A stretch of 64,000 bases of DNA from Pseudomonadota bacterium (GTDB lineage: Bacteria; Pseudomonadota; Gammaproteobacteria; Burkholderiales; Casimicrobiaceae), in the NCBI GenBank assembly GCA_018241765.1, contig JAFEDD010000011.1:56102-120101 (forward strand). The letters are read 5' to 3'. The position numbers were made by a program, and so were the translations under genes. The notes beneath the pieces are model-generated. The model saw only the letters and a program-made list of their open reading frames with translations. It was not told where the DNA came from and searched no databases. Positions 1-64,000 of this stretch are shown one piece after another (positions within the stretch are counted from its first letter, which is position 1; every line of letters starts with the position of its first letter).

Positions 1-312
1 CGCGGCGCCGTGCGAGGCGGGGCCGAGCGGCACGCCCTCGTCGATGCCGTTTTCGAAGTCGCTGATCAGCCCGTCGAGAAAGCGCGACGCCTGACGCGCG
101 TTGCGGTTGACTTCGGCGGTGCCTTTCTTGTGGTTGTCGAGCTCTTCGAGCGTGCAGATCGGCAGGAAGATGTCGTGTTCCTCGAACCGGTACAGCGACG
201 TCGGGTCGTGCATCAGCACGTTGGTGTCGAGCACGAAGAGCTTGGCCGGAGCGGGGCGCGCTTTGCTTGCGCGCGCTGAAATCGGGACCACACGCGATTT
301 CGGAGGCGTCAT
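1..312 (-). CDS. PhoH-like ATPase, N-terminal PIN domain (truncated by window edge)
   Basis: Reading the reverse strand from the ATG at 312 gives 104 open codons running off the left edge. After a basic leader of about 25 residues comes KLFVLDTNVLMHDP, the acidic start of a PIN nuclease fold, then CTLEELDNHKKG and NRNARQASRFLD. This arrangement is typical of the YlaK/PhoH2-type proteins, in which a PIN domain precedes a PhoH ATPase domain. The ATPase part lies outside the window. Such proteins are thought to act on RNA, but the exact role in this organism cannot be read here. The gene is transcribed away from the porin, and no other gene lies between them. Confidence 0.85.
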   Translation of the reverse strand, partial: MTPPKSRVVPISARASKARPAPAKLFVLDTNVLMHDPTSLYRFEEHDIFLPICTLEELDNHKKGTAEVNRNARQASRFLDGLISDFENGIDEGVPLGPASHGAA

Positions 313-1066
313 GACGTTCCTTGCAGTGACAACGGGAGAGGCGGATGTGGCGGCAGCGGTGCGGCGTCACGAACGCGTGTCGAACGCACGATCAGCGCAC
401 CGGGCGGCGCGGCGACGGCAGGCGCGCGTCCGAGGTTGGGGGCAGCTCGATGCCGCGGGAGAAGAACTTGAGCGATTGCATTCGGCTTGTCATGCAATGT
501 AGCCGTGTTTGCCACGCTCGCAAGCAAACGCGCGGCAACGCCGAAAGCCGCTGCCCGCGACGTTGGGTTTTCGCGACAATTCGATGCAACAGCTTTTTGT
601 TGCAAGCCGCATCCATAAAGGGCTTGGAGCTGATTTTTGCCGAAAGTCGACCGATTCGATGCCGAAATGGTGCGCCGACACGCGAAAACCGGACCCATCG
701 AAGGCTCCCGCGCCGCGCGGCGGCGGCGAGGCGCGCCGCGTCGGCGCGAGCCTTTCGGCGCCAACGTTGCGCGATGCGCCGGCGCGTCGCGATTCAAACG
801 CCCTGCGCGGTTGCGAGCGAGCAACAAACCAACGCCCCTGCACCGCGTGGGTGACGGCGAATGCGCCGAAGCCACCGGTTTCGGTACACAATTGCCGCAA
901 GGCGGAACGGAGGTTTCGGCGAGTCGATCGGTGGCCCCCGTCCGCGCACGGGAGGGGCGCGACGATTCGCGCAACGTCGGGCGGCGCTGGCCGCGCACCT
1001 CCCCGTGCCGCATCCCGTTCGTCAGGCAGCCCGTGCCGCCGCCTTGCCATGCAACCAGGAGGATTC
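313..1066. other. Long intergenic region between PhoH-like gene and porin
   Basis: This stretch of about 750 bp separates two divergent genes. I see no convincing coding region: the open frames here are short, arginine-rich high-G+C artefacts. It holds one copy of a dispersed repeat at 586-680 and presumably the promoters of both flanking genes. A well-placed ribosome binding site, AGGAGG at 1057-1062, belongs to the porin. Confidence 0.6.
586..680 (+). repeat. Dispersed palindromic repeat, copy 1 (right arm lost or diverged)
   Basis: This copy shares with those at 17058 and 28977 the ordered blocks AACAGCTTTTT, GCATCCATAA, GGGCTTGG and AAAGTCGACC over about 65 bp. It then matches copy 3 again at GCCGAAA (661-667). 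The complementary right arm present in the other two copies is not recognisable here. Inside the left end, TGCAAC (585-590) pairs with GTTGCA (599-604). It lies between divergent genes and does not overlap a plausible coding region. Confidence 0.7.
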
Positions 1067-2317
1067 ATGAATCGCAACGTCCGTTCCATCCGCGCGCCGC
1101 GCGCCGTGGCTGCCTTCGCCGTGCTGCCGCTCGTGCTGGCCATGGCCAGTGCCACCGCGCAGAACGCCAACGTCACGCTCTACGGCATCGTCGACGTCGG
1201 CGTGCAGTATGTGAGCGGCTTGAAGGGCGGTTCGTACACGGGCCTCGCCAGCGGCATCATGGAAGGCTCGCGCTGGGGGCTGCGTGGCACCGAAGATCTC
1301 GGCAATGGCTACAAGGCCATGTTCGTGCTGGAAAACCGTTTCGAGGCGGACACCGGTGGCATGAGCAGCCGCCCGCTGTCGGGCAACCAGTTGCCCGCGC
1401 GCCTCACGGCCGGTCTGCCGCCCGCCGTCGCCGCCGCGCTCGGTTCGGCGGTCGGCGCTCAACTCGGCGTGAACCTGCCGGGGCGACTCTTCGATCGACA
1501 GGCTTTCGCGGGCCTTGTCACGCCGTTCGGCGCCATCCTCGCCGGTCGCCAATACACGCCGGCCTTCGAAATCACCAACCGCTACGACGCGTTCGCCAAC
1601 ATGAGCGCCGCATCACCGGGGCAACTGCTGTCGATTCCGGCCGGGGTCGACATCCGCGAGAGCAATTCCTTGATGTATCGCATCGAACTCAACGGCTTTT
1701 ATGGTTCGGGCTACTACGCGTTCGGCGAGCAGGTCGGCAGCGCCAAGGCCGGTCGCCTGGTCGGCATCAACGGTGGCTATCAGTCGGCCAAGTGGGGTGC
1801 GGGCATCGGCTACAACGAGCGCACCAACAGCGCGGGGCAGAAGTCGCTCAACACGCTCGCCGGTGGCGCCAACTTCGATTTCGGTCTGGCCAACGTCTTC
1901 GCGCTCTATGCGCAAATCAAGGAGCCGAACGGCGCCTCGGCACCCGAGCTGCGCGCCGGCCTCATCGCCGGTGGCGTGCCCTCGGTGCTGGTCGACACCG
2001 GCATCCTGCCGCGCTTCCTGCAGGATGCGCGCCTCTATCACGTCGGTGCCCGCGTGCCGCTCGGCGTCGGCACCCTGACGGTCGGCTATTCGCACGTCGA
2101 TGACCGCCGCGCGACGAATGCCGATGTCTCGTCCTACGGCGCGGCCTACACCTACCCGCTGTCCAAGCGCACCGACCTGAACCTCGCCGTGACGCAGGTC
2201 GACAACAACCCGAACGCGCAGGTGCTGCCCGGCGGCAACGGCTTCCTCGGCGGCGTGACGGCGCACGGCGGCAAGAACGCGACCTCGATCCAGTTCTCGC
2301 TGCGTCACAAGTTCTGA
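1067..2317 (+). CDS. Gram-negative general porin (OmpC/Omp32-like)
   Basis: Encodes 416 residues. The ATG at 1067 follows AGGAGG by 4 nt and starts a typical signal peptide (basic RNVRSIRAPR, hydrophobic core, cleavage after ATAQ or nearby). The mature part opens with NANVTLYGIVDVGVQY, the classic first strand of betaproteobacterial porins. It continues with GSRWGLRGTEDLG, FDRQAFAGL and AGRQYTP, which form the eyelet region, and ends in SLRHKF with the C-terminal phenylalanine recognised by the BAM complex. It should form a trimeric 16-stranded outer-membrane channel for small solutes. A longer frame extends upstream, but neither signal sequence nor ribosome site supports an earlier start. 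The gene appears monocistronic. Confidence 0.95.
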   Translation: MNRNVRSIRAPRAVAAFAVLPLVLAMASATAQNANVTLYGIVDVGVQYVSGLKGGSYTGLASGIMEGSRWGLRGTEDLGNGYKAMFVLENRFEADTGGMSSRPLSGNQLPARLTAGLPPAVAAALGSAVGAQLGVNLPGRLFDRQAFAGLVTPFGAILAGRQYTPAFEITNRYDAFANMSAASPGQLLSIPAGVDIRESNSLMYRIELNGFYGSGYYAFGEQVGSAKAGRLVGINGGYQSAKWGAGIGYNERTNSAGQKSLNTLAGGANFDFGLANVFALYAQIKEPNGASAPELRAGLIAGGVPSVLVDTGILPRFLQDARLYHVGARVPLGVGTLTVGYSHVDDRRATNADVSSYGAAYTYPLSKRTDLNLAVTQVDNNPNAQVLPGGNGFLGGVTAHGGKNATSIQFSLRHKF

Positions 2318-2474
2318 TCCCCCGGCGCTTGCGGGGCGTCATGCTCCGCGTGCGCGGCGCGCACAGCGCGGCAGCCTCACGAGGCGACGCCGCGCGCCTT
2401 CTCGCCGGCGTCGGTCGCATTCGCTGCGGCGCCTTCGACGCGCGCATGGTGCAGTGCACCGTACAATCGTTGCC

Positions 2475-3095
2475 ATGGATAACCTGATCTACGTGCTCGC
2501 GGTCAACGCGATTCCGCTGTTGTTCGCGATCACGCTGCACGAAGCGGCGCATGGTTACGCGGCCCGCATGTTCGGTGACCGCACGGCCGAGATGCTCGGC
2601 CGCATCTCGCTCAATCCGATTCGCCACGTCGACCTGTTGGGCACGATCGTCGTCCCGGCGCTGACCTTGCTGCTGGGCGGTTTCATCTTCGGTTGGGCCA
2701 AGCCGGTACCGATCAATTCGAACAACTTGCGTAACCCGAAAACGGACATGATCTGGGTGGCCGCGGCCGGCCCGCTGTCCAATTTCCTGATGGCCGTCGG
2801 TTGGGTGCTGCTGCTGCGCTTCGCGCCGTCCGAGGCGGTGGCCGCCATTGCCAAGGCCGGCGTGGCCTGGAACGTTGCGCTGATGGTGCTCAACCTGCTG
2901 CCGATCCTGCCGCTCGACGGCGGGCGCATCGTTGCCGGATTGCTTCCGGGACCGCTGTCGTACAAGTATTCCCGGCTCGAACCCTACGGGCTCTTCATCG
3001 TGCTCGGACTCGCCCTCGTCGGGGCGCTGAGCGTCATCATGTATCCGCTGTATCGCGTCGTCTACGCCGCGCTCGCCGCGCTCGTCGGACTCTAG
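2475..3095 (+). CDS. Site-2 protease family (M50) membrane metalloprotease
   Basis: A 206-residue membrane protein of the short SpoIVFB/YwhC-like branch of family M50. The zinc motif HEAAH sits at residues 22-26 inside the first hydrophobic segment. The second conserved motif, NLLPILPLDGGR, supplies the remaining metal ligand. The substrate is unknown; family members cleave within the membrane. The ATG at 2475 gives the family N-terminus MDNLIYVLAVNAIP. A TACAAT hexamer at 2462-2467 lies 8 nt before this ATG, so the transcript may be leaderless. The stop is 7 bp before trpS, which suggests co-transcription. This M50-trpS order is common in betaproteobacteria. Confidence 0.9.
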   Translation: MDNLIYVLAVNAIPLLFAITLHEAAHGYAARMFGDRTAEMLGRISLNPIRHVDLLGTIVVPALTLLLGGFIFGWAKPVPINSNNLRNPKTDMIWVAAAGPLSNFLMAVGWVLLLRFAPSEAVAAIAKAGVAWNVALMVLNLLPILPLDGGRIVAGLLPGPLSYKYSRLEPYGLFIVLGLALVGALSVIMYPLYRVVYAALAALVGL

Positions 3096-3102
3096 ACACT
3101 TC

Positions 3103-4305
3103 ATGGGAAAAGACCGCGTTCTCTCCGGCATGCGTCCGACCGGACTCATGCACATCGGGCACTTTCATGGTGCGCTGAAAAACTGGGTCGCGTTGCAGGC
3201 GCAGCACGAGTGCTTCTACTTCGTGGCCGACTGGCACGCGCTGACCAGTCATTACGACGACCCGCGCGTCATCGAACGCTCCACCTTCGACATGGTGACC
3301 GATTGGCTCGCCGCGGGGCTCGATCCGCAGCAAGCGACGATATTTCTGCAAAGTCAGATGCCGCAACACGCCGAACTCACGCTGTTGCTTGGCATGATCA
3401 CGCCGCTGGGTTGGCTCGAACGGGTGCCGACCTACAAGGAGCAGCAGGAAAACCTGAAAGAGAAAGACCTCACGACGTACGGCTTTCTCGGCTATCCGCT
3501 GATGCAGGCGGCCGACATTCTGGTCTATCGCGCCCAGCACGTTCCGGTCGGCGAAGATCAGGTTTCGCACCTGGAGATTACCCGCGAAATCGCCCGCCGC
3601 TTCAATCACATCTACGGCCGCGAACCCGGATTCGAGGCCAACGCGGCGGCTGCCGTCAAAAAACTCGGCGGCAAGGCGGGCAAGCGCTACGAGGCGCTGC
3701 GCACCTCGTATCAGCAGGATGGCGTTGCCGAGGCGGTCGATGAGGCGAAGGCGTTGCTCGCTGCGGCCGGCTCGTTGTCGGCGGCCGAGCGTGAACGGCT
3801 CGAGGCATGGATCACCGGCGCGCGCCGCACGATCCTGCCGGAACCGCATGCGCTGTTGACGCCGACGTCGAAAATCATTGGCCTCGACGGCCGCAAGATG
3901 AGCAAGAGCTACGGCAACGCCATCGATCTGCGCGAGCCGCCGGCCTCGGTTGAAAAAAAAGTGCGACGCATGCCGACCGATCCGGCGCGCGTGCATCGCC
4001 ATGATCCGGGCAATCCCGAACGCTGTCCGGTGTGGACGCTGCATCAGGTGTACTCGTCGGAGAAGACGCGCGAGTGGGTATGGCAGGGTTGCACCAGCGC
4101 AGGCATCGGCTGCCTCGAATGCAAGCAGCCGCTGATCGATGCCATCAACGCCGAGCTGGCGCCGATGCAGGCTCGCATCGCCGAGATCGAGGCGAAGCCA
4201 GGCTATGTCCACGACGTGCTCGCCTCCGGTTGCGCCCGTGCCCGACAGGTGGCGGAAGACACCATGCGCGACGTGCGCGAAGCGATGGGGCTCGCCAAGC
4301 CATGA
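3103..4305 (+). CDS. trpS: Tryptophan--tRNA ligase
   Basis: A class I aminoacyl-tRNA synthetase of 400 residues that charges tRNA-Trp. The HIGH signature is HIGH at residues 17-20 (after SGMRPTG) and the second ATP-binding loop is KMSKS at about 265-269. FLGYPLMQAADILVYRA and PVGEDQVSHLEITREIA are characteristic of TrpS. At 400 residues it is longer than the approximately 330-residue E. coli enzyme. The extra sequence lies between the Rossmann core and the KMSKS loop (roughly residues 175-255), as in many betaproteobacterial TrpS. It follows the M50 protease by 7 bp, and scpA follows 78 bp downstream, so the genes probably share a transcript. Confidence 0.96.
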   Translation: MGKDRVLSGMRPTGLMHIGHFHGALKNWVALQAQHECFYFVADWHALTSHYDDPRVIERSTFDMVTDWLAAGLDPQQATIFLQSQMPQHAELTLLLGMITPLGWLERVPTYKEQQENLKEKDLTTYGFLGYPLMQAADILVYRAQHVPVGEDQVSHLEITREIARRFNHIYGREPGFEANAAAAVKKLGGKAGKRYEALRTSYQQDGVAEAVDEAKALLAAAGSLSAAERERLEAWITGARRTILPEPHALLTPTSKIIGLDGRKMSKSYGNAIDLREPPASVEKKVRRMPTDPARVHRHDPGNPERCPVWTLHQVYSSEKTREWVWQGCTSAGIGCLECKQPLIDAINAELAPMQARIAEIEAKPGYVHDVLASGCARARQVAEDTMRDVREAMGLAKP

Positions 4306-4383
4306 CCGCACACGCCATGGGAAGTGACGGCGCGGATGGGCTTCGCCTCATCAGGGCGCGTGCCTGCAAGGTGGAGTGAGACG

Positions 4384-5289
4384 ATGCCGGAGAACGCGGC
4401 CGAGGCGGTGAGTCACGCGGGCGATGCGGCCATCGTCGATGGGGCGACGGTGGATCACGCGCTTGCACGCATCTACGGGCAACCGCTCGCCGAGCTGCCC
4501 AAGGATCTCTACATCCCGCCCGAAGCGCTCGAGGTGTTCCTCGATGCCTTCGAAGGGCCGCTCGATCTGCTGCTCTACCTGATTCGCAAGCAGAACCTCA
4601 ATATCCTCGATATTCCGATGGCGGCGCTGACGCATCAATATCTCGAATATGTCGAGAAGATGAAAACGTCGCAGCGCTTCGAACTCGCCGCCGAATATCT
4701 GTTGATGGCTGCGATGCTGATCGAAATCAAGTCGCGCATGCTGTTGCCGAGGCCGCCACAGGCCGTCGCCGAGGAGGTCGATCCGCGCGCGGAACTGGTC
4801 AAGCGGTTGCTCGAATATGAGCAGATGAAGCTCGCGGCCGCAGGGCTCGACCAACTGCCGCAGGCCGAACGCGACTTCGCCATCGTGCGCGTCGTCATCG
4901 AGAAGCAGGCACTGGTGCATCTTCCCGACGTCGTTCCGGACGATCTGAGCCGCGCGTGGGCGAGCATCCTCGCCCGCGCCAAGTTGAACCGAAGCCACCT
5001 CATTTCGCGCGACGCACTCTCCGTGCGCGCCCGCATGAGTCATCTGCTGCGACGCCTGAAACCCGGTCTGCATGTAGAATTCAGCCAACTGTTCGAGGAA
5101 GAGGCCACGGTTGCCCTGGTGGTCGTCACGTTCCTCGCGATTCTGGAGCTGGCGCGCGAACGATTGATCGCGGTCGCGCAGACTGAGCCTTACAGTCCCA
5201 TTTACGTGCAACTCGTCAGCGATGGCGGGGTGATGGTTGCGGCCACACCCGAAGCGGGCACGGCAGCGGCGAACGACGACGCAGCCTGA
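4384..5289 (+). CDS. scpA: Segregation and condensation protein A
   Basis: Encodes a 301-residue kleisin subunit that bridges SMC dimers in the chromosome-condensing complex together with ScpB. Diagnostic stretches are VFLDAFEGPLDLLLYLIRKQ, NILDIPMAALTHQYLEY and AAEYLLMAAMLIEIKSRMLLP in the N-terminal SMC-binding half, and a C-terminal winged-helix region around FSQLFEEEATVALVVVTFLAILEL. The ATG at 4384 is preceded by GGTGGAGTGAG. A GTG at 4324 in frame would add 20 residues without family similarity, so I prefer 4384. scpB begins 115 bp downstream in the same direction. Confidence 0.93.
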   Translation: MPENAAEAVSHAGDAAIVDGATVDHALARIYGQPLAELPKDLYIPPEALEVFLDAFEGPLDLLLYLIRKQNLNILDIPMAALTHQYLEYVEKMKTSQRFELAAEYLLMAAMLIEIKSRMLLPRPPQAVAEEVDPRAELVKRLLEYEQMKLAAAGLDQLPQAERDFAIVRVVIEKQALVHLPDVVPDDLSRAWASILARAKLNRSHLISRDALSVRARMSHLLRRLKPGLHVEFSQLFEEEATVALVVVTFLAILELARERLIAVAQTEPYSPIYVQLVSDGGVMVAATPEAGTAAANDDAA

Positions 5290-5404
5290 CCGCTGTCATC
5301 GGTGCTCCGCGTCGAATTCGGCGCGCGTACGCGCTGGCGAACCGCGGCGCGAGCGCATGCAACGGCGAACAAGCGTTGCCCAACCTTTGCGATGAGCCAT
5401 TTCA

Positions 5405-6091
5405 TTGGACGAACTCACCCAAGCCAAACGTGTACTTGAGGCGGCGCTTCTGGCGAGCCACGAACCGCTGCCCCTGGACGAAATCATCAAGGTGTTCGAG
5501 CCTCCGGTGCCGACCGAAACCGTACGGCTGCTGCTTGCCGATCTTGCGGCCGAGTGGAAACAACGCGGCAGCATCGAACTGGTGCAGGTGGCGTCCGGCT
5601 ACCGCTTTCAGACGCGCGGCGAAATGCAGGTTCACATCGATCGCCTCAGCCCGCAGAAGCCTCCACGCTACTCTCGGGCGGTGCTGGAGACGCTCGCCAT
5701 CATCGCCTATCGACAGCCGGCAACGCGGGGCGAGATCGAGGCCATCCGCGGTGTTGCCGTGTCCAGCCATATCCTGAAGGCGCTCGAGGATCGCGGCTGG
5801 GTGGAGGTGATCGGCCACAAAGACACGCCAGGACGCCCCGCGCTTTACGCCACGACGAAGGCGTTTCTGAACGATCTGGCGCTGCGCTCGCTGTCGGAGT
5901 TGCCGCCGCTTGCGGAACTCGATGCCCATCCCGCGCTGGAACTCCCGGAGGTGCCGCAGGAGCCGGTCTATCCCGAGCAGACGCGGATCGAGGGCTTCAC
6001 CGAGGCGGGCTCGTTGGCGTCCGAATCCTCGTTGTTCGAATCGGAAGCGAACGAGGTTGCCGCGCTCCCCACACCGCCCACGGTTCACTGA
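5405..6091 (+). CDS. scpB: Segregation and condensation protein B
   Basis: Encodes 228 residues of the ScpB family, the winged-helix partner of ScpA. The core RAVLETLAIIAYRQPATRGEIEAIRGV, SSHILKALEDRGWVEVIGHKDTPGRPALYATT and KAFLNDLALRSLSELPPL is unmistakable. The start is unusual: the frame is closed upstream by a TGA at 5393-5395, and the first usable codon is TTG at 5405, giving MDELTQAKRVLEAALL, which matches the family N-terminus. No strong ribosome site precedes it. A 15-codon ORF starts out of frame at ATG 5392 and overlaps the TTG, so translation may be coupled or weak. The stop is one base before the rluB ATG. Confidence 0.9.
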   Translation: MDELTQAKRVLEAALLASHEPLPLDEIIKVFEPPVPTETVRLLLADLAAEWKQRGSIELVQVASGYRFQTRGEMQVHIDRLSPQKPPRYSRAVLETLAIIAYRQPATRGEIEAIRGVAVSSHILKALEDRGWVEVIGHKDTPGRPALYATTKAFLNDLALRSLSELPPLAELDAHPALELPEVPQEPVYPEQTRIEGFTEAGSLASESSLFESEANEVAALPTPPTVH

Positions 6092-6092
6092 G

Positions 6093-7886
6093 ATGAACGC
6101 CATGCATGACAGCGATTTCGACGATCACGAACCCGGTGACGTCAACGGCAACGTCGACCCCGCGTTCGCCCGCAAAGCACAACGCGCACCCCGCGAGCGC
6201 ACGCCGCGCAACAAGCGGCGACCGCGAGAGGGCTCCGCTGCTCCGACGGCGAAGGTGGCGGGGGCGGCAATGCTGACCCGCGGCGGCGACGAGGAGGGTA
6301 ACGCCGCGCCGAATGCGCCCGTTGCGGCTGTGGCGGACGTCGACGCAGGGACGCCGCAGCGACCGCGCGGTGCGCGACGCAATCGACGGGGAGGGCGCAA
6401 CCGTGCCCAGCGTGACACGGCTGGCAACGATCGGCCGGTGGTCGGCACTTCCGAGACTCAAGAGCACACATCCATCGATGGTGCTCCGTCGATGCCCGAT
6501 GAAGCGTACGCCGGCGACCAAGGCGGGCGCTCCGAACCCAATCCGGGCGCGTTTGGCGATCCCTCTCGGCCGATGGATCGCTCGGCGCGTCGCAATCGCA
6601 GCCGTCGCGACAAGCGCCGTGCTGCGCGCGGGCCGACCGACGCCGCAGTCGCGACGGACGGGGTCGCGTCGGATGAGGCGCGTTCTGCGCCGCGAGAGGG
6701 GGGCGAACGGTTGCACAAGGTTCTGGCGCAGCAGGGGCTCGGCTCACGGCGTGACATGGAGGCGCTGATCGACGCCGGCGAGGTCGAAGTCAACGGCGTT
6801 CGCGCCCACGTCGGTCAGGTGGTCAACGAGAAGGACCGCGTGCATGTCAAGCGGCGCAAGGTGACCGTGAAGCTCGGCGACGACAAGCCGCGCATCCTGA
6901 TGTATCACAAGCCGGCGGGTGAAATCGTTTCGCGCGACGACCCCGAGCAGCGCGATACCGTGTTCGATCATCTGCCGAAGCCTGACCACGGAAAGTGGAT
7001 CGCCATTGGCCGCCTCGATTACAACTCGGAGGGGCTGCTGTTGTTCACGACTTATGGCGAACTGGCCAATCGCCTGATGCATCCGCGCTATGAAGTGCTG
7101 CGCGAATACTCGGTGCGGGTGCTCGGCGAGCTCACACCCGAACAGGAAGACCAACTCATCGATGGCATCGAGCTCGAGGACGGACCGGCGCGCGTGCTGT
7201 CGCTCGACCGGATCGATCGCGACAGCGACGCGGCGAATCATTGGTATCGCCTGACGCTGAACGAAGGGCGCAACCGCGAGGTTCGCCGCATGTTCGAGCA
7301 TCTTGGTTTGACCGTGAGCCGGTTGATTCGCACGCGCTACGGCAGCGTCCAGATGCCCTCCTGGCTGAAGCGCGGCCAGCACAAGCTGCTCGACGAACTG
7401 GAAACCTTCAACGTGCTCGAAGCGGTTGGGTTGCGTTCAAAGAAGAAGCTCGAAAAGGCGGCGCGGTTCGGCGGTCGCAACAAGATGCCGCAGCAGCCGC
7501 TTGGCCCGATGCGCTCCGCGACCGAGCACGAAGCTCTGTGGCAAGGCGCTGTGCCGGAGGCGATGCACGGTGGAAGGCGGCCGCATGCCGAAGGCGGTGC
7601 CCGAAAGCGCGGCCGTGGCGGTGCCGCGACGTCGGCGATCTCGCTCACCCAGCAACAGTTTCCCGGCTTTGGTGGTGCCAGTGAAATGCAGGCGGCGTCG
7701 CGGCGACCGCGAGTTCCCGGCAACAAGATCAAACCCGGCAAGCGGCCGCGTGGCGGCGACGTCAACGGCAACGTGGCGCCCAAAGGCAACGCGAGCGGCA
7801 AGCCCGCGGGGCGTCGCGGCAGTCGTCGTCGCAGTCGTTCCGGAGCTCCGCGCGCGGGTGCGGCGGTGGCGCCGGATGTCGAGTGA
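6093..7886 (+). CDS. rluB: 23S rRNA pseudouridine(2605) synthase RluB with long basic tails
   Basis: Encodes 597 residues. The catalytic part (about residues 205-450) has an S4 RNA-binding domain (ERLHKVLAQQGLGSRRDMEALI) and an RsuA/RluB-type pseudouridine synthase domain. The catalytic aspartate is about residue 309 in GRLDYNSEGLLL, and NEGRNREVRRMFEHLG follows. It should modify U2605 of 23S rRNA. The enzyme is flanked by about 200 N-terminal and 145 C-terminal residues of low-complexity, Arg/Gly/Ala-rich sequence that is probably disordered and RNA-contacting. Extended tails are frequent in betaproteobacterial RluB, but these are long. The ATG at 6093 lies one base after the scpB stop, consistent with the conserved scpA-scpB-rluB operon. 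Confidence 0.93.
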   Translation: MNAMHDSDFDDHEPGDVNGNVDPAFARKAQRAPRERTPRNKRRPREGSAAPTAKVAGAAMLTRGGDEEGNAAPNAPVAAVADVDAGTPQRPRGARRNRRGGRNRAQRDTAGNDRPVVGTSETQEHTSIDGAPSMPDEAYAGDQGGRSEPNPGAFGDPSRPMDRSARRNRSRRDKRRAARGPTDAAVATDGVASDEARSAPREGGERLHKVLAQQGLGSRRDMEALIDAGEVEVNGVRAHVGQVVNEKDRVHVKRRKVTVKLGDDKPRILMYHKPAGEIVSRDDPEQRDTVFDHLPKPDHGKWIAIGRLDYNSEGLLLFTTYGELANRLMHPRYEVLREYSVRVLGELTPEQEDQLIDGIELEDGPARVLSLDRIDRDSDAANHWYRLTLNEGRNREVRRMFEHLGLTVSRLIRTRYGSVQMPSWLKRGQHKLLDELETFNVLEAVGLRSKKKLEKAARFGGRNKMPQQPLGPMRSATEHEALWQGAVPEAMHGGRRPHAEGGARKRGRGGAATSAISLTQQQFPGFGGASEMQAASRRPRVPGNKIKPGKRPRGGDVNGNVAPKGNASGKPAGRRGSRRRSRSGAPRAGAAVAPDVE

Positions 7887-7907
7887 CGCGCCGCGGCGCG
7901 TCGATGC

Positions 7908-8177
7908 TCAGCGTACGACGAAGTCGATGACGATCGCGCCGGGTTCGCGCTGCTGATATTCGATCGACACGCGCTCGCCATAGCGATGGCGCAGCTGATC
8001 GAGCAGCGGCAGAGGATCGTGATCGTTGACGAAGCGCATCGTCTCTCCCGTATTCAACGCATCCAGTGCGCCGAAGATCGCCGCATGTCGGAAGCGCTTG
8101 GCGATGCCACGCGCGTCGAACGGATAAATCGCGGTCGGTGACAGATGCAGGTGAGGTTGCGTCGGTGCTTGGTTCAT
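7908..8177 (-). CDS. DUF2249 domain protein
   Basis: An 89-residue cytoplasmic protein. The sequence runs PFDARGIAKRFRHAAIFGALDALNTGETMRFVNDHDPLPLL and ends with a basic, beta-rich part (GAIVIDFVVR), which matches the DUF2249 family. Members of this family are often encoded beside, or fused to, hemerythrin-like proteins and under NO- or anaerobiosis-responsive control; the biochemical role is not established. The start codon overlaps the stop of the upstream hemerythrin gene by four bases (ATGA at 8174-8177), so the two are translationally coupled. Confidence 0.85.
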   Translation of the reverse strand: MNQAPTQPHLHLSPTAIYPFDARGIAKRFRHAAIFGALDALNTGETMRFVNDHDPLPLLDQLRHRYGERVSIEYQQREPGAIVIDFVVR

Positions 8178-8632
8178 GATGATCTCCGGTTGTGCGGGGG
8201 TTGGGATGCTGGGCGGGTATCGGGTCGGTGCAACGCGTCACGCATCGCCGTGAGATCGAGCGATCGCTCGGCGAGCGGGAAAAGCGACCGTTCTTCGAAT
8301 TTCACGTGCTCGCGCATCTGTTCACCCCAGGGGGCGAGCGCGCAGGCATCGCGTCGACGCAAGCGCTCGATCAGCGCGCGCAGCGCTGCGTGCTGTGCCC
8401 GGGCGGTCGCGGCCGCTGCTCGTTCGCCGGCCGCTTCGAGGGCGGGCAACAGCGACGTCTCTTCGGTGACGAGGTGGTCGATGATGTGCTGATCCCAAGC
8501 GTTCAACGTACGCTCGATGACCTGTGTCTGCTGTGTCGCCGTATCCGTCGCTGCCGTGACGGCCTGCCGCGCAAGCACCAGCGCAACGTGGTGTTCACGG
8601 GAAAGCGGAATCAGTGCGTCTGCGCGTTTCAT
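8174..8632 (-). CDS. Hemerythrin HHE-domain protein
   Basis: Encodes 152 residues predicted as a four-helix bundle with hemerythrin-type iron ligands: LSREHHVALVLARQ, QHIIDHLVTEETSLLP, RAQHAALRALI and MREHVKFEERSLFPLAE. These give the H...HxxxE...H...HxxxxE pattern of di-iron HHE proteins. The domain probably binds oxygen or NO, or helps repair iron centres. It is the first gene of a two-gene operon with the DUF2249 gene. An NsrR-like palindrome lies 47 bp upstream, which fits an NO-response function (inference). About 20 C-terminal residues after the last ligand look disordered. Confidence 0.88.
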   Translation of the reverse strand: MKRADALIPLSREHHVALVLARQAVTAATDTATQQTQVIERTLNAWDQHIIDHLVTEETSLLPALEAAGERAAAATARAQHAALRALIERLRRRDACALAPWGEQMREHVKFEERSLFPLAERSLDLTAMRDALHRPDTRPASQPPHNRRSS

Positions 8633-8678
8633 CCGGCGTTTGGCGATGGAGCGGGGTTACCGCTGACGGCGCTCAAAA

Positions 8679-8701
8679 AAGATGCATATGATAGGCACCT
8701 A
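8679..8701. promoter_or_regulatory. Putative NsrR operator upstream of the hemerythrin-DUF2249 operon
   Basis: The left half AAGATGCATAT (8679-8689) and right half ATAGGCACCTA (8691-8701) surround a central G. The known NsrR consensus is an 11-1-11 inverted repeat of AAGATGCATTT-type half-sites. The left half matches 10 of 11 positions and the right half about 7 of 11. On the reverse strand TATCAT (8692-8687) could be the -10 element of the operon, so bound repressor would occlude the promoter. No nsrR gene is in the window. Confidence 0.5.
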
Positions 8702-8795
8702 TTGTAGCCGTGCGCGAAACTGGGTCGCGCGTGCCGGTTCACGTCGGTCGACGCCAGGGCGCGGAAGCATGGTCCGAGCGCCATCGCACAAAGAC

Positions 8796-8817
8796 AACGG
8801 GCGCCGAAGCGCCCGTT
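8796..8817 (-). terminator. Hairpin at the 3' end of the tct operon
   Basis: AACGGGCGC (8796-8804) and GCGCCCGTT (8809-8817) form a perfect 9-bp stem with a CGAA tetraloop, 26 bp beyond the tctA stop. The following reverse-strand sequence (TGTCTTTG) has only a weak U-tract, so termination may be partial. Confidence 0.55.
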
Positions 8818-8842
8818 GCGTCGTCTGATGCGCTGATACGCT

Positions 8843-10351
8843 TCAGTCTTCGACGAATGTCTCGTCGCGTTTTTTGCGAATCGCGGGCAGAGCGAGGATG
8901 ATGAGCAGGATCACCGACAGCACCAACATGACCGCGCTGATCGGGCGCTCGACGAAAATCATCGGGTCACCGCGCGACAGCAGCAGCGCGCGCCGCAGGT
9001 TCTCCTCCATCATCGGGCCCAGGATGAAGCCCAGCAGGAGCGGAGCGGCTTCGCACTCGAGCTTGGCGAAGATGTAGCCGACCACGCCGAACACGGCGAT
9101 GACCCAGACGTCGAAAGTCGTGTTGTTGACCGTGTAGACGCCGATGCAGCAAAACACCAGGATCATCGGGTAGAGCAGCCGATACGGGATCTTCAGGAGC
9201 TGCACCCACATGCCGATCAGCGGCAGGTTCAGGATCACCAGCATCAGGTTGCCGACCCACATCGAGGTGATCAGGCCCCAGAACAGTTGTGGGTTGGAAG
9301 TGATGACTTGCGGGCCTGGCTGGATGTTGTGGATGGTCATGGCGCCCACCATCAGTGCCATGACGGCGTTGGGTGGAATGCCCAGCGTGAGCAAGGGGAT
9401 GAAGGAGGTCTGTGCGCCCGCGTTGTTGGCGGATTCCGGTGACGCGACGCCGCGGATATTGCCCTTGCCAAACGGTGGATTGGCCTTGGCGCCGGCGATT
9501 TTCTTTTCGAGTGAATACGAAGAGAACGACGCCAGCAACGCGCCACCGCCGGGCAGGATGCCGAGCAGCGAGCCGAGCAGGGTGCCGCGCGTGATGGCGC
9601 CGGCCGAGTCCTTGAAGTCCTGAGCGGTGGGCATGAGTTTGCCGACCTTGGCGGTGAACACTTCGCGCGCTTCGCCCTTCTCGAGGTTGATGAGGATTTC
9701 GCCGATGCCGAAAATGCCCATCGCAACGCCGACGAAGCCGATGCCATCGGTGAGTTCGGGAACCTCGAAGCTATAGCGAGCCACGCCCGAGTTGACGTCG
9801 GTGCCGACCAATCCGAGCACGATGCCGAGCACGATCATGGCGATGGCTTTCACTACCGAGCCGTGCGCGAGCACGACCGCCGCGATGAGGCCGAGCACCA
9901 TCAGCGAGAAATAGTCGGCCGGGCCGAACTTCAAGGCTGCCTCCGATAGCGGCGGGGCGAATGCGGCCACCAACAGCGTCGAGAACGAACCGGCGATGAA
10001 GGAGCCGATCGCGGCCATGCCCAGTGCCGCTCCAGCGCGACCTTGGCGTGCCATCTGGTAGCCGTCGAGCGCCGTCACCACCGACGAGGACTCGCCCGGC
10101 AAGTTCACCAGAATGGCCGTCGTGGAGCCTCCGTACTGCGCACCGTAGTAGATGCCCGCCAGCATGATGAGCGCCGACACCGGCGGCAGCGCATAGGTGG
10201 TCGGCAGCAGCATGGCGATGGTGGCCACCGGGCCGATGCCGGGCAGCACGCCGATCAGCGTGCCCAGCAGGCAACCAATCAGGGCGTAGAGGATGTTGGT
10301 TACGGTCAGCGCGACACCAAAACCGAGCGACAGGTTATTGAGCAGATCCAT
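8843..10351 (-). CDS. tctA: Tripartite tricarboxylate transporter, large permease subunit TctA
   Basis: Encodes 502 residues with about 12 hydrophobic segments. Family hallmarks are the duplicated glycine-rich loops: GTLIGVLPGIGPVATIAMLLP near residues 33-53 and GTLLGSLLGILPGGGALLASF in the second half. IYYGAQYGGSTTAILVNLPGE and ASPESANNAGAQTSFIPLLTLGIPPN are also present. With TctB and a periplasmic Bug-type receptor it forms a secondary importer for tricarboxylates or related organic acids. The gene lies 9 bp after tctB. No receptor gene is adjacent, but an isolated Bug receptor is encoded at 42078-43046. Confidence 0.95.
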   Translation of the reverse strand: MDLLNNLSLGFGVALTVTNILYALIGCLLGTLIGVLPGIGPVATIAMLLPTTYALPPVSALIMLAGIYYGAQYGGSTTAILVNLPGESSSVVTALDGYQMARQGRAGAALGMAAIGSFIAGSFSTLLVAAFAPPLSEAALKFGPADYFSLMVLGLIAAVVLAHGSVVKAIAMIVLGIVLGLVGTDVNSGVARYSFEVPELTDGIGFVGVAMGIFGIGEILINLEKGEAREVFTAKVGKLMPTAQDFKDSAGAITRGTLLGSLLGILPGGGALLASFSSYSLEKKIAGAKANPPFGKGNIRGVASPESANNAGAQTSFIPLLTLGIPPNAVMALMVGAMTIHNIQPGPQVITSNPQLFWGLITSMWVGNLMLVILNLPLIGMWVQLLKIPYRLLYPMILVFCCIGVYTVNNTTFDVWVIAVFGVVGYIFAKLECEAAPLLLGFILGPMMEENLRRALLLSRGDPMIFVERPISAVMLVLSVILLIILALPAIRKKRDETFVED

Positions 10352-10360
10352 GGTCGTCGC

Positions 10361-10822
10361 CTAGCTCCAGGGGAAGAGTTTCATCTGGAGCTTGAGGCCC
10401 CAGACGAAGACCGCAGCGCAGAACAGACACATGATGACCGTGATGATTGCCAACTCGCGAAAGTTTTTGTCGTGCGCGGCGATGCCGGAGATCATGGTGA
10501 GCAGCGCGATGGCGATCACCATGCCGGCCAACGGTAGCGCGAAGCCGAACAACACCACCGCCACGGTCAGGATGATCACGGGTTTCCATGACCAGCCGAT
10601 GCCTTCGGTGGCGGCCCATTGCGCCTGGTTTTTGAGTCCGATCGCGGCCACGACGACGCCCAGCGCCGCCATGGTGGCGCCGAGGATGCGCGGGAAGTAG
10701 CCCGGCCCCATGCGGGCGGCCGTCCCCATCTGGTAGTTGTATGCCCCGACCAGGAACACGACGCCGATGACGATGAACATCAAACCGGCGAGCAGGTCCT
10801 TGTTTTTCAAGAAACTGTTCAA
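10361..10822 (-). CDS. tctB: Tripartite tricarboxylate transporter, small subunit TctB
   Basis: Encodes 153 residues with four membrane segments, typical of TctB. It opens NKDLLAGLMFIVIGVVFLVGA, continues with ARMGPGYFPRILGATMAALG, and ends with a hydrophobic hairpin before LKLQMKLFPWS. The start is a TTG at 10822: a very strong ribosome site (AAGGAGGAGGAG) sits just upstream on the reverse strand, and the resulting N-terminus fits the family. An open frame continues about 38 codons further upstream but crosses the region before the PPIase terminator and lacks similarity. It is the first gene of the tctBA pair. Confidence 0.9.
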   Translation of the reverse strand: MNSFLKNKDLLAGLMFIVIGVVFLVGAYNYQMGTAARMGPGYFPRILGATMAALGVVVAAIGLKNQAQWAATEGIGWSWKPVIILTVAVVLFGFALPLAGMVIAIALLTMISGIAAHDKNFRELAIITVIMCLFCAAVFVWGLKLQMKLFPWS

Positions 10823-10900
10823 GTTACTCCTCCTCCTTGCAAGTGACCGGAGGATTATCCGGCAAGAGTCTGTCGCCTGTCTGTCCGTTGAGGGCGCGGA

Positions 10901-10931
10901 CATGAAAAAGGCCACCCGGAGGTGGCCTTTT
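10901..10931 (-). terminator. Intrinsic terminator of the PPIase gene
   Basis: AAAAGGCCACC (10906-10916) pairs perfectly with GGTGGCCTTTT (10921-10931) around CGGA. Read on the reverse strand the stem is followed by TTTTTCATG, a good U-tract, 22 bp after the PPIase stop. Confidence 0.85.
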
Positions 10932-10952
10932 GCCATGCAGCATCGAAGTGCT

Positions 10953-11762
10953 TTACTTGAGACCGGCCTTGGCGCGCAGTTCGGCGAGGTGCTTCTCGAC
11001 GACCTGACCCTGCAGTCGCTGCGAAAGCTGGGGTTTCACTTCGTCGAAGCTCGGCACTTTGGCGTCGCGCACGTCTTCGAGCAGGATGATGTGATAGCCA
11101 AAGGGGCTCTGCACGGGCGTCGGCGTGTACTTGCCCTTCTGCAGCGCCACCATCGCGTCGGCGAACGGCTTGACGTAATTGGACGGGACCGCCCAGTCGA
11201 GCTCGCCGCCGTTGTCCTTCGAGCCTGGGTCCTTCGAGTTGGCCTTGGCGAGATCGGCAAACTTGGCGCCGCCCTGAAGTTGCTTGATCAGCGCTTCGGC
11301 ATCTTCCTTCTTCTCGACGAGGATGTGGCGAGCGCGGTACTCCTTGTCGCCGAGGCCCGCCTTGATGGAGTCGTATTCCTTCTTCAACTGATCGTCGGAG
11401 ACCGGATTGGCGTTGAGGTAGTCGTTGATGTAGTTGCGGATGAGTGTCGAATCGCTCGCCACCTGCATTTGGGTCTTCACGGTGGCATCGCGATCGAGTC
11501 CCTTGGCCTTGGCCGCGCGGATGAACAGCTCACGATTGATGAGTTCGTCGCGCAGCGCGGCGCGAAGCTCCGGCGAATCGGGTTGTCCTTGCGAGAGTCG
11601 CTCCTTGAGGATGAGGTCGAACTGCGCCTGCGGGAAGAGTTCACCGCTGCTGGCTTTGCTGGCGGCGGCCGTCGCGGGGGCGGCCTTTTTGCTCTGGGCC
11701 ATGGCCGGCGTGGCGATCAGGGCGACGAGCAGGGCTGCCGCGAGCGTTTGACGTTGGATCAT
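10953..11762 (-). CDS. Periplasmic parvulin-type peptidylprolyl isomerase
   Basis: Encodes 269 residues. A signal peptide (MIQRQTLAAALLVALIATPAMA, cleaved before QSKK) exports it. A helical chaperone-like segment (about residues 40-130) is followed by one PpiC rotamase domain. The rotamase hallmarks are YRARHILVEKKEDAEALI, FADLAKANSKDPGSKDNGGELDW and SPFGYHIILLED. It should assist folding of outer-membrane or periplasmic proteins, like PpiC/SurA relatives. It is the last gene of the conserved yciB-bolA-PPIase run and is closed by a clear terminator. Confidence 0.93.
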   Translation of the reverse strand: MIQRQTLAAALLVALIATPAMAQSKKAAPATAAASKASSGELFPQAQFDLILKERLSQGQPDSPELRAALRDELINRELFIRAAKAKGLDRDATVKTQMQVASDSTLIRNYINDYLNANPVSDDQLKKEYDSIKAGLGDKEYRARHILVEKKEDAEALIKQLQGGAKFADLAKANSKDPGSKDNGGELDWAVPSNYVKPFADAMVALQKGKYTPTPVQSPFGYHIILLEDVRDAKVPSFDEVKPQLSQRLQGQVVEKHLAELRAKAGLK

Positions 11763-11778
11763 GCGAGTTCCTGTACGG

Positions 11779-12060
11779 TTATCGAGGTTGGGTTGATGAA
11801 CATTCTTCCGGTGTCAGCGTCGCGAGTGACAGCGCATGGATGCGTGCCGGCATCAGATCGGCGACCAGCCGGTAGACGCTTCGATGGCGCGCCACGGTGG
11901 ACAGGCCGGAAAACGCGTTGGACACGATTGTCGCCGATAAGTGCCCGCCGCCCGTATTGCCGGCGTGACCGGCGTGCCGCGCGGAATCGTCGGTCACGTC
12001 GACGCGAAGGGGTTGCAGCGGCGCCAGCCGCGTTCGCAACAAGGTCGGGAGGTCGTTCAT
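11779..12060 (-). CDS. BolA family protein
   Basis: Encodes 93 residues. The BolA fold is recognised from the N-terminal helix (LPTLLRTRLAPLQPLRVDVTDDSARHAGHAG), then GGGHLSATIVSNAFSGLSTVARHRSVYRLVADLM and the C-terminal HALSLATLTPEE. The conserved histidines may help coordinate an iron-sulfur cluster with monothiol glutaredoxins, as known for the family. It lies between yciB (27 bp) and the PPIase gene (16 bp), a frequent order in betaproteobacteria. Confidence 0.9.
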   Translation of the reverse strand: MNDLPTLLRTRLAPLQPLRVDVTDDSARHAGHAGNTGGGHLSATIVSNAFSGLSTVARHRSVYRLVADLMPARIHALSLATLTPEECSSTQPR

Positions 12061-12087
12061 GGGGGAGGTGGCGCAGCGCGGCGGCGC

Positions 12088-12660
12088 TCAGGCGTCGTCG
12101 CGGCCCGGCGTCGCACCGACAGGCGCGTCGGCGTCCTTCATGTAGCGCGCGAGCACCGCGACGTTGCCAATGGTGAAAACCAGAAAAATGCCCATCGCCC
12201 ACCAAACCTTGAAATTGACCCAGGCATCGAGGCTGAAGTGCGTGGCGACGTAGCCATTGAGCGTCGCCATGAACGCGAAGAACGCGATCCACGCCCACGT
12301 GACGCGGTTCCAGACGGCATCCGGCGCGGCGATCTGTGCCTGCTGAAAGACGACGCGGATCCAGTCGCGACGCAGCGCGAGCTTGCCGAACAGCAATGTC
12401 AAACCGAACGCGGCGTAGAGGGCCGAGGGCTTCCACTTGATGAACGTCTCGTCGTGCAGCAACAGGGTGGCTCCGCCAAACAGCACGATGATCGCGAGCG
12501 AGAGCCACTGCATCGTGCTCACCTTGCGCGTGCTGAACCATGCGTAACCGATGGCCAGCACGGAGGCGGCGATGGCGACGCCGGTGGCGACGTAAATATC
12601 CTGAAGTTTGTACGCGACGAAGAACAGGATGATCGGCGCGTATTCGAGAACGAATTGCAT
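12088..12660 (-). CDS. yciB: Inner membrane septation protein YciB/IspZ
   Basis: Encodes 190 residues with five to six membrane segments, starting MQFVLEYAPIILFFVAYKLQDIYVATGVAI, the typical N-terminus of this family. FFAFMATLNGYVATHFSLDAWVNFKVWWAMGI is the conserved C-terminal block. YciB has been linked to cell envelope integrity and septation in enterobacteria. It is the first gene of the yciB-bolA-PPIase unit. Confidence 0.92.
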   Translation of the reverse strand: MQFVLEYAPIILFFVAYKLQDIYVATGVAIAASVLAIGYAWFSTRKVSTMQWLSLAIIVLFGGATLLLHDETFIKWKPSALYAAFGLTLLFGKLALRRDWIRVVFQQAQIAAPDAVWNRVTWAWIAFFAFMATLNGYVATHFSLDAWVNFKVWWAMGIFLVFTIGNVAVLARYMKDADAPVGATPGRDDA

Positions 12661-12702
12661 GGCCGCCGATTTTAGGCGGTTATGCCGCGCCGGGGCGATC
12701 GC

Positions 12703-13251
12703 TCAGAGGGGCCACCGGCGCGCCAGGCGCGAAAAATCGAAGGTCGGGCCGGGATCGATCTTGCGGCCGGCGGCAATTTCGCTGTGTGTGGTGACGGCGG
12801 AAACGGGATAGCGACGCCCGATCGCCGCGAGCAGGAGATCGAGCGCGGCATACTGAGTGTCGGTGAACGGTGCCTCGGCGTCGCCTTCGATTTCGATGCC
12901 GAGTGACCGATCGTTGCAGGACGGGTGCCCGTGCCAGCTCGACACGCCGGCGTGCCAGGCGCGGCGGTCGGCGCTGACGAATTGCTGGACGGTTCCATCG
13001 CGGCGCACGAAGAAATGGGCCGACACGCGCAGCGCCCGGATCGCTTCCAGCGCCGGGTGACCGGCGGGATCGAGCCGGTTTTCGAAGAACGCCGCGACCG
13101 CCTCCCCGGTGAATACGCCGGGCGGCAGACTGATGTGATGCAAGACGACCAGATCGATGGCGGTGTCGGTGGGGCGCGCGTCGTGGTTGGGGCTCGCGCG
13201 AGGCTCGGCCGCGTGCCACCAGCCGTCGTGCCAGTCGTCATCAGGGCTCAT
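12703..13251 (-). CDS. ampD: 1,6-anhydro-N-acetylmuramyl-L-alanine amidase AmpD
   Basis: Encodes 182 residues of the zinc amidase family that recycles cell-wall muropeptides in the cytoplasm. The zinc-binding histidine is in LVVLHHISLP. RVSAHFFVRRDGTVQQFV, RAWHAGVSSWHG and the C-terminal THSEIAAGRKIDPGPTFDF with the remaining ligands are all present. There is no signal peptide, which fits AmpD rather than the exported AmiD. The start is ATG 13251 (a second ATG at 13257 would add two residues). It overlaps the 3' end of the upstream response regulator by 11 bp, so the two are probably coupled. Confidence 0.93.
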   Translation of the reverse strand: MSPDDDWHDGWWHAAEPRASPNHDARPTDTAIDLVVLHHISLPPGVFTGEAVAAFFENRLDPAGHPALEAIRALRVSAHFFVRRDGTVQQFVSADRRAWHAGVSSWHGHPSCNDRSLGIEIEGDAEAPFTDTQYAALDLLLAAIGRRYPVSAVTTHSEIAAGRKIDPGPTFDFSRLARRWPL

Positions 13252-14683
13252 CGACATCGAAGCCGAGGCGCTCGAGTCGATAGCGCATCGAGCGGAAGGT
13301 GATGCCGAGCAGCTTCGCGGCCTGCGTTCGGTTGCCTCGTGTCTGAGCGAGCGCGAGTTCGAGTGTTTCGCGTTCGGCGCGATCGAGGTAGTCTTGCAGT
13401 GGCGCGCGGCCGGCGAGCGATCCTGCCGTAGGGGTCGCGCCCACGGCGGCGGCTTGCGTGACAGGGTTGTCATCGATGGTGAGACGAAGGTCGGCCGCGC
13501 CGATGCGGCTCGGATCGTCGGCCAGCGCCAACGCGCGCTCGAGTACGTTCTCCAGTTCGCGCACGTTTCCGGGAAAGTCGTACCGCGCGAGCGCGGCAAG
13601 CGCGGCGTTCGTCAGCGCCGCACCGTCGCCGGCGATTCGGGCGAGCGTGCTGGTCGCGATGATCGGAATGTCCGAGGCAATTTCGCGCAGCGCAGGCATG
13701 GCGACCTGAAGAACGTTCAGCCGGTAGAAGAGATCCTGGCGGAATTGCCCCGCCTGCACGAGGGCGGCCAGATTCTTGTGCGTGGCGCTGACGATGCGAA
13801 CGTCGATCGGATCTTCGCTGTTGCTGCCGACCTTGCGCACGCGCCGCTCCTGAATGGCGCGCAGCAACTTCACCTGGAGATGCAGTGGAAGATCGGCAAC
13901 CTCGTCGAGGAAGAGCGTACCGCCCGACGCCGCCTGAAAAAACCCGTCGCGTTCGCTGTCGGCGCCGGTGAAGGCGCCCTTGCGATGACCGAAGAATTCG
14001 CTCTCCATCAGGTTTTCCGGGATCGCGCCACAGTTGACGGCGACGAATGGCCCGCCGGATCTTGGCCCCGACGTGTGCAGAATGCGCGCCGCAAGTTCCT
14101 TGCCGGTGCCGGATTCACCGTGGATGTGCACGGGCGTCTGCGTGGTGGCGAGCTTCGCAAGCAATGCGCGGACGGCTTCGACGGTCGATGATTCGCCGAT
14201 CAATTCGGGGCCGGAGACCGTGGCGCGCGGTGCGTGGCGCGGCGGAGCGGGTGGCGTCGCAGTCGGCGCGTTGCCGCTGCTCTGGGTGCTGCTGCGTCGC
14301 TCGGGCAGTTTGATGGCGGATTTGACGAGTGTGCGCAGTTGGTCGAGCGACACCGGTTTGGCGAGATAGTCGAAGGCGCCCGCCTTCAGGGCCGCGACCG
14401 CGTTGTCGGCGTTGCCGAATGCGGTGATGACGGCGCAAGGCAGATCGAGTTCGCGCTCGGCAATGTGGGCGAGCACATCGAGGCCGGTGCCGTCGCCGAG
14501 TTGCATGTCGGTGAGACAGAGCGCGAACGATTCGCGGCCGAGTGCGTCGAGCGCAGCGTGCAGCGAATCGGCGGTGACGACGTCGAGCCCGAGCTTGGTC
14601 AGCGTGAGTTGCATCAGCGTCAGCAGATCGGGCTCGTCATCGATGACGAGTACGCGCGGGGTGGATTCGAGCCTGCGGGCCAT
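13241..14683 (-). CDS. pilR: Sigma-54-dependent response regulator PilR-like
   Basis: Encodes 480 residues in three parts. The receiver domain (1-125) has the acidic pair D15/D16, phosphoacceptor D59 in LTDMQLGDG and LAKPVS. The AAA+ domain has Walker A GESGTGKE, the sigma-54 contact loop GAFTGA and FPGNVRELENVLERA. A Fis-type helix-turn-helix (LALAQTRGNRTQAAKLLGIT) ends the protein. The neighbouring PilS-like kinase and PP0621-family gene make PilR, the activator of type IV pilin transcription, the best name. No pilA is in the window, so the target is inferred. The ATG at 14683 was chosen because the receiver starts 10 residues later; the longer frame overlaps the kinase gene. Confidence 0.88.
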   Translation of the reverse strand: MARRLESTPRVLVIDDEPDLLTLMQLTLTKLGLDVVTADSLHAALDALGRESFALCLTDMQLGDGTGLDVLAHIAERELDLPCAVITAFGNADNAVAALKAGAFDYLAKPVSLDQLRTLVKSAIKLPERRSSTQSSGNAPTATPPAPPRHAPRATVSGPELIGESSTVEAVRALLAKLATTQTPVHIHGESGTGKELAARILHTSGPRSGGPFVAVNCGAIPENLMESEFFGHRKGAFTGADSERDGFFQAASGGTLFLDEVADLPLHLQVKLLRAIQERRVRKVGSNSEDPIDVRIVSATHKNLAALVQAGQFRQDLFYRLNVLQVAMPALREIASDIPIIATSTLARIAGDGAALTNAALAALARYDFPGNVRELENVLERALALADDPSRIGAADLRLTIDDNPVTQAAAVGATPTAGSLAGRAPLQDYLDRAERETLELALAQTRGNRTQAAKLLGITFRSMRYRLERLGFDVDEP

Positions 14684-14696
14684 GGATTGCGATCGG

Positions 14697-16325
14697 CTAA
14701 TTCGTGACGATGGGTGCGCCGAGTGTGCGCGGCAGCAACGGCAATTCGAGCACAAAGCGCGCTCCCTTGCGCGAGGACGCCAGGCGCACGTTGCCGCCAT
14801 TGGCGAGAGCGAGCTCTCGCACCAGATAGAGTCCCAGTCCGGTGCTGCCGCTGCCGCTGAAAAAGGGCTCGAAGATGCGATCGGCGATGTCGGGGGGCAC
14901 GCCACCTCCGTCGTCGATGACGGTGATCAGTGCGCGCTGCATGTCGTCCTCGACGGTCAGCGTCACCGTGATGCTGTCCTCGGTCTTCTGGGAATGTCGC
15001 CATGCGTTGGCCAGCAGATTGACCAGCATTTCCTCGAAGTGGCTGCGGTCGGCGTACACCGCCGTGTCGGTGAAGCTCGCCACGCGAAACGCTTCGCGCG
15101 GCGCCGGCAAGGTCGAGCACAGCTCGCCGATCAGCTCTTCCAGCGTGGCCTCGAGCGCGATCGCCGTCGGCTGTCCGCGGTCGCGGCGGCCCAGGAGCGA
15201 GACGTCGCGCACGATGCGATCGATACGTTCGACGTTCTTGTCGATCATCCCGGTCAGCGCTCGTGCCTCGGGTTTGTCGACGAGGTCCTCGCCCACCAGT
15301 TGCGCCGCCTGCCGAATGGCCGACAGCGGATTTCGGATTTCGTGTGCGATGCTGGCCGACAGACGTCCGAGCGCGGCGAGTTTGATCTGCTGCGCCTGTG
15401 CCTCGGCCTGATCGCGATCCTCGAGAAAAATGAGTGTGCCGGCACGCTCATCGAAGTCCACGGGCATCATGCGCGGCGCCAGCGTGCGCTGGCCGTCGCG
15501 CGTACGGATGGGGGAGGCGTCGATCGTGCTGCCGTTGAGGAAGAACGCCTGCCAGCGCGCATGCAGCTCGGGCGATAGTTCGTGCAGCTGCACGCCACGC
15601 TGCATCATGGCTTCATCGCCGCCGAGCCAACGCGTGGCCTGCGGGTTGGCCATCACGATCTGGCCGAGCGCGCCGATCACGAGCACGCCATCGTCGAGCT
15701 CGTTGATGACGACCTGATTGATGTGGGCGAGCCGCCGCACATCGGCGCCGCGCGATGCGGCGCGTTGTTCGGATTCTGCGGCGCTGCCGCCAAGCAGCAT
15801 GCCGAGCCAGGCGAGAAGGAAGTAGCCGATGCCGACCAGTGCCGCTTGCGTCACGGCCTGCACCGAACTCGAGCGCAGCAGCAGCTCGGCCAGCAGCAAC
15901 GCGATGGCGGCGAGCGCGGCGTGTGCCACGGCGATGCGGCTGCGCAGAAACCAGCCGTGGGCGGCGAGGATCGGGTAGAGGAACGTGGCAACGGTGGTCG
16001 CCACGGGGCGGGCATCGAGATAGGTGGCGACGATGAACAGCAGATCGATGGCGAGTTGCACGAGGAGCAGCGCACCGATGCCGCCCCGCACGCGGCCCAG
16101 TGCCGTCACACTGATCAGTGCCCAGACGGCGTAGGCGGAACTTGCGGCATAGCTGAACGAGGCGAGACTGTCGGAGCCGGCGGCAACCGCCAGTGCCACC
16201 GCGACCACGCAGCGGTACAGGGCGAGCAGTCGCAGCACGCGCAGCGGCGTGCCTTGGAGCGCCGCGCGGGCGAATCCCGGCGTTTTCGCGTTCAGCTCAG
16301 CGTCGATTGGCACAGTGCTCGTCAC
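14697..16325 (-). CDS. pilS: Sensor histidine kinase PilS-like
   Basis: Encodes 542 residues. About six hydrophobic segments (residues 30-185) precede a PAS-like region (INELDDGVLVIGALGQIVMANPQATRWLG). The kinase core has the H-box SASIAHEIRNPLSAIR, an N-box LVNLLANAWRHS, and G-boxes DDGGGVPPDI and GSTGLGLYLV. This layout is that of PilS, which senses pilin in the inner membrane. It ends 13 bp before pilR and overlaps the upstream PP0621 gene by 29 bp, forming one reverse operon down to ampD. Confidence 0.88.
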   Translation of the reverse strand: MTSTVPIDAELNAKTPGFARAALQGTPLRVLRLLALYRCVVAVALAVAAGSDSLASFSYAASSAYAVWALISVTALGRVRGGIGALLLVQLAIDLLFIVATYLDARPVATTVATFLYPILAAHGWFLRSRIAVAHAALAAIALLLAELLLRSSSVQAVTQAALVGIGYFLLAWLGMLLGGSAAESEQRAASRGADVRRLAHINQVVINELDDGVLVIGALGQIVMANPQATRWLGGDEAMMQRGVQLHELSPELHARWQAFFLNGSTIDASPIRTRDGQRTLAPRMMPVDFDERAGTLIFLEDRDQAEAQAQQIKLAALGRLSASIAHEIRNPLSAIRQAAQLVGEDLVDKPEARALTGMIDKNVERIDRIVRDVSLLGRRDRGQPTAIALEATLEELIGELCSTLPAPREAFRVASFTDTAVYADRSHFEEMLVNLLANAWRHSQKTEDSITVTLTVEDDMQRALITVIDDGGGVPPDIADRIFEPFFSGSGSTGLGLYLVRELALANGGNVRLASSRKGARFVLELPLLPRTLGAPIVTN

Positions 16326-16530
16326 CGCAGCCGTAGCCGCGATCGGTCAGCTTCGCGCTGGACTTCGGCAGATAGACGCCGCATTGCCCGCAGCGGATCA
16401 TCGGCTCGGTGTGCCCGCGTTGTCGCTCGGCGCTTTCGTCACGTCGGCGTCGCGCCTGATGTGCCGAAAACAGGCGCAACGCAAGCAGCACCAGAAAGAA
16501 CACGACGAGCCAGAAGATGACTTTTGCCAC
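16297..16530 (-). CDS. PP0621 family small membrane protein with zinc-ribbon-like cysteines
   Basis: Encodes 77 residues. One N-terminal membrane helix (VIFWLVVFFLVLLALRLF) is followed by a basic linker and a short C-terminal domain with four cysteines, MIRCGQCGVYLP and GYGCGDEHC, which could bind zinc. The family is named after PP_0621 of Pseudomonas putida and is typically found upstream of pilS. Its function is unknown. Its 3' end overlaps pilS by 29 bp. Confidence 0.85.
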   Translation of the reverse strand: MAKVIFWLVVFFLVLLALRLFSAHQARRRRDESAERQRGHTEPMIRCGQCGVYLPKSSAKLTDRGYGCGDEHCANRR

Positions 16531-16628
16531 GGCAGCACGTGCGCCAAGCGCGCGTCAAGAGTAGACTTCAGGCGAGTCTAGCAGTGCACGTCGAGTGCTG
16601 CATCAGCGTCGTGAAGGGAGCGATCGAC

Positions 16629-17039
16629 ATGGCCAATCCTGCGCCGAACGAAGCATGGGCCAACTGGGCCGATTCCATGCAGAAGATGCTGAGCAATCCT
16701 GCGGCGCTGAATCCGTTCGCCGGAATGCTCGGGATGCCCGCCGGGTCGAGTGCCGCGCCGTTCGATGCGCAGCAGTTGATGAAGGCCATCGATCCGGCGG
16801 AAATCGATCGTCGTGTGCAGGATCTGCGCGCCGTCGAGGCGTGGATGAAAGTCGCGCTGTCCGGTGTGGAGATGTCGATCCGGGCGTTGGAGATGCAGCG
16901 CGACGCCTACGCGTCGCTGCACAAGATGAGCGAGAGCGCGAGCAAGACCGTGCAGCAGGGGGCGGCTGCGGCCGCCGAGGCCGTGCGCGGTGCGCGCACC
17001 GTCAAGCGCGCCTCGCGCGGCAAGGCCAGCGCCCGCTGA
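16629..17039 (+). CDS. phaM: PhaM-family polyhydroxyalkanoate granule regulatory protein
   Basis: Encodes 136 residues. The central block AIDPAEIDRRVQDLRAVEAWMKVALSGVEMSIRALEMQRDAY matches PhaM proteins. In Cupriavidus PhaM binds PHA synthase and DNA and so links storage granules to the nucleoid. The C-terminus (RTVKRASRGKASAR) is a short basic tail, the equivalent of the AKP-rich DNA-binding tail of PhaM but much shorter. The ATG at 16629 follows GAAGGGAG. A TAGACT hexamer at 16562-16567 could be the -10 box. The gene stands about 1.5 kb upstream of phaC with a palindromic repeat directly after its stop. Confidence 0.8.
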   Translation: MANPAPNEAWANWADSMQKMLSNPAALNPFAGMLGMPAGSSAAPFDAQQLMKAIDPAEIDRRVQDLRAVEAWMKVALSGVEMSIRALEMQRDAYASLHKMSESASKTVQQGAAAAAEAVRGARTVKRASRGKASAR

Positions 17040-17057
17040 ATGGCGCAGCCCATTGGT

Positions 17058-17199
17058 AACAGCTTTTTCTTCAAAGCAGCATCCATAACGGGCTTGGCGA
17101 ACGAAATATCGGAAAGTCGACTTCTCGGGCGATCGCTCATGAATCGCCCGCCAAGCCCTGTTCAATGGACGTTCCGGGCCGAAACGGGTTAAAGCTGTT
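17058..17199 (+). repeat. Dispersed palindromic repeat, copy 2 (complete)
   Basis: This 142-bp element begins 18 bp after the phaM stop. The ends are perfect inverted repeats: AACAGCTTT (17058-17066) and AAAGCTGTT (17191-17199). Further inside, GGGCTTGGCG (17090-17099) pairs with CGCCAAGCCC (17149-17158) and CGGGCGAT (17126-17133) pairs with ATCGCCCG (17143-17150). The left half matches copies 1 and 3 through GCATCCATAACGG and AAAGTCGAC. A transcript would fold into one long imperfect hairpin. Confidence 0.8.
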
Positions 17200-17481
17200 T
17201 CGAAATCAGGCGGTCCGGCGACAGGGGCTGACCGACCGCGCGACGTCCACGACGCGCAGCGGGGCCCGATGCATGCCCCGGCGCAGGCACCCATCGGGGC
17301 GAACACGTGACGTCGGCGAACGGCCCCTCGATCGAAGCGACATAGCCCGGCAGTTCGTCGATCGCCCGTTGCTGATCCGCGCTCGGCCCGAATGGCAAAG
17401 CAACCGCTCGTGCAGCGTTTCCCTAAAATGCCGCTCCATTGCATCAAAAGGCGTCAGGGCCGTGCCCGCCGCCGCGCCGCC
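17200..17481. other. Non-coding region before the ZIP transporter
   Basis: Together with the palindromic repeat, this makes a gap of more than 400 bp after phaM. A TAAAAT hexamer at 17424-17429 is a candidate -10 box for the ZIP gene. A 69-codon reverse frame (17189-17398) begins with TTG, overlaps the repeat and has no family I recognise, so I do not call it. Confidence 0.45.
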
Positions 17482-18285
17482 TTGACTCTGCTGGCCATCA
17501 TCATCTCCTCGGTCCTCGGTGGCGTCGTCTCCTGCGCCGTTGCCGCCGTCGCGCTGTTCGCGCGCTTGGCTTCGGTCGAGCGCTGGGTGGCGTTCGCGGT
17601 CGGGGCGATGCTGGCGGTGGTGTTCCTCGACATCCTCCCGCACGCGCTCTCCGAAGGCGTGGCACCGGCGTCGTTGATGGGCTGGGTGCTGGCCGGCGTG
17701 CTGTTTTTCTTCTTTCTCGAAAAACTGGTCATCTGGCGACACGCGCACGGCGATCTGACCCCTGATGGCGCCGCCGGCGACCATGGCCATTCGCATGCTC
17801 ACGGTCACGGCCATGCGCACCATGACGGTGGCCGTTCCGGCTTGATGGTACTGATTGGCGACTCTCTGCACAACGCAACCGACGGCGTCGTGATCGCGGC
17901 GGCATTTCTCGCCGACTTCAATGTGGGCGTCGTCACGGCGCTGGCGATCGTCGCCCATGAGGTGCCGCAGGAGGTCAGCGATTTCTTCGTGCTGTTGCAT
18001 TCGGGGTATTCGCGGCGCAGGGCGTTTCTCTACAACCTGATCTCGAGCCTCGCCATGGTGGTAGGCGGCGTCGTTGCCTACTTCGCGCTGGAGAATGCGC
18101 AGGCCTACGTCACGCCGGTCCTGGCCTTCGCGGCCGCCTCGATGCTCTACGTCGCCGTGGCGGATTTGATTCCGTCGCTGCATCGGCGCTTCTCGCTGGG
18201 CGACACGATGCAGCAGATGGCGATGATCGGGCTGGGTGTGGGCACGGTCGCGGCCACGCACGCCGTTCTGGGTTCGGCGCACTGA
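17482..18285 (+). CDS. ZIP family divalent metal transporter
   Basis: Encodes 267 residues with about eight membrane helices. A histidine-rich cytoplasmic loop (HGHSHAHGHGHAHH, about residues 98-111) sits between helices 3 and 4. The metal-site helices are GDSLHNATDGVVIAAAF and AIVAHEVPQEVSDFFVLL, the HN...D and HExxxE motifs of ZIP proteins. It probably takes up zinc or related cations. Start choice: the frame is open from ATG 17392, but family proteins start at the TTG at 17482 (MTLLAIIISSVLGG), and a -10-like TAAAAT lies between the earlier ATGs and this codon. No clear ribosome site is visible, so the start is uncertain. Confidence 0.85.
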   Translation: MTLLAIIISSVLGGVVSCAVAAVALFARLASVERWVAFAVGAMLAVVFLDILPHALSEGVAPASLMGWVLAGVLFFFFLEKLVIWRHAHGDLTPDGAAGDHGHSHAHGHGHAHHDGGRSGLMVLIGDSLHNATDGVVIAAAFLADFNVGVVTALAIVAHEVPQEVSDFFVLLHSGYSRRRAFLYNLISSLAMVVGGVVAYFALENAQAYVTPVLAFAAASMLYVAVADLIPSLHRRFSLGDTMQQMAMIGLGVGTVAATHAVLGSAH

Positions 18286-18298
18286 CGCTTCGCGCGCC

Positions 18299-18487
18299 TC
18301 AGTCGGGCGCGCCCGGCGGTGGTTCGTTGCCGCCGCGGCGCTGGCGGCGCAGTCGACCCAGCGCGAGCACGACGGCAAGCGGCAGCGCACCGAGCAACGT
18401 GAAGCGCAGCACGCCTATCCATAACGTGTCCGACACGACCGCGATCATGACGACGACGTAAAGCCAAGCGATGGCGATGATGTGCAT
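18299..18487 (-). CDS. Small conserved membrane protein, function unknown
   Basis: Encodes 62 residues with two hydrophobic helices (HIIAIAWLYVVVMIAVVSDTLWIGVLRFTLLGALPLAVVLAL, written here as seen in two segments) and a basic, proline-rich tail RLRRQRRGGNEPPPG. The pattern MHxIAIAW-YVV is one I associate with a small uncharacterised family in Burkholderiales. It is convergent with the ZIP gene and divergent from phaC; its start lies about 110 bp from the phaC ATG, so both promoters share that interval. Confidence 0.65.
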   Translation of the reverse strand: MHIIAIAWLYVVVMIAVVSDTLWIGVLRFTLLGALPLAVVLALGRLRRQRRGGNEPPPGAPD

Positions 18488-18595
18488 CAGCGAATGCGCG
18501 CGATTGTCAACACGGAGAAAGCTTTATACGGCATTATGATGAACGTCGCCGCGACGCGCATTGGCCGAGGCGGCTCAGGATTCAGGAGGTACACG

Positions 18596-20404
18596 ATGAG
18601 TAGCGACGATTCCGGCAAAGCGAAAGCCCACGCCGGCGCCAACCCGTTCGCGGCATGGATGCAAGGCATGCCCTTTGGTGCGTTTTCCGGCGACGCGAGC
18701 CACGCGGCCACGAACCCTTGGACGGCGGGTTTGGCCGCCATGCAGACGATGCTCGGTGCGGCGTCCAGCGCGACCCCGGCAGCACCATTCGCGGCCGCGC
18801 CGACGTTTGGCGCCTCCGGTCCCGCCGCCATGCCCGAGGCGGGCTGGTGGTGGTTGCCCTCGGTGCGTCCGGAAGCCTTCCAGGCTGCTGCCGCGAAGTG
18901 GTTCTCACCGCAGACTGACGTCGAAGCGCTTGCCGCGGCTGACCGTCGGTTCCGCGGCGCCGCCTGGAGTGCGCAACCCTTCTTCTGCATCGTTCGCAAC
19001 CAATACCTGCGTACGGCGGCGTTTTGGCGCGAGGTCGTCGAACACGCGGACCTCGATGACCGCGAGCGCCATCGTGCAAAGTTCTTCCTCGAACAGTTTC
19101 TCGATGCAGCGGCGCCGAGCAACTTCTTCCTGACCAACCCCGAGGCCATCGCGCGTGCCGTGGACACTCAGGGCGAGAGCGTGCGCCACGGCATGCAGAA
19201 CCTGGTCAAGGATGTGGAAGTCGGCCACATCGCGATGACGGACGAGTCGGCGTTCAAGGTGGGGGAGAACCTCGCCGTCACGCCGGGGCAGGTGGTGTTC
19301 CGCAACGAGCTGATCGAGCTGATCCACTACACACCGACGCAAAAGAGCGTGCACCAGCGGCCCTTGCTGATCGTGCCGCCGTGCATCAACAAGTTCTACA
19401 TCCTCGACCTGAAGCCCGAGAACTCCTTCGTGGCGCACGCCGTGGCGCAGGGCTTCGACATCTACCTCGTCTCCTGGCGCAATGTGCCGGAAGAGCTGAA
19501 GGCGCTGACGTGGGAGGATTACCTCGACGAGGGTGTGCTGACGGCCATCGACGAGACGCGCGCCGACGCCGAGGTCGAGACGATCAACGTGCTCGGCTTC
19601 TGCGTTGGCGGCACCATTCTCGCCAGCGCGCTCGGGGTTCTCGCCGCGCGCGGCGAGCTGGAAGACTTCGTCGAAAGCGCCACGTACCTGACCACGCTGC
19701 TCGACTTCTCCGAACCGGGCGACATCAAGGCCTATCTCGGCGAGAGCACCTACCAGATGCGCGTTCGCCAGTTCGGGCCCGACGGCACGGGCGGCATGAT
19801 GAAGGGGGCGGAGCTCGCGCAGTCCTTCGCCACGTTGCGCGCCAACGACCTGATCTGGAACTACGTCGTCAACAACTACCTGAAGGGGCAGGACCCGCCA
19901 GCGTTCGATCTGCTCTACTGGAACGGTGACTCGACCAACCTGCCGGGCCCGATGTATCTCTACTACATCCGCAATTTCTACCTCGACAACAAGCTCACCG
20001 AGCACGGCGGTATCGAGATGCTCGGCGAGAAGGTCGATCTGGCCGACGTGACGATTCCTTCCTTCGTCTACTGCTCGCGCGAGGATCACATCGTGCCCTG
20101 GAAGAGCGCCTACGCTTCGGCGCAGCTGTGGGGTGGCAAGGTGGAGTTCGTCATGGGCGCATCGGGCCATATCGCCGGGGTCATCAACCCGCCTGGCGCG
20201 AAGAAGCGCAGCTACTGGACGGGGCGCTTTCCGGCCGCGACGCCGGAGGCGTGGGACGCCGGCACCAAGGAGCATGCGGGCAGCTGGTGGCCGCACTGGT
20301 ACAGCTGGCTCGCGCAGCACTCGGGCAAGCGCGTGGCCGCACCGAAAGTGGCGAAATCGAAACTCGGCGCCGCGCCGGGCCGCTACGTGCTGGACAAAGC
20401 CTGA
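18596..20404 (+). CDS. phaC: Class I poly(3-hydroxyalkanoate) synthase
   Basis: Encodes 602 residues. The enzyme polymerises (R)-3-hydroxyacyl-CoA into PHA at the granule surface. The first 100 residues are Ala/Gly/Pro-rich and variable, as usual. The catalytic alpha/beta-hydrolase region carries the lipase-like box GFCVGG with nucleophile C336, D497 in SREDHIVPW and H525 in GASGHIAGV. The length fits class I (PhaC1 of Cupriavidus is 589 residues). The ATG at 18596 follows AGGAGG (18584-18589) at ideal spacing; the open frame upstream of it has no similarity. phaB follows 64 bp later behind a perfect hairpin. No phaA is adjacent; a BktB thiolase lies at 52302. Confidence 0.97.
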   Translation: MSSDDSGKAKAHAGANPFAAWMQGMPFGAFSGDASHAATNPWTAGLAAMQTMLGAASSATPAAPFAAAPTFGASGPAAMPEAGWWWLPSVRPEAFQAAAAKWFSPQTDVEALAAADRRFRGAAWSAQPFFCIVRNQYLRTAAFWREVVEHADLDDRERHRAKFFLEQFLDAAAPSNFFLTNPEAIARAVDTQGESVRHGMQNLVKDVEVGHIAMTDESAFKVGENLAVTPGQVVFRNELIELIHYTPTQKSVHQRPLLIVPPCINKFYILDLKPENSFVAHAVAQGFDIYLVSWRNVPEELKALTWEDYLDEGVLTAIDETRADAEVETINVLGFCVGGTILASALGVLAARGELEDFVESATYLTTLLDFSEPGDIKAYLGESTYQMRVRQFGPDGTGGMMKGAELAQSFATLRANDLIWNYVVNNYLKGQDPPAFDLLYWNGDSTNLPGPMYLYYIRNFYLDNKLTEHGGIEMLGEKVDLADVTIPSFVYCSREDHIVPWKSAYASAQLWGGKVEFVMGASGHIAGVINPPGAKKRSYWTGRFPAATPEAWDAGTKEHAGSWWPHWYSWLAQHSGKRVAAPKVAKSKLGAAPGRYVLDKA

Positions 20405-20410
20405 TATTTT

Positions 20411-20437
20411 GCGGATCGCGGCGCCGCTGCGATCCGC
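20411..20437 (+). other. Perfect hairpin between phaC and phaB
   Basis: GCGGATCGC (20411-20419) and GCGATCCGC (20429-20437) form a 9-bp stem around a GC-rich loop, 6 bp after the phaC stop and 31 bp before the phaB ATG. No U-tract follows, so it is more likely an mRNA-stability or processing element than a terminator (inference). Confidence 0.6.
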
Positions 20438-20468
20438 CGCATAACGAGCCAACCCTAAGGAGAAACGT

Positions 20469-21209
20469 ATGTCACGCATTGCATTGATCACCGGCGGCAT
20501 GGGCGGCCTCGGCGAAGCGATCTGCATCAAGATGGCGGCCCTGGGCTATCAGGTCGTCACCACCTATTCCCCTGGCAACAAGTCGTGGAAGGAATGGCTC
20601 GAATCGATGAAGCAGCAGGGGCACAACTTCAAGGCCTATCCGTGCGATGTTTCCGATTACGATTCATGCAAGAGCTGCGTCGAGCAGATCGTGAAAGAGG
20701 TTGGCCCGGTCGATGTGCTGGTCAACAACGCGGGCATCACGCGCGACATGACCTTCAAGAAAATGGACAAGGTCAACTGGCACGCGGTGCTCTCCACCAA
20801 TCTCGATTCCACGTTCAACATGACCAAGCAGGTCTGCGACGGCATGGTCGACCGCGGCTGGGGACGCATCATCAACATCTCCTCGGTCAACGGGCAGAAA
20901 GGCGCCTTCGGGCAGACCAACTACTCGGCGGCGAAGGCCGGCATGCACGGTTTCACCAAGGCACTGGCGCTCGAAATCGCGCGCAAGGGCGTCACCGTGA
21001 ACACGATTTCGCCGGGCTACATCGGCACCAAGATGGTGATGGCGATCCCGCAGGACGTGCTCGACAGCAAGATCATTCCGCAAATTCCGATGGGCAGACT
21101 CGGCAAACCCGAGGAAGTCGCCGGTCTCGTGGCCTATCTCGCCAGCGAGGAGGCGGCGTTCCTGACGGGCGCCAACATCGCCATCAATGGCGGCCAACAC
21201 ATGCAGTGA
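20469..21209 (+). CDS. phaB: Acetoacetyl-CoA reductase (NADPH)
   Basis: Encodes 246 residues of the short-chain dehydrogenase family. The cofactor motif is TGGMGGLGEA (8-17). The catalytic residues are the serine in NISSVNG (138/139), Y152 and K156 (YSAAK). PhaB-specific stretches are VNNAGITRDMTFKKMDK, INISSVNGQKGAFGQTNYSAAKAGMHGFTKALA and MGRLGKPEEVAGLVAYLASEEA. It reduces acetoacetyl-CoA to (R)-3-hydroxybutyryl-CoA, the substrate of PhaC. AAGGAG (20457-20462) is at good distance from the ATG. It should be co-transcribed with phaC. Confidence 0.97.
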   Translation: MSRIALITGGMGGLGEAICIKMAALGYQVVTTYSPGNKSWKEWLESMKQQGHNFKAYPCDVSDYDSCKSCVEQIVKEVGPVDVLVNNAGITRDMTFKKMDKVNWHAVLSTNLDSTFNMTKQVCDGMVDRGWGRIINISSVNGQKGAFGQTNYSAAKAGMHGFTKALALEIARKGVTVNTISPGYIGTKMVMAIPQDVLDSKIIPQIPMGRLGKPEEVAGLVAYLASEEAAFLTGANIAINGGQHMQ

Positions 21210-21224
21210 TGGGGGTGGGCCGGC

Positions 21225-21246
21225 GGCCGCGCCTTCGTGCGCGGCC
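21225..21246 (+). terminator. Possible terminator hairpin after phaB
   Basis: GGCCGCGC (21225-21232) and GCGCGGCC (21239-21246) form a perfect 8-bp stem with a CTTCGT loop, 16 bp after the phaB stop. There is no U-tract, so a Rho-dependent or stabilising role is equally possible. Confidence 0.4.
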
Positions 21247-21320
21247 TGCGCGGCGGCGGCCGCAGCGGGTAACGACGTTGCGCGTGCCACACGGCATCGA
21301 CGGGCGGCGACGAATTTGCT

Positions 21321-21348
21321 TTGCCTTTTCATGCCCTTGGCATACACT
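21321..21348 (+). promoter_or_regulatory. Candidate sigma-70 promoter of the S8 peptidase gene
   Basis: TTGCCT (21321-21326) and TACACT (21343-21348) are spaced by 16 bp in a locally A/T-richer stretch, about 115 bp before the peptidase ATG. The -10 hexamer resembles others in the window that precede genes. Confidence 0.35.
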
Positions 21349-21461
21349 CTTGAAGTCGTGTAGCAGATTTGCCTTGGCATGGGCGGCGCGTGCCCTCCGT
21401 CTGCCGTAGCGCTCTGCCAAACCCGATCTGCACTGGCTTTGTCTCGTTCCGGGAGCCCATC

Positions 21462-23615
21462 ATGGTGGTCGTCCACTCAACCGTTTCTCGCCGCGCGTCA
21501 GCACGCGCCATCTCCACTGTGGCGCCGCGCGTCGTGCGCACGCTGCTGGCGTCGTGCCTTTCGGCCTGTGTATTGACGACCGGTGCCCTTGCCGCGACGG
21601 TGGAGTTCCGTCTCGGGCCGGATCTGAAGGGCCGCGAACAGCGCATCGCCAACCAATTGGCGAAGGAACTCGGTGCCGGCCCCGCCGTCGCGGGCCGCCA
21701 GGGGATGTTCACGATCAGCGCCGCCGACGACGCCAAGGCGGCCGCGATGGCCACCGCGCTGCGCGAACGGGCGAGCGTGTTGTGGGCGCAACCGGCGGTG
21801 TCGGAGGGGCAGATCGAGCGCACGACGCCGGAGACGGCCTATCACTCGCGCGTGATGGCGCTGGTTCTCAATGACGCATCGAGTGCGGCGATGACGGTGG
21901 CGCGGCTGGCCGCGCGCACCGGGCAGGCACTGACGTTGAAGCGTGTCAGCAACGGCAATCGCGCACTGGTCGTGCTGCCGTCGGGGACGACGGCAGCGGC
22001 GCTGGCAGCCGTCACGGTGGCCGCGACGGCTGACGGCAACGTGCGCAGCGCCGAGCGCGTTCGGCTGGTTCAGCATCAATGGCTGCCCAACGACACCATG
22101 TGGGCGCAGCAGTGGTCGCTCGGCACCGGCGTCGGCGGCATTCGTGCCGCGCAGGCGTGGGATCTCACGCCGTCGGGTTCGGTTGCGGTGGCGGTCATCG
22201 ACACCGGCATCCGATCGCATCCCGATCTCGACGCCAAGTTGATGTCCGGCTACGACATGATCAGCGATGCCTTCATCGGCAACGACGGCCACGGGCGCGA
22301 CCCCGATGCCACGGATCCAGGCGATTACGACGACGATCTCAGTTGCTCCGGCGGCTGGGATTTCATGAGCTCATGGCACGGCACGCATGTAGCCGGCATC
22401 ATCGCCGCGTCGACCAACAACGGGCAGGGCATCGCCGGCGTCGCGCCGAATGCCCGCATCGTGCCGGTGCGGGCGCTCGGTCGCTGCGGCGGCACATCCG
22501 ATGACGTCGCCGACGCGATCCGTTGGGCGGCCGGGGTGCCGGTGGCCGGCGTACCGGCCAACCCGAATCCGGTCAAGGTCATGAACTTGAGCCTTGGGGG
22601 CTATGGCCCTTGCAGCGCCAACGAACAGGCGGCCATCGATGCCGCGCTTGCTCGCGGCACGACCGTCGTCGTTGCCGCCGGCAACAGCGCGACGCTTGCC
22701 TCGGACTTCTCGCCCGCCAACTGCCGCGGTGTGCTGGCCGTCGGTGCGACGAATCTGCTCGGCGACATTTCGAGTTACAGCAACTTTGGCGCGGCGGTGG
22801 GCATCTCGGCGCCGGGGGGCGACCGCGGCGATCTGCCCGGCATCCTCTCCACGCTCAATGGCGGCATCACCCAACCGGCCGTGCCGAGCTATGCGACCTA
22901 CATGGGCACCAGCATGGCGGCGCCGCACGTCGCCGGTGTCGTCGCGCTGATGCTGACGCGTGACCCGACGCTGACGCCGGGGCAGGTCATCAATCGCCTG
23001 AAGGCGGGCGCGCGTGCGTTCCCCGCGGCGACCGACTGTGCCGGTGCGCCGGGCGCCTGCGGCGCCGGGCTGCTCGATGCCGCCAACGCCGTCGCGGCGG
23101 TGACCGTGACGCGCGCTCCGGCCGATCAGAGCGCGAGCGCCGAGCGGGCGCGGCTCGTCGAGGTGAACGATGCGCTCACGGGGCGATATGCGTTGATTGC
23201 CGATCCGGTTGAGCTCGCGCAGATGCTCGCCGGCCAGCGAGGCGGCGCGTGGAGTCGTACCGGGCTCGCGGTCGACACGTTCAGCTTCACCGCGCAATAC
23301 AACGGCCTTGCGATTGCGCAGCCGGTGTGCCGCGCGCGGCTCGTTGCCGGGGGCGGGTACGCCTACAGCGCGAGTGTCGAACAATGTCAGGCCTACGCCG
23401 GCAATGCCGGGTGGGCGGTCGACGGCATGGCGTTCGCCGCCGCGCTGCCGACGGGCTGGCTCTGCCCTGGCGGCAGCGTGCCGGTGCACGAGTACGTGCG
23501 TCAGGACGCGCTCGGCTACAACACGCGCAACATGCCGTGGAGCGCGACCGAGGGGCAGCGCATGATCGACGCCGGATGGACGCCGACGCGCGTGGCGTTC
23601 TGCGTGCCGCAGTAG
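21462..23615 (+). CDS. Secreted subtilisin-like serine protease (S8) with C-terminal repeat domain
   Basis: Encodes 717 residues. A long signal peptide (cleaved after about GALAA, residue 45) is followed by a propeptide and the S8 catalytic domain. The triad is D247 (VAVIDTGIRSHPDL), H309 (WHGTHVAGIIAA) and S484 (GTSMAAPHVAGV), with an oxyanion asparagine in VVAAGN. The last 140 residues (after about 575) resemble the DUF5648-type secreted repeat: GRYALIADPVELAQM, WSRTGLAV, VCRARL, EQCQAYAG, W.VDGMAF, CPGG.VPVHEYV and WTPTRVAFCVP. The protein is probably released to the medium. GGGAG (21451-21455) supports the start at 21462. The gene is monocistronic. Confidence 0.92.
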   Translation: MVVVHSTVSRRASARAISTVAPRVVRTLLASCLSACVLTTGALAATVEFRLGPDLKGREQRIANQLAKELGAGPAVAGRQGMFTISAADDAKAAAMATALRERASVLWAQPAVSEGQIERTTPETAYHSRVMALVLNDASSAAMTVARLAARTGQALTLKRVSNGNRALVVLPSGTTAAALAAVTVAATADGNVRSAERVRLVQHQWLPNDTMWAQQWSLGTGVGGIRAAQAWDLTPSGSVAVAVIDTGIRSHPDLDAKLMSGYDMISDAFIGNDGHGRDPDATDPGDYDDDLSCSGGWDFMSSWHGTHVAGIIAASTNNGQGIAGVAPNARIVPVRALGRCGGTSDDVADAIRWAAGVPVAGVPANPNPVKVMNLSLGGYGPCSANEQAAIDAALARGTTVVVAAGNSATLASDFSPANCRGVLAVGATNLLGDISSYSNFGAAVGISAPGGDRGDLPGILSTLNGGITQPAVPSYATYMGTSMAAPHVAGVVALMLTRDPTLTPGQVINRLKAGARAFPAATDCAGAPGACGAGLLDAANAVAAVTVTRAPADQSASAERARLVEVNDALTGRYALIADPVELAQMLAGQRGGAWSRTGLAVDTFSFTAQYNGLAIAQPVCRARLVAGGGYAYSASVEQCQAYAGNAGWAVDGMAFAAALPTGWLCPGGSVPVHEYVRQDALGYNTRNMPWSATEGQRMIDAGWTPTRVAFCVPQ

Positions 23616-23638
23616 CGGTGGCGGTCGATCACCTGAAG

Positions 23639-23644
23639 TACACT
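23639..23644 (+). promoter_or_regulatory. Candidate -10 element of the cysS leader
   Basis: TACACT ends 7 bp before the ATG of the cysteine-rich leader ORF at 23651. If it is a -10 box, transcription would begin at or within a base or two of that ATG and the leader ORF would be leaderless. No good -35 is visible, which lowers confidence. Confidence 0.4.
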
Positions 23645-23650
23645 CGATCC

Positions 23651-23743
23651 ATGAAGATCTCCGCGCGAGCCGACGGCACTTTGCATGACGCAGCACCGTG
23701 TTGTTGTCCGTCGGGGGTGATGCGCGGGTGTTTTCGGCCATGA
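23651..23743 (+). CDS. Cysteine-rich leader peptide of cysS (putative attenuator peptide)
   Basis: A 30-codon ORF reading MKISARADGTLHDAAP, then CCCPSGVMRGCFRP. Codons 17-19 (23699-23707) are three consecutive TGT and codon 27 (23729-23731) is a fourth TGT; TGC would be expected in this G+C-rich genome. The stop at 23741 is followed after 28 bp by an intrinsic terminator, and cysS begins 24 bp after that. The architecture is that of a ribosome-mediated attenuator: scarcity of charged tRNA-Cys would stall the ribosome on the TGT run and change RNA folding downstream. Leaderless poly-cysteine short ORFs with this role are known from mycobacteria. The call is inference from architecture; no homologue was checked. 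Confidence 0.6.
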   Translation: MKISARADGTLHDAAPCCCPSGVMRGCFRP

Positions 23744-23771
23744 CGCGCGTTTGATTTCAGACCCCTCCACC

Positions 23772-23796
23772 AAGGCTGCATCGCGCAGCCTTTTTT
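23772..23796 (+). terminator. Intrinsic terminator just upstream of cysS (attenuator terminator)
   Basis: AAGGCTGC (23772-23779) and GCAGCCTT (23785-23792) form a perfect 8-bp stem with a 5-nt loop, running into TTTTTT (23791-23796). It lies 157 bp after the S8 peptidase stop but only 24 bp before the cysS start, a position that favours attenuation of cysS. It could also terminate the peptidase transcript. Confidence 0.85.
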
Positions 23797-23820
23797 GTGC
23801 CCTCTCTCTGATTGATTGCC

Positions 23821-25194
23821 ATGCCGCTGCGCCTCTACGACACCTGGACCCGCGCCGTCCGCGAGTTCACGCCCCTGAAACCCGGTGAGGTCGGGCTCTA
23901 TACGTGCGGGCCGACCGTCTACAACTTTGCCCACATCGGCAACCTGCGCACCTATCTGTTCGAGGACGGCCTCGTGCGGGTGCTGAAGATGAACGGGTAC
24001 GCGGTTCGCCACGTGATGAACATCACCGACGTCGGTCATCTCGTCTCCGACGCCGATGACGGTGAGGACAAGATGGAGGCCGGCTCGCGGCGCACCGGCC
24101 AGAGCGCGTGGACCATCGCGGCGCTCTACACCGACGCCTTTCGCGCCGACCTTCGCGCGCTCAACATCAACGAGCCGGACGTGTGGTGCCGTGCAACGGA
24201 TCACATCGACGAGCAGATCGCATTCATCGAAGCCATCGAGCGCAAGGGCTACACCTATCGCACGCGCGACGGCATCTACTTCGACACCTCCAGGCAGCCC
24301 GACTACGGTTATCTCGGGCGACTCGACGTCGCCGGACTGCAGGCCGGCGCGCGGGTGGACCTTGGCGACAAGCGCAACGCGACCGACTATGCGCTGTGGA
24401 AGTTTTCCGCGCCCGAGGAAAAGCGCCAGATGGAGTGGGATTCGCCGTGGGGACGGGGTTTCCCCGGCTGGCATATCGAATGCTCGGCCATGGCGCACAA
24501 ATATCTGGGCGAATACTTCGACATCCATTGCGGTGGCGAGGATCACATCACCGTTCATCACTCGAACGAAATCTCGCAGACCGAGGCGGCCTACGGCACG
24601 CGGCTCGCCAACTTCTGGCTGCACGGGTATTTCATGCTGCTGAACACCGCGAAGATGAGCAAATCGAGTGGAGAGTTCCTGCGCGTGCAGAGTCTGATCG
24701 ACCGTCGCTACGATCCGCTCGCCTTCCGCTATCTGTGCCTGACCGCGCATTACCGCTCGCAACTGATGTTCAGCTGGGACGCGCTCGACGCCGCGCAGAC
24801 CGCGCTCGAGCGCTTGCGCCACGGCGTGCATGCGCTGGCCGGCGGGGGCGAGGTCGACGCCGAGTACGCACGCCGTTTCCTCGATCGCGTCAACGACGAT
24901 CTCAATTTCCCGCAGGCATTGGCGGTGATGTGGGAGGTGCTCAAGTCGGCTCTGGCGCCCGCCGTGAAGAAGGCGACGTTGTTGCGCTTCGACGAGGTGC
25001 TCGGTCTGGGCCTTGCGACGTGGTCGCCGAAGGTCGAGGCGGTGCCCGACGCCGTGCGCGCGCTCGCCGATGCACGCTGGACGGCGCGCAACGCGAAGCA
25101 GTGGGCCGAGGCCGACCGGCTGCGCGGTGAGCTCGCGGCGCTCGGCTGGTCGATGAAGGATGGCAAGGACGACTACACTCTGAGCCGGAATTGA
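23821..25194 (+). CDS. cysS: Cysteine--tRNA ligase
   Basis: Encodes 457 residues of the class I synthetase that charges tRNA-Cys. The zinc ligand C29 and YTCGPTVYN, the HIGN signature (38-41), [34 protein letters not shown] and the KMSKS loop ([12 protein letters not shown]) are all present. Length is normal. The ATG at 23821 lies 24 bp after a strong intrinsic terminator, so expression depends on readthrough or on a promoter inside this short gap. The poly-Cys leader upstream suggests control by cysteine supply. The next gene starts 30 bp downstream. Confidence 0.97.
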
Positions 25195-25224
25195 ACGTGT
25201 CGCAGGCGACGCGCTGAGGTGAAG

Positions 25225-25911
25225 ATGGCAAGCAAGACGCCGACCACGAAACAGGCCGCCCGCGCGGCCGGCCCCATCGGCACCGCGCTCGCGGTCATGC
25301 GCACGGCGACAGGGCTGGCCAGTCAGGCGGGCGACGCATTGAAGGCGGCGCAGACGATCGGCACCACCATCAAGGCGACGCGCGAACTGCAGGATCTGTC
25401 GCTGGCCGAGCTCGCGCGTCGGGCCGGCGTGCCGAAGGCCGTGGTGAGCCGTGTCGAGGCGGGTCTCACCAGTCCGACCGCCGTGATGCTCGCGAAGCTG
25501 GCCGAGGGCATGACGGTGTCGGTGTCGTCGCTGCTGCTCGGCGACATGGGGCCGCCGGTGCACATTCAGCAGGCTGCCGAGCAGCCGTTTTTCAAGGACC
25601 CGAAGAGCGGCCTCGTGCGGCGAACGCTGTCGCCGGTGAGCCCCGATGCCGCCGTCGAGATCGTGCACAACACGCTGCCGCCGCGGCGTACGACACCCCA
25701 TCTGGCCGCCCATGCGGTCGGCACGCAGCAACATATGGTCGTGCTCGCGGGTCGCATCGAAGTGAAGTCCGGCAAGCGCGAATTCAAGCTCGCCGCCGGC
25801 GATGCAGCGCAGTTCGCGGGCCATCTGGAGCATATCGTGCACAACCCGGGTCCGCGTCGAGCCGAATGGTTGCTGGTGATCGTGGCACCTCCGCGCCCGG
25901 CGCGTCGGTGA
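25225..25911 (+). CDS. XRE-family regulator with C-terminal cupin domain
   Basis: Encodes 228 residues. After a 50-residue Ala/Thr-rich leader there is a helix-turn-helix of the Cro/CI type (IKATRELQDLSLAELARRAGVP, KAVVSRVEAGLTSPTAVMLAKLAEGM). A linker leads to a small C-terminal beta-barrel (residues 145-220: HLAAHAVGTQQHMVVLAGRIEV, KLAAGDAAQFAGHLEHIVHNPG) of the cupin type. Regulators of this layout sense small metabolites; the target is unknown, and the adjacent DMT exporter is a candidate. ATG 25225 is preferred over GTG 25219. Confidence 0.82.
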   Translation: MASKTPTTKQAARAAGPIGTALAVMRTATGLASQAGDALKAAQTIGTTIKATRELQDLSLAELARRAGVPKAVVSRVEAGLTSPTAVMLAKLAEGMTVSVSSLLLGDMGPPVHIQQAAEQPFFKDPKSGLVRRTLSPVSPDAAVEIVHNTLPPRRTTPHLAAHAVGTQQHMVVLAGRIEVKSGKREFKLAAGDAAQFAGHLEHIVHNPGPRRAEWLLVIVAPPRPARR

Positions 25912-25987
25912 TTTCCGCCGAACCGTGCTGCCCCAGGTCGGAGCGGCTGCCCGTGATGATGCCGAATCGAGACCCGGGCGCGAGGCG

Positions 25988-26857
25988 ATGGTTCTGAGCG
26001 CGCAGACGTCGGGCATGGTTCTCGGCACCATCGGCATGCTGATCTTCAGCCTCACGCTGCCGCTCACGCGTGTCGCGCTGGCGGGTGACGCGCTGTCGCC
26101 CTGGTTTGTGTGGTCGGGGCGTACCGTGCTCGGTGCCGTCGCGGGTGCTGCGTACCTCGGGTTCGTGCGAGCGAAGACGCCGCCACGCGCGGCATGGCGA
26201 CCGATCGCGGGGGTGGTGCTCGGCGTTGTGTTTGGCTGGCCGCTCTTGAACACGGTGGCGTTGCAGAGCGCACCGGCGAGTCACGCCGCCGTCGTCAACG
26301 GCATCCTGCCGCTGGCGACGGCGCTGATCGGTGCGTGGCTCAATCATGAGCGTCCCCCGCGGCGATTCTGGCTTTGCGCCGTCGCGGGCACCCTGGTCGT
26401 GAGCGGCTACGCGTGGCAGCGCGCGCACGGCAGCGTGCATGCGGCCGATGTGCTGCTCTTTGCCGGTGTGCTGGCGGGCGGCGTCGGCTATGCGAGCGGC
26501 GCCATCGCCACACGCCATCTGCCTGGCTTGCAGGTCATCTCGTGGGCGCTCATCCTCGGGTTGCCGGGAACGCTGTGCATCAGCGCGCTGAGCTGGCCCG
26601 CGCACATCGAGCGCGTGTCCGTCGTGTCGTGGTCGGCCTTCGTCTATCTCGGGCTGATGAGCCAGTGGGCGGGCTTTCTGTTCTGGTATGGCGGGCTTGC
26701 CCGCGGCGGCATCGCCCGGGTGAGTCAGGTGCAGCTCGTGCAGCTCTTCGTGACGCTTGCCTTTGCCGCGCTGCTGCTCGGCGAACCCATCGAGGCGGCG
26801 ATGGCGGTCGTCGCGCTGGTGACGGTGGCCCTGATTGCCATTGGCCGTCGGGCGTAG
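25988..26857 (+). CDS. DMT-superfamily (EamA) transporter
   Basis: Encodes 289 residues with about ten membrane helices in two EamA repeats. The first contains GTIGMLIFSLTLPLTRVAL and SPWFVWSGRTVLGA; the second begins around DVLLFAGVLAGGVGYASGAIA and ends with LLGEPIEAAMAVVALVTVALIAIG. Members export amino acids or other metabolites; the substrate cannot be deduced here. ATG 25988 gives the normal length; an in-frame GTG at 25925 would add a 21-residue non-hydrophobic extension. It follows the XRE-cupin regulator by 76 bp. Confidence 0.88.
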   Translation: MVLSAQTSGMVLGTIGMLIFSLTLPLTRVALAGDALSPWFVWSGRTVLGAVAGAAYLGFVRAKTPPRAAWRPIAGVVLGVVFGWPLLNTVALQSAPASHAAVVNGILPLATALIGAWLNHERPPRRFWLCAVAGTLVVSGYAWQRAHGSVHAADVLLFAGVLAGGVGYASGAIATRHLPGLQVISWALILGLPGTLCISALSWPAHIERVSVVSWSAFVYLGLMSQWAGFLFWYGGLARGGIARVSQVQLVQLFVTLAFAALLLGEPIEAAMAVVALVTVALIAIGRRA

Positions 26858-26891
26858 GACGTAGGACACGATCGGTTACGCTCGCGCCACC

Positions 26892-27506
26892 ATGTATCTG
26901 CCAGCGCAATTTGCCGCACCGGACGACGCGTTGACGCTCGAACTCATGCGTAGGCACCCGTTCGCGACGTTGATCAGCACGGATGCCGAGGGCGCGCCCT
27001 TCGCCACGCATCTGCCGGTGGTGGTGGCGGCCGGGGAGCAGGGGGTGCGGCTCGACTTTCATCTGGCCCGCGCGAATCCGCACGTCGCAATGCTGCGCGC
27101 TGGCGCCCCGTCGATGCTGGCCTTTCTCGGGCCGAATGCGTATCTGTCGCCCACGGTGTATCCCGATCGGCAACGCGTGCCGACGTGGAACTACATCGCC
27201 GCGCATGCCTATGGGCGCCTCGACGAGGTGACGACGGAGGTCGACAAGGATGCGCTGCTGAAGTCGTTGATCGCGTTGCACGAGCCGGCTTACGCCGAAC
27301 AGTGGCGTGGCCTCGAGGCGGCGTTTCAGCGCGCGATGCTCTCCGCGATCGCGGCGTTTCGGCTGACGGTGACGCGGCTCGAAGGCAAGTTCAAGCTCAA
27401 CCAGCATCGCCCGGAGAGTCACACGGCGATGCTGGCGGCCTATGGCGCGGGCGACACCGATGAGCGCGAGTTGGCCGAGTGGCTGCGGCGGTTGACGCGC
27501 GCATGA
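26892..27506 (+). CDS. PaiB/FMN-binding negative transcriptional regulator family protein
   Basis: Encodes 204 residues. The start MYLPAQFAAPDDALTLELMRRHPFATLIS and the block AFLGPNAYLSPTVYPDRQRVPTWNYIAAHAYG are diagnostic of the PaiB family, which adopts an FMN-binding split barrel. GKFKLNQHRPES near the end is also conserved. Bacillus PaiB was linked to repression of protease and sporulation genes; in proteobacteria the role is not defined. A TTACGCT sequence lies just before the start. Its stop overlaps the next gene in ATGA (27503-27506). Confidence 0.9.
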   Translation: MYLPAQFAAPDDALTLELMRRHPFATLISTDAEGAPFATHLPVVVAAGEQGVRLDFHLARANPHVAMLRAGAPSMLAFLGPNAYLSPTVYPDRQRVPTWNYIAAHAYGRLDEVTTEVDKDALLKSLIALHEPAYAEQWRGLEAAFQRAMLSAIAAFRLTVTRLEGKFKLNQHRPESHTAMLAAYGAGDTDERELAEWLRRLTRA

Positions 27507-28414
27507 CGTCACCGACCACGGACGATCTGCGCTTCATGCGCGAGGCGCTGGCGCTCGCCGACGAGGCGGCGCAGGCCGGCGAGGTGCCGATCGGTGCCGT
27601 CGTCGTCGTGGCCGGGCAAGTGGTCGGGCGCGGCATGAACCGCGTCATCCGCGATGGCGACAGCAGCGCGCACGCCGAGATCGTTGCGTTGCGCGACACC
27701 TTCCGCCACATCAACAACTATCGTGTTCCGGGGGCGACGCTCTACAGCACCGTCGAGCCGTGCGCGATGTGTGCCGGCGCGCTGATGCATGCGCGCGTGC
27801 ATCGCGTCGTCTGGGGAGCGCCGGACCCGAAATTCGGCGCGGCGGGCAGTGTCACCGATCTCTTCGCCGAGCGGCGCCTGAATCATCACGCGCGGCAGGT
27901 GGTCGGTGGCGTGCTGGCCGAGGAGTGCGCCACGCGGCTCACGTCGTTCTTTGCGGGGCGACGCCATCGCGCGCAAGCGTTGCCCACGCTGCCGCTTCCG
28001 GTGAGCGTGAAGACGGCGACGTGGCCCGACGATGCCGCCACGCTGAAGGCGATCCGCTTCGACGTGTTCGTCGATGAGCAAGGCATTCCGGCCGACAGCG
28101 AAATCGACGCGCATGATCCAGTGTCGATCCATGCCATCGCGTGGTCGGGTGGCGAGGCGCTTGGCTGCGGCCGCCTGCTGCCCGATGGACACATCGGACG
28201 CATGGCGGTGCGCCGACGCTGGCGCGGACAGGGCGTCGGCGGCCTCGTGCTCGAGCACCTGATCGAACGCGCACGCCAGCGCGGCGACCGCGAGGTGGTG
28301 CTGTCAGCCCAGACGCACGCCATCGGGTTCTACGAGAAATTCGGATTCGTCGCAGAGGGAGAAATCTATCCGGACTGCGATATTCCCCATCGGGACATGC
28401 GCAAGCGGCTGTGA
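27503..28414 (+). CDS. tadA: tRNA adenosine(34) deaminase TadA fused to a GNAT acetyltransferase
   Basis: Encodes 303 residues. Residues 1-155 are a complete TadA: zinc ligands H57, C87 and C90 and the proton shuttle E59 (HAE...PCAMC) fall at the same numbers as in E. coli TadA, and GEVPIGAVVV and GAAGSVTDLF are conserved. It converts A34 to inosine in tRNA-Arg(ACG). Residues about 170-303 are a GNAT domain of the ElaA/YjdJ-like type (IRFDVFVDEQGIPADSEIDAHD, IGRMAVRRRWRGQGVGG, AIGFYEKFGFVAEGE). No stop or frame slip separates them. The acetyltransferase substrate is unknown. It is translationally coupled to the PaiB gene. Confidence 0.92.
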   Translation: MTSPTTDDLRFMREALALADEAAQAGEVPIGAVVVVAGQVVGRGMNRVIRDGDSSAHAEIVALRDTFRHINNYRVPGATLYSTVEPCAMCAGALMHARVHRVVWGAPDPKFGAAGSVTDLFAERRLNHHARQVVGGVLAEECATRLTSFFAGRRHRAQALPTLPLPVSVKTATWPDDAATLKAIRFDVFVDEQGIPADSEIDAHDPVSIHAIAWSGGEALGCGRLLPDGHIGRMAVRRRWRGQGVGGLVLEHLIERARQRGDREVVLSAQTHAIGFYEKFGFVAEGEIYPDCDIPHRDMRKRL

Positions 28415-28441
28415 GCGCCTTGCGCCATCGCGCCCACCTCG

Positions 28442-28969
28442 ATGTTTTCACCGATGATGACCATGACTCAACGCAGCCTGCGCCGGATCGCTTTCATGAC
28501 GTTTTTCTCTTCCTTCCTCGCACTCGTCGGCTGTGACCGCGTTGCCACCGGTGAACTTCAGGCCGGCCAATCGACGGTGGCCGACCTCAAGCAGAAGATG
28601 GGGGAACCCGCCTCCGTCACCCGCGAGGGTGATCGCGAGGTGTGGGAATACCCGCTCGGCCCCGAGGGCGTGCGCACCTACATGATGACGGTCGACGCGC
28701 AGGGCACCGTCGAGCGCATCGAGCAGGTGCTGACGGAGGCGAACTTTCGCCGCATCACGTCTGGCATGACGATGCCCGAAGTGCGCCGCATCCTCGGGCG
28801 CCAGAGCCGCGAACAGCGCTTTGCGATGACGCCGACCGAAGTCACGCACGAATACAAGTTCAACGACGGCACCGAGGACGCCTATTTCGACGTCACCTAC
28901 GACGCCGACGGCCGCGTCAAGGGCACCGGCTACGACCGCTTCAGTCTGCGGCCGGGTTCGGCGCGCTGA
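28442..28969 (+). CDS. BamE/SmpA-like outer membrane lipoprotein
   Basis: Encodes up to 175 residues. A lipoprotein signal ends at the lipobox LVGC (cysteine at about residue 31 from this start), so the protein should be lipid-anchored. The body consists of two related halves: GELQAGQSTVADLKQKMGEP...EVWEYP and ITSGMTMPEVRRILGRQ...THEYKF. Each has the helix-then-strand pattern of the BamE fold. It is therefore a duplicated BamE-like protein rather than the canonical single-domain BamE. Several ATGs (28442, 28454, 28457, 28463) could start it; the shorter ones give a more usual signal length. A palindromic repeat begins 8 bp after the stop. Confidence 0.78.
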   Translation: MFSPMMTMTQRSLRRIAFMTFFSSFLALVGCDRVATGELQAGQSTVADLKQKMGEPASVTREGDREVWEYPLGPEGVRTYMMTVDAQGTVERIEQVLTEANFRRITSGMTMPEVRRILGRQSREQRFAMTPTEVTHEYKFNDGTEDAYFDVTYDADGRVKGTGYDRFSLRPGSAR

Positions 28970-28976
28970 GCGCGGC

Positions 28977-29102
28977 CAGCAACTTTTCAACGCAAGCCGC
29001 ATCCATGACGGTCTTGGCGGCTGATTTGCCGCAAAGTCGACCTATGCCGAAAATCGCCGCCAAGCCCGTTGTGGGCGTCATTTCAGAAAAAAGTTGTTGC
29101 TG
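28977..29102 (+). repeat. Dispersed palindromic repeat, copy 3 (complete)
   Basis: A 126-bp element. The ends CAGCAAC (28977-28983) and GTTGCTG (29096-29102) are perfect inverted repeats; CTTGGCGGC (29013-29021) pairs with GCCGCCAAG (29056-29064). The left half carries the shared blocks GCAAGCCGCATCCAT, CTTGGCG and AAAGTCGACC of copies 1 and 2. It lies directly behind the BamE-like gene, as copy 2 lies behind phaM. Confidence 0.8.
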
Positions 29103-29210
29103 ATTTTCGCTGCGCTTTCGTGATCACGCACGCACGTTGCCGCGTCGCGCCGTCGCCTGCGCCGCCAACGAGCGGGCGGCGCGCGGGATTGTGGTTGCCC
29201 CCCGGCGCCG

Positions 29211-29675
29211 TCAATCGGCGTTCATCGCGCGGACGGCGTCGAGCACGGCTTGCGCGTGGCCGGGGACTTTCACGCCGCGCCATTCGTGCGCGAGGCGACC
29301 CTTGCGGTCGATGACGAAGGTGCTGCGTACGACGCCGCGGACGTTCTTGCCGTAGAGCTTTTTCATGTGGATCACGTCGAACTGCTGGCAGACGCGCTCG
29401 TCGCTGTCGGAGAGCAGCGGGAACGGGAAGCCGTGCTTCGCGCAGAAATTGTCGTGCGACTTGACGCTGTCGCGCGAGATGCCGACGACGACAGCGCCGG
29501 CGGCGAGGAATGGCTCATGCAGCGCGGCGAAATCGAGCCCCTCCGTCGTGCAGCCCGGCGTGTTGTCCTTCGGGTAGAAGTAGATGACGACGATGCGGCC
29601 GCGCTGGTCCGCCAGGCGGAACTGGCCGCCGCCGTTCGTCGGCAGCGTGAAATCGGAAACGGTGGCGGTCGTCAT
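29211..29675 (-). CDS. Bcp/PrxQ-type peroxiredoxin
   Basis: Encodes 154 residues that reduce peroxides through a reactive cysteine in YPKDNTPGCTTEGLDF. The resolving cysteine found five residues later in E. coli Bcp is absent; a second cysteine occurs further on (HDNFCAKHGFPFPLLSD). It may therefore act as a one-Cys or atypical enzyme. VRGVVRSTFVIDRKGRLAHEWRGV is the conserved C-terminal part. The ATG at 29675 gives a normal N-terminus; the longer frame is not conserved. It ends the reverse block that begins with the DUF1800 gene. Confidence 0.9.
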   Translation of the reverse strand: MTTATVSDFTLPTNGGGQFRLADQRGRIVVIYFYPKDNTPGCTTEGLDFAALHEPFLAAGAVVVGISRDSVKSHDNFCAKHGFPFPLLSDSDERVCQQFDVIHMKKLYGKNVRGVVRSTFVIDRKGRLAHEWRGVKVPGHAQAVLDAVRAMNAD

Positions 29676-29738
29676 GGCGGGGGAGGCGGGCGTTGCGGCT
29701 CGTGGGTGACGCGCTGCATCGTAGCGCAACGCGCGCCC

Positions 29739-31601
29739 CTACGTCATGAAGCCGACGTTCCAGCCGCCCGGATGCGCGGCGCGCAGCGTCGGGAACATGG
29801 CGTCGACCTGCGTCGGCGTGCCGAGCGGCACGCCGAACCAGTTGGCGATGGTCGCAAGCACGGCGTCGCCCGAGGTCGTGGCCAGCAGTTCGCCGCGATC
29901 GAGCGCGTGGTTCAGTCCGTTGCAGCGGGCGCCGGGCGCCGTCAGCGAGCCGTTGTAGCGGTCGGGTGGCATGCCGACACGCGGCACGGCGCCGCAGTTC
30001 AGGTCGGGCGACATCCAGACGGAACTTCCGGCCGTGGCCGCCGAGACGTTGTGGTTCATGCCGTAGATCTTGCCGCCCTGGACGGCGCCGCCGAGGACGA
30101 GCGAGTAGCTGCCCCAGCCGTGATCGGAGCCGTTGCCGTTGGAGTTCAGTGTTCGCCCGAACTCGCTCATCGTGACCAGCGTCACGCGATCCTGGGCGCT
30201 TCCGGGCAGATAGCCGGTGCCGGCGGCGTCGCGGATGCGGACGTTGCCCAGCGCGCTCCAGAAGGCGTTGACGGCGAGGCTGATCTGGCGGTTGTTTTGC
30301 GGGTTGTTGTTCCAGAACTCGCTGCCGTGGGTGTCGAAGCCGCCGATGCCGACAAAGAAGATCTGCCGCTTCACCGGCGATGCCGCGCTGGCACCGAGTT
30401 GATTGCTCGCGCGGATGATGGCCGCCACCATGCGCAGCTGCGCGCCGAGCGAACCTCCGCTGAGGCTGAGCCCGGAGGCCACGGCGTTCTGGAACGGGGC
30501 GACGATGTCCTCGCTCGGCGGGCTGTTGAGGAAGGCGGCGCTGATGTCGATCTCGGTCTGGATCGATTGGTTCATCGTCTGTCGCCACTGATCGTGATAG
30601 ATCGACACGCCCTCGGCCACGCCGTTGATGCGGCTGCGGAACGCACCGTTCAGCGCCGTGTTCCAACTGAAGCCGCTGTTGACCCGGACCGGCCCGCCCG
30701 CGATGCAGTACGGCGAACCGGGGTTCGCGTTCATGAAGCTGGTGCCGGTGTTGCAGACGGTGGGGGTGGCCGGCGGCGTGGTGCTTGCCGTTTGCAGCCG
30801 ACCGATGTTGCCGCTGCCGACCTGATAGGCGACCGCCGTGCTCGCGGCGCTGGGGTCACTCAGCATGAAGGGGTTGATGCCATCGATCGAGATCTGAGTC
30901 GAAATCCTTGCCCCGGTGTTCATCGCTGCGATGCTCGGATTGGCGGCGATGCGCCCGCCGATGCCCGTCGTCGGGTTGGCCACATCGGCGGTGCCGCTCA
31001 TCCACGCCCGCTGCTGGTCGTCGTGTGAATAGAGATTGACCGGCGTCGGCGGGCGGCTTGCCGACGGGCCATACCACTGCAGGCGGTTGACCGGCGCGAT
31101 CAGCGGCCCGACGTTGGCGACGACGGCGAGCTTGCCGCCGTTGTAGAGCGCGCGCAGTTCGCTGTAGCTCGGGTGCAGCGCGAACTGGCGACCGTAGGTG
31201 TGGGTGGTGAACACGTTGCCCACGCCGGGGTCGCTGCCGGTCGAGAGGTTGAGCGCCGTGGCGGCAAGCTGCGCGTTGGTGTAGGAGAGATCGCCGCTCG
31301 ACGTGCTCTGGTTCTGCGGGTCGCTGCCGTTGGCGCGGGCCTGGCGGTAGCGCGTGTATTCGGTGATGCCGCTGCCGTCGCCGTCGCGGTAGGGGATCAG
31401 CACGTTGGCGTTGTCTTGCCCACCGAAGAGGAACAAGCAGACGATGGCCTTGTAGTCGGCCCCGACCTCGGTCGGGCCAGGGTCGCCCGCCGCGTGGGCG
31501 ACGCGGGTCAGCGCCTCGAGGGTCGGCAGGCCGCCGGCGAGCGCGAGCGCGGTGGCTTGCTTCAGGAATTGGCGGCGATCGTGCCGCGTCGGATACTTCA
31601 T
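29739..31601 (-). CDS. DUF1501 family exported protein (Tat signal)
   Basis: Encodes 620 residues. The N-terminus KYPTRHDRRQFLKQATALALAGG contains a twin-arginine motif (RRQFLK), so the protein should be exported folded through the Tat pathway. DUF1501 features follow: AIVCLFLFGGQDNANVLIPY, NVGPLIAPV, FFVGIGGFDTHGSE, VTLVTMSEFGRTLN and SDHGWGSYSLVLGGAV. The fold is thought to be sulfatase/alkaline-phosphatase-like with metal-binding His/Asp residues; the reaction is unknown. The start at 31601 was chosen because the Tat motif begins there. It lies 13 bp after the DUF1800 gene, its usual partner. Confidence 0.9.
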   Translation of the reverse strand: MKYPTRHDRRQFLKQATALALAGGLPTLEALTRVAHAAGDPGPTEVGADYKAIVCLFLFGGQDNANVLIPYRDGDGSGITEYTRYRQARANGSDPQNQSTSSGDLSYTNAQLAATALNLSTGSDPGVGNVFTTHTYGRQFALHPSYSELRALYNGGKLAVVANVGPLIAPVNRLQWYGPSASRPPTPVNLYSHDDQQRAWMSGTADVANPTTGIGGRIAANPSIAAMNTGARISTQISIDGINPFMLSDPSAASTAVAYQVGSGNIGRLQTASTTPPATPTVCNTGTSFMNANPGSPYCIAGGPVRVNSGFSWNTALNGAFRSRINGVAEGVSIYHDQWRQTMNQSIQTEIDISAAFLNSPPSEDIVAPFQNAVASGLSLSGGSLGAQLRMVAAIIRASNQLGASAASPVKRQIFFVGIGGFDTHGSEFWNNNPQNNRQISLAVNAFWSALGNVRIRDAAGTGYLPGSAQDRVTLVTMSEFGRTLNSNGNGSDHGWGSYSLVLGGAVQGGKIYGMNHNVSAATAGSSVWMSPDLNCGAVPRVGMPPDRYNGSLTAPGARCNGLNHALDRGELLATTSGDAVLATIANWFGVPLGTPTQVDAMFPTLRAAHPGGWNVGFMT

Positions 31602-31614
31602 GATGCGGCTCCGG

Positions 31615-33966
31615 CTAGCGTTGGATCTGGAATTCGGGCGTGTGGACGGCAAGCCACAGCGCCGCCTTGACGCGGTTGCGCTTGCGGGCTTGCCATGTCG
31701 TCAGGTCGTTCGCCGTGGGATTGGCCGGCAACGTGAAGACCGGATAGGCCGCGGCGCTGTCGAGTGCGGCGGCGAGCGCGGCCTTGTTGGCCGGACTGAG
31801 CGTGCCACCGAGCAGCACGAGGTCGATGTAGTCGAACATTGCGGCGGAGCTGGTCTGCAGGTTGTAGAGATCGGAGAGGTCCGAGAAGACGCAGTCGGTG
31901 AACACGGTTTCATTGCAGTCACCGGAAAAGTCGCCGATGCCGAACTGACGCGTGAGGTTGTTCGAACTGGTGTTGGCGACCAGCGAGCCGAAGAAGTTCT
32001 GCGTGCTCGCGATCGCGGTCGTCGTCGTGATCTCGAACTCGGGCGCCACCGCCCCCGCGGCGGACACCGGGCCCGGCGGTGTGAAGTCGGGGTGGTAGAA
32101 ATTGAACACCGAGGGCGATTGCAGCGGACCCTGGCTGATGCCGTACTCGACACCGTTGATCCAGTAGAGGCGGTAGCGTGCCGAGGGTGAGGTGCCGTTG
32201 AACGCACGCAGGATGGCCGACAGTCGAAGCATCGGCTCCCTGAGTTTGCCGAACTTCGCGTAGTCGGCAGGCGAGAGCGCGGTGGCGGGCGACACGGCTT
32301 CGGCATCGAGGAAGATCGCGCGCAGCACGGCTTTCATGTCACCACGGATGCCGCTGCCATTGTCATTGAAGATGCTGGCGACACGCTGCACGTAGCCCGG
32401 CGTCGGGTTCGACGTGACCAGGAACTTGATCAGGTGCCGGCCGATGAACGGCCCGACGTTCGGGTGACAGAACACGTTGTCGATGGCGCTCGCGAGATCG
32501 GCGTTGGCCTGCGCGACGCTGACCTTGGTGCCGCTCGTCACGCCGGAGCCGGTGGTGTTGATCGCCGGCAGCAACCCGTCGAGTCCGCCCGCCGCGAGCG
32601 GCCTGGCGACCGCCAGCGCCGCCGTGCAGGCCGCCACCGGATTGGCGTAGTCGTACTTCAGAAGCTGTTTCGCCAACGCGCTGTGCTTGCCGGGGAAGGC
32701 TGCCATCGGCCGGTTCCATGCGGCGAGCACCGGCGGAAACGCTTCACCGCCCGCGTTGGCGGAAGGGGCGGCTCCGGGATACCACCACCAGTACGGGTGC
32801 GTCGCGCCATTGCCGTCTCGGCAGTTGTTGCGCGTCACCGCGTAGCCGGGGTCACCCGCCTTGCAGTAAGGGTCGTCGTACGAGAACCCCGTGAAGGCGC
32901 GGGCGAAACCCTTGACGGTGTCTTCACCGTAAGTGGCCGCGCCGCCCGCCGTGCCATCGACGTTCAGCATGACGAGACCGACCGAAAACAATTGCAGCAC
33001 TTCGCGCGCAAAGTTTTCGTTCGGCGTCGCGCTGTTGCCATCGTTGCGCAGGTGATTCAGGTATTCCCCCATCGCCGGTGACAGGGCGACGCGTTGCAGC
33101 AGATCGCGGAAGTTGCCGAAACTTGCGTCGGCCAGCACGTCGAGATAGCCGGCGAGGCCCAACGGATCGCTGATGCCATTCTCGGACACCACCATGACCT
33201 CTGACAACGCGAAGGCGACGCGCTGGCGCAACTGGTCTTCGCTCTTCAGCGCCTGTCCCCAGAATGACTCGCGCGCCATCTCGGAGTAGAAGCTTTGGTT
33301 CAGCGCGTCGTACTCCGCCTTGCGCGCGAGCAGATACGAGAAGTGGCTTTGCGCGCGCGGCAGCGCAAACTGATCGCTCAACCAGCGCGAGCGGCGCTTG
33401 CGATGATCGCTGCCGCTCACGGCGCCATCGGGCGGCAAGGCGAGAAAGCCCTGGATCGTGGCAAGGCTTGGGCCGAACGTCGATTGCGTCAGGAAGCGGG
33501 ACGCTTCGATCTGGTCGGCGCCTGGGGCGGCAAAGGTCACCGTGCAGCCACCGCTGATGAACGCGCGCATCGCGCCGGCATCCGGTCGCGTGGCGAAATT
33601 GACGGCAGCGATGCCGTCGGCGAGTTTGGCCGACGAAATGCCGAACGCAGCGCGCGTGATGAGTTGTGCGTCCTGGACATCGAACAGCCCGTCGCCATTG
33701 ACGTCGAGTTGGTTGAGGTTGCCGCTGATGTTGTTGCCGACGGTCACGGCATCGGCCCCTGTTCCTGCGACCAGGGCAGACCCGCGCAACCCTTGCGCGT
33801 AGCGCAGCAGCAGCAGACCGTCTCGAAGGAGATCGAAATTGGCGGCATTGGTGACGGTGTCGCCGCCGACACCGGTGGCCGTCACGTTGAAGGGGCATGC
33901 CGCCTGCGCGAGCGACGGGGCGAGCAGTAGCGCGAAGCAGGTGCGGAGGGTACGCAGCGATGTCAT
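31615..33966 (-). CDS. DUF1800 family exported protein with dockerin-like calcium loop
   Basis: Encodes 783 residues. A Sec signal peptide (cleaved after SLAQA) leads into an N-terminal region with one clear EF-hand-like loop, LDVNGDGLFDVQDAQLITR (about residues 87-105), as in dockerin-type repeats. DUF1800 follows from about residue 150: SRFLTQSTFGPSLATIQGF, REVLQLFSVGLVMLN, FARAFTGFSYDD, FIGRHLIKFLVTSNP and QSPSVFNFYHPDF. DUF1800 and DUF1501 genes form a widespread two-gene unit of unknown function, and this pair has the usual order. It is transcribed away from a short gap before the xseA stop. Confidence 0.9.
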   Translation of the reverse strand: MTSLRTLRTCFALLLAPSLAQAACPFNVTATGVGGDTVTNAANFDLLRDGLLLLRYAQGLRGSALVAGTGADAVTVGNNISGNLNQLDVNGDGLFDVQDAQLITRAAFGISSAKLADGIAAVNFATRPDAGAMRAFISGGCTVTFAAPGADQIEASRFLTQSTFGPSLATIQGFLALPPDGAVSGSDHRKRRSRWLSDQFALPRAQSHFSYLLARKAEYDALNQSFYSEMARESFWGQALKSEDQLRQRVAFALSEVMVVSENGISDPLGLAGYLDVLADASFGNFRDLLQRVALSPAMGEYLNHLRNDGNSATPNENFAREVLQLFSVGLVMLNVDGTAGGAATYGEDTVKGFARAFTGFSYDDPYCKAGDPGYAVTRNNCRDGNGATHPYWWWYPGAAPSANAGGEAFPPVLAAWNRPMAAFPGKHSALAKQLLKYDYANPVAACTAALAVARPLAAGGLDGLLPAINTTGSGVTSGTKVSVAQANADLASAIDNVFCHPNVGPFIGRHLIKFLVTSNPTPGYVQRVASIFNDNGSGIRGDMKAVLRAIFLDAEAVSPATALSPADYAKFGKLREPMLRLSAILRAFNGTSPSARYRLYWINGVEYGISQGPLQSPSVFNFYHPDFTPPGPVSAAGAVAPEFEITTTTAIASTQNFFGSLVANTSSNNLTRQFGIGDFSGDCNETVFTDCVFSDLSDLYNLQTSSAAMFDYIDLVLLGGTLSPANKAALAAALDSAAAYPVFTLPANPTANDLTTWQARKRNRVKAALWLAVHTPEFQIQR

Positions 33967-34079
33967 GGTACGTCGGAAAACGATGGCGTCATGGCATCTT
34001 ATGCCAAAAGCATCGTCACCACCCCGATGACAACATCATTTCCGGAACTCGCGGCACCGTCCAACGCCGCGCTTGCGTG

Positions 34080-35474
34080 TCAATGTGGGTCGGCGTTCGG
34101 CTCGACGGGCGTGACGGCAGCGACGGTCGCGTCGATCCGCCGCCGACGGGTTCGGATGACGAGCGCGGCGCCGCTCGCCAGCGGCGTCTGATCGCCGAGG
34201 ATCGCGCCGCGTTCGTCATAGACGAGTGCGTAGCCGCGTTCGAGCACCTGTTCGGGGTTCAGATGGGAGAGCGCGACGCCCGCCCGCGTGAGGCGATGCT
34301 CGGCTTCCCGAAGCCGGTCGCGCATGGCCGTCTGTTGCCGCTGCCCGAGCAGCAACGCCGTTTGCATCAGCGCGGGTGCGGGCAGGCGAATCGCACGCAG
34401 CGCGTGACCGAAGGCGGTCAGACGCTCGCGCCGTTGCGCACGCACGGTGTCGAGCGCGCGCGCCCAGCGACCTTGCAGATGCACGACGGCCTCTCGCCAG
34501 GGGCGGAGCCCGCGCGCGCTGGCGCGCAGTTGCAACAGGTTGCGATCGAGCCGTTCGCTCAGTTGCTCCCAGCGCGTGGTCATGGCGCCGTGCAGGCGTC
34601 GTGCCTGGGCGTCGAGCCCCGCCAGCACGGTGCGCAAGTCCGGCGCCGCCAGTGCGGCAGCGGCCGTCGGTGTCGGCGCGCGGTGATCGGCGGCAAAATC
34701 GCACAGCATGAAGTCGGTCTCGTGCCCGACCGCGCTGATGATCGGCAGCGTCGACGCGGCTACCGCCCGCACCAGCGCCTCGTCGTTGAACGCCCAGAGA
34801 TCCTCCATGCTGCCGCCGCCACGCCCGATGATCAGCACGTCGCATTCGGCGCGCTCGTTGGCGCGTTCGAGCGCGGCCAGCAGTTCGCGCGGCGCGTTCA
34901 CGCCCTGCACGCTGGCCGGGTAGAGCACGACGCGGGCGACCGGCCAGCGTTCGCGCAGGATCCGCAGCATGTCGGCAAGCGCCGCTGCCTGCGGCGACGT
35001 GATGAGTCCGATCGACAAGGGATAGCGCGGCAGTTCGCGCTTGCGCTCGGGTGCGAACAGTCCTTCCGACTCGAGTTTTGCCTTCAGACGCAGGAAGGCT
35101 TCATAGAGGCGTCCCACGCCGGCCAGCCGCGCCTGCTCGACGGTGAACTGAAGGCTTCCACGCGGCTCGTAGATCGCGGGACGCACGCGCAGCTCGACCT
35201 GCGCGCCGTCCTTCAGGTCGAAGCCGACCAGTGCGCTGCGCGTGCGATACAGCACACAGGCGATCTGGGCGTCGGCATCTTTCAGATCGAAATAGCAATG
35301 CCCCGAGGAGGCGCGCTTGAAACCCGAGATTTCACCGGCCACCCAGCACAGCGGCAGCGCGCGATCGAGTGCGTTGCGAGCGCGCTGCAGCAAGGTGCCA
35401 ACGCTGATGGGGCGATTGGCGTCACTCGGTGGGGCGAAGGGATCGACGTTGGCGTCGTTGAAGGTAGGAATCAT
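34080..35474 (-). CDS. xseA: Exodeoxyribonuclease VII large subunit
   Basis: Encodes 464 residues. The N-terminal OB-fold (ALPLCWVAGEISGFKRASSGHCYFDLKD) is followed by the catalytic XseA domain with YPLSIGLITSPQAAALADML, DVLIIGRGGGSMEDLWAFNDEALVRA and SAVGHETDFMLCDFAADHRAPTPTAAA, and a coiled-coil C-terminus. With XseB it degrades single-stranded DNA into oligonucleotides. No xseB is in the window. A 386-bp gap with DnaA-box-like sites separates its start from glnS. Confidence 0.95.
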   Translation of the reverse strand: MIPTFNDANVDPFAPPSDANRPISVGTLLQRARNALDRALPLCWVAGEISGFKRASSGHCYFDLKDADAQIACVLYRTRSALVGFDLKDGAQVELRVRPAIYEPRGSLQFTVEQARLAGVGRLYEAFLRLKAKLESEGLFAPERKRELPRYPLSIGLITSPQAAALADMLRILRERWPVARVVLYPASVQGVNAPRELLAALERANERAECDVLIIGRGGGSMEDLWAFNDEALVRAVAASTLPIISAVGHETDFMLCDFAADHRAPTPTAAAALAAPDLRTVLAGLDAQARRLHGAMTTRWEQLSERLDRNLLQLRASARGLRPWREAVVHLQGRWARALDTVRAQRRERLTAFGHALRAIRLPAPALMQTALLLGQRQQTAMRDRLREAEHRLTRAGVALSHLNPEQVLERGYALVYDERGAILGDQTPLASGAALVIRTRRRRIDATVAAVTPVEPNADPH

Positions 35475-35860
35475 CTGTGGCCGGTCGTTCGTGCCTGCCC
35501 GCGCGAAGCCGCATGTTGTCGTGCAAGTGTTTGATTGAGTTTACTTTTTTTTGGTGCAGTCGGCGTGCAGTCAGGAAAACCGTTGCGCGACGCGGGGTTG
35601 CGCGGCATCGGCCGAGTTATGCGAAGACTTATCCACAACCGATGTGGGTAACTCTCGCCGCCGCGCTCGCGCTCGCCACGCAGTCACCCCATTGCGCATT
35701 GCGCGACGTGTTCGAAGGACGCGCGGCCCAAGTCCTGACGATGGCGGCGCCCTGCGGTCGGGCATGTCGCGCAAGGAACAAGGCGCCTCGGCCAGCGTCG
35801 TGCGCTTCGTAAAAACGGCTCGCTACAATGTTGCGCTGCACATGACGAGTTGATTTCCCC
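35475..35860. other. Intergenic region between xseA and glnS
   Basis: Divergent intergenic region of 386 bp. It holds an A/T-rich patch (TTTACTTTTTTTTGG near 35540) close to the xseA start, a pair of inverted DnaA-box-like 9-mers at 35629-35651, and a TACAAT hexamer at 35824-35829 that is a good -10 candidate for glnS. I see no coding region that I can support. Confidence 0.5.
35629..35651. promoter_or_regulatory. Inverted pair of DnaA-box-like 9-mers
   Basis: TTATCCACA (35629-35637) is a perfect consensus DnaA box. After five bases, TGTGGGTAA (35643-35651) is the reverse complement of TTACCCACA, one mismatch from the box. Together they form an inverted repeat between xseA and glnS. Confidence 0.5.
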
Positions 35861-37579
35861 ATGAGTTCAGCGTCCACGGACGCGACGCCACCGACGCGTG
35901 GCGAAGCGCCGAAATCCGCCGCCAGCGTGTCGAACTTCATCCGCCAGATCATCGATGCCGATCTCGCCTCGGGCAAACATCAAGGCATCGTCACGCGCTT
36001 TCCACCCGAGCCGAACGGCTATCTGCACATCGGGCACGCGAAGTCGATCTGCCTGAATTTTGGCCTCGCGCGCGACTATGGCGGTGTGTGCCATCTGCGC
36101 TTCGACGACACCAATCCGGTGAAGGAGGAAGTCGAGTACGAGGAGTCGATCAAGGAGATGGTCGAGTGGCTCGGCTTCCCGTTCAGGGACAAGCTCTTCT
36201 ATGCGAGCGACTATTTCGACACGCTCTACGCGTTCGCCGAGCATTTCATCGAGCGCGGCCTCGCCTATGTCGACAGCCAGAGCGGCGACGAAATCCGTGC
36301 ACGGCGCGGCACGCTCACCGAACCGGGTATCGATTCTCCCTACCGCAATCGCAGCGTCGAAGAGAGTCTCCATCTGTTCGACGAAATGAAGCGCGGGTTG
36401 CATGCCGATGGGGCGCATGTGCTGCGCCTGAAGATCGACATGGCGTCGCCGAACATGAATCTGCGCGACCCGGCGATCTACCGCATCCGTCACGTCGAGC
36501 ATCATCGCACCGGAAATCGCTGGTGCGTCTATCCGCTCTACGACTACACGCATTGCATCTCCGACGCGCTGGAACGCATCACGCATTCGCTGTGCACGCT
36601 TGAATTCGAGGCGCACCGGCCCCTGTACGACTGGGTGCTCGAGCGTCTCGTCGAATCGGGCAAGCTACCTGCGCCCAATCCACAGCAAATCGAATTCGCG
36701 CGACTGAACCTGAGCTACACGGTCATGAGCAAGCGCAAGCTGCTCGAACTGGTCGAGCGCGGATACGTCGATGGCTGGGACGATCCGCGATTCTGGACGC
36801 TTGCCGGCCTGCGCCGCCGTGGCTACACGCCGGCCTCGATCCGTCTGTTTGCCGAGCGCGCAGGCGTCTCGAAGGCGCATCAGTGGATCGACATGGGCGA
36901 CCTCGAGCGGGCGCTGCGCGACGATCTCGATGCCGTGGCGGCGCGCGCGATGGCCGTGCTCGATCCCATCCGTGTCGTCATCGAGAACTACCCGGAGGGA
37001 CACAGCGAGGAGTGCTCGGCGCCCGTTCATCCCCACGACGAATCACGCGGCCGACGCAGCTTCCGTTTCTGTCGCGAAGTGTTCATCGAACGCGACGATT
37101 TCATGGAGCACCCGGTCAAGGGCTTTTTCCGTCTCGTGCCTGGCGGCGAAGTGCGCCTGCGCTACGCCTACATCATCAAGTGCGAACGCATCGAGAAGGA
37201 TGCCGCAGGCAACATCACGACGATCTACGCGACCTACGACCCGGCGACCAAGAGCGGCACCGGTGGCCGCAACGTCAAGGGCGCCATCCACTGGGTCGGC
37301 CGCATCGATGGTGTGGAGGCGGAAGTGCGGCTCTACGATCGGCTGTTCCAGGTCGAAAACCCCGATGCCGGCGAGGGAGACTACAAGGACTATCTGAACC
37401 CGAATTCGCTCACCATCGTGCGCGCGTGGCTCGAGCCGTCGCTGGCGAAGGCCGAGGTGGGCCAGAGCTTTCAATTCGAGCGCAATGGTTACTTCACGCC
37501 CGATTGCAAGCTCTCTGCCGCGGGGGCGCTCGTGTTCAACCGTGCGGTGACGCTGAAGGATGGCTGGAAACCTGCCTGA
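35861..37579 (+). CDS. glnS: Glutamine--tRNA ligase
   Basis: Encodes 572 residues of the class I synthetase for glutamine. [24 protein letters not shown] contains the HIGH signature (56-59) and the GlnRS-specific surroundings; [26 protein letters not shown] and [16 protein letters not shown] (the KMSKS equivalent) follow. The C-terminal anticodon-binding beta-barrels are complete ([37 protein letters not shown]). Length is slightly above the E. coli enzyme. The gene appears to stand alone, with a probable -10 at 35824-35829. Confidence 0.97.
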
Positions 37580-37732
37580 AGCGGTATCGCGAAACGGGTA
37601 GCAAAAGCGCGTAGCGGCGCTCGTTGGCGATTCTTCGAAGCGGCGCGTGATCGTAGCGCGGGTCGCGCGTGCGGCGGTGCGGCGCCGCGTTACACTGCCA
37701 ACCCATTTCATAGCAGACTGAGACGACGCTCC

Positions 37733-38341
37733 ATGTGGGACATCATCAAGGCGGCAGGATGGCCAATTTGGCCGCTGATCTTCGTGTCGATCGTGGCGCT
37801 TGCGTTGATCATCGAGCGACTGTGGACGTTGCGCCGTGTGCAGATCATTCCCCCGGGCCTCGTCGACAAGGTGATCGCGGAGTACAGGAAGCGCGGGTTG
37901 ACCCAGGAACTGGTTGATTTGACCGCGGGGCAGGGCCCCATGGGGCAGGTGTTGGCGGCGGGGCTTGCCAACATCCGGGCGCCGCGTCCGATCGTCAAGG
38001 AAGCGGTCGAGGAGACCGGACTCATCGTGGCGCATGGCCTCGAGAAGTACCTCAACGCGATCGGCACCATTGCGGCGGCAGCCCCCCTGATGGGTCTGCT
38101 CGGCACGATCATCGGCATGATCGAGATCTTCGGCAGCACCGGTACCGCGGGCGTCGACCCGACGCGGCTGGCCAACGGGATTTCGGTGGCGCTCTACAAC
38201 ACGGCGATGGGCATCATCGTCGCGGTGCCGGCGCTGATGTTCTATCGCTACTTTCGTGGCAAGGTCGATGCGTTGCTGATCGAGATGGAGCAGCAGGCGA
38301 CGCGCATGATCGATATCTTGCAGGGCGAGCGCGCGAAATGA
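37733..38341 (+). CDS. exbB: MotA/TolQ/ExbB proton channel family protein
   Basis: Encodes 202 residues with three membrane helices (about 10-30, 105-130 and 150-175). The conserved AAAAPLMGLLGTIIGMIEIF and NGISVALYNTAMGIIVAVPALMFY are the pore-forming segments of ExbB/TolQ. With the ExbD-like partner encoded next it converts proton flow into mechanical work at the envelope. ExbB rather than TolQ is inferred from the exbB-exbD-lpxK order common in betaproteobacteria; no tolA, tonB or Fur-box-like operator is seen. TTACACT about 40 bp upstream may be the -10 box. It overlaps exbD by four bases. Confidence 0.85.
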   Translation: MWDIIKAAGWPIWPLIFVSIVALALIIERLWTLRRVQIIPPGLVDKVIAEYRKRGLTQELVDLTAGQGPMGQVLAAGLANIRAPRPIVKEAVEETGLIVAHGLEKYLNAIGTIAAAAPLMGLLGTIIGMIEIFGSTGTAGVDPTRLANGISVALYNTAMGIIVAVPALMFYRYFRGKVDALLIEMEQQATRMIDILQGERAK

Positions 38342-38757
38342 ACTTTCGCCGTGGTCGTTTTCGCGAGGAACCGGAGATCAACTTCGTCCCACTGATCGAC
38401 GTGCTGCTCGTCGTCCTGATTTTCCTGATGGCGTCGACGACCTACAGCAAGTTCACGGAACTGAAGATTTCGCTGCCCGAAGCCGACGCCGAAAAGCAGC
38501 TTCAGCGTCCGAAGGAAATCAACGTCGGCATCGATGCCAGCGGCCGCTTTTCGCTGAACAAGCAGGTGTTCACATTCACCACCGTGGCGAGCCTTGCACA
38601 GGCGCTGCGTGAGGCCGCCGCCGGGGCCAATGACCCTGTCGTCATCATCAATGCCGATGCGGCGGCCAAGCATCAGGACGTGGTGCACGTCATGGAGGCC
38701 GCCCGTCTCGCGCAGTACGCGAACATCACGTTCGCGACGCAGTCGCCGAGCCGGTAG
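38338..38757 (+). CDS. exbD: ExbD/TolR family biopolymer transport protein
   Basis: Encodes 139 residues. One N-terminal membrane helix (INFVPLIDVLLVVLIFLMAST) carries the essential aspartate in LID, and the periplasmic domain follows (LKISLPEADAEKQLQ, INVGIDASGRFSLN, VVIINADAAAKHQDVVHVMEAAR). Starts with ATGA overlap on the ExbB-like gene, so they are coupled. lpxK begins about 40 bp after the stop. Confidence 0.88.
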   Translation: MNFRRGRFREEPEINFVPLIDVLLVVLIFLMASTTYSKFTELKISLPEADAEKQLQRPKEINVGIDASGRFSLNKQVFTFTTVASLAQALREAAAGANDPVVIINADAAAKHQDVVHVMEAARLAQYANITFATQSPSR

Positions 38758-38796
38758 CAGGCAGGCGGCCGCACCCGATCCAGCGGGTTCCGCGTG

Positions 38797-39906
38797 ATGT
38801 TTCGATCACTCCTCGAAAAATCCTGGTGGCGACGGCGGCCTTCGCTCTTCGCCTGGCTGCTGGCGCCGCTCGCGTGGTCGTTCGGCCGTGTGGTGGCGAT
38901 TCGCGCGGCGCTCTACCGCAGCGGGCGCATGCGGCAGACGCATCCGGGCGTGGCCGTGGTCGTCGTGGGCAATGTCGTGGTGGGCGGCGCAGGCAAGACG
39001 CCGGTCACGCAGGCGGTGGTTCGCTGCCTCGTGAAGGCGGGCTACCGTCCGGGCATCGTGAGCCGCGGCTACCCGGCAAGTCCGGAGACGCCGCGGACGG
39101 TCACTTCCCGCTCTTCGGCCGCAGAGGTTGGCGACGAGCCCTTGTTGCACGCGAGCCTTGGCGTTCCGGTCGTCGTGTGCGCGGACCGCGTGCGCGCGGC
39201 GATGCATCTGCTGGCCGCCAATCCGGACGTCAACGTGCTCGTGGCAGACGACGCGCTGCAACACTACGCGCTGATGCGTGACATCGAGATCGAAGTCATC
39301 AGCAGCGAGCGCCGCTACGGTAACGGCATGTTGTTGCCTGCCGGCCCGCTGCGCGAACCGGTGGCACGTGCGCGCCGCTGCGAGATTCGCATCATGCCGT
39401 CGTGGGTGACGCCGGCGTCAGGGTACAAGGATGGCAATCACCACGTGGCGCGGCGCCGCTTGAGCGAAGCGTACGCGCTGATCGAGCCGGGTCGCCGCAC
39501 GCCGCTGATCACGTTCGCCAACGCGGGTGCCGCGGTGGTCGCCGGCATCGCCAATCCGCGCGGCTTCTACGAGGCGCTGCGACGTGCTGGCGTCGACGGC
39601 AGCTTGTTTGCATTCCCCGACCATCACGCGTTCCAGTCCGCCGACTTCGACAAGGTCGGCGAGCGTCCGATCCTGATGACCGAGAAGGATGCCGCGAAGT
39701 GTCGCGCACTGGCCGATCGTCGCATGTGGGTGGTGCCGCTCACCGTGCATCTGGCACCCGAGACGAAGCGTAAACTGCTCCGCTTGGTGCGCAGCGCGTG
39801 TGAACGCTACGCCATCGCGGAGCCCACGCGCGCCGCTCCCGCCGAAAGCGGCGAGGCGGAGGCTCTGCTTGACGACGACGCCGCGCCTGCGGTTGCCGAT
39901 CCCTGA
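38797..39906 (+). CDS. lpxK: Tetraacyldisaccharide 4'-kinase
   Basis: Encodes 369 residues. LpxK phosphorylates the 4' position of the lipid A disaccharide at the inner membrane. A membrane-associating N-terminus ([22 protein letters not shown]) precedes the P-loop [44 protein letters not shown] and [14 protein letters not shown] are family landmarks. An upstream GTG (38794) is directly before the ATG. The last 30 residues are an acidic, alanine-rich extension. It sits between exbD and the Trm112/kdsB pair. Confidence 0.94.
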
Positions 39907-39923
39907 ATCCAACATTGCCTGCC

Positions 39924-40121
39924 ATGACTGTAGATCCGCGTTTGCTCGAAGTTCTCGTTTGCCCGGTCACCAAGGGGCCGCTCCGCTACGATGCCGACCG
40001 GCAGGAACTGATTTCGAAATCGGCACGTCTCGCTTACCCGATTCGAGACGGCATCCCCGTCATGCTCGAAGACGAGGCACGCAAATTGTCGGCAGAAGAG
40101 TGCGAAGCGCTCACGCCATGA
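39924..40121 (+). CDS. Trm112/YcaR family small protein
   Basis: Encodes 65 residues: [42 protein letters not shown], the Trm112-like fold. Only one cysteine (CPVTKG) of the usual zinc pairs is present, as in YcaR proteins. The function is not firmly known; it is nearly always found between lpxK and kdsB. The ATG at 39924 is preferred over TTG 39915. Its stop overlaps the kdsB start in ATGA (40118-40121). Confidence 0.9.
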
Positions 40122-40918
40122 CGGCGGCGGCAGGCGCTGCGCCAGCGCCGTTCGTCGTCATCATTCCCGCGCGGTTCGGTTCGACCCGGTTTCCCGGCAA
40201 GCCGCTCATCGATCTTTTCGGGCGACCCATGATCCTGCGCGTCGCGGAACGTGCGGCGCAGTCCGATGCGTCACAGATTGCCGTCGCGACCGATGATGAT
40301 CGCATCGCGTCGGTCTGCGCGGCGGCTGGCGTGTCGACCGTTCGCTCTCGAGTCGAGCATGCGACGGGGACCGATCGGCTGAGCGAAGCGGCGCAGCTCC
40401 TGGCGCTGCCTGCCGACACGATCGTCGTCAATGTGCAAGGCGATGAGCCCGAAATTCCGGTGACCGCGATCAACCACGTGGCGGCACTGCTGGCGGCGGA
40501 CGCCGACGCGGCGATGGCCACACTGTGCCACCCGATCGATGACGTGGCCGAACTGCGCAACACGAATGTGGTCAAGTGCGTGGTCACGGAAGACGGTCAC
40601 GCGCTCTACTTCAGTCGCGCTCCGATTCCGTTTGCGCGCGATGCGTGGATGCAGGGCGTCGATTCACTCCCCGCCGGGCTGCCGGTGTATCGCCATGTCG
40701 GGCTCTATGCGTACCGAGTGTCGTTTCTGCGCCGATTTCCGAGCCTCAGTGTTCCTGCGCTGGAACGCTTCGAAGCGCTCGAGCAGCTGCGCGCACTGGC
40801 ACACGGCTTCCGAATTCGTGTTGGCATCATCGACACGCCGTTGCCGCCGGGCATCGATACGCCCGAGGACTACCAACGGCTGCTCGAGCGTTGCGCGAAC
40901 AGGGGCGCCTCGCGCTGA
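40118..40918 (+). CDS. kdsB: 3-deoxy-manno-octulosonate cytidylyltransferase
   Basis: Encodes 266 residues. KdsB activates Kdo with CTP for the LPS inner core. The nucleotide-binding start is [52 protein letters not shown] and [15 protein letters not shown] are typical. The start is fixed by the ATGA overlap with the Trm112 gene. The open frame extends far upstream inside lpxK but that part is not coding. Confidence 0.96.
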
Positions 40919-40973
40919 GGCGGTGCCCGAAGACGCGCCGCGTGCCCCGGCGCGGGCCGCGTCGGCGGGCGCT

Positions 40974-41420
40974 TCACCGAGGCGCCGAAGGCGCTTCCCC
41001 AGCGTCGGGAAATGGCGACACTTTCGTTACGTAGAACCGTGTGTCACCGAAGCATCGGCCTGGCAGGCCGACCTTCTCTTCGTAGCGCAGCGCCACACGG
41101 CGGCCGACGTTGCGGTTGATGGCAGCGGCGACGGCATCGTCCCACGTGGTGAAGAAGAATTTTTCCGGCAACGCCCCCGGCAGCACCACCATGTTGAGCT
41201 CGCCCTCCCACGTCTTGCAGAGCCATCCGCTGCGGGAAAACTTCTGCACGACGCCTGCGCGCTCACCGTCGGAATAGCTCCACTTCCACATCAACATGCA
41301 CCAACCGGCCACGATGACGCCCGCGATCAGCATGACTGCGAGCAACGGCAGCAGGAAGCCGCGAGGGCGTCCGATGGCCCCTCCGCGCGGGCGTCGATGC
41401 ATGACGGACGGCTGATTCAT
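40974..41420 (-). CDS. Conserved membrane-anchored protein of unknown function
   Basis: Encodes 148 residues. A basic N-terminus and one membrane helix (GFLLPLLAVMLIAGVIVAGWCML) are followed by an external domain, WSYSDGERAGVVQKFSRSGWLCKTWEGELNMVV, then EKFFFTTWDDAVAAAINRNVGRRVALRYEE and CFGDTRFYVTKV. I recognise this as a family conserved in betaproteobacteria, sometimes given misleading enzyme names; the sequence shows no dehydrogenase motifs. ATG 41420 gives MNQPSVMHRR; 41456 would add 12 residues. It is convergent with kdsB and divergent from the zinc-ribbon gene. Confidence 0.7.
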   Translation of the reverse strand: MNQPSVMHRRPRGGAIGRPRGFLLPLLAVMLIAGVIVAGWCMLMWKWSYSDGERAGVVQKFSRSGWLCKTWEGELNMVVLPGALPEKFFFTTWDDAVAAAINRNVGRRVALRYEEKVGLPGRCFGDTRFYVTKVSPFPDAGEAPSAPR

Positions 41421-41447
41421 GTTGTGGGAGTAGCAAAGAAAACGCTT

Positions 41448-41475
41448 TTGAGACATAATATAAGCCGTTGATAAT
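41448..41475 (+). promoter_or_regulatory. Candidate sigma-70 promoter of the zinc-ribbon gene
   Basis: TTGAGA (41448-41453) and GATAAT (41470-41475) are spaced by 16 bp in one of the most A/T-rich patches of the window, about 125 bp upstream of the small forward gene. The same patch could also serve the divergent reverse gene, since TATTAT lies on the other strand. Confidence 0.4.
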
Positions 41476-41601
41476 GCAACGCTTCGATGCGACGCCTACC
41501 GTGCGTGGTCAACGCCGATCCTTATGGAATGTACCGCCTCGCGGTCGCTCTTGGTGGATGGCGGTCGGGTTCGTCGAGCGTAATTCAGGGTGACGACGTC
41601 C

Positions 41602-41835
41602 ATGCTCGATCCGAATCAGATCGCCAAATTTCGTCAACAAACCGCGACACCTCGCAAGCGCTCAGTCGCCGGGAGTTGGACGCGGCTCTGCGGCACCTGC
41701 AAGCAGCCCGCCATCATTCGTGGCGGGAAGACGCGCAAGGTTGGTGGCCGCACCGTGTTTACCTGCGCCGGGTGCTTGACCAAGTTGATGGAAAAGGCAG
41801 GCGATACCGCCAAGACGGGCACCGACGGCGAGTAG
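41602..41835 (+). CDS. Small zinc-ribbon-like protein, unknown function
   Basis: Encodes 77 residues. Two cysteine pairs, CGTCKQP and CAGCLTKL, about 27 residues apart with basic residues between them (GGKTRKVGGRTVF), suggest a zinc ribbon that may contact nucleic acid. The frame has normal codon use and a promoter candidate and is followed by a terminator-like hairpin, so it is probably a real gene. I do not recognise the family. GTG 41590 is an alternative start. Confidence 0.6.
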   Translation: MLDPNQIAKFRQQTATPRKRSVAGSWTRLCGTCKQPAIIRGGKTRKVGGRTVFTCAGCLTKLMEKAGDTAKTGTDGE

Positions 41836-41836
41836 A

Positions 41837-41875
41837 GCCGCGCGTGCCGTGTAACCGCGCGCGGCGCTCCTGATT
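41837..41875 (+). terminator. Putative terminator after the zinc-ribbon gene
   Basis: GCCGCGCG (41837-41844) and CGCGCGGC (41858-41865) form an 8-bp perfect stem with a 13-nt loop; a TTTT tract follows at about 41874. It begins right at the end of the coding region. Confidence 0.45.
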
Positions 41876-42077
41876 TTCCCGCTCCGAGGTCACGTGTCGG
41901 GTCGAATTGACTCGGCTCGGCCCTGCGCGTGCGCACCCTGGCGCCATCCCCACCGCCCGCGGCCCGACGCCGTTCGCGTCGCTACTTCGCGGGCGGCCGC
42001 GATCGTGCGCCGCGGTGTGACGCAGGGCACCCCGGAGCGTGGCCGTGCGTCACGTTTGCGCTCGCTTGGTTGCGTCG

Positions 42078-43046
42078 TCAGTCGGCGTATGCCTTCGCCG
42101 CCTGGATGATCGGTGCCCACTTGCTGATCTCGGCACTCAACAGCGCCTTGGCGCCAGCTGAAGTTTGACGCTCGACAGGCATGATCTCGGCGCCGAGGTC
42201 CTTCATCTTGGCGATGAAGGCAGGGTCCTTGATTGCCGCTTGCAAGGCGCCCTGCAGTTTGTTCACTACGTCAGCGGGCGTGTTCTTCGGCGCGTAGAGG
42301 ATGTGCCACACGCCAACTTCGAACCCCGGAAGTTCGGTCGCCAGAGGCGGCAGATCCGGGAAGTTCGCCAGTTTGCCCTTGCTGGTGACGGCGAACGCTT
42401 TGACTTTTCCTGCCTTGATCTGACCGGTGGTGTTGGTCGTCTGATCGCACATCACGTCGACGTTGCCGCCCAACAGTGCGGTCATGGCCGGTCCGGTGCC
42501 CGAGAACGGCACCGTCGTCAGTTCGGTCTTCAGCGCGTTCTGGAACAGCAACCCGCACAGGTGCGATGCCGATCCGATGCCCGCGTTGGCGAGGTTGATC
42601 TTGTCCTTGTTGGCGCGGATGTAGGCGAGCAGTTCCTTCAGGTTGGTCTGCGTCATTTGCGGTTTGGTGACAAGCGTCATCGGAACGTCGACCACGGCGC
42701 CGATCGGAATGAAGTCGTCGAGCGGCTTGAAGTCCAGCTTGCGATACAGCGTCGGTGCCGTCGACATGCCAATGTGGTGAAACAGCAAGGTGTAGCCGTC
42801 GCCCGGAGCGCGAGCGACTTTCCCCGCGCCGATCGTTCCGCCAGCACCGTTGACGTTGTCGATGACCAACGTTCCTTTGAGGGGGCCACCCATGGCCTGC
42901 GCCAGCGAACGGGCGACGACGTCGGTGGGGCCGCCGGCTGCGAAGGGCACCACGACCGAGATCGGTTTATCTGGGTAGGCGAGGGCGGCGGTGCTGGCGA
43001 CGGCAACGCCGAGCAGCGACGCGAGCGTCGTGAGTCGTTTCAACAT
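42078..43046 (-). CDS. Bug-family tripartite tricarboxylate transporter receptor (TctC-like)
   Basis: Encodes 322 residues. A signal peptide (LKRLTTLASLLGVAVASTAALA) is followed by the mature start YPDKPISVVVPFAAGGPTDVVAR, characteristic of Bug receptors. DNVNGAGGTIGAGKVARAPGDGYTLLF, NLANAGIGSASHLCG and VPFSGTGPAMTALLGGNVDVMCD are conserved ligand-binding stretches. It delivers a carboxylate to a TctAB permease. No tctAB gene is adjacent; the only TctAB pair in the window lies 31 kb away. Orphan Bug genes are common in Burkholderiales, so pairing is uncertain. It is transcribed in the same direction as tilS, about 105 bp downstream of it. Confidence 0.93.
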   Translation of the reverse strand: MLKRLTTLASLLGVAVASTAALAYPDKPISVVVPFAAGGPTDVVARSLAQAMGGPLKGTLVIDNVNGAGGTIGAGKVARAPGDGYTLLFHHIGMSTAPTLYRKLDFKPLDDFIPIGAVVDVPMTLVTKPQMTQTNLKELLAYIRANKDKINLANAGIGSASHLCGLLFQNALKTELTTVPFSGTGPAMTALLGGNVDVMCDQTTNTTGQIKAGKVKAFAVTSKGKLANFPDLPPLATELPGFEVGVWHILYAPKNTPADVVNKLQGALQAAIKDPAFIAKMKDLGAEIMPVERQTSAGAKALLSAEISKWAPIIQAAKAYAD

Positions 43047-43151
43047 GGGGGTGCGTGCTCCTGTAGGTGTACGGTCAAAATGAAGGGTCAGGGGGTTCAT
43101 CGGTGTCGTCGCGCCGAAGCGGCGCGGCGGCGCCGGATCCAGCACGGATTG

Positions 43152-44567
43152 TCACGGCTGGAGCGCGTTGTGCCAAGCGGGTTTCCACTGCACCCGCCAC
43201 GCGACGTCCTGAGACGTTCGTGGATACACTGTAAAGGCGGACGCGATGGCGATGCCAGCGATTGCGACGACTTCGTTGTCACAGATCAAAAGAGGCCACA
43301 TGGCCCGCTGCCACGGCGGAACGCCCGCGTGCTGCATGACGTTCTTGAAGCTGACGTGCCCCGAACGCTCCGACACAGCGATGCGGTCGCCCGCGTTGCG
43401 GCGCCGGATGTGCCAGTGCTCGCCCAAGCGGGGCGCACGGATTCCAGCCCCGCATCCGGCCGCGACCCGCTCGAATTGCACGTTCCCGGCGCTTGTCCCG
43501 AGCCGCATAGACGGCTCACCACGCCACGGCACGGAAGGCCAGGCATCGTGCGGCCACGCGCGCTGCAATTGGTCGCGATAGACGATCACCGAGGCACCGT
43601 CGCCCCCGACCGACCAGCGTAGCGTTTGCGTTGCCCGTGACGTTCGCATTTGTCGCAGCCAGTCGCAGAGGGTTGCGGCGCCAACCGGCCCCATGTGATT
43701 CTCGGCAAGCCAGAGGCGCAACGCATTGGCTTGCCGCTCGGGTGAAAGCATCAGGAGTCGTGGCACCAACACAGGGGCTTGCGCCGCTGTTCCGTGTGCG
43801 ACACCGGACGAGCAGGCCGCGAGATCGATGGCGGCCAGATTCGCCAGCAATCGGGCAGCATCGCTCTGCAGCTTCGCGCTGCGTGCCAAGGTGCGTTCAG
43901 CCGACGGAAACGACGCGATCAGTGCTGGCCAGACGACGTGTCGCAGCCGGTTGCGCTCGAAGCGAGGATCTTGGTTGCTCTCGTCCTCGACCCACGACAA
44001 GGCGTGCCGCGTCGCGTAGGCGGCAATCGCCGCCGCTGGGACCGCGAGCAGTGGGCGCACGCGGTAGTGATCGCTGCCGTACGCCATCGCGGCAAGCCCC
44101 TGTGGCCCGGCCCCGCGCAGCAATTGAAGCAATACGGTTTCCGCTTGGTCGCGGGCATGATGGGCCAGCGCGATCAGGTGGGTGTCGCCGGCCGCCTGCG
44201 CCAGCGAAGCATGGCGCACGGCGCGGGCAGCCGCCTCGATGCCGCGCGTGTCGCGGGTATCGACGCGGACGCGATCGATACTCAGAGGTACCCCGAGGTT
44301 GACGCACATGGAGCGACAGTGCTCGGCCCAGGCATCGGCGCGATCGCTCAAACCATGATGGACATGATGCGCCGCGAGGCGCCACTCCTTCGAATCGGCA
44401 AGCGCCGCGTGGAGGGCGTGCAGCAGCACCGACGAATCGCGTCCACCGGAAAACGCCACCAGCACATCGCGCCGCGTCGGCGTTGCGCGAGCCCAGTCCA
44501 GGACGGCCGCAGCGATCGCTGCGGGCACGGCTTCGGCGTCGTCAGCTCGACGCTTTGAATGCGCCAT
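43152..44567 (-). CDS. tilS: tRNA(Ile)-lysidine synthase
   Basis: Encodes 471 residues. TilS attaches lysine to C34 of tRNA-Ile(CAU), changing its codon specificity. The PP-loop ATPase motif is [48 protein letters not shown] and the C-terminal RRRNAGDRI...[24 protein letters not shown] domain are typical. It overlaps accA by 26 bp, a frequent arrangement of accA-tilS in betaproteobacteria. Confidence 0.94.
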
Positions 44568-45510
44568 AGTCGGTCAGACGGGCCCGACGCTGCGCAAGGC
44601 GCTTGTCGGGTGCGATCGGCGCGAGTTTGTCGAGCTCGGCTGTCAGCGCCTTCTTCAGGTTGGCCATCATCGCGAGCGGGTCACGATGAGCGCCACCGGT
44701 CGGTTCAGGCACGATGCGATCGATCAGTCGCAGCGATTTCAAGCGCTCGGCCGTGATGCCCATGCAATCGGCAGCGTCGGGCGCGCGCTCGGCGCTTTTC
44801 CAGAGAATCGAAGCACAGCCCTCAGGCGAAATCACGGAGTAAGTGGCGTACTGCAGCATGACGGTGACGTCGCCGACCGCAACCGCCAGCGCACCGCCCG
44901 AGCCGCCTTCGCCGATGATCGTCACGATGATCGGAGACTTGATCCGCGCCATCTCGAACAGGTTTCGGCCGATCGCTTCCGACTGCCCGCGCTCCTCGGC
45001 ACCGACGCCAGGGTAGGCGCCCGGCGTATCGACGAACGTGAAAATCGGCAATCCGAATTTGTCGGCCAGGTGCATCAGGCGCAGCGCCTTGCGATAACCC
45101 TCGGGGCGCGGCATGCCCCAATTGCGCAGCACTTTCTCCTTGGTGTCGCGGCCCTTCTGGTGGCCGATCACGACGCAGCTCCTGCCCTCGAAGCGCGCGA
45201 GCCCGCCGACGATCGCCGCGTCGTCGGCATAGGTGCGATCGCCGTGCAGTTCGACGAAATCGGTGAACAGGCCCGCGATGTAGTCAAGGGTATAGGGGCG
45301 TTGCGGATGCCGCGCCACCTGAGCGATCTGCCAAGGCGTGAGCTTCGAGTAGATCGACTTGTTGAGATCGACGAGCTTTTTGTTCAGCTTCTTGAGCTCA
45401 TCGGAGACGTCGAGTTGATCGACGCCGTGATGCAACTCGGTCAGCTCGTCGATCTTCATCTGCAGCTCGGCGAGCGGCTGCTCGAAGTCGAGGTAGGTTT
45501 GTTTCGCCAT
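44542..45510 (-). CDS. accA: Acetyl-CoA carboxylase carboxyltransferase subunit alpha
   Basis: Encodes 322 residues. AccA with AccD transfers the carboxyl group from biotin to acetyl-CoA, the first step of fatty-acid synthesis. Landmarks are [16 protein letters not shown] at the N-terminus, [63 protein letters not shown] and [11 protein letters not shown]. The ATG at 45510 starts the family N-terminus MAKQTYL; the longer frame adds an unrelated piece. First gene of the accA-tilS unit. Confidence 0.96.
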
Positions 45511-45666
45511 ACGCGACATTTTAGAGGGCGGAACGCTTCCTTCGGTACCGCAGGACAATCCTCATGGCGCACCCCATTTCGCTCTGGACGGACGCCCGCA
45601 GAGCAACTACACTTCCGGCCAAGGGCATGCGTCGTTGTCGTTGATTGCGGTCACGGGAGACGGGCG

Positions 45667-46992
45667 GTGAATGCTGCAGGCGTATCAGGACGACAGGTTC
45701 GACCGGGCGATGCTCACGAGGGCTCGCCCGCGCGATGGTTTGCCTCGTTGCATGGCCGATTTGCGCTGGCATTGCTGCTGCTGGTCGGTGCCTTCGCCGT
45801 TGGCTCGCTGGCCACGGAGGCGCTTTTCCCGACCATGCCGGTCGGTCTCAAGGTGCTGCTGGGGGCGGTTGTTTTTTTGCTCCTCGCGGCGCCGTTGGTC
45901 TGGTTGCAGGCGCTGGCGCCCATGCGCCGGGAGTTCGAGCGCTCCCTGGGTGAGCAGTCATCGCGTACCGCGGCGGCGGAGGAGCGGCTGCGAACGCATG
46001 AGAATGATGCGCGCTTGCAGCATGCCTTGGAGATTGCCGAGGATGAAGGAGGCGTTCTGCGCATCGCGGAGCAGGCGCTCAAGCGAGTGTCGGAAACTGG
46101 CGGTGCCCAAATCATGATGGCGCCCAACCCCGACGGTGAAATTGACCACTCGAGCGTGATCGGGGTGATGGATCCCGCCGCAGAGTGCGTCATCCGTAGC
46201 CCACGAGAGTGTCCGACGGTACGACGCGGTCAGGGCGCCGTGTACGAAGATGGTCTTGCGTTGAGCGCCTGCCGTGGATTGCGTGGTGAGATCGATGCCG
46301 GCTGCGCGGCCGCGTGCGTGCCGGTGTTCATCGCCGGCCGTGGGACGGGGATGATTCGTGCGCTCGGTTCGGCTGGCGATCCTTCGTTGTATCGGCAATT
46401 GCAGCAGTTGACTTTCCATGCGCATCAGATCGGTTCGCGTCTGGGCGTCATGCGTTCGGTCGCTGCCTCCGAAGTGAAGGCGACGACCGACCCCCTGACC
46501 GGGCTCTTCAATCGGCGCGCGCTCGATGCTCGTCTCGGCGTCTTGATCGAGCAGCAAGCGCCCTTTGCGCTCATCATCGCCGACATCGATCATTTCAAGC
46601 GGATCAACGACACGCACGGGCACGACGTGGGTGATCGCGCCCTGAAGGTGCTGGCAGCCACATTGAAGCAGTGCGTGCGGCGCCACGATCTCGTCTGCCG
46701 CTTTGGCGGTGAGGAGTTTGTTGTGTTGTTGGTCGGTCTCGATGTCGCCGGGGCCCTCGAAATCATTGAGCGCGTCCGTTCCGAATTGCCGCGCGCGACG
46801 GCCAGGGCGTCGGTGCCGACGTTCACGCTGAGTGCAGGCATCGTCGATCATGGCGAAGCGGACGACGCCGATGCGCTGTTGCGCACGGCGGACCAGTTGC
46901 TCTACGAGGCCAAGTCGCTTGGGCGCGATCGCGTCCAGATGGCGCCAGGGCGAGCGGTGCAGGAGGCACCCGTCGCACCCGCGCAGGGCTGA
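45667..46992 (+). CDS. Membrane-associated diguanylate cyclase
   Basis: Encodes 441 residues. Two membrane helices (about 30-50 and 57-82) are followed by a short coiled-coil, a region resembling a GAF-like sensor (about 120-265) and a GGDEF domain. The domain is intact: DPLTGLFNRRALDARL, IIADIDHFKRINDTHGHDVGDRAL, FGGEEF, and the inhibitory RxxD (RRHD) five residues before GGEEF. It should make cyclic-di-GMP with product inhibition. The open frame extends far upstream over accA, but the GTG at 45667 is preceded by GGGAGA and fits the topology. TACACT at 45609-45614 may be its -10 box. Confidence 0.85.
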   Translation: MNAAGVSGRQVRPGDAHEGSPARWFASLHGRFALALLLLVGAFAVGSLATEALFPTMPVGLKVLLGAVVFLLLAAPLVWLQALAPMRREFERSLGEQSSRTAAAEERLRTHENDARLQHALEIAEDEGGVLRIAEQALKRVSETGGAQIMMAPNPDGEIDHSSVIGVMDPAAECVIRSPRECPTVRRGQGAVYEDGLALSACRGLRGEIDAGCAAACVPVFIAGRGTGMIRALGSAGDPSLYRQLQQLTFHAHQIGSRLGVMRSVAASEVKATTDPLTGLFNRRALDARLGVLIEQQAPFALIIADIDHFKRINDTHGHDVGDRALKVLAATLKQCVRRHDLVCRFGGEEFVVLLVGLDVAGALEIIERVRSELPRATARASVPTFTLSAGIVDHGEADDADALLRTADQLLYEAKSLGRDRVQMAPGRAVQEAPVAPAQG

Positions 46993-47000
46993 CGCATCGC

Positions 47001-48380
47001 TCAGGAAGGGGGCGTCGCAGCGGTCGACTTCGGATCGGAGCTCTCGCCGCTGGCGGCAGCGGCGGTCGACTCCACTTCGCCGTCGAGCGTGAAGCGATCG
47101 CGCCCCAGCCGTTTGCTGCGATACAGTGCACCGTCCGCACGGCGCAGCAGCGATTCGGTCGTGTCTTCCGCCGTCGCGATGGCGGCGCCGATGCTGATCG
47201 TGACGCGGCGCAGAGGCCAGCGCTCGGTACGGAACGCAGCGAGGATGCGTTCGCTCACCGCACGTGCTTTCGCGCTCGCGTCGTGCGTCAGAAGGATCGC
47301 GAACTCTTCACCGCCGTAGCGTGCCACGACGTCTTCCGGGCGAACCGCGGCACGCAGCAGGCGGCCGGTCGTGCGCAACACCTCATCACCCGCCTGAAGG
47401 CCGAAGCTGTCGTTGAAGCGCTTGAAGTGATCGAGGTCGAGCATCAGCAGTGCGATGCCATCGGTCGCGCCGTCACGGAAGGCGTCAAGCAGCGCGGCGT
47501 CGAACGCGCGCCGGTTGGTCAGCCTCGTCAGACCGTCGGTGCTGGCGTCCTCGCGCAGCGCGTGCACGACGCGCCGCTCCTGTTCGCTGCGGTCGAGCAA
47601 CACGGCGACCGACAGAATCATCACGGCGACCAGCGCGCCGGTGGCGACCGCGGCGAGCGACAGTACCAGCGATTCCGGCAACCCCAGTCGATCCTGAGCC
47701 GCCTTGAACACGAAGGTGAGCAGAACCGGCAGCAGCAGCGTCGGCAGGATCAGGCGTCGCGCGAACGCGCCGCCCATGCTGTCTGCGATCATGATGCGTG
47801 TCAATCCTGCCTCGGGGTGGATGCCAAACCAAGCGAGCGCGAGCAGCAGCATGATCACGGCCGTCGACGCGGGAAGGCGCTTGAGCAACGCCGCACTATC
47901 GCCGGCCAGGATGAGACCGAACGAAGCGAGCGCGGCGAGTGAGATCGCGATGACACCGAGCAGGCATGCGTCGCGCAGCCAAATCAACCGTTGCACGGCC
48001 GTCGTGGCGCCAGCGACGCCAAGGAGCACGAAGGCGAGCGCGGCCAACTCCGTCATCGGGCCGGGCGGGCGAGCGCTCCAGGCCACGAATGCCGGCATAT
48101 CGTCGCACCAGCAGGGGTTGGCGACGCCCAAACCGTAGCGAATCAGTTCGCAGGCGCCGAGCAGCGCAACGACGATGGCGAGCGCGGCGCCGGTCCGTGG
48201 TGCCCGTCGTGACACGAGGAGCGCGATGGTCGATACGAGCGCCGCCAGCGCTGCGGCGGCGCGCATGCTGCCGGACGACTGCACGAACGGGAGAAACGGG
48301 CCGACACCCGACATCCATGTCAGGAAGACGACGAGCGCGAACGCAGCCACGACGATGGCGACGAGCTCGGCCATTGCCAT
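47001..48380 (-). CDS. Diguanylate cyclase with multi-pass membrane sensor
   Basis: Encodes 459 residues. The first 270 residues form about seven or eight membrane helices (a MASE-like sensor). They are followed by a GGDEF domain with DGLTRLTNRRAFDAALL, LMLDLDHFKRFNDSFGLQAGDEVL, YGGEEF and an inhibitory-site RPED five residues before GGEEF. It is predicted to be active. ATG 48380 was chosen because the first helix begins there; the open frame upstream is low-complexity. It is convergent with another diguanylate cyclase, with only 8 bp between the two stops. Confidence 0.85.
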   Translation of the reverse strand: MAMAELVAIVVAAFALVVFLTWMSGVGPFLPFVQSSGSMRAAAALAALVSTIALLVSRRAPRTGAALAIVVALLGACELIRYGLGVANPCWCDDMPAFVAWSARPPGPMTELAALAFVLLGVAGATTAVQRLIWLRDACLLGVIAISLAALASFGLILAGDSAALLKRLPASTAVIMLLLALAWFGIHPEAGLTRIMIADSMGGAFARRLILPTLLLPVLLTFVFKAAQDRLGLPESLVLSLAAVATGALVAVMILSVAVLLDRSEQERRVVHALREDASTDGLTRLTNRRAFDAALLDAFRDGATDGIALLMLDLDHFKRFNDSFGLQAGDEVLRTTGRLLRAAVRPEDVVARYGGEEFAILLTHDASAKARAVSERILAAFRTERWPLRRVTISIGAAIATAEDTTESLLRRADGALYRSKRLGRDRFTLDGEVESTAAAASGESSDPKSTAATPPS

Positions 48381-48631
48381 GTAGGCGCGCGCGACGGATG
48401 CGTTGTTTCGGGTCAAGGCAAGAGGCGCACCATAGGTGGTGGCGGTTGATTGTCCAAGCGGGTTCGGCGGTGGCAGACCGCGGCGTATGCCCTGCAGGTG
48501 CTTTTCAGTCGACGCGCAGTCTACTATCGAGCGCGACCGGAGGGGGTTGGTTTGGCCCTGACGCGGGAGGGGGCGGTCGTTCGCTGTGCTAGATTCAATC
48601 GTGGCTCGAAGTGTTGGAGGCCAGACATCCA

Positions 48632-48648
48632 GCGGGCCGATGGCCCGC
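48632..48648 (+). other. Hairpin in the leader of the tryptophanase-like gene
   Basis: GCGGGCC (48632-48638) and GGCCCGC (48642-48648) form a tight 7-bp hairpin ending 19 bp before the ATG. No U-tract follows. It sits close to the ribosome site (GTGGGAG), so it could influence translation. Confidence 0.4.
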
Positions 48649-48667
48649 ATCAACGTGGGAGAACATC

Positions 48668-50038
48668 ATGCCGTTCCGCACCATCATCGAACCCTTTCGC
48701 ATTCACTCGGTCGCGCCGCTCCGCATGACTACCGAAGCGCAACGGCGGAACGCCGTGCAGGCGGCGGGTTTCAACCTTTTCTCACTTCACTCGGATGACG
48801 TGATGATCGATCTGCTGACCGACTCGGGCACGGGCGCCATGAGTCGTGACCAGTGGGCAGCCATCCAGCACGGGGACGAGTCCTACGCGGGGAGCCCATC
48901 CTACGAAATATTTCGTGACGCGGTGCAGTCGCTGTTCCCGTTCAAGCATGTCATTCCCACGCATCAGGGCCGCGCTGCCGAAAAGATCATTTTCACCGTG
49001 CTCGGCGGCAGCGGGCGGTCGATTCCCAGCAATACACACTTCGACACCACGCGAGCGAACATTGAATACACGGGCGCCGCAGCCGTCGATCTGGTCATCG
49101 CCGAAGGCCGCGACCCGGCGAGCCTGCATCCCTTCAAGGGCAATATGGACACGGCCGCGCTCGACGCCTTTCTGGCGGCGAACCGTGGTGCGGTGCCGGC
49201 CGTGTTCATCACCATCACCAACAATTCGGGCGGTGGCCAACCGGTCAGCCTCGCCAACCTTCGCGAGACGCGCGCCGTGTGTCAACGCCATGGCGTGCCG
49301 CTCTTCCTCGACGCCTGTCGCTTTGCCGAGAACGCCTGGTTCATCCGCGAACGCGAACCCGGGCAACAGGAACGAAACGTCGCGGACATCGTGCGCGACA
49401 TGGCGAGTCTCGCCGATGGCATGACCATGAGCGCGAAGAAGGATCCGATGGGCAACATCGGCGGCTGGCTTGCCGTGAACGACGACGCACTTGCCGAGCA
49501 GTGCCGCAATCTGCTCATTCTGACCGAGGGCTTTCCGACCTATGGCGGGCTGGCGGGACGAGATCTCGAAGCGCTCGCTCAGGGATTGAAGGAAGTCGTC
49601 GATCACGACTACCTGCGCTACCGTATCCGCTCGACCGCGTACCTCGGTGACGCGCTGTTGAAGTCGGGTATTCCCGTCGTGCAACCGATTGGCGGACATG
49701 CCGTCTACCTCGATGCACGCAGCCTGCTCAAACACATTGCGCCGTTGCAGTATCCCGGGCAGGCGCTCGCGGTCGCGCTGTACGAAGCCGGTGGCGTGCG
49801 CGGCTGCGAGATCGGCACCGTGATGTTCGGCCGGCAGGCGGATGGCAGCGAGAAGGCAGCCACACTCGACCTCGTTCGGCTGGCGATTCCGCGTCGAACC
49901 TACACGCAGAGCCACATCGACTACGTCATCGAGGTTTGCCAGCAGGTCGCGGCACAAGCGCAATCGCTGCGCGGTTACCGCATCGTCAGCGAACCCAAGC
50001 AATTGCGGCACTTTACGGCAACGTTCGAACCGTTGTGA
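48668..50038 (+). CDS. Tryptophanase-like beta-eliminating lyase
   Basis: Encodes 456 residues of the PLP-dependent tryptophanase/tyrosine phenol-lyase family. The PLP lysine is K258 in MTMSAKKDPMG. Residues that separate the two enzymes favour tryptophanase: FDTTR carries the Asp equivalent to E. coli TnaA D137, CEIG lacks the Arg381 of tyrosine phenol-lyase, and LRHFTATF has the TnaA histidine. It may split L-tryptophan to indole, or act on cysteine and related amino acids; the true substrate is not fixed by sequence. The PLP site is complete (GDESYAGSPSYE, PTHQGRAAE, EGFPTYGGLAGRDLEA). metY follows 52 bp later. No tnaC-like leader or tnaB permease is visible. Confidence 0.85.
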   Translation: MPFRTIIEPFRIHSVAPLRMTTEAQRRNAVQAAGFNLFSLHSDDVMIDLLTDSGTGAMSRDQWAAIQHGDESYAGSPSYEIFRDAVQSLFPFKHVIPTHQGRAAEKIIFTVLGGSGRSIPSNTHFDTTRANIEYTGAAAVDLVIAEGRDPASLHPFKGNMDTAALDAFLAANRGAVPAVFITITNNSGGGQPVSLANLRETRAVCQRHGVPLFLDACRFAENAWFIREREPGQQERNVADIVRDMASLADGMTMSAKKDPMGNIGGWLAVNDDALAEQCRNLLILTEGFPTYGGLAGRDLEALAQGLKEVVDHDYLRYRIRSTAYLGDALLKSGIPVVQPIGGHAVYLDARSLLKHIAPLQYPGQALAVALYEAGGVRGCEIGTVMFGRQADGSEKAATLDLVRLAIPRRTYTQSHIDYVIEVCQQVAAQAQSLRGYRIVSEPKQLRHFTATFEPL

Positions 50039-50090
50039 GCGTTCGCGGCCGGCGCCCCTGTTTTTCCTTGCCCTCAAGAAGCATCCAACC

Positions 50091-51362
50091 ATGAAACGAG
50101 AAACCATCGCCATTCACGGCGGATTCGCTGGCGACCCGCAGACGCACTCGGTCGCCGTGCCGATCTATCAGACGACGAGCTACTACTTCGACGACACGCA
50201 GCACGGCGCCGATCTGTTTGACCTCAAGGTGCCGGGAAACATCTACACCCGGATCATGAACCCGACCACCTCCGTGCTGGAGGAGCGTGTCGCGCAACTC
50301 GAAGGAGGCATCGGTTCACTCGCGCTCGCGTCCGGCATGGCGGCGATTACCGCGACGGTGCAGACGCTGGCAAGGGTGGGCGACAACATCATCGCGACGA
50401 GCCAACTCTACGGTGGCACCTACAATTTCTTCTGTCACACGTTACCCAATCAGGGCATCGAAGTGCGTCTCGTCGATGCACGCGATCCGGCGGCGATCGC
50501 CGCCGCGATCGACGAGCGCACTCGCCTCGTGTTCTGCGAATCGGTTGGCAATCCGGCCGGCAATGTGGTCGATCTCGCCGCGATGGCGGAGGTTGCGCAT
50601 CGCGCCGGCGTTCCGCTCGTGGTCGACAACACGGTGCCTTCGCCCGCGCTGTGTCGTCCCATCGAGCATGGTGCCGACATTGTCGTGCATGCGCTGACCA
50701 AATACATGGGGGGCCACGGCAACAGCATCGGCGGCGTCATCGTGGATTCCGGAAAGTTTCCGTGGCGGGACAATCCGCGCTTCCCGCAGTTCAATCACCC
50801 CGATCCCAGCTACCACGGGGTCGTCTATGTCGACGCGTTTGGCCCCGCCGCCTTCATTGGTCGCGCCCGCGTCGTTCCGCTCCGGAACATGGGCGCCGCG
50901 ATTTCACCGTTCAATGCGTTCCTGATTCTGCAAGGCATCGAAACGCTGCCGTTGCGCATGGAACGCCACTGCAGCAATGCGCTCGGTGTGGCGCGCTTTC
51001 TGCAAAGCCACGCCATGGTCAGTTGGGTGAATTTCGCTGGGCTCGAAGGTAGTCCGGATCATGCCATGGCGCGCAAATACATGGACGGCGGCATACCGTC
51101 GTCGATTCTGAGTTTCGGCATCAAGGGCGGACGCGAGGCTTGCGCACGCTTCATGGATCGTTTGCAGCTCATCAAGCGTCTGGTCAACATCGGGGATGCC
51201 AAGTCGCTCGCCTGTCATCCGGCCACGACGACGCATCGTCAGTTGAACGATGCCGAACTCGCCAAGGCTGGCGTCACTCCCGACCTGGTTCGGCTGTCGG
51301 TCGGTATCGAGCATATCGACGACATCATTGCCGATATCGAACACGCATTCGCGTCCGTCTGA
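50091..51362 (+). CDS. metY: O-acetylhomoserine sulfhydrylase / Cys-Met metabolism PLP enzyme
   Basis: Encodes 423 residues of the Cys/Met metabolism PLP family. VAVPIYQTTSYYFDD, IYTRIMNPTTSVLEERVAQLEGG and ALASGMAAI are N-terminal landmarks; K204 in HALTKYMGGHGNSIGGVIVDSGKF binds PLP. A long insertion after this lysine (residues 215-255, with YHGVVYVDAFGPAAFIGRARVVPLRNMGAAISPF) is typical of O-acetylhomoserine aminocarboxypropyltransferases. It makes homocysteine from O-acetylhomoserine and sulfide. Methionine gamma-lyase is a less likely alternative. It follows the tryptophanase-like gene in the same direction. Confidence 0.9.
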   Translation: MKRETIAIHGGFAGDPQTHSVAVPIYQTTSYYFDDTQHGADLFDLKVPGNIYTRIMNPTTSVLEERVAQLEGGIGSLALASGMAAITATVQTLARVGDNIIATSQLYGGTYNFFCHTLPNQGIEVRLVDARDPAAIAAAIDERTRLVFCESVGNPAGNVVDLAAMAEVAHRAGVPLVVDNTVPSPALCRPIEHGADIVVHALTKYMGGHGNSIGGVIVDSGKFPWRDNPRFPQFNHPDPSYHGVVYVDAFGPAAFIGRARVVPLRNMGAAISPFNAFLILQGIETLPLRMERHCSNALGVARFLQSHAMVSWVNFAGLEGSPDHAMARKYMDGGIPSSILSFGIKGGREACARFMDRLQLIKRLVNIGDAKSLACHPATTTHRQLNDAELAKAGVTPDLVRLSVGIEHIDDIIADIEHAFASV

Positions 51363-51408
51363 GCGGTCAACGCGGTGGCCGGCGTGTGACGCTGGCCACC
51401 GCGGAGGC

Positions 51409-51876
51409 TCAGCGCTTGGCGTGGGGGCTCACATAGTCGCCCACGGGCGCTCGGAACGCGACGTTCATGCGATTCCAGCCGTTGATCGCGATGACCGCCA
51501 AGGTCAGATCGACCAACGACTTCTCATCGAAATGACGGCGTGCCTCCTCGTACACCGCGTCCGCGACATCGTGGGTCTCGGCGATCCGGGTCACCGCTTC
51601 GGTCCAGGCGAGGGCGGCGCGCTCGCGCGGCGTATAGCAAGAGGCATCGCGCCAGACCGGCAGCAGGTACAGTCGCTGCTCGGATTCGCCCTGGGCCCGT
51701 GCATCCTTCGTGTGCATGTCGAGACACCACGCGCAGCCGTTGATCTGTGAAGCGCGTGACTTGACCAGTTCGAGCAGCGGTTCCTCGAGCCCGCAGCGAT
51801 GCACCTGCTGCTCTGTGTGCAACATCGCCTTGAATGCGTCGGGTGAGGCGAGTTTGTAGTCCAGTCGTGGTTGCAT
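51409..51876 (-). CDS. Carboxymuconolactone decarboxylase (AhpD-like) family protein
   Basis: Encodes 155 residues. VKSRASQINGCAWCLDMHTKDAR contains the CxxC-xxx-H motif of alkylhydroperoxidase-like CMD proteins. The helices around it (ERAALAWTEAVTRI, LVDLTLAVIAINGWNRMNVAF) fit the family. It may reduce peroxides using the CxxC pair; many members are uncharacterised. It is convergent with metY. Confidence 0.88.
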   Translation of the reverse strand: MQPRLDYKLASPDAFKAMLHTEQQVHRCGLEEPLLELVKSRASQINGCAWCLDMHTKDARAQGESEQRLYLLPVWRDASCYTPRERAALAWTEAVTRIAETHDVADAVYEEARRHFDEKSLVDLTLAVIAINGWNRMNVAFRAPVGDYVSPHAKR

Positions 51877-52301
51877 GAGGGTTTCCTTTCGTTGACGGCA
51901 GAAATGGCAGGCGTCGGCGGGTTCAACCGTTCACGCGTCCGTTGCGGCCACCGCTGCGAGGGCGGTTGGCGTAGTGCGTCGAGGGGCTGAACGGTGTCGA
52001 CGACCGCAGTGAGCGGCAGCGCGCTGTCGTGTCGCACGGCGCGGCACCTGCGACCACCCAACTGCACCGCCCGCGGCGCCATCCGGTGCACGCTCGCTTG
52101 CCTGCGAGGGACATCCGGACGCGGCGGTCGTCTGTACCCGGGCGCCACGGCAGTGTAAGCCGAAAGCGGGCCGTCATGGGTTGTGCGCCTGGCGGCAAGG
52201 TTTACTATTGCTCTGTTGTGCGCCGCAACAGAGCGCGGTGCATCGAATCAATCGCGGCGCGCAAGCCCGTGCGTGTCCACGAACAACTGGAGGTACACAA
52301 C
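51877..52301. other. Intergenic region upstream of bktB with a strong palindrome
   Basis: About 425 bp between divergent genes. GCTCTGTTG (52210-52218) and CAACAGAGC (52226-52234) make a perfect 9-bp inverted repeat around a 7-nt loop, 68 bp before the bktB ATG. Just upstream is TTTACTATTG. It could be an operator or an mRNA hairpin. The remainder is GC-rich with no supported coding region. Confidence 0.5.
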
Positions 52302-53486
52302 ATGTCCAAGCGCGAAGTGGTGGTATTGAGCGCGGTGCGATCCGCAGTCGGTGGGTTTGCCGGTACGTTGAGCGACATCGAGCCCGCGGAACTGGCCGGT
52401 ACGGTGATGAAGGCCGCAGTCGAGCGCTCCGGCGTCGACCCGCAGCAGATCAACTACGTCACGGTCGGCAACACGATCCCGACCGAGAGTCGCTTTCCGT
52501 ATGTGGCGCGGGTCGCCTCGATCCAGGCGGGACTGCCGATGGAGTCGGTGGCGATGGCGGTCAATCGCCTGTGCTCGTCGGGGCTGCAGGGCATCGTGAC
52601 GACGGCGCAGAACATCCTGCTTGGTGATTGTGATTACGGTATCGGCGGCGGCGTCGAAGTCATGAGCCGTGGCGGCTACCTGTCGACGGCCATGCGCAGC
52701 GGCGCCCGCATGGGCGACTCGAAAATGCTCGACATGATGGTGGCTACGCTGACGGACCCGTTCGGCGTGGGGCACATGGGCATCACGGCCGAAAACCTCG
52801 CCACCAAATGGGGCATCACGCGCGACGCGCAGGACGCATTCGCCGCCGAGTCGCATCGCCGCGCGGCCGCGGCGATCGCCGATGGTCGATTCAAGTCGCA
52901 AATCGTGCCCATCGTCAAGCAGACGAGAAAGGGCGAGGTGGTCTTCGATACCGATGAGCACGTCAAGGCGGGCACCACCGTCGAGAGTCTCGCGAAGATG
53001 AAACCCGCATTCAAGAAGGATGGTTCGGTGACGGCCGGCAACGCGTCGGGCATCAATGACGGCGCTTCGTTCTTCGTGCTCGGTGAGGCGAGTCTTGCTG
53101 CGGCGGCCGGATACAAGGCGATCGCGCGGCTTGTCTCCTACGCCGTCGCCGGTGTGCCCAACGATGTCATGGGCGAAGGCCCCATTCCGGCGTCGAAGCT
53201 CGCGTTGAAGAAGGCCGGGCTGACGCTTGCGCAGATGGATGTCATCGAGTCGAACGAAGCATTTGCGGCGCAGGCGTTGACGGTCGCCAAGGGCCTCGGG
53301 CTCGATCCGGTCAAAACCAACCCGAACGGTGGCGCGATCGCCCTCGGCCATCCCATCGGCGCATCGGGCGCGGTCATCGCAACGAAGGCGCTCTACGAAC
53401 TGCAGCGCACGGGTGGCAAGTACGCGTTGGTCACCATGTGCATTGGCGGCGGGCAGGGCATCGCTGCGGTGTTCGAGCGGCTGTAG
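52302..53486 (+). CDS. bktB: BktB-like acetyl-CoA C-acetyltransferase (beta-ketothiolase)
   Basis: Encodes 394 residues. The catalytic set is C91 (NRLCSSGLQ), H350 (GHPIG) and C380 (MCIGGGQG). Stretches such as AAQNILLGDCDYGIGGGVEVMSRGGYL, FDTDEHVK and MGEGPIPASKLALKKAGL are close to BktB of Cupriavidus. That enzyme condenses acetyl-CoA with acetyl- or propionyl-CoA and allows hydroxyvalerate-containing PHA. It probably supplies acetoacetyl-CoA to the PhaB encoded at 20469, though a separate phaA may exist elsewhere. CTGGAGG (52287-52293) supports the ATG at 52302. Confidence 0.92.
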   Translation: MSKREVVVLSAVRSAVGGFAGTLSDIEPAELAGTVMKAAVERSGVDPQQINYVTVGNTIPTESRFPYVARVASIQAGLPMESVAMAVNRLCSSGLQGIVTTAQNILLGDCDYGIGGGVEVMSRGGYLSTAMRSGARMGDSKMLDMMVATLTDPFGVGHMGITAENLATKWGITRDAQDAFAAESHRRAAAAIADGRFKSQIVPIVKQTRKGEVVFDTDEHVKAGTTVESLAKMKPAFKKDGSVTAGNASGINDGASFFVLGEASLAAAAGYKAIARLVSYAVAGVPNDVMGEGPIPASKLALKKAGLTLAQMDVIESNEAFAAQALTVAKGLGLDPVKTNPNGGAIALGHPIGASGAVIATKALYELQRTGGKYALVTMCIGGGQGIAAVFERL

Positions 53487-53530
53487 GACGCGATGCCGAG
53501 AACCGCTGCCGTCACCGCGTCCGCGCGACG

Positions 53531-55273
53531 CTACGGCAGCGGAATCTCGGGGTAGATCGCGCTGCGCGGCACCACCAGACGGTAGACGCCCGCGCCTGCG
53601 CGCCGCGCCAGCAAATCGGCGTGCATGCCGAGCGGGGAGGCCAGAAATTCGCGCAGCAGGTGGCGAGGCACCAGCACCATGATTGGCGCCCCGTCCCGCG
53701 CCCGTGCGAAAGCGTCACGGTTGTCGATGAACGTGGCAGCGTCGGGCCTCCACTGCCGTCCCCACCACAGATCGGCGCTGTCGCTGTCGATGACGGGAAC
53801 GACCGCCTGGTCGCTGTAGAAGGGCGCGGCGGAGACCGATTCGAGATCGCGATAGAGCATCAATTCGCACGTGCCGCACGCCTCTTCGGCGCTGGCGATC
53901 AGCTTGCGCGCGGAGAGGCGGCCTTCGAGTGTATTGGTCAGCCCGAGCGCGAGCGCAAGAACGACGAGCGGCGTGCCGGCGATCAGCAGCCATCGGTTCA
54001 AGCCGTGGTGCAGGACGCGCCAAGCCCCCCACAGGGCGATCGCCAGCAGCACGGCCCCCGGCGCCAGGCCCGACCATTCGCTGCGCGCGAACACCGTGTC
54101 CCAACGCACCTCGCGCCCTACCGCCCAGATGGCTGCGGCGATGATGGCGACGCCCAGTGCGGCAACGACGACCAGTTCGAGGCGCGGCGGTTGCTCGAAC
54201 TCGCTGAGTCGAAGCGCCAACCACACGGCGGCAAACGGAATGGCGAGCGCGACGTAATAGTTGGCCTTTGCGCTGGCGGCCGAGAAAAACGTCACGATGA
54301 TGCCCATGGCGAGCAGCGAAAAGCTGGCCAGCGCGGGTGCCGTGCCGTTCGTGCCGACGCGAATGGCGCGCGGAAGCAGTACGACCCACGGAAAGAACAG
54401 CAGCACGATGCGTGGCACGTAATAGAGTGCGCCGCCGGTGTAGGTATCGAGCGGGATGCGCCGGCCGAGAAAGCGCAGCACATGCTCGTTCCAGAAATAC
54501 ACCCACGCGAAGCCGTCGTAGTGCAGCATCGCGGCGATGTGCCACGGCAGGGCGATGATGGCGAATACGCTCCAGGCACGCCAATCGGCATGAAAGCGCA
54601 GCAGCGCCCGTCCGTCGCTGCGCCAGCGCCAGAGAATCCACAACGCCCAGATCAACCCGTAGAGCAGGAGCGAGAGCAATCCCTTCACCAGCACGGCGAG
54701 CGCCAGCGCAGCGAGGCTCGCCGCGAGAAGACGGCGGCTGCCGCTGCGCGCAGCGTGGAAGCTGCCGAGCATCGCTGCGACGAAGAACATCGCCAGCAGC
54801 GCATCGGGCATCACGGTGCGCGCGAGCATGATGAAGCCGAGCGATGACACGCAGATCAGCGCGGCCAGCCGGGCCGGCGCCACGCTGCCGGATTCGCGAC
54901 GCACGCTGGCGTAGATCAAGAGCAGCGTCACGCTCGCTGCAAGCGCGCTGATCGCGCGCGCGCTCCACGCGTTGCCGTCGAACAGCGCGAACGACGCGGC
55001 GAGCAGGTAATAGAAGAGCGGTGGCTTTTCGGGATACGGTACACCGTTCAGATGCGGCATCAGCCACTGGCCGCGCGCCAGCATTTCCTCGGCGACCGTC
55101 GCATACAGCCCCTCGTTGTTGTTGAGCAGCGCGTAGCTGCCAAGCCCGAACCACAGCAGCAGCGCGCAAAGGGCGAGCACCCCCGCGAGTCCGAGCGCGT
55201 GCGCGCGCGAGCGCGCCGCTGCCAGCGCAGGCAACGGCAGCGGCAGCGTGGCGGGAGGCGGTGGGGTCGGCAT
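53531..55273 (-). CDS. Family 39 (ArnT/PMT-like) membrane glycosyltransferase
   Basis: Encodes 580 residues with about twelve membrane helices and a C-terminal periplasmic part. NNNEGLYATVAEEMLARGQWLMPHLNGVPYPEKPPLFYYLLAA (read in two segments) is the signature of ArnT-like transferases, with the conserved acidic residue after helix 1 and EKPPL. Such enzymes move sugars from undecaprenyl phosphate to lipid A or other acceptors. The gene lies 31 bp behind czcA in the same direction and may be part of the metal-efflux transcript. The ATG at 55273 was chosen over a longer frame that overlaps czcA. Confidence 0.88.
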   Translation of the reverse strand: MPTPPPPATLPLPLPALAAARSRAHALGLAGVLALCALLLWFGLGSYALLNNNEGLYATVAEEMLARGQWLMPHLNGVPYPEKPPLFYYLLAASFALFDGNAWSARAISALAASVTLLLIYASVRRESGSVAPARLAALICVSSLGFIMLARTVMPDALLAMFFVAAMLGSFHAARSGSRRLLAASLAALALAVLVKGLLSLLLYGLIWALWILWRWRSDGRALLRFHADWRAWSVFAIIALPWHIAAMLHYDGFAWVYFWNEHVLRFLGRRIPLDTYTGGALYYVPRIVLLFFPWVVLLPRAIRVGTNGTAPALASFSLLAMGIIVTFFSAASAKANYYVALAIPFAAVWLALRLSEFEQPPRLELVVVAALGVAIIAAAIWAVGREVRWDTVFARSEWSGLAPGAVLLAIALWGAWRVLHHGLNRWLLIAGTPLVVLALALGLTNTLEGRLSARKLIASAEEACGTCELMLYRDLESVSAAPFYSDQAVVPVIDSDSADLWWGRQWRPDAATFIDNRDAFARARDGAPIMVLVPRHLLREFLASPLGMHADLLARRAGAGVYRLVVPRSAIYPEIPLP

Positions 55274-55304
55274 CGTCGGCGGCGTGTGAAGCGTTGTTGC
55301 CTGG

Positions 55305-58300
55305 TCAGGGCGTGGTGGGCACGGGCTGCGCCGAGGCTGGCGTGGCCTTGCGCGAGAACCACGCGACATAGAGTGTGGGCAGAACCACCAGCGTGAGCAG
55401 CGTCGCGGTAAACAGGCCACCGATCACGACCACCGCGAGCGGTCGCTGTGTCTCGGCTCCGATGTCACGCGACAGCGCCATCGGCAGCAAACCGAGCGCG
55501 GCGAGAAGCGCGGTCATCAGCACCGTGCGCAGGCGCGCCATGGAGCCGTTGCGGACGGCTTCGCGCAGCGGCATGCCAGCCGTTTCGAACTGCTGGAATA
55601 CGGAGAGCATCACGACGCCGTTCAGCACGGCCTGACCGGAGAGGGCAATGAAGCCGATGGCGGCGGACACCGAGAGCGGAATGGACAACGTCCACAGCGC
55701 GATGAAGCCGCCGATCAGAGCCAAGGGCACGTTGAGCAGGATGAGCGCGGCGCGAGACAGAGAGCCGAAGGCGTCGAACAGCAGCACGAAGATCAGCAGC
55801 AGCGATATCGGCACCACGACCGCGAGACGCTGCATGGCGCGTTGCTGGTTTTCGAATTCACCGGACCAATCGATGACCTGACCGGGTTTCAGTTTCACGT
55901 TTTTCTCCACGCGGGCCTGCATGTCGGTGACGACTGAGCCCATATCGCGCCCCTTGATGAATATGCCGATCGCCATGGCGCGGCGTCCCCCTTCGCGTGC
56001 GATGTCCATGGCCCCCGTCGCCTCCCGAATGTTGGTGACCGAGCCGAGTGCGACGTAGCCGCCATCGGGGGTCGGGACGGGAATGTTGGCCAGGCGTGCA
56101 ATCGCGCGGTGTTCGTCCGACAGTCGCACGGCAACGGCGAACTTGCGCTCGCCTTCCCACAACTGCGTGGCAGCCTTGCCGCCAAGCGCCGCTTCGATCA
56201 CGTCCTGCACGTCGCCCACGTTGAGGCCCGCACGTGCAGCGCGTGGCCGGTCGATCTCGATCAGCAGGTGCGGCACGGCACCCTCGCGATCGATCTCCGA
56301 GTGCTCGACGCCGCGCACCTGTTTGATTTCCCTCTCGATGGCCTTGATTGTAGAGTAGAGATCATCGAGATCGTCGCCGGCGACCTTGATGACGATCTGT
56401 CCCTTGATCTGCGAAATCGACTCCAGCACGTTGTCTCGGATCGGCTGCGAAAAGCTCGGGTCGAGGCTGGGAATGCCCGACAGCGCGCGATCGATGTCGG
56501 CGATGATGCGCTCCTTCGTGTAGCCCGGCCGCCATTCGTTCACCGGTTTGATGCCGACGAAGGTCTCGGCCATGCTGATCGTTTTCGGGTCGGTGCCGTC
56601 TTCCGGTTGGCCCACCTTGGAGACGACGGTGGACACCTCCGGCACCGAGCGAATGGCGCGTCGCGCGGCGGCCATCACGCGCTGCGCCTCGTGCGTCGAG
56701 GTCGTCGATGGCAACGTCATGTTGACCCACAGCGTTCCTTCATCGAGTTCGGGCAGGAATTCCGAGCCCAGGCGGCTGGCCGCCGCGATCGCGAGCGCGA
56801 AGCACAGCAGCGCGATCACGCCGACGCGGCGCGGATACGCGAGCGCCCAGTCGAGCACTGGAGCGTAGGTGCGCTTGCATAGCCGCACCAGGACGTTGTC
56901 GCCGTGCGGAACATGCTTTCGCAGCAGCACGTTGATGAGTGGCGGCACCAACACCAGCGAGAACACCAGCGAGCCGATCAGGGCCGTTGTCACCGAGAGC
57001 GCCATCGGCTGGAAGATGCGCCCCTCGTGTCGCTGCAAGGCGAAAATCGGAATGTGCGCCGCGATGATGATCAACATCGAGAACAGCGTCGGGCGGCCGA
57101 CTTCGTTGGTGGCATCGGCGATCACCCGTCGGCGCTCATCGTGTCCTATCGTTTGCGGCTGTTGGGCGAGGCGCTGCACGATGTTTTCGACGACGATCAC
57201 CGCGCCATCGACGATGATGCCGAAGTCCATCGCGCCGAGCGACAGCAGATTGGCCGGAATGCCCGCGATCTTCAGGCCGAGAAAGGTCGACAGCAACGCC
57301 AGCGGAATGATCACCACCACCGCAAGGCTCGCGCGCACGCTCGACAGGAAGAGATAGAGCACGATCGACACCAGCACCGCGCCCTCGATCAGGTTGCGAA
57401 AGACGGTCGACAGCGTCTTGCCCATCAGCCACGTGCGATCGTAGAAGGGTTCGATCTTCATGCCCGGCGGCAGTCCCTTCGCGTTGAGTGCCTCGATCTT
57501 CGCCTTCACGCCCTTCAGCACGTCGCTCGGGTTCTCGCCCTTGCGCATGACCACGATTCCGGTCACCACGTCGTCGTCATCATCCTGGCCGACGACGCCG
57601 AGGCGTGGCACGGCGCCGATCGTCACCCGCGCCACATCGCGAATCAGGATCGGTGTTCCGCCGCGCGAGGCGAGCACGATCTGGCCAATGTCATCGACCG
57701 AGCGCAACAGGCCGATTCCGCGAATGGCGTACTGTTGCGCGCCCTGTTCGATGTAGCTGCCGCCGGCGTTCGAATTGCCACGCGCGAGCGCATCGAGCAG
57801 GTTCTGGAAGGTGAGTTTGTAGGCGCGCAGCCGGTCGAGGTCAGGCTGTACCTCGTACTGCTTGATGGCGCCCCCCATGCCAACGACGTCGGCCACGCCA
57901 GGCACCTGACGAAAGGCGCGCTCGACCACCCAGTCCTGCACCGAGCGCAGATCGGTCGTATTGAAGCCATCGCCGCGGAGTCGGTAGCGCATCACTTCAC
58001 CGACCGGTGTGGCATTGGGCGCAATCGCGGCATCGACGCCCGTCGGCAGATCGATGCCGCGCAAGCGTTCGTTGACCTGCTGGCGCGCGGCCGTGACGTC
58101 GGCGCGGTCGTCGTACGTGATGACCGTGTAGGAAAGTCCGAACTGGGTGTGCGAAAAGACGCGCAGCGAGTTCGGCAGGCCGGCCACGGCCAGTTCGATG
58201 GGCAACGTCACCTGCTTTTCGACCTCCTCGGCGGCGCGTCCGGGGTAGAGCGCGATGATCGTCACCTGAGTGTCGGTGACATCGGGGAACGCTTCGACCG

Positions 58301-58400
58301 ACAGGTTGCGAAACGCCGTGACGCCAGCGATGATGAAGAGCAGCGTGCCGAGCGCGACGAACAGCGGCTGCTCCAGTGCGTAGGAAATCAGCCGCTTCAT
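55305..58400 (-). CDS. czcA: Heavy-metal efflux RND transporter, CzcA family
   Basis: Encodes 1031 residues with the RND layout: twelve membrane helices and two large periplasmic loops. The N-terminus LSVEAFPDVTDTQVTI and the helix-4 motif MDFGIIVDGAVIVVEN with D392, D398 and E405 are those of divalent-cation exporters (Czc/Cnr/Ncc type) rather than monovalent CusA. It exports Zn, Co, Cd or Ni across both membranes by proton antiport. A run of five aspartates (273-277) sits in the first periplasmic loop. The start overlaps czcB by four bases. The ArnT-like gene follows. Confidence 0.93.
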   Translation of the reverse strand: MKRLISYALEQPLFVALGTLLFIIAGVTAFRNLSVEAFPDVTDTQVTIIALYPGRAAEEVEKQVTLPIELAVAGLPNSLRVFSHTQFGLSYTVITYDDRADVTAARQQVNERLRGIDLPTGVDAAIAPNATPVGEVMRYRLRGDGFNTTDLRSVQDWVVERAFRQVPGVADVVGMGGAIKQYEVQPDLDRLRAYKLTFQNLLDALARGNSNAGGSYIEQGAQQYAIRGIGLLRSVDDIGQIVLASRGGTPILIRDVARVTIGAVPRLGVVGQDDDDDVVTGIVVMRKGENPSDVLKGVKAKIEALNAKGLPPGMKIEPFYDRTWLMGKTLSTVFRNLIEGAVLVSIVLYLFLSSVRASLAVVVIIPLALLSTFLGLKIAGIPANLLSLGAMDFGIIVDGAVIVVENIVQRLAQQPQTIGHDERRRVIADATNEVGRPTLFSMLIIIAAHIPIFALQRHEGRIFQPMALSVTTALIGSLVFSLVLVPPLINVLLRKHVPHGDNVLVRLCKRTYAPVLDWALAYPRRVGVIALLCFALAIAAASRLGSEFLPELDEGTLWVNMTLPSTTSTHEAQRVMAAARRAIRSVPEVSTVVSKVGQPEDGTDPKTISMAETFVGIKPVNEWRPGYTKERIIADIDRALSGIPSLDPSFSQPIRDNVLESISQIKGQIVIKVAGDDLDDLYSTIKAIEREIKQVRGVEHSEIDREGAVPHLLIEIDRPRAARAGLNVGDVQDVIEAALGGKAATQLWEGERKFAVAVRLSDEHRAIARLANIPVPTPDGGYVALGSVTNIREATGAMDIAREGGRRAMAIGIFIKGRDMGSVVTDMQARVEKNVKLKPGQVIDWSGEFENQQRAMQRLAVVVPISLLLIFVLLFDAFGSLSRAALILLNVPLALIGGFIALWTLSIPLSVSAAIGFIALSGQAVLNGVVMLSVFQQFETAGMPLREAVRNGSMARLRTVLMTALLAALGLLPMALSRDIGAETQRPLAVVVIGGLFTATLLTLVVLPTLYVAWFSRKATPASAQPVPTTP

Positions 58401-59659
58401 GGGTTGCCCGTTGTCACGGCGCGCACCGGTGAACTGCGTTCGGACGGTTTGTCGGTGGCGCCTGGAGTGGCCGCACCGGCATCGTCGCCGCCCTTGTCTT
58501 GCAGCAGGCGGAACTCGCGCGCGAGCAGCAGCGCGTTCTCACCGACCACCTGGTCGCCGACCTCGAGCCCTCGCGCGACGACGGCCTGTTTGCTTTCCTG
58601 CCACGACAGTTTGACCTCGCGCCGCGCGAACGAGGTCGGGCCGGTGCGCACGAAGACGAAATGCTGGCCGCCGCGCAGGATGAGTGCCTGGCTCGGCACC
58701 ACGACGCCGCCGCCGAGATGGCGCTCGATGCGCGCGTTGACGAGCATCTCCGCCTTCAGACGGCGATCGGGATTGGTCACCTCGCCGCGAACCTTGATCG
58801 TTCGTGTGGCGGGGTCGATCGCGTCGGCCAGCGTCTGCACGCGGCCGCTCACCGTCTGGCCGCCGAGCGCGGGCGCCACGAGGTCGAACTGCGCGCCGGG
58901 TTTCAGCGTGGCGAGGTCGCTCTCGCGGGCATCGATCTGCACCCACAGCGACGTCGGGTCGGACAACACGAAGAGTGCCGGTACGCCGACGCCGGACTGG
59001 TCGGGACGCAATTCCTGGCCCGGATTCAGGTTGCGCTCCACCACCACGCCCTTGATGCCGGCGACGATGGCGAGTTGCTGGTTCACCGCGTTGCCGCCAC
59101 CATAAAGGCGCAGGCGTGTCTCGCTGCGGGCCGCCTCGGCGCGGGCGCGCCCGAGATCGGCGTCCGCCTGTTCGAAGTCCTTGCGGGCGACGACTCCTCC
59201 GGCGAGCAGTTCCTGTTGCCGCGCTCGGGTTTTTTCGGCCAGCGCGACGTCGACTCGCGCGCGCGCGGCGTCGGCCTGCGCCTGTCCGAGATCGGGCGAG
59301 GCGATCGTCGCGAGCACGGTGCCCGGTTGCACCGTCTGCCCGACGTCGGCGCGGATCTGGGTCACGCGGCCCGCCAGTGGCGGATAGATGCGTTGCGTGC
59401 GCGTCTCGTTCCAGGTCAGGCGGGCCGGCAGTTCGATCGCCACCGCGCTCGCCGGTCGTACGTCGACCGTCTTCAGCAGGGCCAATTGCGGGTGAGCGCT
59501 CGGATAGCGAATCTCGTCCCCCTGAATGACGGCGGCGGCCGGCTCAGCCGGTGCGGTGGGCGATGACTCGCCGCAGCCGGCGAGGCCGACCAATGCGGCA
59601 CACGCGATGATGGACGCGAGCAGGCGAGGGGCGGGGCGGGGTGGCGCAGAAGGGCTCAT
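58397..59659 (-). CDS. czcB: Efflux RND periplasmic adaptor, CzcB family
   Basis: Encodes 420 residues. The lipobox GLAGC in the signal peptide makes it a periplasmic lipoprotein. The membrane-fusion domains are recognised from RIYPPLAGRVTQIRADVGQTVQPGTVLATI (first lipoyl half), an alpha-hairpin (QADAARARVDVALAEKTRARQQELL, shown in part), the second lipoyl half and the beta-barrel (WVQIDARESDLATLKPGAQF, RTIKVRGEVTNPDRRLKAEM). It connects CzcA to the outer-membrane channel. No His-rich metal-binding N-terminus as in Cupriavidus CzcB is present. ATGA overlap with czcA. Confidence 0.92.
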   Translation of the reverse strand: MSPSAPPRPAPRLLASIIACAALVGLAGCGESSPTAPAEPAAAVIQGDEIRYPSAHPQLALLKTVDVRPASAVAIELPARLTWNETRTQRIYPPLAGRVTQIRADVGQTVQPGTVLATIASPDLGQAQADAARARVDVALAEKTRARQQELLAGGVVARKDFEQADADLGRARAEAARSETRLRLYGGGNAVNQQLAIVAGIKGVVVERNLNPGQELRPDQSGVGVPALFVLSDPTSLWVQIDARESDLATLKPGAQFDLVAPALGGQTVSGRVQTLADAIDPATRTIKVRGEVTNPDRRLKAEMLVNARIERHLGGGVVVPSQALILRGGQHFVFVRTGPTSFARREVKLSWQESKQAVVARGLEVGDQVVGENALLLAREFRLLQDKGGDDAGAATPGATDKPSERSSPVRAVTTGNP

Positions 59660-59706
59660 CGGACGTCGGGTGCAAGGAAGGAGATTGGCAAGACGGGCGG
59701 AGGGTG

Positions 59707-61002
59707 TCAGCGCAGCAGGCGCTCGGGATCGACGCGCAGTTGCAAGGCGGTTTCGGCCTTGGCGGCATCGACTTCGGCGGCCAGCGCATCGAGCTGCGTG
59801 CTCCGCCACGTGCGGCGGGCATCGAGCAGGTCGGTCAACGGCATCGCGCCGCGGGCGAACGCGAATTCCGCCTGCCTGAGGACGGTCGCGGCATGCTCGA
59901 CGATGTCGGCGCCGAAGCGGCGTGCGCGATCGCGCGCGCTGCGCGCTTCCGCGACGAGTCGTTCGCGATCGATGCGCGCGTCGCGCTGTGTGCGTTCGGC
60001 GGCCAGTTCGGCGTGCGACAGGTCGGCCTGGGCGCGCGCGATTTCTCCCTCATAGCGATAACCGAAGGTCAGCGGAATCTGTACCCGGAGTTCGATCAGC
60101 CGCGTGGAGACGCCGGGATAGTGGTCATAGGACACGCCCCAGGTCGGGTCGACCTTGCGCAGCGCGAGCGCGCCGTCGAGCGCGGCGCGGGCGGCGTCGA
60201 GTCGCGCCTGCGCGGCGCGCACGTCACCTCGTGCGGCGATCGCCTCGTCGTCGCCGGCGAGCGTCGTGCCTGGCGCCGGCGCCGGCGGCTGCGGCCACTG
60301 CACCCGCTCGCTACGGGCGTCGAGCAGCGCGGCGCGCGCGACCCACGGCGAGAGCGCCAGTTCGGTGCGGGCCAGATCGGTCTGCGCGGCTTGCAGATCG
60401 AGCGCGGCACGCTCGCCATCGATCGTCGCGCGCAGCGCGTCCTGCGCCGAGAGGTCGCCCGCGTCGCGGCGGCGGTTCGCCGTGGTGCCGGCTTCGCTCG
60501 CGAGCGTTGCCATCTCGCGCAGAAGGCGCAGGCGCTCGCGCGCGCCGAGCCAGTCGAAATACGCGGCCTGCGCCGAGAGCATCTGCTGCAACGCCGTCTC
60601 GGCGGTATCGGCGCGGGCGGCGGCCAGCAGGCGTTCGGCGGCCGTCGTGCGGTGACGGCGCTTGTCGCCTCGCTCCCAGGTCCAGTCGATGCCGATCGAT
60701 TTGTCGATGCGCTTTCGGCCCAGCGGATCGCCGGCCCCGACGCCGTTTTGCAGATCGATTTGGGAGAGCTTGCCCGATAGCGTCGGCAGCGGGGCATGGT
60801 CGGCGCTCAGCACGTCGCCCTCGGCGCCGCGTTCGCCTTGCTGCGCCTGGCGAACTTCGAGTGCCGCGCGCGCGGCGGCGAGTACGTCGCGCAACGTGGG
60901 GGCCGCGGCCATCGCGCTGCCGCTTGCGCCGCCGAGCGACAGCGCGATGGCGACGGCGAGCGTGCGCCATCGTCGTCGATGTGGGGGTGGTGTGGCTAAC
61001 AT
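59707..61002 (-). CDS. czcC: TolC-family outer membrane efflux protein, CzcC-like
   Basis: Encodes 431 residues. A signal peptide (VAIALSLGGASGSAMA) is followed by alanine- and arginine-rich long helices typical of the outer-membrane factor coiled-coil barrel: two internally related halves, with AALEVRQAQQGERGAEGD near the start and GVSTRLIELRVQIPLTFGYRYEGEIARAQADL in the second half. It forms the outer-membrane channel for CzcAB. The ATG at 61002 was selected from the signal peptide; the frame is open far upstream only because of high G+C. It is first in the czcCBA operon, divergent from the regulatory genes. Confidence 0.9.
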   Translation of the reverse strand: MLATPPPHRRRWRTLAVAIALSLGGASGSAMAAAPTLRDVLAAARAALEVRQAQQGERGAEGDVLSADHAPLPTLSGKLSQIDLQNGVGAGDPLGRKRIDKSIGIDWTWERGDKRRHRTTAAERLLAAARADTAETALQQMLSAQAAYFDWLGARERLRLLREMATLASEAGTTANRRRDAGDLSAQDALRATIDGERAALDLQAAQTDLARTELALSPWVARAALLDARSERVQWPQPPAPAPGTTLAGDDEAIAARGDVRAAQARLDAARAALDGALALRKVDPTWGVSYDHYPGVSTRLIELRVQIPLTFGYRYEGEIARAQADLSHAELAAERTQRDARIDRERLVAEARSARDRARRFGADIVEHAATVLRQAEFAFARGAMPLTDLLDARRTWRSTQLDALAAEVDAAKAETALQLRVDPERLLR

Positions 61003-61095
61003 GGCGACATCCTGATGAGGGGGCCGAGTTTCGGCGCGCGTGGCTGACCACCGACTGACCCACGCGATCTCCGAGCCGTGTCCGCGAGTGAACGC

Positions 61096-61770
61096 ATGCG
61101 AATCCTGCTGGTGGAAGACGACCCGGTGCTGCGCGACGTGATGGGGCAAAGCCTCATCGATGCCGGACATCGCGTCGACCGCGCGGTGCGCCTGGCCGAG
61201 GCCGAGCAGATCTGGCGCTATCAGCCCTTCGACGCCATCCTTCTCGATCTCAACCTGCCCGACGGCAACGCGCTCGATCTGCTCAAGCGCGCGCGCGGCT
61301 GGGGCGACACCACGCCGGTGCTGGTGCTGACCGCGCGCAACCGAACCGACGAGCGCATCGAGGGGCTCGATGCGGGCGCCGATGACTATCTCGGCAAACC
61401 CTTCGATCTGGCCGAGGTCGAGGCGCGGTTGCGCGCGCTCGTGCGCCGCTCGCACGGTGGCGGCAACGTGGTCGAAGTCGGGCGTCTGCGCTTCGACGGC
61501 GTGTCCATGCGCATCCACGTGGGCGAGCGGCCCTTCGATCTTCCCGCACGCGAATTCGAAGTGCTGTGGGAGCTGGCGCATCCGCCGGGCCGTGTGGTCA
61601 GCAAGCGCGCGTTGTCCGACAAGCTCTCGGGGCTCGAGGACGCCCTTGGCGACAATGCGCTCGAAGCGTTCGTGTCGCGCCTGCGGCGCAAGCTCGCCGG
61701 CAGCGGCGCCACCATCCGCACGCTGCGCGGGCTGGGCTACCTGCTCGAGCGCGACGGCAGCGCGCCGTGA
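61096..61770 (+). CDS. OmpR-family response regulator, CzcR/QseB-like
   Basis: Encodes 224 residues. The receiver domain has the acidic pair D8/D9, phosphoacceptor D51 (DAILLDLNLPDG) and the KPFDLAE lysine. The C-terminal winged helix (RPFDLPAREFEVLWELAHPPGRVVSK, RRKLAGSGATIRTLRGLGYLLE) binds DNA. Its position, divergent from czcCBA and coupled to a kinase gene by a GTGA overlap, suggests it controls the efflux operon in response to metals (inference). ATG 61096 is preferred over GTG 61078. Confidence 0.92.
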   Translation: MRILLVEDDPVLRDVMGQSLIDAGHRVDRAVRLAEAEQIWRYQPFDAILLDLNLPDGNALDLLKRARGWGDTTPVLVLTARNRTDERIEGLDAGADDYLGKPFDLAEVEARLRALVRRSHGGGNVVEVGRLRFDGVSMRIHVGERPFDLPAREFEVLWELAHPPGRVVSKRALSDKLSGLEDALGDNALEAFVSRLRRKLAGSGATIRTLRGLGYLLERDGSAP

Positions 61771-63251
61771 GCGGCGCTGCGGGCGACGGCGTCGCCGGCC
61801 CCACGCTGCGCCAGCGCCTGCTGTGGCATGTGCTGGTGCCGGTGACGGCGTTGTGGCTGCTGAGTACGGCGCTGGTGATCGAAGTTGCCTACGTCTATAC
61901 CCAGCGTGCCTTCGACCGGGCACTGCTCGATGATGCCTACGCGCTGTCGGCGCACGTGCGCGACGATGGCGCCGGGCAGCGCCTCGAGCTGTCGGCGCGC
62001 GAGCTCGATTCGGTGCTCTTCGATCAAAGCGAAAAGGTGTTCTTCGCCGTGCAGAGCGCCGATGGCCGCACGCTCGCCAGCAACGCGCCGTGGCTCTTGC
62101 GCGCGACGCCGTCTGCCGCCGGCAGCGAAAGTCGCAGCGGCGCCTATGTGCTTGCCGACCGTTATCACGAGGGCGACAGCCTGCGCGTCGTCGATCTCGC
62201 GCTCGGCGACGGCCGTGGCGGCCGTATCGTGCTCGCGCAGACCGTGCGTTCGCGCACGCGGCTGGTGCAGCAGATGCTGCTCTACACCGTGCTGCCCGAG
62301 GCGCTGCTGCTCGTGTTGCTGGGCGGGTGGCTGTGGCGCGCCATCGGAGGCGATCTGGCGCCACTCAAGCGGTTGCAGGAAGCACTCGGCGCGCGCGACA
62401 TGCGCGATCTGTCGCCTGTGGCCACGGTGGCATCGCCGACGCGTGACGTCGCCCAGGTCACGCAGGCGCTCAATGCGCTCTTCGCGCGGGTCGAGGCAGG
62501 CGTCGCCGCGCAGCGCGAGTTCGCGGGCAACGTCGCCCACGAATTGCGCACGCCACTGGCTGGCATTCGCGCGCTGGCCGACTACGGATTGCGCCAGCCG
62601 GACGCCGCCGTGTGGCGGGCGCAACTCGAAGCGATCCGCGCCCGCCAGGAGGACGCGAGCCACCTGATCGATCAGTTGCTGGCGCTCGCCTTTGCCGACG
62701 AAGCGCGCGACACGCTCGCGCTGGCCGATCTCGATCTCGTGCCGATCATCGAGCGCGCCGTCGTTGCCGCCTTGCCGCGCATCGACGCCCGCGGTGGCGA
62801 CATCAGCGTGCATGGACTCGACGGCCCGATCAGCGTGCACGGCAACGAGGGGCTGCTGCTGGCGATGCTCGGCAACCTCATCGACAACGCCGCGCGCCAC
62901 GCCGCCCCGCCCGCCGGAGTGCCGCTTGCCATCGCGCTCGTCATCGACGCCGCCGGGGATGACGCGCACGTCGACCTCGCCGTCCTGGACAACGGTGCCG
63001 GCCTTGGCGAGGCGCTGCCGACGGTGCCGGCGCGCTGGGCACACGTCGGAGACACCGGGGCGGGCAGCGCCGTTGCCGGCACCGGCGGCACCGGGCTCGG
63101 GCTTGCCATCGTCACCCGCTATGCCGAGCTGCTCGGTGCCCGCCTGTTGCTCGAACCGACCAACGGCGGCGGCTTGCGGGCGCGCATCCGGCTGCGGCGC
63201 GGCGGCGCGCTCGTCGCCGCGGGTCAACCGCGTACGGGGGTCGTGCGTTGA
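61767..63251 (+). CDS. Sensor histidine kinase partner of the OmpR-type regulator
   Basis: Encodes 494 residues from a GTG that overlaps the regulator stop (GTGA). Two membrane helices (about 22-43 and 165-190) flank a periplasmic sensor domain. A HAMP-like linker leads to the kinase with H-box AGNVAHELRTPLAGIRALADYG, N-box LLAMLGNLIDNAARHA and G-box LDNGAGLGE with GTGLGLAIV. The periplasmic domain has few histidines or cysteines, so the ligand is not obvious. Sensor for metal or envelope stress is inferred from the locus. Confidence 0.9.
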   Translation: MSGAAGDGVAGPTLRQRLLWHVLVPVTALWLLSTALVIEVAYVYTQRAFDRALLDDAYALSAHVRDDGAGQRLELSARELDSVLFDQSEKVFFAVQSADGRTLASNAPWLLRATPSAAGSESRSGAYVLADRYHEGDSLRVVDLALGDGRGGRIVLAQTVRSRTRLVQQMLLYTVLPEALLLVLLGGWLWRAIGGDLAPLKRLQEALGARDMRDLSPVATVASPTRDVAQVTQALNALFARVEAGVAAQREFAGNVAHELRTPLAGIRALADYGLRQPDAAVWRAQLEAIRARQEDASHLIDQLLALAFADEARDTLALADLDLVPIIERAVVAALPRIDARGGDISVHGLDGPISVHGNEGLLLAMLGNLIDNAARHAAPPAGVPLAIALVIDAAGDDAHVDLAVLDNGAGLGEALPTVPARWAHVGDTGAGSAVAGTGGTGLGLAIVTRYAELLGARLLLEPTNGGGLRARIRLRRGGALVAAGQPRTGVVR

Positions 63252-63357
63252 GGGCGCTGCCGTGCCGGCCGCGGCAATGCGTGCGACCGTCGGCAACCGC
63301 GCGAGCGGTGTTCGTGAACCGATTCACCCTTCATCCCCACCCGAGAGGACTCATCGA

Positions 63358-63684
63358 ATGAAACGCATCATCACCGCGCTCATGGCCGCTGCGCTGCTGG
63401 CCGCACCGCTCTACGCGCTGGACGACAAGCAGGCGAAAAAGGACGTCGCGGCCGCCACCAAGGCGCCGGAGAAGGCACCCGCGCTGATCGACATCAACAC
63501 GGCGAGCGCCAAGCAGCTGGCCACGCTCGATGGCATCGGCGACGCCCGTTCGGCCGCCATCGTCAAACACCGTCCGTACAAGGGCAAGGACGAACTGGTC
63601 GAGAAGAAGATCATCCCGCAGGACGTCTACGACAAGATCAAGGACAAGATCATCGCCAAGCAGTCTGCCGACAAGAAGAAGTAA
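63358..63684 (+). CDS. ComEA-like helix-hairpin-helix protein, exported
   Basis: Encodes 108 residues. A signal peptide (RIITALMAAALLAAPLYA) is followed by a lysine-rich linker and one helix-hairpin-helix unit: LIDINTASAKQLATLDGIG, then DARSAAIVKHRPYKGKDELVEKKIIPQDVYDKIKDKIIA. This is the DNA-binding fold of ComEA, which pulls incoming DNA through the periplasm during transformation. Such small ComEA-like proteins are frequent in betaproteobacteria and not all act in competence. GAGAGGA precedes the ATG. A terminator follows 18 bp after the stop. Confidence 0.88.
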   Translation: MKRIITALMAAALLAAPLYALDDKQAKKDVAAATKAPEKAPALIDINTASAKQLATLDGIGDARSAAIVKHRPYKGKDELVEKKIIPQDVYDKIKDKIIAKQSADKKK

Positions 63685-63702
63685 TTCGCTTGCCGGTCCG
63701 CG

Positions 63703-63744
63703 AACGGGCGCGTCGCCAGCACGGCGGGGCGCCCGTTTCGTTTT
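63703..63744 (+). terminator. Intrinsic terminator after the ComEA-like gene
   Basis: AACGGGCGC (63703-63711) pairs perfectly with GCGCCCGTT (63729-63737) around a 17-nt loop and is followed by TTTCGTTTT. The stem sequence is the same as that of the hairpin at 8796. Confidence 0.7.
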
Positions 63745-63830
63745 CCGGGCGCGCGCTGGCCGCGCTCCATGCGATCATCACGCTCCGCGCTGCCGAGGAG
63801 CCCGCTGCCGAGGAGCCATGAGCCGCCACC

Positions 63831-64000
63831 ATGACGTCTGCCCCATCGCACCCCATGACGGCGTCGCGGCTGGAGCGCGCCTGGCTCGATGCCTGGGGCG
63901 CGCTCGGCGCCACGCCGCCGACGGGGCTGTACGATGCGCTGCTCGCGCGCTGGCAGGAGCCGCATCGGCACTACCACACTAGTGCAGTGTTTCGCTCTTC
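63831..64000 (+). CDS. Predicted metal-dependent HD-superfamily phosphohydrolase, 5' part only
   Basis: Reading from ATG 63831, 56 codons are open to the right edge: SRLERAWLDAWGALGATPPTGLYDALLARWQEPHRHYHT, then SAVFRS. The first part matches the start of the small HD-domain family (COG4339-like) in which EPHRxYHTLxHI carries the first metal ligands. After YHT the expected leucine and histidine are missing and base composition changes. The gene may therefore be interrupted at about 63977, or this protein may simply diverge. The remainder is outside the window. Confidence 0.65.
   Translation, partial: MTSAPSHPMTASRLERAWLDAWGALGATPPTGLYDALLARWQEPHRHYHTSAVFRS

Follow-up and report, generated by a model that had tools for sequence, protein, structure and literature searches.

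A conserved cysteine-codon leader upstream of cysS in a betaproteobacterial family: a predicted, probably leaderless transcription attenuator

Introduction

The trp and his attenuators of enteric bacteria combine leader codons for the amino acid that is sensed, alternative RNA pairing, and an intrinsic terminator. The cysS leader described here shares the first and the last of these elements with them and has a candidate for the alternative pairing. Unlike them, it would sense cysteine, precedes an aminoacyl-tRNA synthetase gene, and probably has a leaderless start.

Cysteine leaders have been described in two other bacterial groups. The computationally described motif uORFC-8-2 has 145 examples upstream of cysS in Rhodobacterales and, as excerpted, is characterized by tandem cysteine codons (two, usually at peptide positions 14–15, within the first stem) and a U run, and is interpreted as likely attenuation (PMC8632094). 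In mycobacteria, a 2005 report, as excerpted, predicted cysteine leaders that lack terminators (PMC1262725), and leaderless polycysteine ORFs are reported to respond to cysteine (Canestrari et al. 2020, as cited in passages of PMC9094748, PMC4633059, and PMC13236596). In a betaproteobacterium, Bordetella, the available text describes a cysteine-containing upstream ORF, CruR, that belongs to the DUF2946 family, carries a CXXC motif and a C-terminal RAPP, and controls copper genes in a Rho-dependent manner (PMC9426467).

The locus analyzed here lies in a window of 64,000 nucleotides (the whole stretch under study) from a member of the Casimicrobiaceae, Burkholderiales. It resembles uORFC-8-2, as far as the excerpt of PMC8632094 goes, in its position upstream of cysS, its short ORF with tandem cysteine codons, the terminator reported there, and the ribosome-mediated attenuation proposed there; the lineage, the type of cysS, and the layout all differ. 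The Rhodobacteraceae peptides have 13–15 residues versus ORFs of 14–35 codons in the genus studied here, and the Rhodobacteraceae cysS is of another type, 35–40% identical to the one here. The terminator at our locus follows the stop codon of the leader, and the candidate antiterminator is at the stop codon, a layout distinct from that in the excerpted description. With the mycobacterial leaders, so far as the cited excerpts describe them, it shares a short ORF with cysteine runs, together with a leaderless start and control of downstream genes by cysteine supply (both predicted here); it differs in phylum, in the genes concerned (cys operons and cysA2 in mycobacteria), and in having an intrinsic terminator, one that the mycobacterial counterparts seem to lack (none is obvious in the excerpt of PMC1262725).

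From comparisons of related genomes, we read this as a conserved cysteine attenuator whose kind is already known but whose lineage, betaproteobacterial, and layout are new. It would add that lineage to the few cysteine-sensing attenuators found among the literature listed, and would connect regulation with the exchange of an essential tRNA synthetase gene for one of foreign type. The initial annotation of the window, made from the single sequence, knew of no description of such a system for betaproteobacterial cysS. Among the matches listed in the open-licence literature we likewise found none for that group; a cysteine uORF at cysS had already been published for Rhodobacterales, as the excerpt of PMC8632094 makes clear.

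Results and discussion

Organization of the cysS upstream region. All features are on the forward strand. A subtilase gene (Peptidase_S8) has its stop codon at 23615 and is co-directional with cysS (23821..25194), the putative regulated gene. It encodes cysteine--tRNA ligase (TIGR00435, 401.9 bits, cut-off 340) and is the sole cysS match found in its genome, which is 90% complete. Between the two genes, a -10 element, TACACT (23639..23644), ends 6 nt before the ATG of a 30-codon leader ORF, MKISARADGTLHDAAPCCCPSGVMRGCFRP (23651..23743). Codons 17–19 of the leader are TGT TGT TGT (23699..23707), the proposed stalling site, and codon 27 is a fourth TGT (23729-23731). A predicted hairpin around the stop codon has its 5' arm, GATGCGCG, at 23719..23726 and its 3' arm, CGCGCGTT, at 23744..23751, directly after the stop codon. 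The candidate antiterminator segment, CGGCC plus TG (23735..23742), overlaps the stop codon and could pair with the 5' arm of the intrinsic terminator (23772..23796). This terminator has an 8-pair stem of AAGGCTGC (23772-23779) and GCAGCCTT (23785-23792), a loop of ATCGC, and a T tract that runs to 23796. The coordinates in the initial annotation for the ORF, the TGT run, the fourth TGT, the terminator, and the cysS start were all correct; the spacer between TACACT and ATG had been given as 7 bp and is 6 nt. The bases from 23797 to 23820 contain no visible Shine-Dalgarno sequence for cysS and are pyrimidine-rich before the ATG, and the relatives in the genus seem alike by eye.

The sequence of the window alone makes a weak case for regulation, because the TGY run, the fold of the leader, and the terminator scan are all near what is expected by chance. 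The genome holds 701 copies of the pattern TGYTGYTGY and 683 of the reversed control pattern, and we rejected the run as evidence by itself. Folding of the leader RNA, a check recommended in the initial annotation, gave a stability like that of shuffled sequence (z -0.38), and a stable leader fold was likewise rejected as evidence. The terminator scan found one site versus 0.5 expected by chance. No Rfam match to a known riboswitch or T-box was found at the leader at E-values up to 1; there were weak matches elsewhere.

The leader is conserved throughout the genus. There were 17 genomes of the genus, all with a cysS match, and we read the upstream region in 16 of them; the other (G010) has a cysS fragment without upstream DNA. 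By inspection, all 16 had an ATG ORF of 14–35 codons, a counterpart of the window leader, followed by a terminator hairpin and then cysS. Each of the 16 leaders had two or three cysteine codons clustered within four positions. A strict automatic detector, requiring an ORF, two cysteine codons in four, TANNNT 4–10 nt upstream, and a terminator with a T tract, accepted 13 of the 16 regions and none of 640 shuffled regions. Failure at the -10 (G012) or at the T tract (G004 and G005) explains the three misses. Because of this conservation (16/16, or 13/16 with the strict detector, versus 0/640), the leader is far beyond chance. The comparison of cysS upstream regions among relatives, which had been called for at the outset, therefore came out in favor of the proposal, with both the cysteine codons and the terminator kept in every readable genus member.

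The conserved property of the leader peptide is its cysteine content. In the 16 genus leaders, cysteine accounts for 75 of the 433 codons in the leader frame; the counts for the two remaining frames are 19 and 17. The peptides are otherwise dissimilar across the genus (for example, MISQCCCRASHRVA and MTKSLSCCCAPICICCCAHRRVCSQ). The cysteine codons comprise 40 TGT and 35 TGC, which removes the weight that the initial annotation had given to the use of TGT rather than TGC. Since cysteine is enriched in frame and TGT and TGC are freely exchanged, it is the amino acid that is kept and not the bases.

The hairpin of the terminator is also conserved. It was found with a T tract after the leader in all 16 genus members, and in 14 of the 16 under a stricter rule for the T tract (the misses were again G004 and G005). 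The arms change in pairs: they are AAGGCTGC and GCAGCCTT in the window, AAGGGCTGC and GCAGCCCTT in G004 and G005, and AAGGCCGC and GCGGCCTT in G016.

The leader probably starts at or near its own ATG. By rule, a six-base gap after the -10 element places the A of the ATG at +1. In 14 of the 16 genus leaders, TANNNT ended 5–9 nt, mostly 6–9 nt, upstream of the ATG; it did so for none of the 93 other ATGs in the leader-bearing regions, and because of this spacing we consider a leaderless start probable. The full set comprised 27 leaders, the 16 from the genus and 11 from outside it, excluding G029 (an N in the leader) and keeping G041 despite its split gene; two mis-cut rows (L103 and L114) were dropped from the survey. 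The spacing held in 25 of the 27. In that count, the -10 had guided the selection of the 11 leaders from outside the genus and the choice of start codon in G006, and the figure that we rely on is the 14/16. The leaders' own -35 elements were poor in the genus (0–3 of 6 consensus bases; 1 of 6 in the window, where none is recognizable) and better outside it (3–5 of 6). Between the leader stop codon and cysS, none of the 27 loci had a -10-like site with a -35 matching at least 4 of 6 positions, and 3 of 27 had any -10-like site.

The best-supported pairing of the putative switch joins bases near the leader stop codon to the 5' arm of the terminator. The mean pairing energy with this arm across the genus had one sharp peak, at -8.4 kcal/mol versus about -5 elsewhere, for segments starting approximately 8 nt before the leader stop codon; there was no such peak for the 3' arm. 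The best partner of the 5' arm started 5–10 nt before the stop codon in 10 of the 16 genus members, versus a null mean of 1.8 (P = 5e-6, from base shuffles that ignore relatedness and for a range picked after viewing the segments). Pairing with the 5' arm was better than in shuffled sequences by Fisher's method, both in the genus (p = 9e-4) and among the 11 outside leaders (p = 1.3e-3), and was stronger than pairing with the 3' arm (p = 0.009 and 0.021, respectively). At one fixed place near the stop codon, chosen after seeing the best segments, pairing with the 5' arm beat shuffles in 15 of the 16 genus members (p = 1e-4); none of these shuffle comparisons allows for relatedness. The 3' arm, used as a control at the same place, also beat shuffles, less strongly (12/16, p = 0.017).

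The segments that pair with the 5' arm are no single inherited word. Partners of the arm, in either of two registers, are GCAGCC, GTAGCC, GTGGCC, GCGGCT, GCCTTT, and CGGCC, and in the ten genus members that share the place, the cysteine run ends 14–42 nt upstream of the segment. In the window, 23735-23742 could form 5 + 2 base pairs with the 5' arm, at -9.0 kcal/mol versus -4.8 for shuffles at that place; when leaders were searched over their whole length, the best 5' arm pairing of the window was no better than that of shuffles (p = 0.45). In the 11 outside leaders, pairing near the stop codon was absent (5/11, p = 0.48), and the different place at which pairing peaked among them (near -24) was not significant (7/11, p = 0.16).

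The segment would often lie in the loop of the stop-codon hairpin. This hairpin, the 23720-23726:23744-23750 pairing of the initial annotation, was better than shuffles in 12 of the 16 genus members (p = 0.002); with another score, Fisher's p was 0.019 in the genus and 0.74 (not significant) outside it. A further proposed pairing, GGGGGT with ACCCCT, was not conserved (10/16, p = 0.096).

Folding was calculated for three ribosome states. At equilibrium, the finished terminator formed in the window at 0.95 in every state, and the genus means (0.81, 0.92, and 0.91) barely separated them. On average in the genus, the 5' arm was sequestered at 0.65 with a stalled ribosome versus 0.25 with a ribosome at the stop codon (p = 7e-4), a contrast that is partly trivial because more of the RNA is open when the ribosome is stalled. 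Sequestration in the stalled state was weakly above that of shuffled leaders in the genus (p = 0.12) and modestly so for all 27 (p = 0.011). For the window, nested folding gave the opposite of the model: upstream pairing of the 5' arm was 0.07 when stalled but reached 0.54 once the ribosome was at the stop codon. Contacts between a loop and the arm are beyond this method.

A model for attenuation and its alternatives. Based on the conservation of the leader, the cysteine codons, and the terminator, we think it highly likely that cysS is controlled by ribosome-mediated transcription attenuation, with charged tRNA-Cys as the signal that is read. Transcription would begin at the leader ATG or no more than a few bases from it, and ribosomes would load directly there. 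With ample Cys-tRNA, a ribosome would reach the stop codon and cover the surrounding bases, and the terminator would form. With scarce Cys-tRNA, the ribosome would stall on the cysteine run and leave the bases just before the stop codon open; these would pair with the 5' arm of the terminator and allow read-through into cysS. The stop-proximal segment is perhaps presented as the loop of the small hairpin around the stop codon. The initial annotation had proposed an attenuator as well, and its core, a cysteine-codon attenuator of leaderless type at cysS, is strongly supported by conservation; the RNA switch that it proposed is supported in part.

In that switch, the sensor is the same and the segment after the stop codon (23744-23750) invades the loop and 3' arm of the terminator. 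We regard this as a rather unlikely mechanism. The predicted pairing itself stood up, with the post-stop segment pairing with the loop and the start of the 3' arm better than in shuffles in 13 of the 16 genus members (p = 0.001), and at -9.7 versus -5.0 in the window. However, the leading edge of a ribosome is at about +12 nt, and one stalled at the cysteine run would end at or before the 5' arm of the stop-codon hairpin at 23719. A stalled ribosome would not free 23744, as had been suggested, because 23719-23726 stays open for the hairpin and 23744-23750 should be bound in it. The lack of conservation of GGGGGT with ACCCCT also counts against this switch, as does the stronger genus-wide signal for the 5' arm. 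Another alternative is polycysteine attenuation at the level of translation or through Rho, as discussed for mycobacteria, with the terminator hairpin incidental. The mycobacterial cys leaders have no obvious terminators in the excerpt of PMC1262725, and a 2026 paper, as excerpted, terms that system translation attenuation (PMC13236596). In this genus, a terminator hairpin follows the leader in 16/16 members, with paired changes of its arms in three, and by inspection cysS has no visible Shine-Dalgarno sequence to mask; we consider this explanation distinctly improbable.

The kind of conservation seen in the leader peptides argues against two further explanations. The leader could encode a nascent peptide with cysteine residues that senses metal or redox state, as CruR of Bordetella senses copper; that case is a cysteine-rich upstream ORF in a betaproteobacterium and works, by the available text, via the CXXC motif and Rho (PMC9426467). 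The peptide sequences here are not kept, only the clustering of cysteine, and by inspection the 27 leaders have no RAPP arrest motif and no conserved CXXC. The gene under presumed control is cysS, the terminator is of the intrinsic type, and a CruR-like sensor is very improbable. It would be extremely surprising if the ORF were a chance frame and the terminator simply that of the S8 peptidase gene, with cysS driven from elsewhere. TGY triplets are common in the genome and the upstream gene is co-directional, but the 16/16 conservation, the cysteine enrichment, and the promoter spacing all speak against chance. Furthermore, by inspection, leader and terminator also lie beside another upstream gene, with an acetyltransferase-like end, in G030 and G017.

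Our preferred reading, attenuation by a ribosome reading cysteine codons, can be tested directly with the 27 natural leaders and with a sister pair, one with the leader (G017) and one that has lost it (G039). In G039, TACCAT is found 123 nt before cysS, and no leader ORF follows it.

The leader accompanies a distinct type of cysS in the family. The cysS of the window is 61–66% identical to that of eight outside loci, four of them Chloroflexi, and 35–42% identical to the ordinary type found in other families of Burkholderiales. The two types separated (SH-aLRT 100) in a quick tree of 80 proteins, with long branches flagged. Among the 43 other genomes of the family, one (G044) had no cysS match and one (G059) was not included, leaving 41 upstream regions; we accepted leaders in 11 of these, two with a single cysteine codon, and the strict detector accepted 8 of the 41. 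In the quick tree, each of the family's three deep branches contained leaders. The strict detector found none upstream of ordinary Burkholderiales cysS (0/12). The simplest reading would be that one foreign cysS and one leader were present in the ancestor of the family, with several losses since. In 17 of the 30 family members outside the 27 leaders, a -10-like site lies 37–75 nt before cysS, a spacing that would fit a collapse of the leader and terminator that once separated the promoter from cysS. A fuller account, which we offer tentatively, is that a non-native cysS, nearest to that of Chloroflexi, replaced the native gene in the ancestor of the family and came under a purpose-built leaderless cysteine attenuator, whose antiterminator is in the loop of the stop-codon hairpin and would be erased by the terminating ribosome. 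By inspection, no cysteine leader was found in five Chloroflexi-type relatives that might have donated it (L126–L130, four of them Chloroflexi).

Cysteine leaders also occur in unrelated bacteria. The strict detector found none at other loci with the same type of cysS (0/26 and 0/21); leaders were nonetheless visible by eye at four of them. One, in a MAG labelled as Aliivibrio sp. (L134), lies approximately 175 bases upstream of a distant cysS that is also of this type; the leader, MTIFNASYNDSCCCCKFTFTAAFT, is accompanied by a terminator-like hairpin and has TAGTTT six bases upstream of its ATG. The others (L195, L196, and L094 of G307) have very short leaders ending in cysteine codons, MTIQFINFYCCC, MRLFGFNVYCCR, and MMITYPMLFYCCR, about 115–130 bases before cysS; two of these records are named Alphaproteobacteria and the third genome groups with them. 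One genome from another family of Burkholderiales (G066) has both a native-type and a foreign-type cysS (L076, L080), and a cysteine leader, MLTFFLFFSRPRVCARCCRCTTLMQRA, was seen before the foreign-type gene only. In all five cases (L134, L195, L196, G307, and G066), a -10-like site lies 4–10 nt before the ATG.

We surveyed Alphaproteobacteria more broadly, reading 90 cysS upstream regions from 141 genomes with a match. ATG ORFs with adjacent cysteine codons were found in 17 of the 90 regions versus 34 of 1800 shuffles. By eye, most resemble chance frames in coding DNA and few look real (two Rhodobacteraceae and perhaps G593 and G588); therefore the trait is patchy. Among 12 Rhodobacteraceae, cysteine-rich leaders were readable by eye in 11, and a strict TANNNT preceded 2 of these 11; the strict detector, with its required T tract and TANNNT, accepted 0 of the 12. 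The Rhodobacteraceae leaders may likewise start leaderless. If a start at the ATG holds there and in the unrelated leaders above, leaderless initiation would belong to the mechanism of cysteine attenuation itself.

In the genus, the search was extended to cysE and cysK, covering 900 bases upstream of the family match (203 at one cysE locus). A promoter-spaced ORF with two nearby cysteine codons was found before none of the 16 cysE or 16 cysK genes. ORFs with adjacent cysteine codons and no promoter were found before one cysE and two cysK genes when 420 bases were read.

Two variants were seen within the family. In the genus g6 (for example, L053, L058, and L060), the genomes are small and without the leader, and a consensus -10 sequence, TATAAT, lies 46–66 bases before cysS in 9 of the 10 regions read. 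The last 75 bases before cysS in L054 (G047) contain a possible minimal version: a leaderless-looking ORF that begins MSSCRRCS, with its cysteine codons, on inspection, in or beside a terminator-like stem and its frame continuing toward cysS.
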